From: Symbiotaphrina buchneri
Lineage: Eukaryota > Ascomycota > Symbiotaphrinales > Symbiotaphrinaceae
Assembly: GCA_001599915.1 (NCBI GenBank)
Contig: BCIG01000013.1
Coordinates: 558,001 to 622,000 of the forward strand
Direction of reading: 5' to 3'
Length of the DNA stretch: 64,000 nt
Part shown: positions 1-64,000 of the stretch, in pieces
Numbering within the stretch: the stretch's first letter is position 1
Layout: each line of letters starts with the position of its first letter
Translations under genes and position numbers: made by a program
Notes under the pieces: generated by a model
Seen by the model: the letters and a program-made list of their open reading frames with translations, nothing else
What the model was told of the DNA's origin: nothing
Databases searched by the model: none

Positions 1-1298
1 CATTATCGGTGATCTGATGCCGGGGGTGGTCAGAGGCTTCAACGATAGTCCGGATATTGCTCAATACCTTTTAGATCGACAGTTTTGGGTCACAGTGTTT
101 ATGTACGCTCTCATCAGCTCGGCTGCGCTCTCACAGAACCCTTTTTGGATTTCATGGGGCTTGCTAACGACCGTTCACAGGCTCATAGTCATTCCCTTGT
201 CTTTCTTGCGCCGGCTAGACTCCCTTAAATATACCAGCGTTATTGCGCTCATATCCATTGGGTATCTTGTCATACTGGTATTGGCTCACTTTTTCAAAGG
301 AGATACCTTGCAAGACAGGGGTCCTATCCGTGTCGTCCGATGGGCTGGACCTGTGCAGGCCTTGAGTAGCTTCCCTGTCATTGTATTTGCGTATACCTGT
401 CATCAGAATGTATGATCTTTTGGCTGCGTTTTGTTCGAGAATCCTTACTGACTTTGCCAGATGTTCTCCATCTTGAATGAGATTGCGAACAACTCGCACT
501 TCAGGACGACTGGCGTGATCATCGCCAGTATTGGTACGGCTGCCGTAATTTATGTCGTGGTCGCTACCACCGGCTATATGCAATTTGGAGACAAGGTTTC
601 CGGTAACATTGTTGCAATGTGTTCGTATTAATCATGTCACCCATACGGAGAATTTTCGGCTGATACTCGCGTCAGACAAACCTTCTGTCGCATCCACCAT
701 TGGCAAAGCAGCTATTGTGGTTCTAGTCATGTTTTCCTATCCGTTGCAGGTGCATCCGTGCCGAGCATCGGTCGATGCTGTGTTGAAATGGCGGCCGGCG
801 AAGCGCAAGCCTGCTCGATCATCACCAAGAGGATCTCCGGCCCCTGTCGCACCTTTGCTCTCTTCAGGAAGACCTGGAGCATCGGCCGGTGGTGATACAA
901 TGGGTGACGTCCGATTTGCGGCCATCACAACCATGATCATCATCCTGAGCTATGTCGTAGCCATGACTGTATCTTCCCTCGAAAAGGTGCTTGCATATGT
1001 TGGTAGCACGGGCAGTACCAGCATCAGCTTTATTCTGCCAGGCCTGTTCTATTATAAAATCTCGGATCCCGAGTCGTTCCACCATCAAAGACTAATGAAG
1101 GAGGATGATGACGAGGCCGAAATCGCTGGAGCAGACGATTTGGAACAGCGCCAAGGTCTATTGGCCAGCCTCTCTAGGAGGTCCGAAGTATGGGGAAAGC
1201 CACTTCTTCGGAAGCTCAGCTTGGCTTTGGCCATATATGGAGCGGTTGTCATGGTTGTGTGCTTGATCACGAACACTTTCTTCATTGTTGCTCATTGA
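1..1298 (+). CDS. Vacuolar amino acid transporter, Avt type (3' part)
   Basis: This is the C-terminal part of an Aa_trans (AAAP family) transporter; the 5' end lies outside the window. Exons are <1-409, 461-620 and 676-1298. The signatures I recognise are GDLMPGVV just inside the window, HQNMFSILNE across the first intron and SYPLQVHPCRAS in exon 3, which together look like the Avt5/6/7 group of fungal vacuolar transporters that move neutral and basic amino acids by proton antiport. Several hydrophobic membrane segments are visible, and an acidic linker (EDDDEAE) precedes the last segment. Both introns are about 50 bp. Family assignment is firm; substrate and direction are inferred from the family. 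Its 3' end converges on the mitochondrial S16 gene. Confidence 0.9.
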
Positions 1299-1630
1299 AC
1301 CGGCTCGGGGTCTGTGTTCAGTGCTTTGCGGCTCTTAGATAGAAGATAATTTTACGGCATTTCAGGTCTGCATGTCTTTCTGTCGGGAATCTTGGAGTTG
1401 CTATACCGGTACCGTCCCATTTTCTGGTGTTGGGGAAGCATCAAAGCGCTGCATCATCTTTTTGATATTGATGGAACGCATAGCTAGTAGGAGGAAACGG
1501 TCAAGCTCTTGATTGTATAAATGCACCTAGATCTTCCAGAGAACCTAGCCAGTTGGACGCCAATGCCATGCAATACCGCGGAAAAGTCATAAAACCACGA
1601 GTGCTAACCCCGTAACAGCCAGCGCAGCTA
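1299..1630. other. Convergent 3' intergenic region
   Basis: This spacer lies between two converging stop codons and probably holds both 3' UTRs. I see no ORF, RNA gene or repeat in it. Confidence 0.6.
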
Positions 1631-2135
1631 TCAGGAATCAGTTTTTTCCGCTGTCTCCGCTTCTGCCTTCTGTAGGTGCTGGACGCGAAATTTCGGTTCC
1701 ATTAGGCCAGCCTGATATCCAAGACAGTCAGAAGCCTGTCTCATCAGAGGATGGGCGATAATACCATTGACAATAGCCGCCATGCTGGGTCTGACGGCTG
1801 TGCTCCTACTCCAAGCCAATATTTTGCGCGCGCCGTATCGAGCCGAATGTCCTTGTATGGTTTGCCCTCTCCATCAGTCGGGACTTTGGGAATAGGATCG
1901 TAGGTGCCTGAACAGTTGGGTGAGCGCCCTTGCATAGCGGGCCATAGGGGCCGAGATGATGGACATACCTAGCACCTCGATTGGTTTGCTGTTCCTCGCC
2001 GTCCTGCGACTTGTTAGCAGTGATGTTTTTGAGAAGAAGGGGCATCCACCGGACATGCCTGGCGTGTGCCACGACGATATTATAGAAGGGCGCATGGCGT
2101 TTCCCGAAGCGTGCTAATCGAATCTTTACAACCAT
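1631..2135 (-). CDS. MRPS16: Mitochondrial small ribosomal subunit protein bS16m
   Basis: Structural protein of the mitochondrial 30S-like subunit. Four exons on the minus strand: 2135-2059, 2003-1969, 1907-1765, 1711-1631, giving 111 residues, the usual bS16m size. The start is the ATG of MVVKIRLARFGKRHAPFYN, the conserved bS16 N-terminus; exon 2 gives TARNSKPIEVLG, exon 3 TYDPIPKVP and KDIRLDTARAKYWLGVGAQP, exon 4 a short charged tail. Intron 1 only keeps frame if it starts with GC (CCAG/GCATGT) and ends at CGCAG; a branch-like GCTAAC lies just upstream of that acceptor. Introns 2 and 3 are normal GT-AG. No separate presequence is evident, which is common for this protein. Confidence 0.9.
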
Positions 2136-2814
2136 CTTGGGCCAGCGGCTCAGGCGCGACGTGGTATGAACATCCAGACGACTTTTGACGGAACAGGGGC
2201 GGTTCACCGGCAGTTTTGAAGACATCCTCAAACGTCGTCGATTCCTGCCGTACTTGGCGCCTTAAGCGAGGTACAAAGTACTGCATAACGGTATGGTAGC
2301 AGTACGAATACACCCGTGTACACCGTACACTGTACCTTATCTTCGATAAGGCAGCAAAATGCGACCACGCGGAGGTACCACGCTATGGCCATCATGGTCG
2401 GCATATGTACCCCGTACGTCACAGACTGGTGCTAACATTTTCCCAATTGCGAGATGTTGATGGCACGGGCTTGATAAGTGTAGTTGAAATACAAAATACT
2501 ACAAGAGAGGATTCCAGCAATTATACTGGCAAGCTTATACCGGCCGTAAAGGTTACCTACGAGGTAAGGTTGTAGATTCTGACCTTTCGCGTGTTTGTAT
2601 CCATACATCGGCCCTGCTCTCCAATTTGAGACGGATTGATCTAACCGGTGCAGCTCGGATCGAACGAGCTTCCTTAACTTTCCCCAAGATGATGAGATCA
2701 TGGGCAGCTGCCACCTGGAAATTGCACCCACTTACTCGGTGTCGGATTCAATATAGGCTTCATACATCGGCTTTGCGTAACACAAGATCTTTTCATCTGT
2801 CAAAACCTTTCAAC
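2136..2814. other. Divergent promoter region (MRPS16 / NAD(P)HX epimerase)
   Basis: Upstream region shared by the minus-strand S16 gene and the plus-strand epimerase. The last 190 bases can be translated in frame with the epimerase (see that entry), so part of this spacer may be coding. No other gene is supported. Confidence 0.5.
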
Positions 2815-3880
2815 ATGACTCTGAGGGTGAGGGTCTCCACTTTGTCACATGTCGCTTTCTCTGCGCTGTCGCCAGGAAACAAGCTGACACCAACATTGCT
2901 CGGACCAGACGCTCAACGCGAAAGATGCCGCCGACCTCGACAAAGATCTCATGAGCGATGGGGCCTTTTCACTCGACCAATTGATGGAACTGGCGGGGTT
3001 GCCGGTGGCTCAGGCAGGTTCGAGACATCCGCCCTATTCGATGAGGTCATTGCTAAGCAGCTGCCGGTAGTCTATAAATTGCATCCCCCGGGCAAAGGGA
3101 AGAGAGTACTGATCGCTTGCGGGCCTGGGAATAATGGTAAACAAACCCGATACCAAAAGGTGAATGCTTGAAGGGAGCTCAACTGTTGCAGGTGGTGATG
3201 GGTTGGTGGCTGCCCGTCACTTGTGGCAGTTCGGATATGCACCCACCGTCTTTTTCCCAAAGCAGGGCAAGAATGAGTTATATCAGGTTCTGTTTTGCAA
3301 CCCACGACTTCTCTTCTGTCTTCTAATCTAGAAATAGCGGCTTGTAAAGCAGCTCAAAGACCTGGAAGTCCCATTCACGGAGGACTTTGACTCCGCTCTG
3401 AAGGAGTCTGATCATGTTGTCGATGCAATCTTCGGTATGGCTGATCCGACTATTTGAACCGATTGGCCCAGGGGCAAATGGCTTACTGGGCGTGACAGGG
3501 TTCAGCTTCCAAGGAGAGGTTCGCGCGCCGTTCGATACAGTCATCGAAAGTATGAAATCAACATCCGTGACTGTCACCGCCGTCGACGCCCCTTCATCAT
3601 GGAACATTGAGACTGGACCCCCGGAATCTGGTGCGGGCAAGGGCTACAACCCAACCGCTCTGGTTAGCTTGACAGCACCGAAACCACTGGTGAAGTGGTT
3701 CAAAGGCCGGCATTTTGTTGGCGGGCGGTATGTGGTGCCGCGGTCCATTTCTGCAAACCAGAGCTGACGCATGGTAGGTTTCTGAGCCACAAGATTGCGA
3801 ATAAGTACGATCTGGACATGCCGCCATACGAGGGCATGGACCAGATTGTGGAGGTGGGCGCCAACGAGCAGCGGCTATGA
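2815..3880 (+). CDS. NNR1: NAD(P)H-hydrate epimerase (YjeF_N)
   Basis: Metabolite-repair enzyme that interconverts R- and S-NAD(P)HX so that the dehydratase can restore NAD(P)H. Exons 2815-2826, 2909-3017, 3071-3136, 3192-3286, 3338-3434, 3499-3727, 3778-3880; 236 residues. The YjeF_N motifs are clear: [34 protein letters not shown], the glycine-rich [18 protein letters not shown] (around residues 56-73), [24 protein letters not shown] and LVSLTAPK. The first exon carries only four codons when begun at 2815. The reading frame is open upstream, and starts at 2689 or 2692 would add about 41 residues rich in Arg, Ser, Leu and Thr with no acidic residue, typical of a mitochondrial presequence; both forms may exist. 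The core call is firm, the start is not. Confidence 0.92.
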
Positions 3881-5381
3881 TCGGCATTATGGAGGATGGT
3901 GACGGAATCAGAAAGATATACCTGCTAGTCACACGAGGTGGTTGTTGTCTGAACATCACAAAGTAGGACCTGAGAGCTAGCCGTCCAATATTCGAGGACC
4001 CTTATGGAGATAGCAAGTACATACGTCAAATGGAAGCGATGAATGCAAGCAACGTGGCAATCTGCTGCGGTATCCCATACCTAACAGTTCGAAGGGTGAC
4101 GGAGTGGATGCCAGCTGGCGCAGAGCACAGAGCAGCTGTCACCGCGACCATCATCTTTTCGACTCAGCGACGCGATAAACGGATGACAGGGAAGGTATTC
4201 GTACGACGTTGCCTCTGGCTTGAACGGCTAGTACCGTAGTCTACATTATCATCATCATTACCATTTGTAACCATTCCCTCCTTGAGTTTCTCGTCCCATG
4301 CATGCATGAAGAGAACCGTTTGGCCGGAGGCCGGGCCGGGGAAGTCGTTTTGAATGTGAAGTCCCTTCCCACAAACTGCTTCGTAACTTTGCACCTTCGC
4401 CTGTAGAGTAAGGTGGGCAAGGTACTAGCAAGGTTCGTAGTGCAACAGTGCAGCTCAAGGCACCTTAGCTTTTGCCCTGGCTTGTCCCGGATGGCGGAAC
4501 GACAATCCGTGGCGCGGTGCAAACGCGTGGTGGGTAGCGAGTAAGGACTTCTCGAAGGCACCGGTGAGTGGTACGAATATGAATCGCACCCTGTGGAAAA
4601 GCGTGTTAGTATTAGGTTCTTTAGGCTGGACTGGACCCAGCGGTCTGGCGCAGGGGAAGTCACAGTTCTTTTGCACTAATTTTTGTTATGAGCTTATGAT
4701 TATTTTATTACCTAGGTAGAGACCCGGTCCGACGCCAAGAGAGCTTCCCGCTGCTGCGGCACGGCCGTTCAGGGGTCAGGGGCCGCGGCCCACAGGCGAC
4801 AGGCACCATGGCTCAGGCACAGCGGGACAGAGAGATGGAAAATCTCCAGCGCCGCCAACGTGCCTGCCAGCATGCTGCCGGATCTTTTGCAATCCCCGCC
4901 GCGCAGTTGCCTCGTCGATCTTCCCTTTGATAAAGTTTCCGGCTCAGCGTAATGAGCTTTTAAATGGAACTTCTTCACGCTGTGTCTTGTTCCTTCCATG
5001 CAACCAATCTTCATTCTCAGCATCGCGACCTGCCCCTCATCTATGAGGTCACTGACAAGGTAGACTCCACAACTGCCTTGGTCTTCTTCTGCACATCATC
5101 TGCTAGCTTTTAAATTGCACTTTTCGATTAGGATAGTGTCTATCAGATAAGGTGCTTTCTGCGATTGCACATTTGTATCTTATTGTGTATTCGTTCCTGT
5201 CTGCCAAGTACGCCGAGGGGGTTGGACGCTGTCCATCTGGGCTTGGAGCTCTCGTTGGCCCTCCGGCTTCTCGACGACATTTCTTGCATCTCCACAATAT
5301 CGGTTGAGGCTGCATGCACAGGCTTTGGATTGATCAGCCAAGCTGCAAATCCTCGTCCCCCGGGGCCGAGTTCTGCCTCTA
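3881..5381. other. Intergenic region without a supported gene
   Basis: About 1.5 kb between the epimerase and the Rap-type GTPase. Short open frames exist on both strands but none shows family motifs or a plausible splice pattern. It holds the 3' UTR of the epimerase and the promoter and leader of the GTPase; an AT-rich patch lies near 4676-4712. I see no tRNA or repeat. Confidence 0.5.
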
Positions 5382-6406
5382 ATGAGAATGCCACCTAGGT
5401 AGTCCCCTCTGGGCCCACTCAACGTTTTGTATGTACAAACGAATTGACTTCAAGTGCAATAGAGAATATCACATCGTAGTGCTGGGAGCAGGTGAGTGGG
5501 CCGGGCCCCGACGCAAGGATCAACTGCTGAGACCCTCCACAGGTGGGGTAGGCAAGAGTTGCCTCACTGCGCAATTCGTCCAGAACGTGTGGATAGAGAG
5601 CTACGATCCCACCATTGAAGACTCCTATCGGAAGCAGGTTGAGGTCGACGTAGGTCCCCAACTCGATGTTAACGAGGATGTTGCTCCTACTGTCTGCTGA
5701 CAAGAAAGGGACGCCAATGTATCCTGGAAATGTATGTGACAGCCCCCTGCTGGCAGTAGGAACCACCGGTTGACGATAATTAGCCTAGATACAGCAGGAA
5801 CGGAGCAGTTCAGTAAGTGCCCCATCCTTTTGATTGGCTCATGGTCTACTAGGCTAACAATATCTCTAGCAGCAATGAGGTAACGGCCTATGACCCTCCA
5901 ACGGATACGTTCTGATACTGACTACTTTACCGTAGAGAATTGTATATGAAGTCCGGTAACGCCATCGTTCACTAGAGAAGACCCAGACCCGTACTGACCA
6001 GCAATGCCCAGGCCAGGGTTTCTTGTTGGTCTTCTCTATAACCAGCGCCAGCAGCCTCGAAGAGCTGTCCGAACTACGAGAACAGATTATTCGCATCAAG
6101 GACGATGAGAATGTGCCTCTAGTCATAGTTGGCAACAAGTCAGACCTCGAGACAGAGCGGGAAGTATCGCGGGCCAAGGCTTTTGCCATGTCACAGCGCT
6201 GGGGCAATGCACCATATTATGAAGCCTCGGCAAGGAGGCGCGCAAATGTTGACGAGGTCTTCATTGACCTTTGCAGGCAGGTTATTCAGAAGGAGGCCGC
6301 GACTGCGCGAGCCTTGGAGGAGGCGATGGAGCAGAGGAGATTAGAGAGGCCAAATCGGCATAGGAGGCGGAGACGGCGGGAAAGGCAACGTTGTACAATC
6401 TTATGA
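5382..6406 (+). CDS. RSR1: Rap/Rsr1 (Bud1, Krev-1) type Ras-family GTPase
   Basis: Small GTPase expected to act in polarity and growth-site selection at the membrane. Eight exons: 5382-5398, 5463-5491, 5543-5649, 5709-5731, 5784-5812, 5870-5879, 5936-5955, 6012-6406; 209 residues. P-loop GAGGVGKS at 14-21, effector loop YDPTIEDSY at 36-44, switch [10 protein letters not shown] at 61-68 with Thr in the place of Ras Gln61 as in Rap1, then NKSD for guanine binding, and a polybasic tail ending in the CAAX box CTIL, whose final Leu predicts geranylgeranylation. The start [16 protein letters not shown] was chosen because splicing a 17-nt first exon gives the usual N-terminus; an in-frame ATG at 5431 is the alternative without that intron. 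Two exons are only 10 and 20 nt. Family call firm; Rsr1 orthology likely. Confidence 0.92.
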
Positions 6407-6462
6407 TCGTCTAACATATGCATTACGAGGCATCCGAACCGACTTATAGGGAACGAGCTGCA

Positions 6463-8515
6463 TCACATCCTAAACACACCGAACTTAGTGACCGTCTTAT
6501 CGGGTCTCCCGTCAAGCGCTGTCCGTATGCCCATACCCAAAGCCTGCCGAGTATGTGCTGGTGGAAGGATGCCATCATCCCACAGACGAGAGGAGGAGAA
6601 CGTGGCCTCGCTCTCCTTCTCAATCCGCGCCTTCAATTGAGGATCAGCCTTACCTACAGTCTCCATGACTGCATTGAGCTGTTCTGCGCCCATGACACCT
6701 ATCTTCGCATTGGGCCACATCCACAGGAACCGCGGAGAGTATGCGCGGCCACTGCCCTCGACTCAGCTGCGTTCGCTGAACGATCATGGACAGAACTCAC
6801 CACATGCCATAGTTCCCCGCACCAGCACTTGCTCCAAAGACAACAGTAAATTTTGGAACCTCTGCGCAAGCCACTGCTGTCACGAGCTTTGCACCGTTCT
6901 TTGCTATGCCGCCTTTCTCCGCATCGGCACCAACCATGAAACCGCTGATGTTCTGCAGAAACACCAGTGGAATGTCTCGTTGGCAGCAGAGTTCCACAAA
7001 ATGTGCCCCCTTGAGGGAGGATTCGGAAAACAGGATTCCATTATTCGCCACGATACCAACTTGTTGCCCGTAAATGCGTGCAAAACCTAATGATGTCAGT
7101 TCTGGTAGGGGCCCTAAGGGCAAAACAACTCGGTTTACCTGTAACAAGGGTGGTTCCATAATAACGCTTGAACTCCGCGAATTCGCTGCCATCGACGAGG
7201 CGGGCAATGATATCGTGCACCGGTATTGGTTTGCGCAGATTAGTCCCCACAATACCATTAAGTTCTTCAGGATCATATAGAGGCTCTTTCCATTCGGCAG
7301 TGGTCCTCTCCTTCCGAGACCAGTTGAGGTTCGCAATAGATCTTCTGGCCAGGACTACAGCGTGTGCGTCATCCACCGCAAGGTAATCCGTGACCCCAGA
7401 GATGGAACTGTGAAGCTTCCCACCACCGAGGTCTTCTGCGCTGACGACCTCCCCAGTTGCAGCTTTCACCAGCGGAGGACCGGCAAGGAAGATATGACCT
7501 TGGTCTTGGACAATTATGGCCTCGTCAGACATTGATGGCACATACGCACCGCCAGCGGTGCAAGGCCCCATGACTACCGATATCTGTGGAATTCCCATGG
7601 AGCTCACTGCACGGAGATATAAGTACACATGCATGGGCTGAGGACGGGAAGATCGTACTCCGCGCTTGGTTATAGAATATGCGACCGAAATGCTCTCTAT
7701 CAGGAAACACATCAGCTTGGTGAGGCAAGTTTGCACCTCCGGAATCAACCAGATATATGCAAGGTAATCCTTGGTGCTTCATCAGCCATGGAGTCCTCAG
7801 CAATGTTGAGCTTGGCAACATACTGTTCTCCTGGGCAATGGTTTGTGCTCGCAGATGTTTCTTCACCGTAATGGGATAATATGTACCGCCTTTGACGCTG
7901 GAGATAAGTGAGTCCACTTTTCCACAGTCGGATTGCAGAGAACCATACGTGCTGTCATTTGCTACTACCATGCAGGCCACTCCCTCGATTATCCCAACTC
8001 CTGTTATTATGCCACCGGCCGGGACGTCCTCCCCAGGGTATAGTTCGTAACCCGCTAGCGCTGACAGCTCTAAGAACGATGTCCCTGGATCTATCAGAGC
8101 CGTCACTCGACTGGCCAAGTAACAGTCAGCGTATGAAGAAATCTAACTACTCGAGACGTCTATTTCGGTAGGCAGATGCTTACTCTCGCGGCAACATCTT
8201 CCCCCTTGCAATATGTTTATCTCTAGCTTTGGGTGGTCCCCCTTGTTGCACACGAGCATGTAGTTGCTCAAGCCTTGCCATCACTTCCTTCATTTGCCTG
8301 GCATTCTCTTTGAAATCTGGACTCGAGGTATCGACCGCATTGGGCAATACTGAGATGGCATTGGCCTGGTGCGCATGCACATGTGTCGCAATCGACCGGA
8401 AAGTTGATCGACAAGTGACTCGGCTCGAGCAGAAACAGCCGATTGTGAAGATGGAAGAGTTGGTCGATTGCAACTCTCCAAACCCAGCACGACGGAGCAT
8501 TCGATGAACTCTCAT
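6463..8515 (-). CDS. mccB: Methylcrotonoyl-CoA carboxylase beta subunit, mitochondrial
   Basis: Carboxyltransferase subunit that converts 3-methylcrotonyl-CoA to 3-methylglutaconyl-CoA in leucine breakdown, working with the biotin-bearing alpha subunit in the mitochondrial matrix. Exons on the minus strand: 8515-8184, 8110-7949, 7897-7824, 7769-7659, 7606-7139, 7086-6801, 6751-6463; 573 residues, normal for the family. The first about 40 residues are basic and Ser-rich, a likely presequence. Carboxyltransferase motifs: [68 protein letters not shown], then [20 protein letters not shown] and [21 protein letters not shown] in the C-terminal half. It is head-to-head with isovaleryl-CoA dehydrogenase, the preceding enzyme of the same pathway. 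Its stop lies 56 bp from the converging GTPase stop, so the 3' UTRs probably overlap. Confidence 0.95.
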
Positions 8516-8957
8516 GGCGAAGGTCGGTCAGCAAGGGGGGTTCCTTTCAACCTGCCGCATGGAAGTTGTATGTAGTATAGACAATTCACTAAGAGATATA
8601 CAAATTGTCTTGTGGGTGTTGACCTCGTCTGATTATTGACGGGCAACAGCGGAGTTGTTATCCAGGAGCGGAGGAACTCCCAGCAATCCACCCACTGCAT
8701 TCATCGCCTGTACGGTGTACGACTAAGGAACCTGAGGCGGGAAGGTGAGATGGAGTCACGCTAGCTAGCTTAGCGGATTGCGGGGAAACAGCCGAGGCGG
8801 GGATGATGAATGGAGGGGAGAGAGCGGCGAGGTGGATAAGGGATGCACTTCGCACGGAGCAAAGCAACATTCTTGTGCTGTCTGACAATGGCCGCGAATA
8901 GCCCCAAGTGACTTGAGCCGACCGTCTCATTCTGCCCTCTTCTATGTTTAGGACAAT
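8516..8957. promoter_or_regulatory. Shared divergent promoter of the leucine catabolism pair
   Basis: A 442 bp spacer separates the starts of the carboxylase beta subunit and isovaleryl-CoA dehydrogenase, so both are likely driven and co-regulated from here. Two GCGGGG hexamers (8780-8785 and 8797-8802) fit the SYGGRG consensus of the fungal carbon repressor CreA; a GCTAGCTAGC palindrome lies at about 8759-8768. Binding is inferred from consensus only. Confidence 0.5.
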
Positions 8958-10476
8958 ATGTTCAGCAAACTAGGCGTCAGAGCGAGGGCACGGTGTGTCA
9001 CCGCTCAAAAGCAAACCCTGGCCATATCATTTGCTTCCACGAAACACCCCAGAGGCTTCGAACCTCCTTCAAGTGAAGATCTTCTCGAGCTCCGAGAGCG
9101 CGTGCAGGAATTTACCAGTATGACCCCTGAAAGATAACTATGCAAAGCATAGCTGACAATCTCTAGGGAGGGAGATTCCGGAAGAGGTTGCAGCAAAGAC
9201 CGATAGGGAAAATGAGTTTCCGATGTACATGTGGAAGAAGATGGGAGACGCGGGGTAGGCCTCCTACGCTTATACACTGCGGCGATAGGACGCCTGACAT
9301 ATATTCAAGATTTCTGGGAATCACTGCAGACGAAGATTATGGCGGACTCGGGATGGGCTACCAAGCCCACTGTACGGTGCTCGAAGAGATCAGTCGGGCA
9401 TCAGGTCCGTAACCTTCCTCTCCCCCACGCTATGACCGTCACTGACGGGCCTAGGCAGCATTGGATTATCATACGCTGCTCATTCGCAATTATGTGTGAA
9501 CCAACTGTCGTTGAACGGTTCACCAGAACAGAAGGAGAAGTTCTTGCCCGGCCTCGTAAGCGGCAATAAGATTGGTGCTCTAGCTATGTCGGAGCATTCA
9601 GCAGGATCCGACGTGGTGAGCATGAAGACAACGGCGAAAGCGGTGGACGGTGGTTACCTCCTATCAGGGACAAAGATGTGGATCACGAATGTTCGCCTTC
9701 TGGTGCGCTGAATGAGGGGTCGATACTGATATGCTGGCAGGGGCCCGATGCTGATATCATCGTCGTATATGCAAAGACCGATCCAGACAAGGGCTCCAAA
9801 GGTATGACAGCCTTTGTGGTGGAGAAAGAATCCAAAGGATTCTCCTGTGCCCGAAAACTAGACAAGCTCGGTATGAGGGGATCAAATACCGGCGAGCTTA
9901 TATTCGAAGATGTCTTTGTGCCCAAAGAGAATATTCTTGGAAGGGTCAATGGAGGGGCACGCGTACTGATGGAAGGCTTGGACCTTGAGCGGCTGGTGCT
10001 CAGTGCTGGTCCTCTTGGGTAAAACTTTCCTACAAATGACATCCCTAAATGAAGCTGACGGTAACTCCAGCATAATGCAAGCGGCATTAGACCTTGTACT
10101 ACCGTATACTCACACACGAAAACAGTTCAACATGCCGATCGCCCATAACCAGTTCATCCAGGGCAAACTGGCAGACATGTACACGAAGCTGCAGGCCTCT
10201 CGTGCGTACACATACACAACAGCCAAAGCAGTGGATGAGGAGGGGACCATCCGTACACAGGATTGTGCCGGTGCCATTCTGTATGCTGCAGAGCGCGCTA
10301 CGGAGTGTGGACTCGATGCCATTCAGCTCATGGGAGGCAATGGCTATGTCAATGAGATCCCTGCTGGTCGTCTGCTCCGGGACGCAAAGCTGTACGAGAT
10401 TGGCGCTGGAACGAGTGAGATCAGGAGAATGGTTATTGGTCGGGCGTTCAATAAAGAATATGCAGATAGAGGATAG
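8958..10476 (+). CDS. ivdA: Isovaleryl-CoA dehydrogenase, mitochondrial
   Basis: FAD-dependent acyl-CoA dehydrogenase that oxidises isovaleryl-CoA to 3-methylcrotonyl-CoA in leucine degradation, passing electrons to ETF. Exons 8958-9117, 9167-9254, 9310-9404, 9455-9690, 9741-10018, 10071-10476; 420 residues. The N-terminus ([13 protein letters not shown]) is a basic presequence. Motifs: [64 protein letters not shown], and the C-terminal [35 protein letters not shown] that marks the IVD branch. Glu276 in [12 protein letters not shown] corresponds to the helix-G catalytic base of human IVD, which separates it from other acyl-CoA dehydrogenases. It is divergent from the gene for the next enzyme. 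Confidence 0.95.
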
Positions 10477-10774
10477 AGTGACCCATTCCTGGCATAAACT
10501 TTACACCCACAACCAGCTCTGAAAACAACCATTTCTGGCGACGAGACGAAGTACGAAGTAGTAGCGGTTTCCAAATGTTCTAATTCGAGACTTGGCATCT
10601 GTGCAGGGACCCGCTCGGCGAGTCGGTCACTAGCGATCCGTTCAACCTTTCCCCAAACTTTTCAACCACGCCCAAACTTGATCGATATCTTGAGCGAACA
10701 CCGCCCAAACTGTACGAAAAAGGGTCGGAGCAATTTCCGAGGAGTGTATGATTACGCAGTAGGCGGGCTTTGAA

Positions 10775-11754
10775 ATGGCGCCTCTAGGGAATCTATCCAA
10801 TCCCCTGGCGACAGCCGCGCAGCTTTCAACCTCTTCCTCACAGCTGGACGGCGTACCCGCTGATCTTGAAAACTCGATTCGATTCGCTGGTGCTCAGTTG
10901 ACACAAGCCGCCGGGATCTTGCTCAGGCTCCCCCAAGACATCATTGCGCAGGCGATTGTCATCTTCTCGCGATTCTGGCTGGGCCCGGAGGGAGGAAGTT
11001 TAAGGCAGTATGGTGCAGCGGTATGCCCCCTTGCCCCTCCACCTTGCTCACCATCTTGTCCATTTGGATTTGACTATGATGTTCCAGTTGGCCTAATTCT
11101 ATGTAGGATATCTCTTCCGCAGCTGTGTATCTGATGGCCAAATTGTCGGCCCACCCGCAATCTCCACGGAATGTTCTTAATGTCTATGCTTATTTGCTTT
11201 CACCGGGATCACCCTTGGGGTACGGCTTGAAGAAGAGCCCCTCGGAGCTTGATCCGGAAACCTACTATCTTTCTGAAGGATCCTACTATGCGAAGCGCGC
11301 GGTACTCATGAACTGCGAAGCTCTCATTTTACGTGTGCTGGGCTTCGAGGTCCATGTAGCGCTCCCATACACGCTTGCAATCAATTACATACAAGCGCTT
11401 GATGTGATGAATTCGGAACTTGGCCGCGAACTTGCGCGAAGAGCTTTTGCACAGCTTAATACGGCATTATTGAGTCCGCAACTGCTGTATCTTACTCATC
11501 AGCCGGCCGCGCTTGCAGCTGCGGCCATCTACCTATCTGCTCGTGAAGTAGGCGTCAAACTACCGGACGAGGAATGGTGGGAAGTCTTCGATGTCGACAG
11601 GGAAGAATTAGGGTTTTTGGTTGTTGGTTTGTGCAGTATGGAGGGTTTCGCAGAGGAAGAGAGCGCGCGCTGGGGAAGGAGGAAAATCCCGATGACTGTT
11701 GATGACTTGGAAGGAGAGCTTGAGAGCCGCAAGATCTTGGACATGGGACGATGA
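10775..11754 (+). CDS. Cyclin-box protein, cyclin Q/L-like
   Basis: Two exons, 10775-11020 and 11107-11754; 297 residues. A first cyclin fold (about residues 35-150, with IAQAIVIFSRFWL and DISSAAVYLMAKL) is followed by a second (YTLAINYIQALDV ... QPAALAAAAIYLSARE) and the helix ending EEWWEVFDVDREELGFLV. The MNCEALILRVLGFEVHVALPYTLAINYI stretch resembles transcription-type cyclins, closest in my memory to cyclin Q (FAM58A) and cyclin L; these partner CDK10 or CDK11-like kinases. Which kinase it pairs with cannot be read from sequence. It sits 298 bp downstream of isovaleryl-CoA dehydrogenase on the same strand, without a sign of functional linkage. Confidence 0.85.
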
Positions 11755-13302
11755 TGCGGTGGCCGCTGGTCGGCGTTGATCACCTGGTGTTTCAAGAAGG
11801 AGTGAAAGGCTTGTCGGATTTTCCGCTCTAGCGGGGCAATATCTCCTCGAGCGAGTTTCTGGGCGCCGGCCCAGACAGCAAAAGGATGATGGATTGAGGG
11901 CAGAACTCGCAAGAGGTCCTGCACGAGTCCCCCTCCAGCGGCTGGTTGATCTCTGGACAGGAGATGACTTTGAGAGCCGTCTAGAGACGGGCGCCAGTCC
12001 GGGAAGGCTACGGCGACGAAAGGGTCACTGCACCGAACAGGACGGCGGTTCACCGGCAGGGATTAATGAGGTCTCAGACTCTTGCAACGGATAGAACTAT
12101 TTTGAATCAGCACATCAGTGGAATTCTACGCCAGCCGCATGGATTACCAGGAAGACATTGATGCGATTGGCAACAGAATGTAGGAGCAGTCGACGCGGAA
12201 ATAAGATGTTGAAGATCCCCGCAAAATGATATTTCTCGTCTAGGTTTGAAGAAGCTGCTGGACAGTGGTAACACAAAAATTGTTTAGCATGCTCATGCTC
12301 ATGCTCATGCTCATGCTCATGCTCATGCGCATCGGCTTGGCTGCATGCCCAATGAGCTGGCGTCTCGCCGTCCCATTGACCTGGATCCAGAACCTCGACG
12401 AGGTCGCACATAGGTAGTGGTGCTGCACCCTTGATGGTCCGCGTTGCGATGAGGATCATACTGATCTTAATTAGAAGTACAATAATAGGAGACACCACGA
12501 TGCACACCAAGATACATACCTATCAATGGAGGGTCCAGGGTCGTGCTTTGTCATTGCCCTGGATTTGCATTCCCGTTTGGGCAAAACCCACGTTGAGCCT
12601 CCCACAGGCGTGACAGTGACGGGCGCTAGGCCGAAGATGGCGAATCAAACCCTCGCACGGTCGCACCGGCCAAGGAAGGTAAGGTAGGTAAGGGTACTTC
12701 GGATTCGTACCTTATCTCTACCACGATACGAGTACCCTTTCTCATCCGGGTCCCCGTTATCGACGCTCGATCTGAAGCGTCACCCCGCGCCCGCAATGAT
12801 AGATGGCACCCTTACCTGGCTATGGCCAGAGATAGTAGGCCGTTCCTTGCGCGCCGCACCCATGCGCCATGCATGTATATCGCCTTTCTGCCTTGCCCTG
12901 CTTCTCTTCTGTCTGCCATATATCATTTCTACTTTCAACACGCAATTTCACAGACTCCCCCTTCCTATTTATTATCCTCGCACCAACCCGGCACCCCCGC
13001 GCCCCTGCTCTGCCATCTTTGCTCCGGACGCGCGCTTCTTCTTACCCAATCCATCCTGTGTTGCGTGATGCTGCAGGCCTGAGGGAAACCCTGTCCAGTT
13101 GTGGCTCTTGCTGGTCCTGAGCATATCAATTTCAATACTGCATCGTTATTCGAAGAGGCAGGATACGGTGGATCACATATATACCCAGATATCATATATA
13201 TATGTGTCTATGCGCGCGCAATTGACTGGACCCCTTCCTGACGAGCAGTCGTAAAGCTCCCTCTTCATTGTCCGCCATCATTTTTTTGATGCTGCTTTCC
13301 TT
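11755..13302. other. Intergenic region with hexamer repeat and long CT-rich leader
   Basis: No gene is supported. It contains the hexanucleotide repeat at 12288-12328 and, from about 12860 to 13300, pyrimidine-rich sequence that looks like promoter and 5' leader of the DUF3445 gene. Open frames of 60-170 codons here lack family motifs; several owe their length to the repeat or to skewed composition. Confidence 0.5.
12288..12328. repeat. (CATGCT)n microsatellite
   Basis: Six direct copies of CATGCT followed by CATGCG. Read on the minus strand the array would encode alternating Glu/His or Met/Ser, which is what makes open frames across it look long. No gene is attached to it. Confidence 0.9.
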
Positions 13303-14919
13303 ATGGAGAACAACATCACTTGCACAGATACAGTTTCAGGATTCCAGATGACGCCTCAGCTTTCCTCGCTACTTACGACCTTAGCCACAAGCACCATGGC
13401 CGACATTGTCCTTCTCGGCCTCGGAGTGACCTTCATTCTGAGCTCCCTGCTCTATTTCGCCTCATCCAACAAGCAACGGGATGTCTGGTTCGAGCGATTT
13501 GCCCTCCGCGGCAGACGATCCTCCAGCGCATCCACTCCGCCCCGTTCGCTCTCCCCGGAGAAGAAAGACCAAGCTGCTGGAAACAACGCCGCTCCTGATT
13601 ATAAGGATGCCTTCCCGCCTTCGCGCCGTGAAGCGGCCGCCGGAGTATGCCCCGAGATCCAGGCCGACGAGCCCTCGGATTGCCGTACGGCGCTCCTGCC
13701 CTGGACGAGGGAATACAATACTATGCCAATGACCCAGCCATTATACACAGCTACGGGCTTGTCAAATGTGGAAATTGCTGCGCTGGGAGACTTTCCAGAC
13801 TACGCAGCTATCACAGGCGTACCTCTACCGGCACCGTTCTCGGCCTTCAACATCGAGAAAGCGAAGCCACGCCCATACAGGCCGTTCCGATGGACCTACC
13901 ATCAGACAATGTCCCTGACGAAGATGGAGCCAGACTGGTGGCTGGAGCTCGAATCCACATACCCGGAGCGCATCGCACAGCGGCAAGCTCTCTACGCCAA
14001 ATACGGCAAAGCAGTGCTCGACCATCTGCCCGGCTCGGAGCTGGCATGCAAAGAGCTCATGGAGATGTGCTTGCAGTTCCTCTGCGCCCGCTATCCCCAC
14101 TATTTCTCCCTCAGCGCCGACAAGCGCACCTTCAGTAACAGGATCCTGGGCACGACCACCGATCTGAAGACAACACACCCCCTACATGTGCTGCTGAACA
14201 ACGTCCCGGAGGACTTTGGCATCATGCTGCGGCACCCCGAGAACGGCAACTACTTCTTCCGCGCGGGCGTCATCTGCAGCAGTCTAGGCTGGAATGTCGG
14301 CACCAAGATCGGCATGCAGCTGCATGAGATCCACCAGCCTATCCCGGACTACAAGGAGAAAATGCAGTTCTCTATGGACCGGTACGTCTGATCCATCCCT
14401 AGCCCCCCTCAACGGGCCCCTGACTAACATTCAACCAGCTTCTTCTCCAAGATGCCCATCGACAAGCCCATCCAGCGCGGTTCGTGGGGCTTGGAAGTCG
14501 ACCAACCGCTCTTCATGCCGCCGGGCGACCCGCACGAGCAGTACCGCACGCGGCAGGACCCAACGATCCCTCTAGACCGGTGCCACCTGCGGGTGGACTG
14601 GCAGACGCTGCGGCGCCTCCCGCTGAGCGGCGCCATCGTGTTCAACTTCAAGGCGCTCTTCACGCCCGTGGAAGAGTTCCGCGACGAGGCGTACGTGCCG
14701 GCGCTGTGTCTGAAGGTGCTCAAGGAGGGCAAGAAGGAGCTGATGCAGTACAAGAACACCTGGCATGTCGAGCATGTCGTCATCCCCGCGCTGGAGCAGT
14801 ACGCAAAGGAGCAGGAGGAGAAGGGGATGGTGCAGAAGGACTGGGAGGTCAGGACGTTGGATGAGAGCCCCTGGTTCCCAAACTGGGAGGAAAAATGGCA
14901 TCGCCAGCAGGGATACTAG
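13303..14919 (+). CDS. DUF3445 / HODM_asu-like membrane-anchored protein
   Basis: Two exons, 13303-14381 and 14439-14919; 519 residues. A hydrophobic segment near residues 32-55 (IVLLGLGVTFILSSLLYF) suggests an N-terminal anchor, followed by a Ser/Pro-rich linker. From about residue 185 the sequence matches the DUF3445 family, now described as resembling the heme-dependent oxidative N-demethylase alpha subunit: YRPFRWTYHQTMSLTKMEPD, IAQRQALYAKYG, LQEDFGIM-like VPEDFGIMLRHP, FRAGVICSSLGWNVGTKIG, IHQPIPDYKEKMQFSMDRFF and RGSWGLEVDQPLF. Bacterial relatives are soluble; the fungal form with an anchor has no function that I know. In-frame starts at 13348 and 13396 (MADIVLLG) are alternatives that keep the anchor. 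Confidence 0.9.
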
Positions 14920-15614
14920 AGCTTGACGGGTCTAGGTCCTTGTCTGCCGGGAGGACGCGCTGAGTACTTGGTGTTGGGCATCTGCGGATAGAGGCGATAG
15001 TAACTCTGGCGGGACAGTCAGTAGCATCATATCACATGAAGAATTAGCTTGGCATTTGGGGTGAATTAATATCTTCAACTTCCATTGAAAGAATTGTATG
15101 TGCGTGCCAGTTCGTCCTCCAACTTTAAAATGACCACATCCTCTCGAAGCAGTATTAAGCATCACCGGTCTTTGCACGCCACGGCCGGGGGAGAAGCCCC
15201 GTGACCGCAGTCGCGTCGGATCCAGGCGAGCCACGAGTACATACAGTCGTCTGCCAAAAAAGGCATGGCAAGACAACCGAAGAAAAATTTCGAAAGAATG
15301 GCGTCCAGTCGTTTATTTTACATGCCGTGAACGCCCCCTTTCCCTGATATCATGTTCCCCGGGAGAGTATCGACCGGGGCCCTGGACAGACCCAACGCCA
15401 AACACTTCATGCAGAAACGATCAACAGCCACCATGATGCATTGTTGACAGATGAAGCAAGGAAGCAATGCCAACTGAGGAGGACAGATCGTAAGTCCGAC
15501 GCTGAGTTGATATCTCCTAGCTATTCCAAGAGAAGCGCAATCTTCAGAGCCGACTTCCTAGACCACGAGGAACGTGAAGCTGCTTAAAGAATCATGTCAA
15601 CAAGAAAGTGACGA
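14920..15614. other. Convergent 3' intergenic region
   Basis: Holds the 3' ends of the DUF3445 gene and the WSC gene. No ORF with recognisable content, no RNA gene and no repeat seen. Confidence 0.55.
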
Positions 15615-17228
15615 CTAAGCGTCGAGGTCATGGTCGGGATTTGCGACCTAGGTAGGAAGTGGATTAGAACAAGATACTCCGATACTCAACATGTTCATAG
15701 TGAGCTCACCTTGAGGACACGACGCGAATAGTCCCGGTCATCTTGAAAACTTGGACGACTAGAATTATCGTGGTGGAAAAGGACAGTAGGTTCGAGCCGC
15801 TGGTCCACGAGTCTTCCGTTGCTCGTGCGACGATTCGTCGACCAGTATCCGCCTTCAGGAGAACCTTGCCCTTCTGGTGAGCTGCCTGAATGACCGCCAA
15901 AGCCAGGTGCAAGCCCACTTGTGTGGAGCTTGGGCAACCCTTTGTCCGCCATCAGTGCATTCTCACTTGCTGACCTGCTGCGACTGTTTGGCGGGCTCTT
16001 CTCGCTTGCGGGATCTTCAGCCTGCTCTTTTCGCATCTTCCTGGCTTTTCTCCAGCATACAAAAATTATGCCTGTGATAATGGCAGCGAGAACAACCAGG
16101 CCAACGGATAATCCGGCAACCTTCCCTGCAGTCCAATTCGTGCCAGAAGACGAAAGGTGAGCTTTCACAGAGGCGGCCGGTGAGGCCGTCGGCTCTTGTG
16201 TCGGGGTGGTAGTAATGGTGTGTTCCTCTCCGGTGACAGTGATGACGGTGGTCAGAGGGGTCGGCGTCCAGGACGAGCTTGAGCTGGTGAGTAACGCCGT
16301 GGAAGTTGAGGAAGACTCTGGCGTTGAAGTAGCAGAAGAGGGAGTGGGCGAGGGTGAGGATGAGGATGAAGGTGAAGAAGATGCGGCGGCACTGGTTGGT
16401 GTCTGAGGTGGGTTTGTCAGCCATCAGCTCTACTTCTGCGAAAGGAGGTGCGCGGAGAAGGTTAGTAGCACAACCGAGGGGGAGTGCATACAATGAAGAC
16501 GGTCGATACCGCTCCGGGACCGGAGACCGTAAGGATTTCCGTTTCAGGCGCGGCAGAGGAAGTAGGAGAGGAACTCTGGATCAGAGTTAAAACCAGATTC
16601 GAAGTCAAATGAACAGGAGGAAATCATAAAATAGAGAGATATGGAGAGATAAGATCGCTTTGAGAAAATATCATATATGAAAATTTGGGGATTGTAGATA
16701 ACAAACTTGACGCCATGCAAAAGCCAAAGACTATTTGTTGGTGAGATTGAGCAAGAGAAGGATATTACTGACCGATTCAGAGGTGCTGCTGGCTGCGGCG
16801 CTTGATGCCCCGACAGTGCCCGAAGGCGTGTTGCCGAGCGCGATGTAGCCATACAAGCCTTCATCAGTGTTGCCGCAGAAGTCGGAGGGATAGCCAGGGC
16901 ACGTAGTACTGCAGTCACTCGTGGATGTTGTGGACCCAGGAGCGTAGTTGGAGCACCAGCACTCGCTACCTTGCAGGACACCAAATGCGTATCCTTCACA
17001 GTGCTGGTCACATAACCCGGTGGACTGGTAAATGGAAGAATCTTCACAACGCATAGATTAGCGCTGAGAAACCCCATGGTGAGGAAGAGAAGTCTTACTA
17101 GGAGTATTGCTAGAACCTGTGTTGAGACTCGAGCAATAGACGAGTGTGAGGGAAGTTGCACGGTTGACAAACATCAAGAGCCCCCAAAGACTAAGGAGGA
17201 ACATCCTGAAAGCATTGGCAGTGACCAT
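15615..17228 (-). CDS. WSC-domain cell wall integrity sensor
   Basis: Type I plasma-membrane sensor expected to signal cell-wall stress to Rho1/PKC. Minus-strand exons 17228-17099, 17041-16773, 16575-16492, 16402-15710, 15647-15615; 402 residues. Order: signal peptide (FLLSLWGLLMFV), one WSC domain (LVYCSSLNTGSSN ... SIYQSTGLCDQHCEGYAFGVLQGSECWCSNYAP ... STTCPGYPSDFCGNTDEGLYGYIAL), a Ser/Thr-rich stalk, a membrane helix at about 256-277 (GLSVGLVVLAAIITGIIFV), then a basic and Ser-rich cytoplasmic tail ending DYSRRVLKVANPDHDLDA. The last 11 codons sit in a separate 33-nt exon, and NPD-type tails are typical of Wsc proteins. Start 17228 and the in-frame ATG at 17204 both leave a signal peptide. 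Exon 2 uses an AAG acceptor. Confidence 0.88.
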
Positions 17229-20200
17229 GTCGCCTGCTTGTCAAGTATTTCAGGTGCGGAGATTGCCCGTCAGGCTGGAATAATTTCGCCGAACAAGGCC
17301 AAAGATTAGAGGTAGAATTGATCGGTGTAGCTCGACCACCCCAGTTCGTGATGTCTACACCGAGAGCCGCTCGGGGTTGGCTACCGCTGTGTAGTGGACG
17401 AAGATCCTGGAGATGGATGGTGGAAGTGGTGAGGTATAATCCTGCCTGCCTCTCAACTCCTTGCCTCTACCGCCGAGCTTCCCCGTCCCCGATTATGCAA
17501 ATTAAATATCAACGACACCGCTTGTTCCCGACCGAATATGGCGCTTGATGTTATGAACAGACGACCCTCTGCTGTCAGAGTACGATCACCAAGGCCAAAG
17601 CCCATACCACCGTCTATGGGCGAGACCGGACGGCGAGCATGGTCGTTTGCAACCGGGAGGATCACAAAGGATCAACAAACAGATCCTCGATGTGGAACGA
17701 AAATGGGCGTCTGACGCGATGTGCTTGCGTGCGAAAGGGAGAGAATTTGTGCAGAGGGCTTGCTGGAGGACCCAATGCTTTCACGTAGGACTCAAGAATG
17801 GTTGAACGAGAGACGAGAAACAGGAAGCCGACGAAGCCGGGATGTTTGCTGGAAAGATGCTGGGAGAGGGGTGGTGTGGAAGCGTAGTGTGTGTCGGTGT
17901 CAGAAACGGATGGGATGCCAGTTTCTTTGGGTGGTGGTAAAGTTGGCAGTAGTGGTTGGATAGCAGAGAGCGGAGGTGGTTCGACGGGGCGATGGGCCAA
18001 GACACTCTGGGATTGGCGCCGGTCCGTCGGTCGTTGGGGCGTTGTCCGTGTCTTAACTTTTTCCTTGCCTACCTACTTAGGACGGTACGAGTTAATATGG
18101 CGCGAGATAGGAAGGCGGCCAGCTTATCCAACCAGCAGGGATCTGAATGACACCGTTCAAACTGGAGTGACTGGACCAGAGCTGCCAATTGGCGTCAATC
18201 GATCGAAGCGACCTCCCGTTACTGCATCAGGAATGTGGCCGCCCACCAACCGTTCCACTAGCGCCCACCACGCACGGCAACTTGGAAGCATCTGAGCATT
18301 TTCACAGTTAACAAAGATTGGAAAATGAGAGTCTCCACTCTCTACGCAACCCGCGGGAATCAGACCCGGTCCCCATTATTGTTATTAAACGATTATGGCA
18401 ACGTGTCGTGGCTTTCCCCGAATGAATTGTGGCCGTGCAGCGAAGAAAGAGAAGGAGGAAAAAAAGAAGAAAAAAGAAAAGGAACATGGCAATCGCACGA
18501 GTTCCAGCACACTATGGGATTCAATGACGAGCTTTGGCTCGGGGCCCCTGCTCAACCCACAATTATTATTGCGAGCCTGATCCAAGCGAAACGCCGTCTC
18601 ATGTCTCCTCGTCACCGCAAGCCTGTCCGCTTTAACCGGCCGCACATGCAGGTGGGCAGGCGAGCAGGACCAGAAGAAAACAAATAATATTAACTGAAAG
18701 CGATCCAGCCATACGGAGATTTTCGAGGGTTTGAGGCGAAGGAACAGCAACAGCGCTTCGTCCCCTTCGATTTCTTTTGGGACTCTGCAACCGGCAAAGA
18801 TAAGGAAGAAAAAAGGAGGACAGTGAGCCGGTCCAACGGCAATAATGATAGGCAATTCCACGGTAACCTTATTCTATCCGGTGTGGCGCGGTACTATGCG
18901 ATACTTCGTAATATGCGATCATGGCTGTCACCGCGTTCCAAGCGCTTGTATGCATCAAGTCACTCGGGGATCATCACAACATTCGGATCTCCAAATATAG
19001 ATTCCGTCTTCCACCTCCGGTAGGACGTTCCACCATCTTGAAAGAAGAGGCAAGAGTTCCCACGTTCACCACGCGATAAGGTATTTCATGGAAAACGCAT
19101 GGCATGATTTAAACGCTTAACATTCAATTTTTTCAACGTTCAGTTTGGCTGCAGCATCAGCAGCATGTTCTTTCCATTGTTGTTGTTGCTGCTGGCTAAA
19201 AGCTGAAACGCCGACAGTGCGATACGACAGGAAGATCTGCAGGTGCGCAATCAACAGACGCATGCGGACAACAAATGCCAAAGCATCTTACTCGGTAAAG
19301 ATTAGACTATTGCTATGATTGCTTGCCGCTCCAGAATGCGGGTCAGGATGTATCGAGACAAGCGTTTCATCCACCCACCAATGACCGTCCCAAGCAGACA
19401 GGCGCAGCGTTAGGGCAGCAAAAACAAAATAAATATTCATCACTATGCATCGTTAATTAATGCAGGTACGCGGAACGTCAAGGACGCCAATCTCCACAGT
19501 CCACAGCTTGGGACTGCTCAGCATTTGATCAACAGGCACAAGGCCATCCGGAGATGAAGATGGGTCACGCCGGTCCTCGGGCCACGCGGATGCGGAGTCA
19601 AAGAGGCAGCACAGATCTGCAGAATACGAGTACAAGATAAACCTGCAAGCTTCGTACCAGTATCTTGTACCTGTACCTTGTACGGAGCCATACGGTACCC
19701 CTGCAAGGTTGTACCAAAAACTCCCATGGTACCTTACTGGACGGGCTTGGGCAAGGGAGTACTCCACCACCATGATCAGCAAAGGGAAACTGGGGCATTG
19801 ATAAAACATTACCAGCTCGCCAGGTAATATGCAAACCATTGCTGTGTACCAAATATCTCTTGCAAAATGGTATGAATATGACTCCGCTCCTGAGCCAATT
19901 GATCCAGACTGCGACGGGTGTCTGGCACTTCTGCCTTCTGCATCCCGGCAGAACAAAATAAAGCCACACACTGCCCTTTTGGGAACGAATCCCTGTGGCC
20001 TGGTGGTCGTAGCTTCATGCAGTCGCCCGAAACGCGCCGCGACCCTTGCCTTTTCATTCCCGCTCACTCCTGAACAAGTGAAAAAGGGGTTCCTCCCTTG
20101 GACACGAGGACATCTGCAAAGGGATGTGCAACTATTATGATCGCAGGCGCGCACGGGGGATGCGACGCAGGGAGCAGGCCTTGGCAGCTCCAGGCGCGCT

Positions 20201-20996
20201 GAGCGCTCAGGGCTGAGCTGCGATTTCGAAACGCTGACACTTCGGCAGCGTGTTGTCATCTCATAAGGGCCTGGACCCCAGTACACGCTTTGGTGTAGGC
20301 AAGGGATCGCAGGGTGATCGCTAGGACGTCATTGCCCCTGGAATGCAACCCCAAGCTCGGTACTCTCTGCTGTCAGCGTTTCAAGGGATGCGCCATGACA
20401 TCAGAACGTCAGATTGTCAAACATCGAAATCTCGGATCATCATGCTCAATCTCCTTCTGTCTGACGGGGCGATGGTCGTATTCTGCTCAATATCTGTCAC
20501 GCGTGGCATCTATTATTATTGCTGAAACGGCTCTTGACCACCTCGCAGGGTCAGTTGACCGCTCCTGAAGATGTCATGGTCACGGACGAAACGAATTGCG
20601 GTAGATGTTGGACATCAACCTTTTTGCTTCACTTCAAACTTCGATCTGCGTCCCCGATGGTGCCGACTGATTTGTTTTCTGAGAGAAAGGGGCCCTTTGC
20701 TGACGACGTCTTCGTCGGCTGGACAATTACATACGGGCGTACATTGAACCTATGCGGTCAGTGAGGATATCGGCAGAGATATTCAGCATTTCATTCTCCG
20801 GCTCCTTGGACTGCTCAATATGGTTTCTGTTAACCTTCGCTCTATGGGATCGTATTGTGCACATTTGTGTTGCATGCTGTACTTTCTATTGCGAAGTCCG
20901 TGTCTCTCTATATTCGTCATACCCTCATTTTCTCACCGTCCATGGTAGAAGGCGTTGAAGAACTAATGTTCTTCCTTGTTTTGCCCTGTCAAAATT
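17229..20996. other. Gene-poor region of 3.8 kb
   Basis: No gene is supported on either strand. A polypurine tract (about 18440-18482, GAA/AAG-rich) and short GTACC-type direct repeats near 19660-19740 are present. The longest open frame (minus, 19453-20286, 277 codons) has no recognisable motif and unusual composition. A minus-strand frame at 17662-18000 begins plausibly but matches nothing I know. The region may contain long promoters of the WSC gene, or noncoding transcripts. Confidence 0.5.
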
Positions 20997-22832
20997 TCAT
21001 AGCCTTGAGCGCTCTTGTATGATCTCTTCAGCTGCTTGTTCACGCAATAATCTTTTCAATATCTTCCCGCTGGCCGTCTTGGGTATCGTGTCTACAAAGC
21101 GCAAACCTCCACTGAGCTGCTTATACTTCGCCAGGCGTTCTGCCACATGTCTCCTCACATCTTCTTCTTGCAACATATTCCCTGTCTCGAGTCGTCTCAC
21201 TACGTAGGCTCTGGGGAGTTCCGATTCGTCCCTTCCATACTTGACGCCAATGACTGCCGCGTCGACTATGTCCGGATGCTCCAACAGAACCGCTTCAATC
21301 TCCATGGGAGCCACTTGGAAACCTCGAACCTTCAGTATCTCCTTTTTGCGGTCAATTATGAACCACTTGTTGCTCCTGCCGGCGATGAAACCTATATCTC
21401 CTGTTCGAAAGAACCCGTCGGCATCGAAGGATGCACGGTTCGCGTCCGGGTTGTCAAGGTATTCTTTGAACACTGTCGGTCCACGGATACAGATCTCTCC
21501 AGGGGTATCAGGTTCTGTTATTTCAGCTCCACTATCATCGACAAGTTTGAGTGAGGCATTAGGGATGGGGTATCCAACGGACCCCTCAATGTCAACTTCG
21601 GGCCACGTGAACCGTGTAGCTATACACGATGTCTCCGTCATACCCCAAACCTGAGAGACCACAGCTTCCGGGTGGCATAACGCAGCCAGCCTTGCTTGTG
21701 GTCCTTTGTCCAGAGGGGCTGCTCCGATTAAGATTGCCTCGATGGACTTCAAGGAATATTTCTTATTGAAAGGCGACATAATGATGGCGACAACTGCGGG
21801 CGGTACGAGCGGATGGACTTCCGTAACTTGGTATCTTTCACATACTTGGAAGAAAGGCTCTATCTCGAAGCGGCGCATCACGTATGCTGTGAAACCGCCT
21901 TTGAGCGTTGCTGTGTGAGCCGTCGGACAGGTTGCGGCGTGGAACATTGGAAGGCAATACAGGCGGATTATCTGGAAGCGCCAATGGTTCAGCAGCCTCC
22001 AGATGATGTGAGTTCTTGAAATAGCAGAGGGGCCTACCGGAAAAGGCTTGGGATTCGATCCCTCGCTACCCACGTGTTGGGCCACAAAGTTCTTATGGGT
22101 CAAAACTGCCGCCTTTGGCAGGCCGGTCGTCCCGCTACTAAACAACCTCGCAGCCTCCGTGTTTGCTGACAACTTCTCATCATCAAACCGCACCCAGTCC
22201 TGCTCCCCGTGTTGCATCAACCAGTCCCAGGATCGGAAGCCGTTCGGCACGGCGTCACCGTAAGTGTTGAAGACAAATACTCGGGACCGTGGGATGTTGC
22301 ACTTGTCCGCTGCCGTCTGAATTCCCGGCAGGAGCCCTGCTTCCGAGATGATCATCTTGACGTGCGCCGTCTTGACATGATGGGTCAGTTCGAAGGGCGT
22401 GTAGGCAGGGTTGGTGCCGGTGTAGATGCCGCCGGCGCCAATGATGGCAAGGAAGACTATGGAGTAGTAGATCTTTGCAGAACATCAGCCCCTGGACTTC
22501 AATAGCCTGCGGTCTTCTTGCCGGGCTATAGCCTACTCACATCGTTGAACGCGTGCAAACACACAGCATCCCCCTTTTGCAATCCAGCAGTGCGGAAGCC
22601 GGCAATGAGCTTGCGGATCAAAGACCGTGCCTGGCGATTAGTGATGAAGCGGGACGGATTTGCGGCATCGACGTAGATCTAGCCTTCTGGTCAATTGTTT
22701 CTATTCTCGTGGGCTCGTGGCGGAGCAATGGCAGCATACGGGCTTGTCTTGGTCATAGTCGACTTCGTCGAATATCCATGACAAGATGTCTTTGTTGGGG
22801 ACGGGGAGTGTCTTCTCGCTCGTCCAGACCAT
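20997..22832 (-). CDS. 4-coumarate-CoA-ligase-like acyl-CoA ligase, peroxisomal
   Basis: AMP-forming ligase that activates a carboxylic acid through an acyl-adenylate to its CoA thioester. Minus-strand exons 22832-22740, 22678-22541, 22472-22038, 21971-20997; 546 residues. N-terminus SWIFDEVDYDQDKPIYVDAAN and GAGGIYTGTNPAYTPFEL are typical of fungal 4CL-like enzymes. AMP-binding motif LFSSGTTGLPKAAVLTH, then WGMTETS, EICIRGP, YLDNPDANR, FFRTGDIGF, DRKKEILKVRGFQVAP and the catalytic-lysine motif KTASGKILKR. The protein ends in SRL, a canonical PTS1, so it should be peroxisomal. Intron 3 (22037-21972) is 66 nt with no stop, so it is easily mistaken for coding. Substrate (cinnamate-like, fatty or secondary-metabolite acid) cannot be told; no biosynthetic neighbours are present. 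Confidence 0.93.
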
Positions 22833-24474
22833 CGCTGAGGCCGTAGACGCTCTGAGCGAAGCGTTGTATAGTTACAAGATAGTCTTATTCACAAAGATGA
22901 AAGTGACACAAATTGAGTCTCTTGGACGAGCATGGCCTGTCTATATATTCTCAATCTAAACCATGCAACCCTGACGCTTCCTCCCATCTAGCACCAGGCA
23001 GCCAGGCCCGTCTAGCCATCGACCGGCGTCTCCACGGCGTCTCGAGGGCGCCCTAAGCCGGGTGGAGGTGGTGGACTACACGGCATAGTTTCCAGCAGCA
23101 TCCCCGCACCCCAGGAAACCTTACCTTAGTCGCAACGCTTCACAGCTTTCTCGTACTGCTGACATGATCACTACCGCAAGGACCCACCAACTCATCCAGC
23201 TCATTATCTAGATTATTGTGGATTTATTTGCATTTTGCAGCTGACCGTACATGTACATTTGATCCCGCCAAGCGGCAAGCAGTCTCTTCTTGCCGGCACG
23301 TACGAGTGCAAGTGCAATAATGCACCCCTGCTGCTCGACTTGTCTTGTCCCCAGCTAGGAAGGCCGTATGCTTGCTTATCATTAGTACTTAAAAAATATA
23401 AATATTAATATAAAAATAACCAATCCACCGCTTTTTCAGCGTCCGCTGCTGCTCTCGAAGGAGTACGAGGACAGAGTAAAGCTGTGCAGAGCTCTAGCCG
23501 CACGCAGGTCAGTCTGCCTTATAAAAGCATGTCACCATCGCCAAAGAGCTAGCGGACTACCCTTGGTTTGTCCCCATGCTAAACTCGTAGTGAATGCTCA
23601 GGGTTTACTGTATCATTTTATTGCATCTATCTTCATGCTCTTATCAGGGGGACTGCTTGCTCAGAGAATCCGTGCAATTGATTTGCTATAGCTTTCGATA
23701 CTTGACAGCTGTATATGATATAACACGGTCCAGACCCAATAGAACAGTCACAAGGCCCATAACACATAGTCACAAATAGTGTCGAGATGACGAGCGTCGC
23801 AGCCTGCATCTCTGCGCGGGTGTCTATGTCTTATGCGCTCCCAACTCCCAACCTTGGCCGACTATTCCCTGCCACACGAGAGATGCCTCATAAATACTGA
23901 CATTTCGAGAGTGGCTTTTCAGGACCATCTTCATTCTCGAGGTTGTTCACCGGGTAGGTTGAACAACCCCCTGTGGAGGCTGGACGGGAGGTTATCCCGC
24001 GCTGAGAAGCGCATAGTACAGGTTCCCCCGAGAGTCGACAATACCGACTTGCCTCCCCTGGCTCCTGTTCAACTCTCTTTTCGCACCCTCCAGGCCGCCT
24101 TCCAAGATTCCCCACATCTCCCGTTTCTAAGTCCGGGAAATATAATAAACGCTCTGAGCGGCTCAGCAAGCGGATCACTCAGCCGCGTTTCCTGAAAACA
24201 CCGTGGGTCTGAGGCGTAATGGTCAATGGCCATCCTGAGGGTATTACCACATGGGCGACTGGAGGTGACTCGGGCCCACCTCTTGAAATATAGTTGTCAT
24301 TAGAGCACCGGACTCAGCAAGGTTACTGGAATGACCAGGCATGCAAGCAATCAGCCGCCATCACGAGGAGCACCGGGCCGGTCCCTGCTATATTCGGTGC
24401 CTAACGGCGGATAGAAGCTCCTAATGAAGGCATCTAGACGCTTCCTGCGGAACTCAGCCGCCGTTCACACAAGG
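22833..24474. other. Intergenic region with an AT-rich patch
   Basis: Promoter of the acyl-CoA ligase at its left side and 3' UTR of the F-box-like gene at its right. A short A/T-only stretch lies at about 23390-23418. No coding sequence, tRNA or longer repeat is supported. Confidence 0.5.
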
Positions 24475-25722
24475 TTAGTTTGAGACTGGTGGGAAGATTT
24501 GCCTGTTGAGAGCGTCCAACTCTTTCTTGATGTCCTGATTGCCATCGGCGATCTTCAACGCAAGATCCTCGTACTCGTTTGCCTGCTCGAACTCCTCCAT
24601 CTTCCTCCTGGCCATGGCCCGGTAGAAGTAGATGCGCGCTACATCCTCGTCCTTGAGATGCTTCTTCACCGTCTTGCTCTCTCTCAATACGCAATCCCAG
24701 ATGCCCGGAGATTGCTTCCACCACGCAGAGCTGCCATCGGGATTTTCCTGCGCATCTTCGTCAAAGACGTATTTCCTGAGATCTTCCCGCAATTTGCGGA
24801 AGATCTCCAGTGCAATCTTGGCTTTTTCGTCTGCCGGGCCAAAGCCCCGTTCCCAGCGGTCTGCTACACGTAGATTACCGAGGATGATGTCTCGTAGGAG
24901 CTCGACGGCCAGGCCGACCACCTCCTCGGCGCACTCCTCGATAATGTCCGAGTGCAAACGGGCGATGTGGTCGAGTACTGTGAGCGCGTACTCGAAGTTT
25001 TTGACGGCGAACTCAAAGCTACCGCATCTTGCGCTGTACCGACCGTAGTCTTGAATCTCACGGACGATGCTCATGAGCATGGTGGTATCCCAGCTCTCGC
25101 TCGTCATGGTCTCCTGGACCTGCTGCGCGACACGATCGTCGATATTGCCCGTGACCTCAACGTCGCCTAGGGCACGCCACATCAGGAATGGCTTGAGCAA
25201 AGCCCAGGGCTCATGTTGGCCCGCAATCTCAAAACGGGCAAAGATCCCGTGCATGGCGCTATCATGCTCATCGGCCTTATCTGCGAAGACCTGGATGCAG
25301 AGTTCGTTGAGCTCCTGCGCGAGCAAAACCACCGCCATCTGTGAATGTTCTTGATTTTGCTTGGGATGCTCGTATGACAGGTACACGCGCAGGGACCAAG
25401 GCACATGATGGCGGACCTCCGGGGGAAGCCGAGGAGGAAAGTCAGACTCAAAAAAGCTCAGCATGGCGTCCAGGTTGTCCGCCTCCAGCAAGATGAAGCT
25501 ATTCTCGCGGCGGAAGATCTCCATAGCTTCTTTGTAGGTGGTCTTGCACACTCGGAAGATCGTCAGATCAAGGTTCCATTCGGTGCCCCCAAAGTGATCT
25601 TCGCTGTAGAGACAATATTCGGGCGAATTGGCCGTCTTCTGGGTCGAGACGAGCCATCTGTATACGTTCTGTCGGACTTCTGCAGGGAGTTCCATAAATG
25701 GAAATGGTTTGTCGCCGGACAT
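24475..25722 (-). CDS. F-box-like (2EXR-type) domain protein
   Basis: Single exon, 415 residues from the ATG at 25722. The N-terminal FPFMELPAEVRQNVYRWLV fits the F-box/2EXR-like motif of fungal proteins that begin with 'FxFxxLPxExRxxIY', and is followed by CKTTYKEAMEIFRRENSF, the usual second part. The C-terminal third is helical and TPR-like (KNFEYALTVLDHIARL ... ARIYFYRAMARRKMEEFEQANEYEDLALKI). Such proteins are often lineage-specific and may recruit targets to SCF ubiquitin ligases; here that is only inferred from the family. The frame is open upstream without another ATG. Confidence 0.82.
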   Translation of the reverse strand: MSGDKPFPFMELPAEVRQNVYRWLVSTQKTANSPEYCLYSEDHFGGTEWNLDLTIFRVCKTTYKEAMEIFRRENSFILLEADNLDAMLSFFESDFPPRLPPEVRHHVPWSLRVYLSYEHPKQNQEHSQMAVVLLAQELNELCIQVFADKADEHDSAMHGIFARFEIAGQHEPWALLKPFLMWRALGDVEVTGNIDDRVAQQVQETMTSESWDTTMLMSIVREIQDYGRYSARCGSFEFAVKNFEYALTVLDHIARLHSDIIEECAEEVVGLAVELLRDIILGNLRVADRWERGFGPADEKAKIALEIFRKLREDLRKYVFDEDAQENPDGSSAWWKQSPGIWDCVLRESKTVKKHLKDEDVARIYFYRAMARRKMEEFEQANEYEDLALKIADGNQDIKKELDALNRQIFPPVSN

Positions 25723-26925
25723 GATGGCAATGATGGAAGCTTTTACAGCCGGACGAGGCAATGCTTGCAGAAGGGCAGACCGTTCGTTCAGAGATTCAGC
25801 TTATCTGTTGTCGACTGGCGTCCCTCTTACCGTTGAAGAGGGGTAACGATGCGACGCGGCAAGACTAGCGGCATGATCTTCAAGACGCGCATCATCCAAT
25901 GGGAACCCTGAAAGAAGAAAAGTCGACGATCCACCTTTCGAGAAAGAAGGAAGAAACAGCAAAAGGAGCAAGAATGACGGGGAAGGGGGAAGGGGAGGAG
26001 GAGGAGGAGGCTGGGATTGGGAAGAAGGGGGCGGGGCACGATGCAAAGGTAGAGTTAAAAGAGTGTCGGAGTACGCCTAGGCTCCAGCAAAGTATGGCGT
26101 ACCTCAGGTACTGTACTACTGGATTCCGCCCACGATGGTACTTTCGTAGGAATCCCGCGTACGCCGTGCTTTAGTGTTTTACAGCTGCAAAAGGGACATG
26201 AGATGGTGTGAGGCTACTTGGCTTGGCGTCCGATCTGACACCAATAAACCGCGATCTCTGCGCTCTCTGCTCCCCGTTGTCCGTCCACTGTCCGAGTGAC
26301 GAAATCGATCCAACTCGATTATAATTGACAAATCCGTCTCAACTTCATCTTTTTCACCTCCATTATTCTTCTATTGCAAAAGTGTATCTGGATAGCGTAC
26401 GAACTACGAACTGCCAGCGAATCCAAGTCCTAGCTTAGCTAACGTGCAGTTTCCAGAAACCCATGTTGAATAGTGGCATGTGAGAGCATGTGCGTGCATG
26501 GCGTAGGTGGTGTTTTGGGCCGAGCCGGGAGGCGGACTATGAGTACATACTCCGTACTGCGCCATGATTGGACAATTTGCATCGCCTAATAAATATGATT
26601 GGCCTGGAGGTTTCTCCCGAGGTCTTGTGGCCGAAGACTTCTACAAATACTCCGTACGCGTCGCTTTCTTTTTCCCATGCACAGGTCTGCCTCAACACCA
26701 ACCAAGGGTTCATGATCGGTCGCCGAAGCAATATTCGGATGCAATCCTTGGAGATTACAGACGTTAATTGTAGACCATCTGTCCCCGCCCGTTGACATGC
26801 ACAAGATACCCATATCCATCGCCATGCTCTATGCTTCTGCTTTCCAGATCACCGAGAATTCCTGTAAATGCAATGCAGCAGCATAACGCCCCTGACGCCT
26901 CACCACCGATATCCGCCACTATGCC
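25723..26925. other. Intergenic region with purine-rich tract
   Basis: Promoter of the F-box-like gene and 3' flank of the Hsm3-like gene. A purine-rich stretch with (GGA) repeats lies at about 25970-26035. No gene is supported. Confidence 0.5.
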
Positions 26926-29054
26926 TCATAGCTCCAATGTTCCTACCCTTCCTCCAATCTCCCGGTCCATGCTGCCCCAAGGTCCTTCCGCCAACCTGCG
27001 TGTCACGACGGACTCCAAGGACCTGGCACCCCTTGGATACTCGCCGTGCTCGTCGCGGAACTCCTTCACCGCCGCCCAAAAGGCCTTCAACGCACCGTAC
27101 TTGGCCATCCCCACCTTGTAAGCCGCGCTCTCCGCGTCCCCTCGTCCACCACCGACCAGATTGCTGAACGACTGCGCCGGCTCCAGCAGCCAGGGGATGA
27201 CCGTCTCAGCGGCCGGAGAAGCGAGCATGGCTTCAACGCCGGTGAGCGGCGGCGGTGTGCTTCCCGGTGGGAGCATTAAGCTGAGCTGAGTCTCTGTAGG
27301 CAGCGCAAAAGAAGACTGCGAAGAGTATGTTGGTGTAGAGGTAGGCAATTGCGCCCATTTTGCTGATATGACGCCAGTGATAAGGGTGATTGCTGCAAGC
27401 GCTTGTTCCTTGAGCGCAAGGGTTTGCGCAAGGCTGACCAGACTCTTATAGAAGTCAGGAGTATTGGAGACGTACAGAGCGTAGAGCACCCGGGCGGCCG
27501 CCAGATCGGTGGCAGTTCGGGCTGCCTGTTCGCCCTCAGATGAGGACGGATCCTTCCCATAGAACAGCGTTAAAAGCGTATGTAAGGCAGCTGCGTTGGC
27601 TGGCTTCACAGGGATTTGAGACAGAAGGTGTGAGCGCCAAATTTGTGCCGGCTGCGGGGAGACGAGATCCGCCTGCGAGGGCATTAGAGCAACCAGCGGT
27701 AGGGAACTCAGCAGGTGCAGTGACCACTGTGGAGCTTCACCCGCCCACCTTGAAAGAGGCCTGTGCAGCTCATCTCCGATGGAGCGAAGAATCTTGTCGT
27801 AGCTGACGAATGCTTCCTTATCCGTAGCAAGGAGATGACCGGGAAAATGAGCAACATAGATGGCGATGTATTTCGCAGAACGTCCGAAGAGGAAAGAGAC
27901 ATCCAAAGGACTTAAGGCCGGATTGTTCGAGTCTAGATAGTATGCAGCAGTTCTATTGTGGAGGCCCCTGGAGATGAGAAAGTCCAGTGCAGGGGACGAG
28001 TTACGAGCAGTCAGAGAAGTTGTAGAAGAAGACAGAGATGATGTGTCTGGTGACACAGTCTTCAAAAGATCCGCATAAAAGTCTATGAGCGTAATATGCA
28101 TCAGTACGTCGTCTGCTATGTCGACCATGTGTCCTGCCGCAAAGTCCAGGAGTCCTTCCCGGCCTTGTGGCATTCCATACGAAGCTTCGATCTCTGGGAA
28201 CTGGGAGTGCGTAACGGCCGACCAATCTAGGCTTGCGATCCTCGGCAACACGTTCATCAGCCTTGCTTGAGCAAGCGTTTTGGCGTTTTTGCTGAGCTTC
28301 TCTACACCTTTGGAACCTCTGACGGCGCATATGGAGAAAATCATCCCGTAAATATCTCGGTCGCCGAAGACCCTCCTCCACATCAAGCCTGACCCGGCCG
28401 GCCTGGTTTGTACACTTCCGGTATCGGCCATATCTATGTCTCCATCACCAGAATAGTGTGAAGAGAGATCCACCTCCAGTAGTCGCGCGATGACCTGAGA
28501 CGCTTTCTCTGCTACGTCTGTTTGTTCCGTAGACAGCCATAAGCGGACCAACTCTTTCACTGTATCACGCTGGCCAGCAACTATCGCCGCATAGTGTGGA
28601 CTGAGAGTCGCTTTCTCGAGGAGATTTGATATTAGGAGATTGAAAGGTTGGTTCTCTTTGCGGAGGCCCTCTCGGAACTCGACAGGAGGTTCGATTTGTA
28701 GGATTTGCTCAAATGATAGCGGTTCCGATACTTTGATGAGTAGGTCAACCAGCGGCCGAGGGTCTTGCTGAAGCTTTGGTAAAAGGCTCGATATCTGCTG
28801 AAGGAGGCTTGTGACGTGCGTGGCAGCTTCGGGATCTGTGATCACAACAAGTCAGGAGCGTGTCTCCAGAGTACTCTAAAGACGTTGCGGTTACACGTAC
28901 TGTTGAGGACGCCTGAAAGCTGCAGCTGACTTCTATCTATCAGCTTCACGTCCAAGGCCGTCGTTGGACTGTTCTCCACATCGGAAAGGTGTTGCTGCAG
29001 GTCGGAGAACGCATCTTGCATACTGCCCATGCTAGGCGGCTCGGAGACTTCCAT
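26926..29054 (-). CDS. Hsm3/PSMD5-like proteasome assembly chaperone
   Basis: Two exons, 29054-28901 and 28835-26926; 687 residues. The protein is all-helical with HEAT/ARM character (LLIKVSEPLSFEQILQIEPP, LLEKATLSPHYAAIV, ELVRLWLSTEQTDVAEKASQVIARLLEVD, LMWRRVFGDRDIYGMIFSIC, LLDFAAGHMVDIADDVLMHITLIDFYADLL). This matches my memory of fungal proteins annotated with the Hsm3 N-terminal domain, the chaperone that holds Rpt1 during assembly of the 19S base and is related to animal PSMD5/S5b. The annotation as a mismatch repair protein that such genes carry comes from yeast genetics. It is divergent from the Rpc31 gene across 257 bp. The existence of the gene is firm; the orthology is moderate. Confidence 0.8.
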
Positions 29055-29311
29055 TATGACTTACGATCATTTACTCGATAGAGCAAAAGCCGTGAAGCCA
29101 AAGTATCGCGCGTGGACAGTGCCTGCCACTGTGCCAACTGTAAAATTCCCGGGGCAAGGAGAATCAGCGGGGTAGTGCTGGTGTTTGGGCCCCCGGCGAA
29201 GAAGCTACCGCCTACGGCACTTGCCGCGTTGCATGGGAAATATTTCGAAGGGCTCCCCCCTTCCCCCTCATCCCGTATCAATCAACACTTCTTCTTTACA
29301 ACTTATTACCA
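29055..29311. promoter_or_regulatory. Short bidirectional promoter (Hsm3-like / Rpc31)
   Basis: Only 257 bp separate the two divergent start codons, so promoter elements must be shared or interleaved. No specific factor site was identified. Confidence 0.5.
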
Positions 29312-30212
29312 ATGGCCGGACGAGGTGGCCGCGGGGGAGGCTTCGGTCGCGGAGGCGGCGCCCCTGGTGCCCGTGGTATAATGCAAGCCGCGACCTGGCA
29401 GTTCGACCCGGAGGTGAAGCTGGAATCTGCGCCGACTGCTCTGTTCCCTGTATGCCTAGGCCATCTTCCCGGCTCTCCAGCATCCAGACATTTTTGTGCT
29501 GACGAACTCCATAGCCCATGGCCACTCCTGTAGCAAAGCCGCTCGCTGCCGACGAACGTAAAGCTGTAGCATACTTTCGCAGTTTCCGGAATCAAGTACA
29601 CGCCGGTCCGCTATATACCGTCTTGAAGGATAAGGGCGGGGCGGACAAGACAAGTGCAGCTCTGGCAGACCCATTCGAGAGTATGCCAACGTATACAATG
29701 CGCTACAGAAAGCAGACAAGGAAGATCCCTCGGTTGGATACTAGGCCTTATGGTAAGTACGGTGTCTAGCATATGACTTTGCACTTGGAATTTGAACGAG
29801 CGGCTGACCGCGGTCTGTGTCGTTAGTTATGGAATTCTTTCCCGAGGAATTATGGTCTACAATCGATCCAACTTACAAAGATGATGGCACTGGTGGACGC
29901 TCTTACAAGCGGAAGAAGTTGACAGTCGCCAACGGTGACGAGCTATTGGATCCTCTCTCCAATCTTGATGCCGAGGATCCATCGAGCCGACTGGCAACAC
30001 TCCAGACTGACGACGAAGAGGACGAAGGCGAAAAGAAAGAAGCCGATCCGGACGAGGAGCAGCAGGAAGAAGAGGTCGACGATGACTTCGAAGATGACGA
30101 GGAGGAGATGGGCGGAGATTACGATGCAGAACAATATTTCGAGGATGGAGCTGATGATTATGATGATTATGGCGATGCCGGAGGGGACGACGAAGGCGGC
30201 TATTATGGGTAG
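29312..30212 (+). CDS. RPC31: DNA-directed RNA polymerase III subunit Rpc31 (C31/RPC7)
   Basis: Peripheral subunit of RNA polymerase III, part of the C31-C34-C82 initiation subcomplex. Exons 29312-29449, 29515-29752, 29827-30212; 253 residues. The N-terminus is Gly/Arg-rich (MAGRGGRGGGFGRGGG), the centre carries RNQVHAGPLYTVL and RLDTRPY, exon 3 starts VMEFFPEELWSTIDP and ends in a long acidic tail (EEDEGEKKEADPDEEQQEEE ... DDYDDYGDAGG), the order found throughout the C31 family. Glycine-rich start, short central motif and acidic tail make confusion with another family unlikely. Confidence 0.9.
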
Positions 30213-30736
30213 CTCACTGTCATAGCCTGGAACTGGCTCACTGCTTGCATGGAAGGCGTTCATAGATACCTTGGGCGGAAATTTCTGGTTGTCAGATCTC
30301 ATCAAATTTCTTGAATCCTGACATCTCCTCTGATATCTGCCCAGCCTCTGCCACCGGGTTGCACCCTGGAATTATTCGCGTTGGAACCACTTTAGCTGCT
30401 GCAACCGGACAGGTTGCTTCCCATGTCGCATTCAGTGGATTTATTTTCCCGCCTATCTTCTTCTGGAATGCACTGTGGCAAGCAGAGCAATCACTCTAGC
30501 TTTCCACGCCGGGCTGATCCTAAAGCCTTTGTGGCTGCATTGTTGGTTGGCCGGCATGGTGCATTGGAGCAGTACCCTTGGCTTCTTGTCGAGACGATCG
30601 GGCGAAACTCCTCTTGTGGAGAAGGGCTCCCTGTGACGGCACCCGTCCCCGCCAGGGTGCGTTGACAGTCCCTTGATAGGCAAAAATGACTGCACAATGC
30701 GGCAAATAGATAGCCAACCCAGGCAGAGGACTGCTA
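30213..30736. other. Convergent 3' intergenic region
   Basis: 3' flanks of Rpc31 and Ku70. Nothing else supported. Confidence 0.55.
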
Positions 30737-32965
30737 CTACTTGCTTTCGAAGTACTGTTCCACTCTTTCCACGAGCTCACCCTTTTTGCCACTAGTCGGC
30801 AACCCTTGTGACTCTAGCCAATCTTTAAGGACGGACACGGTGAGCTGGGAAAGTCAGTATCACAATAACCTAGAGTTCAGATGGGAGGCGAGCTAAGACC
30901 TTGTTCACCGCATTCCTTTCGAATTGTTTTCGCATGTCTACACCTGCACCACTGTTGGAAGCAGTACTCGCAGGGACGGCACCATTTGCCGTCTTCGCCT
31001 TTTTGCTGGCAGTGCTGGTGCTTGCTGATGCAGGCCGTTTTGGTGCAGCGGATCCACGCTCATGTTGCCAAGCACGATATTGGTGTTCGAGTTCCTGACC
31101 CCATTCGATGACGTACTCTCCAGCACGCTGATTAGGTCGGTCAGTAACTGCAGAGCGTACTCTTGGATGGACTGAAGATAAAGTACCTTATCAATTTGTC
31201 TATAACGCGGTATCGTTTTATCTTCTGGTTGTTCTGGCAGGTCTTCTTCCAAAGCCATCGCTTGCAGGATCCGATAGTGCCATTGTAATGCTGGAACGAT
31301 CAGTCTTGCAGGAGCGAGAGAAAGATAATCCGACTTACCGGGGTTGGGATATCTCTCAGGGTTATACTGCGCCTTCGGAAGCTGCAGCTGTTGTATTACA
31401 GTCCGCATCATATCGACGAGAGAGTCCGGAGAGCGGACGAGTATTGCTTCAGGGTTCTGCCGGATATCGTCCGCGAAGGGTAACTGGACGAGCCATAGTC
31501 CAGGGGGTATCATTTGCGCTCCATGGTCGTCGAGCCTTTCTGCTCCGGGTATTATGGCTGTCATAACTGGAGCAGCATTCCGCCTAGCAATGTACCAGGC
31601 AACTGCCATCTTCTCGTCCTGCAAAAGCTTCTGATGGAGAGCGGAGAATACTCGAGTAGAACCGATATAGTCCTCTTCTGACGGGTAGATGAATGTGCAC
31701 GGCTTCAAAGACGCCCATATGGGTAGCATTGACATCGGCTTGAAACCAATGATACGGATCACTGGATCCCCAAAATCACGTAATGACTTCATTTCATCCA
31801 GGCTGAATGCCACTTGCTCTCCGCCAAATTTGTACGCCTTCTTGACCTCAGTCTTTTCTACCACTCTTGCAGTATCATCTGCCATCTGTGTCGTTACGCC
31901 CTTTGCTAATTGCGGCTTTTCACCTCCTAGCCAGATATAACAGCTTCTAGCCGGTTCTTGCCGTTTGAAGATGATATATCCCTTGACGGATATCTTAAAA
32001 CCCGGTCCAATCTCGAAAGGAACGTTGGAAAACAGCGCCCTTCTTGCTACGGCTTTTGAGTTGATGTTCGACAGAAGGGAGTTGAGCAGTGTTATCCCAT
32101 CACCTGTAGCAGAAGCTTTGGTAGCGGAAGAGGTGGGAGCCGGCGCTTCGGGATCCATCGGCTGCATTCGATATACAATATCCTGTGGATGTTAATGGAG
32201 GCCTTTGAGGAACATGTCTGGGGTGGTACATCGTAGAATTTGCTTCGATCGAACTCATGATCCGGTCTAGATATCGGAAAGAGCTCGATGATGACCCCAA
32301 GGTCGTAAAGATCCTTTGCACGAACGGCCGCTGCTGATTTCATGGCCTTGTCATTGGCATGGGGGTCATCGTTATCCGTGACGAGGAACAGCCGGCGAGA
32401 AGAGAAGTTTGGAGCTTTTGTCGTGAAGATCTGGTTTGCACAAAACAGCACATTGGCCATGGTAAGTGGCTCTTTGGATGGCACCAAAAGCTTGCTCGCC
32501 TCTTCCTCATCTTCGACCAGACTTTTGAGCGCCTTTACATCCGAAGCAGCGGGAACGTCCAGATCTGCTAGTAGATAGCAATGTGGATATGATAGCCCAC
32601 CCCTACTGTGCTCTTCTTGCCCCTGGAATTTGGTTTGCTCTGTACCGAATAATAGGATTCCCATCATGTCGTTAGGGTGGGAGATAATCCGTTGTTGCAT
32701 CAACGAGTAAGCGCATTTGAGTGCCGCCGATGCGGGCGAGTCTCTGTCGGCTTTCTTGTCCTCGGACGTACTCATAGGGGTAAGCTTGGAAGGACTGATT
32801 TCTATTGCAAACAACACGGCATCTTTGACGGTTTTGTATCCCTGGGCCGTCGTCAGTAAGGTAATCGAAGGATACTGGCTTCCATCTTGTTACCGTCTCA
32901 TCAACTTCATCGTCCTCATCCTCATCCTCCTCTTCCGGTTTCCATTTATTCTCCTCATCCGCCAT
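30737..32965 (-). CDS. ku70: Ku70, DNA end-binding subunit
   Basis: ATP-dependent DNA helicase II 70 kDa subunit, which with Ku80 binds double-strand ends in non-homologous end joining and at telomeres. Minus-strand exons 32965-32894, 32841-32230, 32182-31339, 31290-31187, 31127-30900, 30844-30737; 655 residues, the usual fungal size. Acidic start [19 protein letters not shown], then [16 protein letters not shown] and the vWA-like domain, the Ku core ([59 protein letters not shown]) and a C-terminal SAP domain ([20 protein letters not shown]) in the last 36 residues. The intron at 31338-31291 is 48 nt with no stop. Divergent from the acinus-like gene. Confidence 0.95.
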
Positions 32966-33385
32966 GTTGAGCGCCTCTCCTCACCAACGTCGTTGGGCAG
33001 TTTCCAGTCGATGAGAGCAAATGTGGCGAGTGCGTTGTGCCCAACTGCATCTGAACGGGAGTGCAATGCGATGCTGCTATTGATATCGGTACGTCACAGC
33101 GAACGCGCCTCGTGCCTGGGCGCGCCCGCGTCTCTTTAGCTTCCAAGGTTGCTTAGCAGCAAAACAGGCGACTACGCTAGTGAGCTTAGCTTAAAGCTTG
33201 GCAGGCATGAAACCGACACTTAACGCAACACACCCGCGATGGCGCATCTATCCCCCGTCATGCACCGCTCTCCAGTCGCGACAATTTGATCCTCTCACCC
33301 ATTCATCTACGCTTATCTCAGTGTCGACGCGCTTCGATGTGAACGTCCAGCGCCATTACTCGTGAAAGATTACTCTATTGGCGCC
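32966..33385. promoter_or_regulatory. Divergent promoter (Ku70 / acinus-like)
   Basis: A 420 bp spacer between two divergent starts, presumably a shared promoter. No factor site identified. Confidence 0.4.
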
Positions 33386-35557
33386 ATGGATTACAGCAAG
33401 CTCAAGGTTGTCGACCTGAAGGCGGAACTCAAGAAGCGTGGGCTGCCTCAGTCGGGTCTGAAACAGGAGCTTGTCGATCGACTTTCAGAGGCTGACGCCG
33501 AAGCTGCCGCCAGCGAGCAAGCCGATGGTCCTGCTGCTACCGAATCCGCCCCAGACGCCGCTGGTGGGACGACTGGAGATGTGGAGGAAGAGAAAGCGGA
33601 AGAGAAAGCTTTGCCCAACGAAGAAGCTATCATTCCTACCGACGTCGCAGAGCCGGCAGACGTTACCGCCAATGGAGATAGAGGTGTCAACGAAGGCGGA
33701 ATAACTGAGGAGCAGCCTTCAAATGGCCATACTGAGCAGGGAGAAGAGTTGGATGTTCCTGCTTTGGCAGCATTGCCCACTACTGAGTCAAAGGAGGATG
33801 CGCCCATGGTGGTTCAGCCGGCGTCGTTCGACGGAACCAAGGATGAGGTGAAAGAGGAGGTGGCTGAGGAGAAGCAGGACTCTACGTCTCTAGAAGTTTC
33901 CATAGATGATACACGGAAGAGGAAGCGTCGGAGTCCTACACCAGACCAGTCTTCGGCCGAAGCGCAGAAAAAGCTTAAGCAGAACGGTGTCCACGTCGAG
34001 CTTTCAGAAGACAATGTTAGAGGGCCTCCTAAGGACACAGAAACATCTGCAGAACAAACAATGGATGTTGACAGGGATATGGAAGCGAAAGTGGATAGTG
34101 GCATTCCGGTCGCTGAAGGGTCGGCGACGAAAGTGATTGCTCAGCCTGGAGGTATGGATACGGAACCCTCTGGGTTGTCAGAACATATGAACGATGGGAC
34201 ACCAGTCAAAGCGGAACCAACTTCCCCGGATGGCACTCCGAGCAAATCGCAAAGGGACGCGCGGTACAGATCCCTGTTTCCTTCTGCTACCGCTGATGCA
34301 CCAATGGATCGGACATCGCCACCTCCAGAGGACACTGCTGCCGAGGTTCCCGCCGCAGTCCATCCTGCCACTCCAAGTCTTTACATCCGGAATTTCATGC
34401 GACCACTGCAGCCCAGCACCCTGAGGTCGCACCTGCTCTCGCTCGCCACTCCTCCAAACTATTCAGCCGACGAAGACCCAGACGCCCTTCTGAAGACTTT
34501 CTTCCTTGACCAGATCCGCACTCATTGTCTCTGCACCTTTGATTCCGTTTCCACCGCATCGCGTGTCAGAAATGCCATCCACGGACGAGTATGGCCTGAC
34601 GAACGTACTCGGAAGCCGCTGTGGGCAGATTTTATCCCAAGGGACAAGGTAGAGGAGTGGATCGAGATCGAACAGTCTTCCAACAGCGGTGCAAGCAGGA
34701 GCAGCAGTAAGCGCTGGGAAGTGGTATACGAGCCTCTGGAAGATGAGGATGGTCCGACTAAGGCTGTTGAAGCGGTCCTCCGGGAGGTGGATCCCCGCTC
34801 TTTAGCGCCTCCCAGTGGCCCTCGAGGGTCCACATCGGAAGTGCCTCCTCCATCTGGCCCACGGTCGTCCTTTCTCGATAGCAGGCGCGACATTCCTCCC
34901 TCGCGCGGTGCTCCTACGGACTTGATATCCTCCGCCAACACTAGTAGCCTCCCGAAAACCTTCGCGAAACCATCCATAACATACGCCCCGGTTTCGCGTG
35001 AACTTGCAAAACAGCGGCTGGAAGCTTTGGATCGTCTGACATCGCGGAAGTTCAAGGAAGCCACAATGGCAGACGAGTTCGTGCGTTTCACCTTCGAGGA
35101 CGGCGGTCGCCTGGTTCGTGGAGCGCCCGATCCGTACCCCTTTGGGCGCGCAGCAGGGTATCGTGGCCCTCCCCGCGGCGGACGCGGTGGGCGAGGCGAC
35201 TACCGCGGGAGAAGGGATTTTGGTCCTCGCGGCACCCGCGGCGGCTTCAGACGAGAACCGAGCTATGAGCGCGGTCTGCCTCCGCCGCCTCCTGGACGCT
35301 CGTATGATTACTACGACGACGCGCCGCCGCGGCGGCCAAGCTACGATGATGCGCCACCGAGGGATCGTGCTAGGAAGAGCAGCTACGATGACGGCCCTCT
35401 AGGAGGAGATTATGGAGGTGGCTTCGGTGGCCGTGGCAGAGGTCGTGGAGGCCGAGGCGGCTATAGGTCGGGTGGAGGCGTTGGCTTTGGACGGGAGGAT
35501 GCCAGACCGAGACTTGATGAAGAATGGCCTAGAGATAGAGGTGGCTGGGCGAGGTAA
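33386..35557 (+). CDS. Acinus-like SAP and RNA-binding protein
   Basis: Single exon, 723 residues from the ATG at 33386, chosen over 33362 because GCGCCATGG is a strong context and the SAP domain starts directly. Residues 1-36 (MDYSKLKVVDLKAELKKRGL) form a SAP domain. A long acidic, disordered stretch with a basic patch (TRKRKRRSP) follows. Around residue 330 an RRM-like fold begins (SLYIRNFMRPLQPSTLRSHL, DQIRTHCLCTFDSVSTASRV, GRVWPDERTRKPLWADFIP) that resembles the divergent RRM of acinus. Near residue 550, LTSRKFKEATMADEFVRF resembles the short RSB motif that binds RNPS1 and SAP18 in the ASAP complex. The C-terminus is RGG-rich. A role in nuclear mRNA processing is inferred; orthology to acinus is likely but not proven. 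Confidence 0.85.
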   Translation: MDYSKLKVVDLKAELKKRGLPQSGLKQELVDRLSEADAEAAASEQADGPAATESAPDAAGGTTGDVEEEKAEEKALPNEEAIIPTDVAEPADVTANGDRGVNEGGITEEQPSNGHTEQGEELDVPALAALPTTESKEDAPMVVQPASFDGTKDEVKEEVAEEKQDSTSLEVSIDDTRKRKRRSPTPDQSSAEAQKKLKQNGVHVELSEDNVRGPPKDTETSAEQTMDVDRDMEAKVDSGIPVAEGSATKVIAQPGGMDTEPSGLSEHMNDGTPVKAEPTSPDGTPSKSQRDARYRSLFPSATADAPMDRTSPPPEDTAAEVPAAVHPATPSLYIRNFMRPLQPSTLRSHLLSLATPPNYSADEDPDALLKTFFLDQIRTHCLCTFDSVSTASRVRNAIHGRVWPDERTRKPLWADFIPRDKVEEWIEIEQSSNSGASRSSSKRWEVVYEPLEDEDGPTKAVEAVLREVDPRSLAPPSGPRGSTSEVPPPSGPRSSFLDSRRDIPPSRGAPTDLISSANTSSLPKTFAKPSITYAPVSRELAKQRLEALDRLTSRKFKEATMADEFVRFTFEDGGRLVRGAPDPYPFGRAAGYRGPPRGGRGGRGDYRGRRDFGPRGTRGGFRREPSYERGLPPPPPGRSYDYYDDAPPRRPSYDDAPPRDRARKSSYDDGPLGGDYGGGFGGRGRGRGGRGGYRSGGGVGFGREDARPRLDEEWPRDRGGWAR

Positions 35558-36156
35558 GAGTCGGGTCGACAAGACGACTGGACAAGTGCCTAGACCGCCA
35601 CCAGGGTCGTTCAGGATGTCGAAGAGGGAATCAGTCGCTGGCCATGCCAGATTCGGCGCTGTGTGATATTTCCCTACAGCATCCCATTGGATAGCCGGGA
35701 AGGATGTAGGATATCCATGTACGCATGGCAGACATGTAAAAGGCTACAAAGTGGAGTTAGATCTATTGAGACTATGGAATTTCCATAATAGCTGTCATAT
35801 ATACCGGCGCCGGATGATGTAGTCTCAATGTCCCTCCCATATTGCTTGCCCTCTGACTGTTGTCGACGATTCAAAAATTTCAAGTTATCCGCAGTATTCG
35901 GAGAGATAGGCCATAAGCTAGGTGCATAAGATTTCGGACACTGTTGGGAGTAGGCTTTGAACTATCTACTACCTTACGTCGGCATATCATAACACATTCA
36001 GAACCCGAGCAAAGCTGTCCAGCAGGCATGTAACAACCCAGCACCGAAACACCCATGCCCCATGCATTGCAATCATGTCTTCAATCGTTCAGAAGGCCTT
36101 TCCAAATCATCAACAAATCGACTAAGAATCAAGAACGAACCCCATGGCCTCTGACC
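35558..36156. other. Convergent 3' intergenic region
   Basis: 3' flanks of the acinus-like gene and the Ost-alpha/TMEM184 gene. No feature supported. Confidence 0.55.
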
Positions 36157-38100
36157 TCATATGAACCCTCCCTCTCCGCGTCCGGGCGAACGCCCATACT
36201 GCTGCCTCCCACCGCCGCCCAAGTCCCCTTCTGCCGCGGTTGGTAACGGCGCCGGTCTGGTCAGGCTGTCCTCGTCGCCCCGGCTCCACTCCTGCTCATC
36301 TTCTCTGTACGGAGACGGGTCCCGGAAAGGGCGAGCGTGCGAGAACTGATCTCGGCCAGGGGTCATGCGGCCCATATCACCTGCTTCCGGGCGTGGACTA
36401 GGAGCCAGGTAGCCGAGATGCGGTGTTTGCGAATTGGAATAGGGTACTGCGTAGCCCGTTTGGCCCTGAGCGTGGACAAGGGGCTGACTATCGTCGTCGG
36501 TACCGCCTGGTAAGGGCTGATAGCGCTTTTGCCGAGCTGCGGTCCCTGGAAGAGAGAAGGAAGTGGTGCCGTCGCCCGGACGGGAGGCGAAGTGAGAAGG
36601 AGACGCAGAGTCGGCCGGATCAAGAGGGAATGCTGGTTCCTGCATTTTGTATGCTGTAGGTTGGTCGAACTCCGCACTAGCTCCGGCCGCGTTGTTCTTG
36701 TAGCTCGAATCCTCGAACCGGCGCTTGCGGCCAACAAACAGCCACCTGAAGCTGCGTCCTACAGCCTTGACGATGTCCCACGGGTTGAAAGCATCGATTA
36801 TTGCCTTGATCCCTAGGAAACCGCCCTTATATTCGGGTTTACCCTCACTGAAGGTTTCACCATGGTATGCGCCTGGGACAGACAAGTCGGTGTGAGTGTA
36901 CGGTTTGCTGGGGAAAGCAAACAGGTGCATCACACTGAAGATGGCCATTTCTACGCAGAGGCACACGGCCGGAATACCAACCGTGATATCAGGCGGGTTA
37001 ATCTTGTCTGAAGACTTGATGACGCCCGTGCTAGTAAGAAAAGAAATAAGGAGCTAAATCATGTTAGTATCCAATTCTTTTTGATCGTATGGGGGCGGTA
37101 GAACGGGATGTCATGCTCACAGTTTGCCAGAAAGAGAAAAAGATGACGAGCTTGATGCAGAGGATCTTGAGAAATGGTTTGTGCTGAGCTATTTCGTGTC
37201 TCAATTGGTAATAAAATTGGATCAAGCCATACATAGCGACGGTAACTGAGGCAGCTTCGAACACCATGACCTATCAAGAGTCAGCGCCACGGTGGAGGGA
37301 AAAGATCTGTTTCAAACTTACCCATACGTGAGCAAAGGCAGGGTTGATAGATGACTCGCAATATCTTCCATTGACCTGAGTTATCACGGCCACGACCGTG
37401 AAGAAGACTCGGATGAAGCAGTACTGATATACGCAAACGAACATGATCTGCCCTTTCGTCAGCATTATCCAGGGGCTATTGAACTGCATACGTCCACCCA
37501 CATTGAACCAAGTCAGACCACTCCTAGGTATCCTAAGCCAACCACTTTCCGTGCCACCCGACCACCGTTGAAACCAATTTAATGGCAATATCCAGTTCTT
37601 GGGCGTCAAAAGGCGGAAATATTCTTTCTGTGAATGTATATCCGGGGCTATGTAGCTGCACAGCAAGGTAAAGAAGCTGGAGAGTGCGATGGCTTCATAG
37701 CAGTCTCGTAGGACTTGATAGTAGATCGTATGACGGTAGTAGTAGAAGGAAAGGAAGGAGACCAGCGCATAGACTGGGATCATGAACAGTATCCGGATGA
37801 TGCTACCCAGCGTTAGTTGTGTTTACAGGCTTTGTCCTTGGCTTCATAGTGTCTACTGACTGTTTCTGTTCCCAAGGTCTGGAATAACGTCGCGCATGCT
37901 GAAAGATCAAGAACTCTGACAGGCATATCGCGAAGAGAGAAAAGGCAGCTGCGACGATGAGAAACAATGTGTGGAAGGTCATATGCCCCACCAGGGGTTG
38001 TTCGGAAACTGAGAATTATTGTCAGCTCAGGGATCGCGCTTTCCGCTCAGCGTCACGACTTACTCGTTTCATCCTCGAGAGTGGTATTGCAGACAGGCAT
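36157..38100 (-). CDS. Ost-alpha / TMEM184 (DUF300) family membrane protein
   Basis: Multi-pass membrane protein of the DUF300 family. Minus-strand exons 38100-38064, 38008-37861, 37802-37502, 37447-37322, 37270-37121, 37053-36157; 552 residues. About seven hydrophobic helices are visible: HTLFLIVAAAFSLFAICLSE, IIRILFMIPVYALVSFLSFY, EAIALSSFFTLLCSYIAP, IMFVCVYQYCFIRVFFTVVA, FEAASVTVAMYGLIQFYYQL, IKLVIFFSFWQTLLISFL and VCLCVEMAIFSVMHLFAF. The family signatures SFFTLLCSYI, RYCESSINPAFAHVW and FWQT are present. The C-terminal 200 residues are hydrophilic, Pro/Ser/Arg-rich and probably cytoplasmic. Animal relatives transport organic solutes; the fungal role is unknown. The intron at 37501-37448 is 54 nt with no stop. 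Confidence 0.9.
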
Positions 38101-39204
38101 GATGTCGTTGGCTTCGACGCAGAGTGGCCTCTTGGAAGGCTCAAGTCGGAAGCTTCAAATTGACCGTCGCGGTGAAAGTCCGCTTGGAAAGGGTGAACCC
38201 CTTGCAATTCCCCGGCTCCTCCTGATCGTGCAGGACGCTGTATCAAGTCTCTTGGCAAATATATCTTTCGCCTTTTTATTGTCCGCGTTGGTCCAATATC
38301 GTCCAAAGCGCTTCGCATGCTATGGGCGCAACGCCCTTTGTTCAGCTGCAGCTGTATCTCTGGAATTCGTGGGGTCGGCGCAACGCGTCAAAGTACCCCC
38401 TTAAGCTAGCGCTCTGCGTAGACCAGCAGCAAATATTCAAGCTTGTCCTTGGTGCTTCGGTGCTATGAACGGAGCTTTGGCCCATGCAAATAATGGATGT
38501 GCGTCCTTTATCTTAGATTGTAGAGTTCCTGGTGAAGGTTGGAAAGCGGTGTATAAAAGTAGAAGCAGAGCGCAGCCTTTGTGTTTCAGTCACTGTTGGC
38601 TGGTTGGCCTGACACGGTTGAACGCGGGTGGCTCTGTGCTCGTGAAAGTGGATTTGGTACCTGAATGTACGGTACTTTCACAAGCTTGGCCAAACTTAAG
38701 GGACCCCGTGGACTGACTTAAAACCGGAACACACCAATCAGTGCGACATGGTTTGGCGGGAGTGATTTGCACACGTCAGCTAAAGTAAGAGGTTTGTGCT
38801 AAGCCTCCATTTACCGGTATTTACTGCACAGCCTCAGCCTTGCCAAACGTTCCGCTCCAGGTAACCTCCGCACATGCACTCATTCGCAACCTGGACAAAG
38901 GTGAATAATGTGACAACTTCAACTTACCACAGCAAACTTACCGTGATTAACTGAAAGTTAATATATCTCTACTGACTTGGTAGCGCCCCAGTTAGTTAGA
39001 GACCCTAATGTACTTGTCAACTACTTCGTACTGTGATTCCTCAATATCACTTCTACGCCCTAATAGGGTGAAACAATCATAACAATCATGGAAATAATAA
39101 AGCTACGGGCGGAACAATTAGTGATGATGATTTTCGATCTTTCTTTGATATTGTTTCGCAACTATCAGATGCTATCTCGCCTTGTATCTTCTCGTGCGCC
39201 TTTT
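38101..39204. other. Intergenic region, 1.1 kb
   Basis: Promoter of the Ost-alpha/TMEM184 gene on the left and 3' flank of the cysteine-rich orphan on the right. Base composition becomes more AT-rich from about 38890. No gene supported. Confidence 0.5.
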
Positions 39205-40215
39205 CTAGATCATCTCGTACTCCTCGAGAGTACTCTCATCTGCCATTGTTTCTTCTTCTTCTTCTTCTTCCTCTGTGGCTGCATACCATTTTCTGTCAGC
39301 ATTAGTTGTGGGCTCAACGAGGACTGTGTGTGAGCAGACCATACACCACATTGCACGCTTCTTTCCTTCAGGAATCGGTTTCCAGCAGCGGCACAAAATA
39401 TCCCCCTGCCAGGACCATGGTACGGACTGGTCTCCGTTTCTCTGTGATTCTGCCAGTTGCATCATCATCCAATCTAGACGGGATTTGGCCAGGCCTTGCA
39501 TCTTTTGAAGGGCCCTGTCAACTGCAGCAGGACATAATTGGCGGCGGTCGAATTCTTCCACGCACTTACATGAGGTAACCTCCTGAGGAAATCGTCGGAT
39601 ATTTCCCTCGCAATTGTCGCATAGTGGGTTGAGCCACAAAGTCCTCTGTGGATCTTTGAGTGCTGTGTAATCCCATCGCGCTCCTTTGGCAGTCCTAGTG
39701 CAGTCAGTGCAGACCTTGAGCCAGTAATCATGCTTACCCTCCTTGAAGCATAGTGCATCCTGGCAATAGCCCACTGGTGCCGTTTCACGCTGCTCCCAGC
39801 TGGACCATGGAGGGATTCGGTCATGACGAGGTGCTTGACAACCATCCTCCGTATTATCCATGAATTCGGAATATGTATCGATAACCCTCCTGGTAACAGA
39901 CGGGCTTGCATCCGAAGAGTCCCCTGAAGGAATTGCATCGATCAACAATTTAGCCTTGGACAATTTGGCAATGGCAGGCTCAGTGATAGGCTGCCTTGCA
40001 ATGAATGATGTTGCATCAGAAGACTTTGAGATAAGTGCTTTCCCGATGGACGAATTGACGACCTGCGATCTTGCTTTAAGTGACTGCTTCCGCAAAGATC
40101 TGTAGAGATCTTTGCCTTGCTGCAACCGTGGATTGGCTTCTTCGGGAGGACCTGCACTTGTAGGTGACTTGTTGGGGCTGTTGAGAAGCAATCTGGTATC
40201 GTCCGGCGATTCCAT
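39205..40215 (-). CDS. Cysteine-rich protein of unknown function
   Basis: Single exon, 336 residues, complete with ATG and stop. I do not recognise a family. The first 130 residues are Ser/Lys-rich and probably disordered. The C-terminal 200 residues carry regularly spaced cysteine pairs: CTDC, CDNC, CKC, CRC and CMVC (with further single Cys), set among Trp residues (YWLKVCTDC, RTLWLNPLCDNC, VPWSWQGDILCRCW, RAMWCMVCSHTV), which looks like two or more zinc-binding ribbons. A run of Glu near the end comes from a (TTC)n/(GAA)n microsatellite at about 39247-39269. No signal peptide is visible, so an intracellular or nuclear role is more likely than secretion. Flanking DNA is more AT-rich than the rest of the window. 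A lineage-specific gene is plausible. Confidence 0.7.
   Translation of the reverse strand: MESPDDTRLLLNSPNKSPTSAGPPEEANPRLQQGKDLYRSLRKQSLKARSQVVNSSIGKALISKSSDATSFIARQPITEPAIAKLSKAKLLIDAIPSGDSSDASPSVTRRVIDTYSEFMDNTEDGCQAPRHDRIPPWSSWEQRETAPVGYCQDALCFKEGKHDYWLKVCTDCTRTAKGARWDYTALKDPQRTLWLNPLCDNCEGNIRRFPQEVTSCKCVEEFDRRQLCPAAVDRALQKMQGLAKSRLDWMMMQLAESQRNGDQSVPWSWQGDILCRCWKPIPEGKKRAMWCMVCSHTVLVEPTTNADRKWYAATEEEEEEEETMADESTLEEYEMI
39247..39269. repeat. (TTC)n microsatellite inside the orphan gene
   Basis: Short trinucleotide run that encodes a stretch of Glu on the minus strand. Such runs vary in length among isolates. Confidence 0.85.
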
Positions 40216-40947
40216 CGCTTTTATGGTAAGGCTTTACCAGAGATAGGTAGTTGGAGTGAAATAATTGACAATTGCTCGTTCCTGATTTCTTGTTTAATGA
40301 AGTGGTCTCTCAATTCGAGGTGCCTTTATACGTCCTCGTCTTTTTGTACGAGCATTGTCTATTGTCTTGTCCATTGTCTTGTCTATTGCTTGTTCAAAAT
40401 AGTGAAAGACCTACTAATTAAATCTTGACAAAGCCCAGGCAATAGCCTTAAACGCAGTCTTCAGCCACTTGGAATCGCATAAGATGGAGTACATGTATGA
40501 GTATTTTACTTGATCTAGGGCATATGGAAGAGTTTATAGATGTAAGACGCACTGTTATGAGAATGAGGAACCTAAGGTAGGGCAGGATCGATTGCGTTTG
40601 TGGACAGAATATTGCACTGAAACTGTCTAAAGAAAATATTGCGGTATCTGGTGACCTAGAAAACTGCCCATTGCCAGGACCTTTACCCAGGAACATATTG
40701 GACAGGACATCAATATGAAAGGACCAAAGTCCCTTGGGAATTAAAGTCCGGAATCTCCCCAAGCCTGTGGAGTATTGATTTACTGTGGAAGCACTTGTAG
40801 TATCGTCGACCGCGGTGCACGGCCAGGGTTATGAATTTAAAGGTTGGTCGTTGTCAAACAAAGCAAACACCGATAACTGGACCGGAGCTCCGTGGGCATC
40901 ACTTCTCATCCTCCCCGCAACCAGCAGACCAACAACATCAGCGCACG
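40216..40947. other. Divergent intergenic region
   Basis: Promoters of the orphan gene (minus) and the COP9 subunit 6 gene (plus). It contains the small imperfect repeat at 40353-40389. An in-frame extension of the COP9 gene to 40831 exists but its composition is not protein-like. Confidence 0.5.
40353..40389. repeat. Imperfect tandem repeat, unit about 12 nt
   Basis: Roughly three copies of YATTGTCTTGTC in the promoter region of the orphan gene. No function inferred. Confidence 0.6.
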
Positions 40948-42479
40948 ATGACACAACCTGAGCATAACCCGCTCCTCTCGGCACACAAGGCATCTGATAG
41001 CGGCCTGCAAGTCCAGCTTCACCCCCTTGTGCTCCTTACTATATTGGACTATGTTACCAGACACACGCTCCGGCGACAGCAAAGCCCTATCGTCGGCGCG
41101 CTGCTAGGCCAGCAGATTGGTAGAGATGTCAGCTTGGAGGTTGCTTTTGAAGCACGAGTGCTTGAGAGGGATGGAACAGTCGTGCTGGATGAGCAGTGGT
41201 TCGTGGACAGATTACAGCAATGTTAGTAAAATCCCGAACTCCCTCTTAGCAACTGGACCTCCAGCTGGCAAAGGACAAATCAAGCTAACGTATTCAAAAA
41301 GACAAGGACGTGTACAAGGAGCCGCCATTAGAGTTGGTGGGGTGGTTCTCCCTGGCTCCAACTTCAGGCCCTCAAGCCCATCACTTGCCAATACACCGAT
41401 ACATACAAACATACAACGAATCCGCCGTCCTCCTCACATTTCACCCTTCCCTCGTTGCGGAGGAAGCTACCTCCGGTGGCAAGCTACCAATTACGATTTA
41501 TGAGACTGTCTATGAGGCGGAAGAGCAAGGAGGAGCCGGGGCGCCAGCGGATGGGGATGGTGACAAGGCCATGCAAGTCGATGGGGACACACCACAGTTG
41601 AAGCTCCGTCTGAGGGAGCTGCCATACTCAATTGAAACTGGTGAGGCAGAGATGATAAGCGTGGACTTTGTGGCAAGAGGTGGTGGAAATGCTACGGCAG
41701 TGGATGAGAGGGCTGCGGGTGGTCTCGCATCGGAAAGCACTGCAGGTGCGAGATCAGCGAAGGGCAAAGGCAAGGGCAAAGAGACGGGACAAGTAAACGG
41801 AAAGGAAGACATTGCTACGCTCAATCCGGAAGACGAGGAGATGATTGCATCCCTGACAGCCAAGGCTAACGCGGTGAAGATGCTTCACTCGCGACTCCAA
41901 CTGATTCGAACCTATCTCACGAGCCTGCCACCATCCTATCTAAACTCGTCATCGACACAGCCCGCAGATTCGAGTCAACAGGCCGAAGTCGATCATACCA
42001 TACTCCGTTCAATCCAAGCGCTTCTCAACCGCCTTCCACTGCTCATCCCTGCAGATAACGCTGCATTCGAGAAAGAGAAAATGGCTCAGGCCAATGATGT
42101 CTCCCTCGTCAACCTAATCGGAAGTCTGACCAGCAGTATCAAGGACGCCAAAGAGGTGGGGAGGAAGTTCGACGTAAGTCTTCACGACTCTTTTGTGCTG
42201 CCCATTCGCCCCATTTTACTGATCGCGGAATGCTGACTGTCCATGCAATAGGTCGTTGAGAAGGCACGGCAATCGTTACGTCAAGCAACCTCGATGGGGA
42301 ACGCTATGGCCGGTGGTGGCGGAGGAGCTGGAGGAGGAGGCACGGGATACGGGGGGTTTATCCAGCCAGAAACGGGGTTTCTCGGGTTCGGCGGCGCTGC
42401 GGATGGTTCAGATTCTTCCGCAAGTCCTGGGGTTGAAACGTTCGGGATGCCTTCAAGAGGCGGCTACATGGACGGATAA
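40948..42479 (+). CDS. csnF: COP9 signalosome subunit 6
   Basis: Non-catalytic MPN-domain subunit of the COP9 signalosome, which removes Nedd8 from cullins. Exons 40948-41221, 41302-42173, 42252-42479; 457 residues. MPN core: VQLHPLVLLTILDYVTRH, QSPIVGALLGQQ, VSLEVAFEARV, QQYKDVYKEPPLELVGWFSL, PIHRYIQTYNESAVLLTFHP. The JAMM His-x-His and Asp are not present in the expected place, as in other CSN6 proteins, so it should be structural and should pair with CSN5. An insert rich in Gly, Ala and Lys (about 160-200) separates the MPN from the C-terminal helices (ANAVKMLHSRLQLIRTYLTSL). The extreme C-terminus is Gly-rich. eIF3f is the nearest alternative, but the motif set fits CSN6 better. Confidence 0.88.
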
Positions 42480-43317
42480 AGGGCCGCCGTGGATGCAAGC
42501 CTGGCTTGTCTGAATATGGGCGCATAAACGTCTTGCCTATTTAGAGCTGATATTAACACCCAGTTTGCACGGGGTCAGTCTCGGAGTATGGGTGGGAAAG
42601 CATTGGAAGCGGGCGTTAAAACTTCGAAGAATTCCAGGAGAATGGACGTCCTTCTAGTGAAAGAATAAATGAAAGAAACAGGCTGATAAATGACACATTG
42701 TGAATGTGACACTGGTGTTTTAATTCGTCTTCGCTCTCTGCTAGGGATAACATAATCTTTGTTAGAAGACATAAGGTATGCATGCCATAAGGTAGCAACG
42801 TGCAATCAGGTCGAGAGGTGGAAGATACCGTATCTAACTCATGCCAAGACTGTTCTCAGGGTCTGGAAGCATATCGTACTCTTATCTGTGGGTACGGGTA
42901 CAAAGGCGAAGCTGCAAGAGGCAAGCAAACTGAAAATTGTCCCTGTATTGCATCATCGCTTTCAGTTCCTGCAAATAATAAACGGGTCTGCCGTACACAT
43001 GGCCTAAAGCGCGTCTTGAATCCACATTATCCATGTCACTGTCAAAACCAGTCGAGATAAGCTTGAGATTCGAGAAGGGTCGTCTGCTCAGCGGTGTAGA
43101 AGACCGAGGCACGCTAAAGGGTTACTTCGTACCTTAGCTTTCTTGCGTAAGGCCATTACCACATTTTCTGAGGTACTTTGTACCTTTTTATTGACACACC
43201 GACACCTTTCACTCTTCAAAATCTCTTTCCCTCCTGCATGATATTTTCCCCGCCACAACGCTGTCCTTTTATCCACACATAGAACCAGTTCTACGTGCGA
43301 GAGGCACAACCGCGCGC
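42480..43317. promoter_or_regulatory. Intergenic region with arg2/CPA1 promoter
   Basis: 3' flank of the COP9 gene, then promoter and start of the transcribed leader of the arginine gene. I did not find an unambiguous general-control (TGACTCA) site close to the leader; a TGACTCAG lies at 43603-43610 but is inside the second leader intron. Confidence 0.45.
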
Positions 43318-43648
43318 ATGCGTACTTCGCAGACCATCTTCACATCCCAGGTAAGCTTTCGAACAGTGTTTCCTTATGCAATTGCTTTGACTACTCCCGT
43401 CCGTTTCCTTATCTCTGGCTTCGGGTGTACCCGCTCCAGCCGTGACATCGACGTGATGTGATTTCAGTCATAGCAAGGGCGTGTCATGATCTTCTGCAAA
43501 CCGACTCTTCTCTACAAGGCATCCGTTACTAACTATGCATTATAGGATTATATTTCAGGTATTTACACCTCAATGCCTCAAAGTTGGCAAGTGCGGGGTC
43601 ACTGACTCAGAATCTGCAGACCACTTGTGGAAGGCCTCAGTGAATTAA
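43318..43648 (+). CDS. Arginine attenuator peptide uORF, split by two introns
   Basis: Upstream ORF of the arginine-specific carbamoyl-phosphate synthetase gene. Exons 43318-43350, 43546-43558 (13 nt) and 43620-43648 join in frame to a 24-codon peptide. It starts MRTSQTI and continues FTSQDYISDHLWKA, the conserved core of the fungal arginine attenuator peptide (Neurospora arg-2 and yeast CPA1 share xTSQDYxSDHLW), then SVN and stop. In the family the nascent peptide stalls the ribosome at its stop codon when arginine is high and so cuts translation of the main ORF and triggers mRNA decay. Asp12 and Trp19, needed for stalling in studied homologues, are present. The stop lies 59 nt before the main ATG. 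All splice sites are GT-AG (GTAAGC/TATAG and GTATTT/CTGCAG). Confidence 0.9.
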
Positions 43649-43707
43649 CAAGCCTTCTACCCAATCCGACATCTTCCTTCCTTTTTACGATTTTATAAAC
43701 ATACGAT

Positions 43708-45135
43708 ATGTTTGCACGACTTTTGAAACAAAAGGCTTTCAAGCCTACACCGGCCTTTGGCCTTCCCTCAAGGAACGTGCCGTCCGCACGCTTCCTGGCT
43801 ACCGTGCAAGAGGGAAGTGCTGGCCGTCAGATGCCAAAGACGGCGGTCAGGGCCACGCCTCCTTCGCATGATATTGCTACATTTACTATCAAAGATGGTC
43901 CGGTCTTCCATGGCAAATCATTCGGTGCCAAGACAACCACCTCTGGCGAGGCAGTGTTCACCACCTCCCTTGTCGGTTACCCGGAATCCCTGACCGATCC
44001 GTCATACCGCGGCCAGATCCTTGTCTTCACTCAACCTTTGATCGGAAACTACGGTGTCCCAGCATCTGTCCGGGATGAATTTGGATTGCTCAAATACTTT
44101 GAGTCTCCGAATATGCAGACTGTTGGCGTTGTTGTCGCGGATGTTGCGGAGAGATATAGTCATTGGACTGCGGTTGAGAGCCTTGGCGAATGGTGCGCAA
44201 GGGAAGGTGTTCCGGCCATTACGGGAGTGGATACCCGGGCTATTGTCACCTTTCTTCGGGAACGGGGTTCCTCGCTTGCTCGTATCACCGTCGGCGAGGA
44301 GTACGATGCAGACCAGGATGAAGCTTTCGTTGATCCGGAACAGATCAACCTGGTCCGCAAAGTCAGCACGAAGGCTCCATTCCACGTTAGTTCTCCTTCT
44401 GGAGATGTGCATGTTGCAGTCATCGACTGCGGCGTCAAAGAGAACATCCTGAGGAGTCTGGTCAGCCGTGGTGCTAGTGTCACGGTCTTCCCGTTCGACT
44501 ACCCAATCCACAAGGTTGCACACCACTTCGACGGGGTGTTCGTTACCAATGGCCCTGGTGATCCGACTCACTGTCAAGAGACTGTGTACCATCTGCGCAA
44601 GTTGATGGACTCTTCGCAGACACCAATCTTTGGTATTTGCTTGGGCCACCAGCTTCTCGCCCTGGCTGTCGGTGCTCGCACCATCAAGCTGAAGTATGGT
44701 AATCGTGCTCACAACATCCCGGCGCTTGATCTCACCACAGGCCGGTGCCACATTACCAGTCAGAACCATGGGTACGCTGTTGATGCTACGACTCTCCCTA
44801 GTGATTGGAAGGAATACTTTGTGAATTTGAACGACTCGAGCAACGAAGGCATGATCCATAAGTCTCGTCCCATCTTCAGCACGCAGTTCCATCCGGAAGC
44901 CAAGGGTGGCCCGCAGGACTCGTCCTATCTTTTCGACATCTACATCGATAGTGTGAGGAAGTACAAGCGCAGTCAAGCTGTCTTCCAACCCCAACGAGAC
45001 AGCCGGCCGGATCCGCTCCTTGTGGATCTGCTTGCAAAGGAGAGGGTTGGGGTTGCGCCAGGATTGCCTGGACCTATGCCTAGCAGAGAAGACTCGCCCC
45101 AGGCCGAAGCCCCCAAAGTAGCAGCTGCTGCATAG
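43708..45135 (+). CDS. CPA1: Carbamoyl-phosphate synthase, arginine-specific, small subunit
   Basis: Glutamine amidotransferase subunit that supplies ammonia to the large subunit for carbamoyl phosphate used in arginine synthesis; known as arg-2 in Neurospora. Single exon, 475 residues. The first about 35 residues are basic with a likely mitochondrial presequence ([11 protein letters not shown] ... [12 protein letters not shown]). CPSase small-chain N-terminal domain: [40 protein letters not shown]. Class I GATase domain: the nucleophile Cys311 in [12 protein letters not shown], and His395 and Glu397 in [13 protein letters not shown] 60-residue tail after the GATase domain ([18 protein letters not shown]) is typical of the filamentous-fungal enzyme. 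Translation is predicted to be controlled by the uORF upstream. The large subunit gene is not in the window. Confidence 0.96.
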
Positions 45136-46253
45136 GAGACGGCAGGGTCTATGATACAGTTACCTAAGAGGATGGTCACTTGGTTATCATGATGTTATTT
45201 TGGCTTTTTGCGTGGGCCGTCAGTTAGTCTGCTTTCGCAAGGTGCCATGGCGTACTTTGTTATACCTGTCAATACAGAGAATCTACAGTTTGTCAACGAC
45301 ATGAAGGTGATTCCCAACGGAGTATGTTACTAGTGGGACCTCGGGCAGAATCCGTAGGATGCCTGAGGATCCAGGGGCATCTGGGCAGATGTGCTGGAGC
45401 CGATGGTTTTGCTATCCAATGAAGGTGTAATTAAGATAAGCGGCAGTTTTTGGATCTAGGTGATGCCTTGGAAATTACTGAAACGTCTGGCCAGCCGGAA
45501 GGAAAGTCTAGAAGCTCTCTCGAATCTCGATGCTCGGTATCTGTCGCCGCTGCCCCTGGAGCCGTCACTTAGACATACGCGAGTAAGGTAAGGCAGGCGG
45601 GACCATCTCCCGGCGGTTAGCCCTAAGCTGGTTAGTTGCTCGCTAAGGAAAAAGGGGTTCTCATCGTCATGGGTGGACAGTTGTGCACGCAGTGAGGGAA
45701 ATCACCGAAGGACAAAGAAACAAGAGAGTACTCATATCACAGGTGACCTGTTAGATATTTGTTTGCTTGGCCCCATGCTCAGCGACCTGAAAACAAATGA
45801 TGAAGGCAGATTGCTATTTATTAACTGGTCCTTTTTAATTTGCTGGGTAATTTTGTGAATGCTAATAATAATAAGAAGCAAGTTAAAACCAAGCACGAAA
45901 AACCGGGGTGCGGCTGCTGTGAATGTCCACATCGGGACTAGCGGGCAGAGCCAGACAGCCTGCCTTTCGCCCCTTCTGCTGCTCTTCACTCCTTTCCTTT
46001 CCTTACTTCCATCCAGACAAGTTACAGATCCTCACAGAGTCAACCTCATCAAGTCAAACATCTCAACCCGTTTCTAGGGCACCAAGCTACCCTGATCAAC
46101 TCCCCCTTGCCACTTCCCACCCAGCAAATCGTCCTAGGCGGTCTTTGACGAAGCACACTCATTCTTCTCCCTTCGACGTCCGACATCTTAAGCTCTCGCG
46201 AACCTCGTCGAACCAACGCTTGTCACAGCAAACACACAACCACATCCATCAAC
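45136..46253. other. Intergenic region with CT-rich leader
   Basis: 3' flank of CPA1 and promoter of the two-RRM gene. From about 45970 the sequence is pyrimidine-rich, as is usual just upstream of strongly expressed fungal genes. No gene supported. Confidence 0.5.
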
Positions 46254-47672
46254 ATGCAGAGCGTTCAAGAAGCTGTGGCCAACGCCGCCAGCGGCGTCAA
46301 GGATGCTGTTGAGTCCGTTACCGCCTCTATGGCCAATACCAACATCCACGACCCTACCAGCGAAGCTGCTGGTGCCAACACGGCTACCGGCGGCGAGAAG
46401 CCCATTGACGCTGCCCACAACGAAGCCGTTCTTGCCAGCGCAGCTGAAGGTCGTCGTCTATACATCGGGAACCTCGCGTACGCGACTACGGAGGGGGAGT
46501 TGAAGGAGTTCTTCTCGGGATACCTTGTGTAAGTTCTTGGCGTCTCATCCCCATCTGCGTGCACGCATACCGCTTTGCGCATGTTCCATGTGCCATGTGG
46601 TGTGATCTCGCACACTCACAGATTTCACTATTCACTTAACAGATTCCTAGTTCATCGCCCTCTGCATGACACTCAGCTGACTCTTCTTGTCACAGTGAAT
46701 CCACTTCTATCCCAGTGAACCCACGCACCAGCCGTCCTGTCGGCTATGCCTTTGTGGACCTTTCCACCCCTTCTGAAGCTGAGCGCGCCATTTCCGAGCT
46801 TTCAGGCAAAGAGATCCTGGATCGTAAGGTCTCTGTCCAACTTGCCCGCAAGCCCGAGCCAGCCGGAGAGAAGGGTGAGGGTGAGCCCACTAGCGGCGGT
46901 GAAGGAAGGAGGCGCGGATCCACCCGGGGTAGGGGCCGGGGCCGTGGACGCGGTGGACGCGGTGGTCGGGGTGGGCGGGGCGGACGTGCGGTAAGTCCAG
47001 TTTAACCAGTGAACTTGTGATCGGATGACTGATGTGATAATCGCGATGAGCAGACCAACGGCGAATCAGGCGAAGGTGCTGTGGGCCCTACCAACGTCCC
47101 TGGACAAGTCGTTCCTCTCACCGAGACAACGAACGAAGCTCTTACCGCCGAGAAGGAGGCAAACACGATTACTGTCGACCATAACAAGGACCGCCCCCGT
47201 CAAACTAGGGCCCCCAGACAACGTGGACCTCCTGAAGACGGAATCCCTTCCAAGACTAAGGTCATGGTCGCTAACCTTCCTTACGACTTGACCGAAGACA
47301 AGGTTCGTTAGAAGACTTCACGAATGTGGCGTCGGTTGCTGACAATTCCACCAGCTTAAGGAGCTCTTCTCGGCCTACCAGCCGGTTTCCGCCAAGATCG
47401 CTCTTCGCCCTATCCCTCGCTTCATGGTCAAGAAGCTTCAAGCTAGGAACGAGCCTCGCAAGGGCCGTGGCTTCGGGTTCGTTACGCTCGGCTCCGAGGA
47501 GTTGCAGCAGAAAGCTGTTGCGGAGATGAACGGAAAGGAAATTGAGGGCCGTGAGATCGCTGTCAAGGTGGCCATCGATAGCCCTGGCAAGGAAGATGCG
47601 GATCTTGATCACCAGGAGGGCGAGGGTGAGCAAGAACAAGCCAAGGAGGGTGAGACCGCCGCTACCAACTAA
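46254..47672 (+). CDS. Two-RRM, RGG-box RNA-binding protein
   Basis: Exons 46254-46528, 46696-46990, 47054-47302, 47355-47672; 378 residues. First RRM at about 68-145 (RNP2 RLYIGNLAY, RNP1 RPVGYAFVDL), then an RGG/GRG-rich linker (about 160-190), a second RRM at about 258-345 (RNP2 KVMVANLPYDL, RNP1 KGRGFGFVTL) and an acidic Glu/Gln tail. The organisation recalls nucleolin-like and Sbp1-like RGG proteins, which bind eIF4G or rRNA precursors; I cannot choose between these. The CT-rich leader suggests high expression. RRM1 is split by intron 1 inside the domain. Confidence 0.88.
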
Positions 47673-49049
47673 ACGGCAACTATGTCATGCATCAGAGAAG
47701 TCTTAGGAAAAGAACGGGTCCCTTTCTCTACTAATCGCTTCTTCACATTGCTGTCCTAGTTTGTCGGTTTGGTCGGGATGGTATCGCATTAGGCATGGTT
47801 ATTTGGTCAACTATGTCCTTCTTGCTTCGATATCCATAAAAGCATTCACATTGGTCTTCCAACCCATTACTTGTTTTCGCACCGTGTCTTACGTGCTTCC
47901 GCTCATTTTCCATAACGATCCGCTGTCCCGTCACTTCATGCAACCTCCACAACCCCAGTTACCTATTTTACCCCATCATCCTCGTCACCAGCACCTCTTC
48001 CCCTTCGAAGGTTGTCTGACTACACCTTCCTCCCCCTGCATCTCTTTCGCCCCGCACCGAACACCTTTTGTAACATTAGAAAAGCCACCACGCCTGACTA
48101 GCTGAGGCTGGGAAATGCGTTTTACGACCTAAAATGGAAGGGAAAAGTTTCGTTTTCTCTCACCTCATTCATGTGCAGTGTCTTGCTTGCTGTCGTAGAA
48201 GATGGGATGTATAGTGAGATGCTCTTCCCTTGGTAGGGTCTTAGAGAAGAAAGGTCTTTCGGGACGTAATTGGGGTTGTACTCCCCCCATTGCCTGATAC
48301 GATTAGAGATCAGCAGCCGTTGGGCTCCCTTGTTCCCATACCAGCCCATCCGTTCTACAATTATTCTACGGATTTTCATAGGAGGGCATTGAGTCTCAGA
48401 AGTCTCGTCTCATTCGTCCCGGCTCTAAATGACGCTATCACTATGGTTGCGAGGACATGATATCGGAACGCTTCAATCAACGAGCTGACTGGACACAACA
48501 CACAGAGAGACCCAGACAGACGGTATGGCTACCCAAGCCAAAGCCAAACACAAACGGAAAGAACAGAACATCCAAGTAACTGGCTCTAGTAGGTTTCAAG
48601 TAGCTTCAGGCGCGACTCCAGAAAAGAAGACACCATAGGGGGCAGACGCCGGGAACGCGGAGAGAGAAGAAAGTACGGAAAGCGCTTTTTGAACCCTGGC
48701 AGGATGCGTGAATGACGGAGGAAGGACGGCATGCGGGCTCGCTAATGGGAATGCAATGGAAGGGACATGCAACGGGAAACAGGATTTGAAGGACTTGCAT
48801 AAGGGAAGTAGAAGAAATTGTGAAACGCCAAAGACTCCGACCTGCCTGCATCCTTCCCATCATACGGATGGGCTGAGACAGGCTGGCATGCTCATTGTGA
48901 GGCGCAGACGCCGACCAGAAATGCGGCTGGTGAATGAATCCGATATCGCGACGGAGATGTTTCTCGGCACGTTTGCGGGCGGACTGCGCCAGTAGAAGCG
49001 AAATGAAGTTCGCAGGTCAAAGGGATATCCAGCGCATGACTTAGCAGTC
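47673..49049. other. Convergent 3' intergenic region, 1.4 kb
   Basis: Long spacer between converging genes. Open frames at 47761-48105 (plus) and 48122-48379 (minus) have no recognisable content and look like UTR sequence. No RNA gene seen. Confidence 0.5.
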
Positions 49050-52000
49050 CTACAGCTCCTCTTGCAACGGCATTTGCTCCTCCTTCACCTGGCCGCGCCC
49101 ATGATTCTGCTTCTGACCTGCTGATGAGCCATGTCCTCCTTCCGACTGCTGTTGCACCATCTGCTTCAACCGTTGGAGCTTCTCCTCTGTGATTTTAATC
49201 GCAGCATCAACCTCTCTCTGGCCCCTTTTCTCCTCGCCAGCTAGAAGTTTCTGCACTTTCTTGCGGACATTCGCTGGTTTCGCTGGGGCGCCCGCCGTAG
49301 ATTGCCATGCACTGGCTAAACCTTCATGCAGTCCGACTCGTTCCTCTAGCCAGTCCCAAAGCTCATTCTCCTCTCGCCGCCAAAGCTCCTCATATGCGGC
49401 GATACGGTTTGGGTTGCGCATGTCTGTATGAGGTGGAGCATACCACATTCGTAACCAGGTGACCAGCAGTAGGAGGACCAGGGCGCTTGCCAGAGTGTTG
49501 CCGGTAAGTAGGGGCCCGAGGAGGGAAGAAATTAGACTGAAGATAGGACGCAGAGGTTCTAAAACGCCCCAATCTTCTTTGCGTTGTTGTGTAGGCGCAG
49601 AAACTGCTGTAGTAGCAGACTTGTTCCCAGCATCCGTGCCGGCGCGTCTCCGGCGAGTCCTGGTCGGTTTACCATTCTTTGCAATGGCAGCTGAAGGGCG
49701 CTTTGCTGCTACTGCGGTCTTGATCGCAGCAATTAGATCGCGGGCATAGCTAATCTGCCCATCATTTGAGCCCTTTTCGATCGGACCTGTTCCTTCGGAT
49801 TAGCAGTTATTGGTTGCGAGAGCACATAAGAGAAAGCCGTTACCTTTGAGCCAGCTCTTCCCCGTCCATTCAATGGTGCAACCAACCAAGATGCGTGTAG
49901 AGTTGTTCTCGGCCCACATCAAGCAGTACTTTGTTTTCGTAGTAAAGACATTGCCGCTAGGAACATCTGGCGTTTGAGTGGCCACGGTAACAGAGACAGA
50001 CCGTTCAAGATCCATGAACGTTAGAGTCTCAGTAATGATGCACTTCGTCTGCTTTGGCCCAATGGATCCAGGGAGAGGTTTAATGTATGAGAATGTTCGA
50101 GACTTGGTCTGCTGTGACAAGCCCCCTTTGGGTTCAGGTGTTGTTAATTCCAAGCACTTTTGGTCTTCCACCAGCCATTTGCTCATGAACGTATCTGAAG
50201 CCGGCCCAAAAATCATACTGTAGACTTTCCCTAGTGGCCCAGGTATTACTTCATCCTTCACGACCCTATCATAGTGTTCCGATTGATCCGTACATTGAGT
50301 TGGGGGATGCGACGCAGGGCCAGGGAAATCGGCAGCAGCTGGAGCGCCGATTTCAGCAACGGCCGTGGTCCCGTCGGCTGATGTAATAACGGCAGCGGCT
50401 GACCCTGAAGGTGCTATCGCAGACGGCTTCCGAGATGGGATTTTGGCGTCAAGTTCCGCGAGGTCACTACCGGCAACACTCGTATTACCAGCCTCTGTAT
50501 AGCTCCCTCCTTCGTCCTCTTCATCCTCGTCTTCATCATATATTTCCTCCATTGACCCCTCATCCGAAGGCGCTTCACTCACGAAGCTGACGTCGTCTTT
50601 GACGGTCTTATCTCCGGTGCCGGTATCATCTAACCGGACGCCGTTGACAGAACTCTGCAATGTTGGATGGTTAATCTTCCAGATACCTATGAGAAGGTCG
50701 TAAGTCGAATCCCGGCTTATGAAACTCGCAAATACGTTCCTAGCATGCAAGGTCTGAATAACTATGGCATTGGGAAAAATCATGGCCGTGCTTTTCTTCT
50801 CGATGGACATAACCTCATCAAAACTTATCACAAGGTTTGTTACCCAACCCAGAATGTTGCTTGAAAAGCAGATGTGACCCTCGGAGACATACAATCTCCC
50901 TTGGAGTAAGATGTCTCTTTGCAAAGCACAACCATAATCCTCGATTAAATAGTCGTCTTCAGGAACGCTGCGGAACAATTGATGGAAATCCTTATTCCGC
51001 TTTTTGCTCGCAACAGCGAAGCCGGTCAGTTTTGGAACACTGCCATTAGCGCCAGGGTGTGCCACTGTTGCGTTCACGCCAAGCAGAGCCGAACCGATGG
51101 TAGGGACTGTAGCTGCTGAGCTTCCACGATGCTTTCTAGTCACGACGGTGCCGGCCCGACTTCGAACACTCTGACTTCGCCCGGGAGTCAAGTCATCCCC
51201 CAATTCACTCTCGTACAGTGATCTTTGGTCTCCAGCAGTGCTGGCTGTGTCGAAAGTCGAGCTCGGCCCCATTGCCGATATGTCTTGCGCAACTGGTGTT
51301 TCACCTTCTGCAGTCTTTCCACTGACAGGTGAAGAAGGCTGTACGAGCGGGGACGCAGCTTTGACAGGCCCACCACCGCTGGAGTTGGAATTCGCGGTTC
51401 CGGGTAATGGTTTTGTCGAACCTGGTTCGTTTCCCGTTGCCTTTGCAGTACTTGGAGCAGAGCTATCTGGACTAGGCTCCATCGTTATACCGAGGTGGCT
51501 TAGACTGAGATCACCCATACCCAATGTCTCCACAGCAAGCTTTTGGGCAGGCTTCCCCTCAGGTTTATTCTCTCCATTTGTCGTCGGGAGAATAACTTCC
51601 TCCCCATCTTCCTTGTCATTCTCTTCCGTAGTCGGCATAGTACTACCACGGCTGCGTGCTTGTGGCGTCAAACTAGTATTGATGCTGTTGGTCAAGGAAG
51701 TTGCAGCCGTCTGAGCGGCAGAAAAGACGGAGGAAAAGAAACCTCCAGCCCCTGAAGTCTCCCTGAGAGAACCACCGGGAGTTTTCATTTCTTCAAGGGT
51801 AGGTGTGAGGGGCGAAACGACAGAGGAAAGCTTGGTTGACGGATTTGCAGCCGAAGCTGAGCGTATCCGTCGGTGCGAAATCATATTCCCAGAAGGGGAG
51901 ATGACAATGTCTTTCTTCGCCTCCGATTTGTATGCACTAGGGTCCGAGGGCGATTTGGATCTCTGGATAGGTGTATCTGGCTTCTGATCCAGGACAGGGG

Positions 52001-53405
52001 TTGGGGGTGTTATGGTTGTAGCGGGTGTAGTCGGTGTGCCAGAAGCAGTTGAAGCAAGCGTATCGACCCTTGGTGTAACGGGACTCTTCTTGACCAATTT
52101 GCTATCCTCCGTCTGCCGGTCGGTTCTGACAAAACCTGGTACGGGCGGCATGGGTGGCGCCGTGGAGACAACATCTTCTTTCTTTGACGCCTTAGACGCT
52201 CTTCTAGAGCTCATACTGCCTCTCCTAATCCCTGCATTGCCCTTCTCCGATATTGTAGAAGTCACGTCGCTGTTGACAGACTCACGATCCGGACTTGATC
52301 TTGGACTAGAAGTCCGTCTGACAAGGGTATCCTTAAGCTTGTTCAACGAAGAGACCGAACGCCGTTTATTTCCTGAGCCCGTATCAGGCACTGCGAGCTT
52401 CGCAATAGCTGAGTCCGACACAGAACTAGGCAACTCAGCGGCCACGGGTCCTGAACCATTCGATTGGACTATGGAGGTAGGAGGTTCCTTTGAAAGAGTG
52501 TCCTGAACGATCGGCGACGATAGGGTCAGGTAACCTATGTGAGATGTCTGAGTGGATAAGGCAGGCGTCGTCAATTGACTGTTTAAAATTGTCAGTTCAG
52601 CTCAGCTCAGCTCAGCTCAGCTTAGAACGCTCAGAACGAAAAGAAGGGATTTCCGCGAAGTTGACTTGGTGGATGGTGGATAGGCCGTTGCAATTAGGAA
52701 TGCTTTGAAAGAGCGATAATTTCTAGCAGTGTAGGGAGTGCTGTGCTGCCTGACCGCTAGTGAGAGGGAGAGGTGGAGGTTTACGCAGCCTGCCGAGCTG
52801 CAGCTCCACACCGTTCTTCGCTTGGACGCAAGTCGACTGGTCGTCGCCGATTGTCCGCGCTCGCAATTGGAGTGCCCAAGCTAACGCCGGCGGTGGGAAA
52901 TACAAAGGTGCTCGACAAGGAACGCATTTGTTGGGTAGATGGAAATAAAGACAGGGTTGATGACTTACGACTCTGGATCCTCATCGTCAGTCAAAAGACT
53001 GCTTCCTTCATCGTCGAGACCCGTAGCCAGCGAGCCAGTACTGGATTGCGAAGGGACATCTAGTGTCCCTCTCTCCGCTACACTTCGTCCACGTCTGGCC
53101 TCCTCGAGCTCCTGTCTGTGAGAACTCCGTGCTGTTCTCCGCTTGAGAGGCTTGGGCAGGAGTTTAGTAATTGTATGGCTTTTGTCACTCGATATGCTCT
53201 GCTTGTCGTCCCCTTCATGCCGAATGGACTCAAGACTACCACGTAGCTTCTCCTTTGCTGTGTCCAGTGACGCCTTCAATCCATGACGACTCTCCCCACT
53301 CTCCTGGCTAGCTATTGATGGTGTGGAAGAATTGTCATCTTTCCGTCGATGAAGAACCTTAGACAGAGGCCGAGAAGGGGCCGGGGATGTGTCCAAAGGC
53401 GACAT
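49050..53405 (-). CDS. Lam/Ltc-type GRAM and VASt domain protein (membrane-anchored sterol transfer)
   Basis: Minus-strand exons 53405-52969, 52578-49844, 49786-49050; 1302 residues. The N-terminal 650 residues are Ser/Thr/Pro-rich and disordered. A GRAM domain starts near residue 675 (HQLFRSVPEDDYLIEDYGC, GRLYVSEGHICFSSNILGWV, AIVIQTLHARNVFASFI). A VASt (StART-like) domain follows at about 915-1058 (GKVYSMIFGPASDTFMSKWL, TKCIITETLTFMDL, WTGKSWLKG). A membrane segment near 1156 (TLASALVLLLLVTW) and a helical Glu/Lys/Gln-rich tail complete it. This is the architecture of yeast Ysp2/Lam2, Lam4 and related proteins, which move sterol between plasma membrane and ER at contact sites. Intron 1 is 390 bp, long for this window, and holds a pentanucleotide repeat. 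Divergent from the Atg38-like gene. Confidence 0.92.
52598..52621. repeat. (CTCAG)n repeat in intron 1 of the Lam-type gene
   Basis: Four to five pentamer copies, read as (CTGAG)n on the transcribed strand, ending about 20 nt before the 3' splice site. Each copy resembles a CTRAN branch site. Confidence 0.85.
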
Positions 53406-53988
53406 GGTCTGCTAAGTCTGAAAGTACGTCGAGAAGAGGGATTGCGATTGCCCTCCGCTCGTATGGACTGTGTTCAAAGGACGTGGATTGACTGTTGAGC
53501 TAGAAGGTGGAATAATCTGGCGGATGCTTTGGCGCCGCGAAAGGCAGACCAAGCTCCTATCAGCCAGGGGATACTGCCCAGCATATGCCAGCCCCCTGGT
53601 ACCGTGATCCTCAAAGCCGTGTGTGACACTAAATCACATTGACTGAAAAGGTATTAGGATAACTGATATCTGCGACAATGGCAGTTGTTGAACGCGATTT
53701 CACGATCCAGGATGGAGATGGGGGGACATATGATGGCTGGCTGGGCATTAATGGGCTGAGCAGTCAATGACAGGGCGGGAGCGGGGGAATCTCTGCCTAA
53801 TCCATGACGCGCCGGCGATCTGCGCGCCCGTAGCTCCGTCAGGTTACGGTAGCCACTTTAGCCCCGACCTGCAGCTTCCCCGACTCATCGGCTTCCACTT
53901 CAATCATACCGCGTCACCTCCACGAGCTGCTTTGCGCCTAGCAGATCCCAGGCATGCCTTGTGGCCTGTCCTGATATGTTCAGTGATC
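53406..53988. promoter_or_regulatory. Divergent promoter (Lam-type / Atg38-like)
   Basis: A 583 bp spacer between two divergent genes. No specific factor sites recognised; short open frames here are not supported. Confidence 0.4.
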
Positions 53989-55706
53989 ATGGAGGCTTCT
54001 CCTGTGGTCTTAGTAAGTGTGCCTATGCCGACGTCAGTTCCCATTCCATCTAGCTTACAGTGTCCGCTCGCAGGCCCATTCCCATGCCCGCAACGCTCTG
54101 CGCGAGACTCGCAAGTCCAACCCTATCGCTGCGAGTGAAGAACACGAGCTTGCTGCAGGCGAGTTTGCGATCGCCGCAAAAGGCACAAAAGATCCAGAAG
54201 TAGAGACGACCCCAAACGATGCGTCTGCTGGCTGGCACTAATGAATACATGCACCAGGCCCTACGTACTTTAAAGCTTCTAGAGGAAGAACATCAAAGGC
54301 TCGCAGACATAATCAAATTCCAGTCCTCACATCCCCCGGCTGCCCAGTCCCTGGAACCGCGAGAGGCCCAAGAAATTCCTGAACCGACAGCTCAAATACA
54401 ACGAACCCCTGAAGATGCTCCACCAGCAAAGCGACCGGCCTCCCCCGTATTGACTGGTTCCATCCCTCCACCTCTTATCATCCCACAGAGAGCTCCTACA
54501 CGTGATATCACCTCCACAATCGCTAGCAACCTAGCTTCAGCGCGTGGCATACCCACCGTGCAGCAGCGGAGAGGATCACAGAAGTCGTCTGCAGCCACAC
54601 CGAGACACGGAACCGAAAAGGGGTTTACTTTGCCGGCGAAACTGTCAGGAGCGGAGACACAAGAGAGCAGGGCACATGCTCGTGACTCATTTGCAAGCTC
54701 AAAGCAGCGAGAGAATGACGGCAAAACAACAGGTAGCATGGAAGTCCATGCTCCTGCATCCGAAAAAAAGGAACAACCGCAAACTACTCCGTCCGACGAG
54801 GGCTTTCAACGATTTTACAGCACTTTCGAACGCTTCCTATCCCGTCTCTCTGCCCCACTTGCCTTTGGTGGCCTTCCACTGATCGCCGAAGAATCTCCGC
54901 AACAATCGCCTCACGCATCGACTGCCAAAGCGGACCCTGACTCAACCACCGAGCCAGATCTTACTAGGCTTTTCTCGAAAGCGGCCCTACGTGCGCTGAA
55001 GGATGACCCCACTCGTGGTGGCATTCCCGCCGCGGCCGAGTCTTTTTACGTTGTGCCTACTGCGGGCGGCACCATCTCATATGCAGGCATTCTCTCACGA
55101 GCCGACCAAGATGGCGTTGGCAATTCGCGGCGAAGTCTGGAAGACGAGTTCGTGGACGCGCGCGAGCATCCATTGGCGCACTCTTGCCGGAGCTCGGTCG
55201 TCACCACTGCACGCGCAGGCGTCCAAGGCCAATCAGGCAAGACGCTTGAAGAATTGCAGATGGAGAACGCTGCGCTCAAGCATGTGACTGACACACTGTC
55301 CCGCCGCCTCCACGCCTGGGAAGCCAACGCGCAGAGCTCGCAACTCGCCTTAGCCCAGAGCCTGCGTGCGCTGAGACCGGCATCCCCAACGCTCTCGGAG
55401 GCTGCCGCGGTGCCGTCACAGCCCCCTCCGCCGTTGCCAGGACAGCAGGGCGATATAAACGCGAACATCAAAGATCTGGAAGCGCAGCTGAAGGCCGAGA
55501 AGAAGGAGATGGAGAGGTTAGGACGCGAGAACGATAAACTGTCGAAGGTCGTGGGTAGATATCGAGAGAAGTGGAACCAGCTGAAGGAAGGTGCGAGGAC
55601 CAGGAGGGAGGCGAAGAGCTCCGCCGGTGGCAGTGGGCCGGGGACGCCGACACCTAGGGAAGGTGAGGAGGGTGGTGGGAGCGAAGCTGCCCAGGTGGAA
55701 GGGTAG
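53989..55706 (+). CDS. MIT-domain protein, Atg38/NRBF2-like
   Basis: Exons 53989-54012, 54074-54199, 54258-55706; 532 residues. Residues 9-75 form a MIT-like helical hairpin: AHSHARNALRETRKSNPIAA, HELAAGEFAIAAKGTKDPEA, LRTLKLLEEEHQRLADIIKF. The middle is disordered and Pro/Ser/Thr-rich, with a conserved-looking block FQRFYSTFERFLSRLSAPLA. The C-terminal part has coiled coils (TLEELQMENAALKHVTDTLS, DLEAQLKAEKKEMERLGREN). MIT plus coiled coil is the layout of yeast Atg38 and human NRBF2, which bridge the two arms of the autophagy PI3-kinase complex I; this is an inference from architecture. The start ATG gives only eight codons in exon 1, but the exon joins precisely onto the MIT helix. Confidence 0.83.
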
Positions 55707-56011
55707 GACTGGGGATGTCCCAGCTTAACGCCCTTATTCTTATTGCTTGCTAATGGCCTATATCATGCCGCGGGATTTGAGAGCTGAGGGGGTTGTATGT
55801 ATACGACTAGTTGGCATGCTTATATTTTGAGCGTTGTTATGAGCGAGATACGAATATACGATACTGTTGGGCTTGATCCCTAGCGGAGGAGAGCTTTTCC
55901 CTGACCATGCTATTGTAATCCCACCAAAGCGCCTAATGCTTGGTCCTTCCAATCCGTCGCCAATGAATGACTGTTGTCATCGTGCACAAACACACTGTAC
56001 GCAAACTCAAC
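55707..56011. other. 3' flank of the Atg38-like gene
   Basis: Ordinary nuclear composition up to the point where mitochondrial similarity begins. No feature supported. Confidence 0.5.
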
Positions 56012-56499
56012 GGTTTCGTATCTTCTGGGCTATTTATTTGTGCTGGAGGTGTTTTATACGATAGATCGTCCACAAGACTAATCACCTTTTATAGAGGTAT
56101 AGCTCAAATAATGCCTTTATTTTCTATATTATTCTTTATATTATCTTTAGGTAATTGTCTGATGCATTTGCAGGATGAAATTTAATAATGCTTTACCCTT
56201 AAGCTATAAAGGCTTTTGGTTTAAATTTAGCTCTAAAGCAAAAGATAAATCTTTTTTTAAACCAAAATTTAAAGAAAAAAAAACGAAAGCTAACCAAACA
56301 TGGATTACAGATTAACTTGTCAATTAAATTTTTTGAATTATGTTTAAAAAATGATTCAATAGATCTCTACTTAAAAGAGAGAAATATTAAGAGTTTTATT
56401 TTTAATTGGATTATTTTTAAGTGTAGCGGCTAATTTTATGTTTTTAGGTATAACTTATATTGGTTAGCAGATCAACCCGCTAACAGTATTCCATAAGTA
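56012..56499 (+). other. NUMT: mosaic nuclear copy of mitochondrial DNA (nad4 and nad6 pieces)
   Basis: Sharply AT-rich insert in an intergenic region. Bases 56012-56159 translate to an internal piece of NADH dehydrogenase subunit 4 (GFVSSGLFICAGGVLYDRSS, TRLITFYRGIAQIMPLFSIL, FFILSLGN), open throughout. Bases 56390-56464 translate to a nad6 piece (VLFLIGLFLSVAANFMFLGI, TYIG), and in a shifted frame 56464-56494 reads LADQPANSIP, a later part of nad6, so the nad6 copy is already decayed. The 230 bases between them are AT-rich with Lys-rich short frames (FFKPKFKEKKTKANQTWIT) that may come from a mitochondrial intron ORF, but this is a guess. Two genes that do not normally touch are fused within 500 bp, so several mtDNA pieces were joined, probably at a repaired double-strand break. 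Not expressed as protein. Confidence 0.85.
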
Positions 56500-56643
56500 G
56501 CTAGCGAAGATACTGAAAAAGAAATTTATTAAGATCTCATTTTAATAAACTTTTTGACAAATATAGAGAGTAGGCCGCCATTTTGATGACCATGTATCCT
56601 GCAACCCCTACTTTCAAATATCTGAATACGATGATGGGCTTTC

Positions 56644-58042
<1,399 letters not shown>

Positions 58043-58619
58043 GGTGATGGTCGGCAAAACGGTCTTGGACAATATTTGATGATGGTTCGGCTTGTCGTAT
58101 CACCGAGCCATTTCTATTACATGTCTGTAGATGCGCGATGTTGGGATTCCGTCGAGCCTAGATTGCCTGTCACCGAGCACTTCTTACAAAGGAAGCTTGC
58201 TGCGCATGTTTCGATGACGCCCTGAATGGGTCTCGGCCGTCGGACTTTTCCTCCTCTCCACCTCCACCAATCGGTTGCCTGCCGTTGCAAACCTCCGGCT
58301 GGCCAATACTAGTGGCAGTTTTTTGCGTAGCAATTACAGCAAGCTGCGTTCCAAGACTTATGACGGCCATGTCTACGGTGTACTACTAGCTTGGCCCGTC
58401 ACTCATGGCTTCCGCTATCGCATCAACATGGAGCTTCTGGCCACAAACAAACTGTCTCCTACTGCAGAGCCTGGTACGGATCTCAGGCAAAATGGTATCT
58501 CTATAGCTATTAAAGCAGGACCATATGTTATATCGTGAAATTTGAATTCAGTCTTTATCAGCTTGGAAACTCCGCTTCCTGTATTCAGCCTATTATAATC
58601 TGTTTGCGAACATCAATCT
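58043..58619. promoter_or_regulatory. Divergent promoter (ferrochelatase / PQ-loop protein)
   Basis: A 577 bp spacer between divergent starts. A short plus-strand open frame at 58275-58538 has no supporting motif. Confidence 0.4.
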
Positions 58620-59796
58620 ATGGATGTTCCCGTTGCGGCGAACGTTCTGGGGACCCTAGGAGCAGTAGGTGCCATCGAAGTCTCTCTGTCTATGCGCACA
58701 GATTTTCTGATAAGTCATAGATATGTTGGTCAGTCCAGCTGATCCCACAGATAATCATCAACTACCGACGGCACCACACTACAGGCCTGCAGCCCTCGAT
58801 GATGCTATTGTGGGCTTTTGCTGGGGTTCCACTCGGTGTTTATAATATCACCGAGAACTTCAACATTGCTCTCAGAGTGCAGCCGCAGATACTGACTACA
58901 TTGAGCCTCATAACCTGGGGCCAATGCTACTACTACTCTCATGTAAGGGCCCTGTAGGCATGGCTGATTCCCGAAGGTGATGCTGATCTTTTAGGGGTGG
59001 AACTGGGCCAAATGTACATCAATAACCTCATTTCTCGGCCTGTTACTTGGAGGAGTGGAGTGCGGGCTCATTTTCGCTTTGAGGGTATGCAAGCACCCAT
59101 GAGCCAGTCCCACACTTGGATCAGATCAAACCTGCTCATTAAAAGCCTGATATCTAACAAGCCTGTGGACAAACAGGCGGGAATAGATCATCATGTAGCT
59201 TGGCCAACGAAGCTCATGGCCGTACTGTCGGCAGCCTTTCTTGCGGCAGGGGTGTTGAGACATTACTGGGACATCTACAAAAACTGGACGGTTCGAGGAA
59301 TCTCTTTTGTGTTTGTAGCAATTGATGCCATGGGTGACTTGACTTCCCTCATATCCGTCTGTAAGTTGAGTCTCTGGATTAGCCTGAGGCTAGTTACGGC
59401 GCGTTTCGGGAAATGTTGACTCACTTGCTCGGGACAGTCTTTCAGCCTACCCTCGATATCTGGGGGATGGCCATATATGCCACGGAGCTGGCTCTATGGC
59501 TTGGTGTCTTTGCTTGCGGCGGCTACTTTAACTTGACTCCGTGGATAAGATGGAAATTGTCTGGAGACTCAGGAGATGGATTACCCGAGGAGGTTAACTC
59601 AGCCCCAGACCCACAGCCTTTGCCTGACGAAAGCCACGGAGGCATCTCGTCTGGCATGGAGCTGAATTCCGCGACAGAAAGCCACTTGCCGACGGCCAGG
59701 CAAAGACATGCATTTACGGGCTCAGCATCAAGGTCGGCTTTCCGAACAGCTTCAAAGCTGAGAGTCTGCTGGTGTGGCCGGAGAGGATGTTGCTGA
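58620..59796 (+). CDS. PQ-loop repeat membrane protein
   Basis: Exons 58620-58664, 58721-58942, 58995-59084, 59177-59360, 59438-59796; 299 residues with about seven membrane helices. First PQ-loop motif: VLGTLGAICWSVQLIPQIII with NYRRHHTTGLQPSMMLLWAF. Second: AVLSAAFLAAGVLRHYWDIY followed by TVRGISFVFVAIDAMGDLTS and SFQPTLDI-like FQPTLDIWGMAIY, the usual fungal arrangement with one degenerate motif. Relatives include vacuolar basic amino-acid exporters (Ypq) and cystinosin, but this subgroup, common in filamentous fungi, is uncharacterised. The tail is hydrophilic and ends GRRGCC, whose terminal cysteines might be lipid-modified. The exact edges of exons 3 and 4 are less certain than the rest. 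Confidence 0.87.
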
Positions 59797-61391
59797 CGAG
59801 CACCATTGCCTTTTGTTCCCTCTCCGATGGATCTGCAAAGTCCCCTCAATGACCTACGTAGAGGTGGGTCTCAAATTGAGCCTTCCGTACTGTTTTAGAA
59901 AGTTTTCGGTCCCCTTCTGGCCGGAGCCAGTACCTTCTCACACGGAAATGTAACTACCAGTGTATACATAAACAAGAAGGTACCTAGTGCCGGGAACCAT
60001 GTAGACAGTTTACATCACGCTTTTAATGATCACTGACGAAAGAGGGTTGCCCCACAATATGCCAGATGCAGTCACAGTACGCCATACCAAATCGCAGGCA
60101 GCAAGAGATTCCAGAAGGGCATGGCAGTTGATGATGCAAATGCCAAGGAAAGCCGGTTCAATGGATAGGTGCCTGAATTGGTCTAGCTGGAAGCAAATCA
60201 GATGTCCAGCATTGTTTCAGATCTAGGAACCGCCAACATTGCTCCCGATGGTCATCAAACTCGCCCTAGTCTTCGCCTTGCGCTACAAATTAGTCTTTTC
60301 CGTCTGCCGTCATGAAGCAGTAAATTGACGTCCGATAAAAGTCATCGATTCCATCATGATCTCGGCCTGCCAGCTTACAGACTTCACGCTCCGACAGCGA
60401 CTGCGAAGTGTCGGGGACTTTTCGTTTCATAATTCAAGGGGCAGGTAGTTGGACGAGGTGGCAGGGACCTTGGTGGTCGCGCAGGGAAAAGAAAGAACAA
60501 GAACCTTGGTTTCAAATGGCGTACAGTTCACCCAGGCTCATGACCCCTGTCTCGGTCAGGAACAGTAAGGTTGGTACCTGGCACAGTGAACAGATGGGGA
60601 AATAATTTGTTGGCTGGAAGGTTTGATTGGGCTGACGCTAAGATGGGGAAGATGGCTGGGTGGTGGATATGATTGGGCGAGAGGCGGGAGCGGTGCCTGA
60701 AAACCGTCCGATTACATCACTGTCGCGGGAAACAAGCTTAAACCTTGCTTGCGCTGGGGATCACAGCGCAGCAGCATGCTGCAGGGCACATCAGCCATCA
60801 TCAAACGACGTCTCTCCTTTGGTGAGAGGCGGGGAAATTACCTGGTACTCGGTCTCTCACCTACATGCCTACGGAGTAATATGTATCTTTATGTGCGTGT
60901 CACGTAATAGCTAACCTGTATGGAATCTTGGAAATTGTAGCGGTCTTGCGCTATGGCCCTGTTTTTGCCCGCTGTCAAAACACCTCCCAATTCGGCTACA
61001 TGGCTTTATTATTTGGCAATGGTTGGACCCAGTCCAGCGGTGAGCTCAGGACCGTCCCGCTGTCGCTGCGCCGATTGGCCTAGACTGGCAGTAGCGACGG
61101 GCATTCACTTGCTCGTGGGCCCAAGCACAAAAGTATGATGGCACACACAATCTGGGACGCTTGTTCAAGTGACCATCGCCCTTAAATCTCCAACCTCTCA
61201 CTTTCTCTCGTCCTGCCTCCTCATATCTCTTCGCTCCTCTTTGCTCTTTCACTACCTTACCTAACCTCCATCCCCACCTCCACGTTCACATTCCTAACTG
61301 GCACGCATCTCATCGACCCCTTGCAGCATTTGACAGCTCTGCGTCGATCTTGTATTCATCATCCCCGCAAATAGCGTCAACCTCTGCGAAG
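59797..61391. other. Intergenic region, 1.6 kb, with CT-rich leader
   Basis: 3' flank of the PQ-loop gene and promoter of the CFEM gene. Bases about 61190-61275 are strongly pyrimidine-rich, typical of the leader of an abundant fungal mRNA. No other gene or RNA is supported. Confidence 0.5.
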
Positions 61392-62922
61392 ATGAAGTAC
61401 GCGTTGGTCCTCACCACGGTGCTGAGCGTCGTTTGCGTACAAGCCCAGGACATCAGCCAAGCTACCGGGCTTCCGCAATGTGGTGTATGTCTGATATCCG
61501 CCTCCTTTCCCCTTCCCCTACCCTTGATGGTTCCCGCGGCGACTCACCCACTGCGCCGCTCGCTATAAACGTCCGCTAACATGAATTTCCACGCACCAGA
61601 TCACTTGCCTCGCCAATATGGTCAACATTGCCACGAGCCAGTTTGGTTGTGGTTCTGCTTCCAACTTTGCCTGCATGTGCGAGAATGAGAACTTTGGCTA
61701 TGGGATCCGCGACTGCTCAAATGAGTCTTGTCCTTCTGGACAAGCTGCCCCGGTCCAGTCATTCGTTTCGTCTGCCTGTGCTGGTACGTCCATCACGTTC
61801 AGCCTTCCCATACTTAGCATTCCCTGACGATATGCCACAGCTGCCATTGCAAGTGCAACCTCCGCTGGATCTTCTATCAGCGCCGCGAGCGGTCTCTCTG
61901 TCCTTGCCCAGGCTGCCTCTTCAAGCTCGGCTGATACCGGTTCTACGGCTGTTACCACATCTACGGCCGTTACAACCACACTGGCAACAGTGACTACGAC
62001 TGTTCCTGTAACGTCGTCATCGTCAGGAGTAAGCGATCCCGCCCCCTTCATGCCCAGATCTGCCTAACTGTGAATATAGCCTTCATCAGTCCCTGTCACT
62101 ACTGAAGCGGTTGTGAGCTTGGTCACGTCTGGCGGTAGCACTGTCACTACGACTCTCGGCAGCACTACTCTTTATGCAATTCCTGTGACCACCTCCGCTA
62201 TTGTATCTGACAGCTCCACTATTGGTAGCACGACGATCTTCTCAACAGTCACCGAAGTTCCCAGCCCTGCTGGCATTGTGGTCACCACCACCGACTCTGC
62301 TGGATCAACCTTTGTTACTACCGAGACCCCTAGTGCAAGCAGCTCAAGCAACGGTGGATCAGGTGGAGGTGTCGTAGTCATTACAACAACCAACTCCGCA
62401 GGGTCAACTTTCACTACCACGTCAACATCGTCTGGAGCTAGTGGTGCCTCTTCCAGTGGCAGAGGAGGGGGTGTTGTCGTCATTACCACTACCGACTCCG
62501 CAGGATCGACTTTTACGACCACTTCCACTTCCTCCGGTGCCGGTGGTGCTGGCGGCGTTGTGACCACTACAGACTCTGCTGGTTCAACTGTTGTCTCGAC
62601 CGTAAGTGGCAGTGGCAACGTATCTGCAGCTGGTAGTGTGGTAACTACCACGAACTCAGCTGGTTCTACATTCGTTTCGACCGCGACTGGTGCCGCAGCT
62701 GCTGGATCTTCCGGAGCGTCATCTGTGGCGTCCTCGCTTCAGTCGTTGCTATCATCTGCATCGTCCGCGGGTGCATCAGCTGCATCCTCGGGCGCCAGCA
62801 AAGCTTCAAGTGCCGCAGCACCGCCATCGACAACCACCTCTCATTCATCCAACGGCGCCGCACAGACCTTCGTTCCGGCTGCCGCAGCTGGGATGATGGG
62901 TCTGCTCGCTCTTGCACTCTAA
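61392..62922 (+). CDS. CFEM-domain GPI-anchored cell wall protein with Ser/Thr repeats
   Basis: Exons 61392-61484, 61600-61783, 61841-62028, 62080-62922; 435 residues. Signal peptide KYALVLTTVLSVVCVQAQ, then a CFEM domain (about 19-95) with the full set of eight cysteines: LPQCGITC, QFGC, FACMC, RDC, ESC, SSAC. The rest is Ser/Thr/Ala/Gly-rich and carries five copies of a TTTDSAGSTF/TTTNSAGSTF unit between 62280 and 62680. The C-terminus (AQTFVPAAAAGMMGLLALAL) is a GPI-attachment signal, preceded by a small-residue omega-site region. CFEM proteins bind heme or act in cell-wall stability or host interaction; which one applies here cannot be told from sequence. Heavy O-mannosylation of the stalk is expected. 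Confidence 0.93.
62280..62680 (+). repeat. Five degenerate repeats encoding TTT(D/N)SAGST
   Basis: In-frame repeat units inside the CFEM gene, separated by Gly/Ser linkers of unequal length. DNA copies are similar but not identical, so the array is old enough to have diverged or is kept by selection on protein. Confidence 0.85.
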
Positions 62923-63520
62923 GCATGGCTCGTTGCGACGCAATTGCCCGGGCAGCCGCTTAGAAAAGGGGATGGATAAGGGAGGGGTTGTAATTGTTGT
63001 AATGGAGGATCGAAAACGCGGCTCTTGCATTGACGTTTCCCTATTTCTCTTCTTGCCTGTCCTTTCCCATAGAGCCATTGGCATTTGCGAGCACAGCGTG
63101 GCATCGATCGGATGATAGTGGTCTTTTTTTCATTCGCGCGGGGATACCCCTCCTAGTGTCTAGTGGACGGATGTCCATGGGTCGAAACGCATACACGACG
63201 ACATGTTTAATGGAATGAAAATGAACTTGATAATTCAATATTATATCTGCCGCTGCAAGTGTGATAGCGCGTGCCTGATCCATGTTCGACTCTTAAGCCC
63301 TCGTACTGACCCTGTGTTGATGGAATCTATTAATGCATTCCATGGCCTGTAGAACGTCAATGTAATCCGTAGCAGCAAATGACTCCGCAGGAACCACGTT
63401 GTTAGACCGCATACAAGAATAACAACGGAAGAATAGCCTCCATGTCATATACGCATAGCCCAGCTCCCCATAGCATCCTCTCCGGCTCAACTCCGTCAGC
63501 CCCGCTCACCACTCCCACAT
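62923..63520. other. Convergent 3' intergenic region
   Basis: 3' flanks of the CFEM gene and the AIF-like gene. Nothing else supported. Confidence 0.5.
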
Positions 63521-64000
63521 CTACTTCCTCTTCTTCCACAAGCTCCCATCCACATACTTCGGCGTATTCTCCACAAAGAACGTCCGGCCTTTCACCAGCC
63601 AAACAAGCAAGCTAGGGAACCACCAATCAAACACCACGCCGACGCCTTTATTCCTTCCCACGGGCACGATCATGATCTCCTTCTCCTGGCGCTGAAACGG
63701 CGTCTCTGTGCCGACTGCGCCGCCGCTCAAATCCCACTCCATGATCGCGGCGAGCGCGGGGACTGAGTCGAGAATATCTGGGATCGTGCCGCGCGAGTAG
63801 CTCGCTGCGGAACCGAGCGCGTAGACCCGGGGCCCGGCGCTGGGGTGGGCGACTCGGAGGTAGGGAGTTACGGAGATGGTGCTGTTCGGAGCGAGCCATT
63901 CGGGCGGGATGAAGGATGTGTTGGCGTGCAGGCCCGTGGCGTCGAGGTAGACGTCGACCAGGCGCGTGGAGCCGTCGCTGAGAGCCAGGAGAGTCTTGCC
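63521..64000 (-). CDS. AIF/AMID-like FAD-dependent oxidoreductase (3' part)
   Basis: The C-terminal 159 residues of a pyridine nucleotide-disulphide type oxidoreductase; the 5' part is outside the window. Open from the window edge to the stop in one exon: KTLLALSDGSTRLVDVYLDA, TGLHANTSFIPPEW, LRVAHPSAGPRVYALGSAAS, YSRGTIPDI, then KEIMIVPVGRNKGVGVVFDW and WFPSLLVWLVKGRTFFVEN, the conserved end of fungal AMID-like proteins linked to NADH oxidation and apoptosis-like death. The second FAD motif normally reads YAIGD; here the Asp position is Ser (codon 63809-63811). The family call is likely; function unproven. Confidence 0.82.
   Translation of the reverse strand, partial: GKTLLALSDGSTRLVDVYLDATGLHANTSFIPPEWLAPNSTISVTPYLRVAHPSAGPRVYALGSAASYSRGTIPDILDSVPALAAIMEWDLSGGAVGTETPFQRQEKEIMIVPVGRNKGVGVVFDWWFPSLLVWLVKGRTFFVENTPKYVDGSLWKKRK

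Follow-up and report, generated by a model that had tools for sequence, protein, structure and literature searches.

A putative arginine attenuator peptide encoded across three exons, one of them 13 nt long, in the leader of a CPA1/arg-2-like gene of Symbiotaphrina buchneri

Based on sequence comparison, we conclude that a CPA1/arg-2-like gene is preceded by what looks like a real arginine attenuator peptide (AAP) leader, in which two introns interrupt the code of the peptide and the conserved Asp12 is located in an exon of 13 nt. The window, i.e., the whole stretch of 64,000 nucleotides analyzed, contains the following predicted features at this locus.

43318..43350, + strand: coding portion of exon 1 of the predicted AAP uORF, from the ATG to Q11 (M1-Q11, MRTSQTIFTSQ), terminating in phase 0
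43351..43545, + strand: intron 1, 195 nt, CAG/GTAAGC ... ACTAAC ... TTATAG
43546..43558, + strand: microexon, 13 nt, GATTATATTTCAG, encoding D12, Y13, I14, S15 and the first base of D16
43559..43619, + strand: intron 2, 61 nt, CAG/GTATTT ... ACTGAC ... CTGCAG, phase 1, splitting the D16 codon
43620..43648, + strand: coding portion of exon 3 of the predicted AAP uORF, with the remainder of D16, HLWKASVN and the TAA stop codon
43649..43707, + strand: spacer of 59 nt separating the AAP stop from the main start, containing no ATG
43708..45135, + strand: main ORF, 475 aa, stand-alone carbamoyl-phosphate synthase (CPS) small subunit of the CPA1/arg-2 type (TIGR01368)

The initial annotation had joined three exons at this place, and both its coordinates and the join proved exact: the 75 nt of 43318-43350, 43546-43558 and 43620-43648 translate to MRTSQTIFTSQDYISDHLWKASVN, followed by a stop codon. 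With 24 residues, the joined peptide equals in length the solved AAP in PDB entry 2xl1, which we take to be the arg-2 AAP of Neurospora crassa. When all PDB chain sequences (177,635 distinct) were searched using phmmer, accepting E-values up to 10, chain 2xl1_A (“arginine attenuator peptide”) was the single distinct match, with an E-value of 2.3e-6. The two peptides share their register, residues 4–21 lying on residues 4–21 with 12/18 identical. Within the core FTSQDY(I/L)SDHLW(K/R)A, 12 of the 14 residues are shared with the solved AAP, the remaining two being I/L and K/R, and the residues DYIS of the microexon align with DYLS of 2xl1. An Asp is present at position 12 of 24, as the AAP core requires; the 13-nt exon begins with the codon for this Asp12, the counterpart of the conserved AAP Asp. 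On sequence grounds, we identify the joined product as an arginine attenuator peptide. When the whole genome was searched with it in six frames, no match was obtained, an empty result that carries little weight as the search was conducted without a positive control.

The contiguous leader had been described as having no full attenuator ORF, which was borne out when unspliced ORFs of the + strand leader (ATG starts, at least 20 aa) were listed. An ORF of 47 aa starts at 43318, has its stop at 43461 and loses its AAP likeness after TSQ, and an ORF of 37 aa (43535-43648, MHYRIIFQVFTPQCLKVGKCGVTDSESADHLWKASVN), whose start ATG falls within intron 1, ends with DHLWKASVN and the AAP stop without the FTSQDY half, so that each of them misses part of the core. 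We enumerated all structures from ATG 43318 with 0, 1 or 2 GT-AG introns of 40–300 nt. Among these 2271 structures, which give 1191 distinct peptides, just one yields the core, confirming that no other such join does so; the runner-up structures retain 7/18 AAP residues. Further, the 18-residue AAP fragment of 2xl1 was aligned with the DNA, allowing GT-AG introns of 40–300 nt at a flat cost and leaving splice signals uncredited. The leader scored 69. Elsewhere, i.e., in 1097 other 500-base bins on both strands of 264 kb (the window plus the 200 kb before it on the contig; bins fed by the same exons excluded), the maximum was 42, with a mean of 23.7 and a standard deviation of 3.7. The best intron-free score for the same fragment in the region 43000-44500 was 36.

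The gene downstream had been named as CPA1/arg2, and profile analysis agrees with this name. TIGR01368 (glutamine-hydrolysing small subunit) matches the main ORF over residues 57–417 with 449.9 bits (cut-off 307.35); the part before residue 57 resembles, and probably is, a mitochondrial presequence. In the genome, PF00988 matches twice, namely in the main ORF and on a different contig (C20). On C20, two PF02786 large-subunit matches lie downstream of the PF00988 match, at approximately 1.3 kb and 2.9 kb and on its strand, in an open frame of 2080 aa, which fits the fused pyrimidine enzyme. A two-domain CPS large subunit without a small-subunit match is located on a third contig (C16) and fits CPA2/arg-3. 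The FAS beta of this genome resembles its best PDB chains, 4v58 and 7q5s, closely but is clearly distinct from them, which would fit a filamentous ascomycete and, if 4v58 is the Thermomyces enzyme, speaks against Thermomyces lanuginosus. Since the main ORF is stand-alone and separate adjacent small and large CPS matches are present on C20, the CPS gene of the window is probably the arginine-specific one. Relatives of the main protein were found neither among 27 pattern matches in prokaryotic/viral genome contigs nor among 2 pattern matches in viral contigs, and these results have no bearing on fungi.

Exon 3 runs on into the main ORF (from 43708) without need of a further intron. Position 43318 marks the initiation codon rather than the 5′ end of exon 1, and 43648 marks the uORF stop rather than the 3′ end of exon 3; 43318 itself is probably included in the mRNA. 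The uORF ATG stands in the context GCGCGC/ATGCGT, with C at both −3 and +4. A weak start that allows leaky scanning is a defining feature of AAP uORFs, and the context found here is weak and would fit leaky scanning. A further upstream ATG was noticed by eye at 43238; its short frame, MIFSPPQRCPFIHT, runs to 43282 and would add another uORF to a transcript that begins further upstream.

In order to judge the splice signals, 20 reference introns of this genome were inferred from homology, at breaks in matches to PF00069 (kinase) or PF00083 (sugar transporter). Every reference break gave a frame-keeping GT-AG intron, 16 of the 20 with the exact profile spacing, two deviating by one residue and two by two; a single tie was resolved by giving preference to G at +5. 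The reference introns are 47–111 nt long (median 55.5), a range biased to short introns as short breaks were picked by eye, carry G at +5 in 17/20 cases, and have the A of their best branch-like site 9–23 nt from the AG. The donor of intron 1 outscores 16 of the 20 references, and the A of its best-scoring branch site, ACTAAC, lies 13 nt from the AG. Its length of 195 nt exceeds that of all 20 references, a sample biased to short introns. The donor of intron 2 is middling, outscoring 6/20 references, and has T instead of G at +5, a feature shared with 2/20; the A of its best-scoring branch site, ACTGAC, is 14 nt away from the AG. Of all GT sites on the + strand of the 264 kb, 0.33% score at least as high as donor 1 and 2.6% at least as high as donor 2. 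Neither intron stands out within this genome by its donor, branch site or acceptor, and splicing of both is probably constitutive.

Two other routes to an intron model were abandoned. Unsupervised intron learning from codon usage on 264 kb delivered 42 candidates without a clear consensus, and motif learning on the same 264 kb failed to converge on a branch site and was replaced by the 20 homology introns. A riboswitch-like RNA regulator was also considered and rejected: the RNA fold of intron 1 has a z-score of −0.20, 82 of 200 shuffled sequences being at least as stable, and no Rfam family matched the window at gathering thresholds. tRNAs searched for were not found. A TGACTCA, the Gcn4/CPC1-type site, is present at 43603-43609 in intron 2, overlapping the ACTGAC branch site; as the window contains five TGASTCA sites vs. 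10.2 in shuffled sequences, we do not regard the site as a signal, and the occurrence may be due to chance.

Very probably, then, the locus contains a conserved fungal AAP uORF of a CPA1/arg-2 gene, the code of which is cut by two spliceosomal introns, with default splicing and arginine stalling. The pre-mRNA would be spliced by default through intron definition, resulting in a 24-codon uORF 59 nt ahead of the main start, and scanning ribosomes would either translate this uORF or bypass its weak start via leaky scanning. At high arginine, the nascent peptide, with the DYIS of exon 2 at its center, would stall the ribosome at the uORF stop codon; the stalled ribosome would block scanning ribosomes, and the mRNA would be exposed to nonsense-mediated decay (NMD). 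We infer stalling, arginine sensing, leaky scanning and NMD for this CPA1 leader by analogy. In the literature, AAP control of CPA1/arg-2 (PMC7049704, PMC7969011) and arginine-dependent stalling (PMC10501990, PMC7969011) have been described, and the yeast and Neurospora orthologues of CPA1/arg-2 are NMD substrates, in yeast in a uORF-dependent manner (PMC7049704).

Skipping of the microexon or retention of an intron had been predicted to break the peptide, and the core is indeed lost in each product: skipping of exon 2 gives MRTSQTIFTSQTTCGRPQ followed by a stop, retention of intron 1 a 47-aa peptide ending within this intron, and retention of intron 2 a 30-aa peptide, MRTSQTIFTSQDYISGIYTSMPQSWQVRGH, followed by a stop. 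From this, the initial annotation had proposed splicing as a second switch on top of ribosome stalling, an idea for which the analysis yielded no positive evidence. As a regulated switch, splicing would cancel arginine control or shut down expression whenever exon 2 is skipped or an intron is kept, and we regard this as very unlikely. The loss of the core in every altered product tested would suit such a switch, and so would the end of exon 2, TTTCAG, next to the intron 2 donor, since moving the 3′ splice site by 13 nt would leave the exon out. Two fungal cases provide precedents, namely a glucose-dependent 20-nt microexon in Trichoderma Xlr2 (PMC11121469) and the SAM decarboxylase leader of Neurospora, the uORFs of which are subject to alternative splicing (PMC5640933). 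However, the signals of both introns are ordinary for the genome, the fold of intron 1 is not unusual and Rfam gave no match, and intron gain inside a short conserved code fully explains a 13-nt exon. Retention also works in the direction opposite to relief. The correctly spliced leader downstream of 43318 contains the uORF's own AUG and no other upstream one, and retention of both introns adds five, at 43376, 43456, 43486 and 43535 (intron 1) and 43573 (intron 2). Because retained introns add upstream AUGs, retention should repress the main ORF still more instead of freeing it, and less enzyme, not more, would be made. The sole error which would plausibly free CPA1 from arginine is a precise skip of exon 2. 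Regulated inclusion of this exon, in which the acceptor slides by 13 nt from TATAG to TTTCAG and the uORF ends with TTCGRPQ and cannot stall, is most unlikely: as an acceptor, TTTCAG is 26 nt away from the branch A, outside the 9–23 nt of the 20 reference introns. If true, splicing would decide whether CPA1 hears arginine at all. The exon, internal and 13 nt long, falls within the size range of switch-like microexons (internal, at most 30 nt). In TTTCAG/GTATTT at 43553-43564, the acceptor-like end of the microexon abuts the donor, as in a recursive splice site.

Three other explanations were considered. Transcripts starting downstream of 43318 might bypass arginine control, so that only some of the mRNAs would use the split AAP. 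Fungi commonly use alternative starts (PMC9604717), but a start in intron 1 or later would leave other AUGs (among 43376, 43456, 43486, 43535 and 43573) before the main start, and we give this bypass a very small chance. The peptide might also be a relic, i.e., a uORF which was split by introns and is made or sensed no longer. The sole point in favor of this is indirect, namely that a leader with two introns in 72 nt is fragile; on the other hand, the near-complete identity of the core (12/14 residues, the other two I/L and K/R), the length of 24 aa, the intact frame and stop and the intact splice sites render it extremely improbable. Finally, intron 2 may use the AG at 43609-43610 as acceptor, which keeps the frame and places ESA between S15 and D16 (MRTSQTIFTSQDYISESADHLWKASVN, followed by a stop). 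This AG lies only 5 nt from the branch A vs. a minimum of 9 nt in the 20 reference introns and its use would interrupt the conserved core, so this variant is barely conceivable.

The predicted split AAP uORF was compared with known systems. Like the Neurospora crassa arg-2 AAP, the peptide has 24 residues, with the core FTSQDY[I/L]SDHLW[K/R]A in register, and precedes the small subunit of an arginine CPS; unlike there, the code is cut after Q11 and inside D16, and the Neurospora AAP uORF is not known to carry introns at these two points. The peptide of the S. cerevisiae CPA1 uORF, which is not known to contain introns, likewise has the conserved Asp followed by YIS, and the gene is the same. 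A primer given in PMC7969011 spans T-C-Q-Asp/Asn-Y-I of this yeast uORF. An AAP-like conserved Asp is also found in the uORF of Toxoplasma ApiAT1, which is arginine-responsive and in which D19N largely abolished the arginine response; in contrast to the present case, this uORF belongs to another gene in another kingdom and is a contiguous 99 bp (PMC8370653).

Regarding the exon structure, three fungal studies offer parallels. The 20-nt microexon of Trichoderma Xlr2 is, as here, not a multiple of three and needed for the reading frame, but it is located within the main ORF and its regulated inclusion was shown (PMC11121469). The one-nucleotide exon of Fusarium CYP621A similarly represents a tiny exon within a conserved motif and indicates that tiny fungal exons can splice routinely; it differs in its position within the main ORF, and was treated as constitutive (PMC12940212). 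The Neurospora SAM decarboxylase (SDC) leader shares with the present one uORFs in an intron-bearing leader and occurs in spliced forms with and without the uORFs, whereas SDC is a polyamine gene with an RNA hairpin motif and a uORF peptide which is not an AAP (PMC5640933).

In the passages of the literature covered by the search, no description of an intron-split AAP uORF was found; Hood et al. 2007, the study most likely to contain one, reportedly may treat introns at this place. As a peptide, the attenuator is an unremarkable representative of its family; what is unusual is the presence of two introns in 72 nt together with a 13-nt exon bearing the Asp. A regulatory peptide with its key Asp in such an exon escapes ORF scans of genomic DNA. 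Consequently, surveys of conserved uORFs or AAPs which do not use splicing models score genes of this kind as lacking arginine control. With few isoforms and arginine as readout, the leader also offers a clean natural test of the coupling between splicing and the nascent peptide.

Two further features of the window were noticed by eye downstream of the CPS gene. Split ORFs with RRM- and RGG-like RNA-binding stretches at 46254-47672 apparently form one multi-exon gene. At 49800-52574 on the minus strand, an intron-free frame of 924 aa is present, which from its appearance may encode a GRAM-domain lipid-transfer protein.
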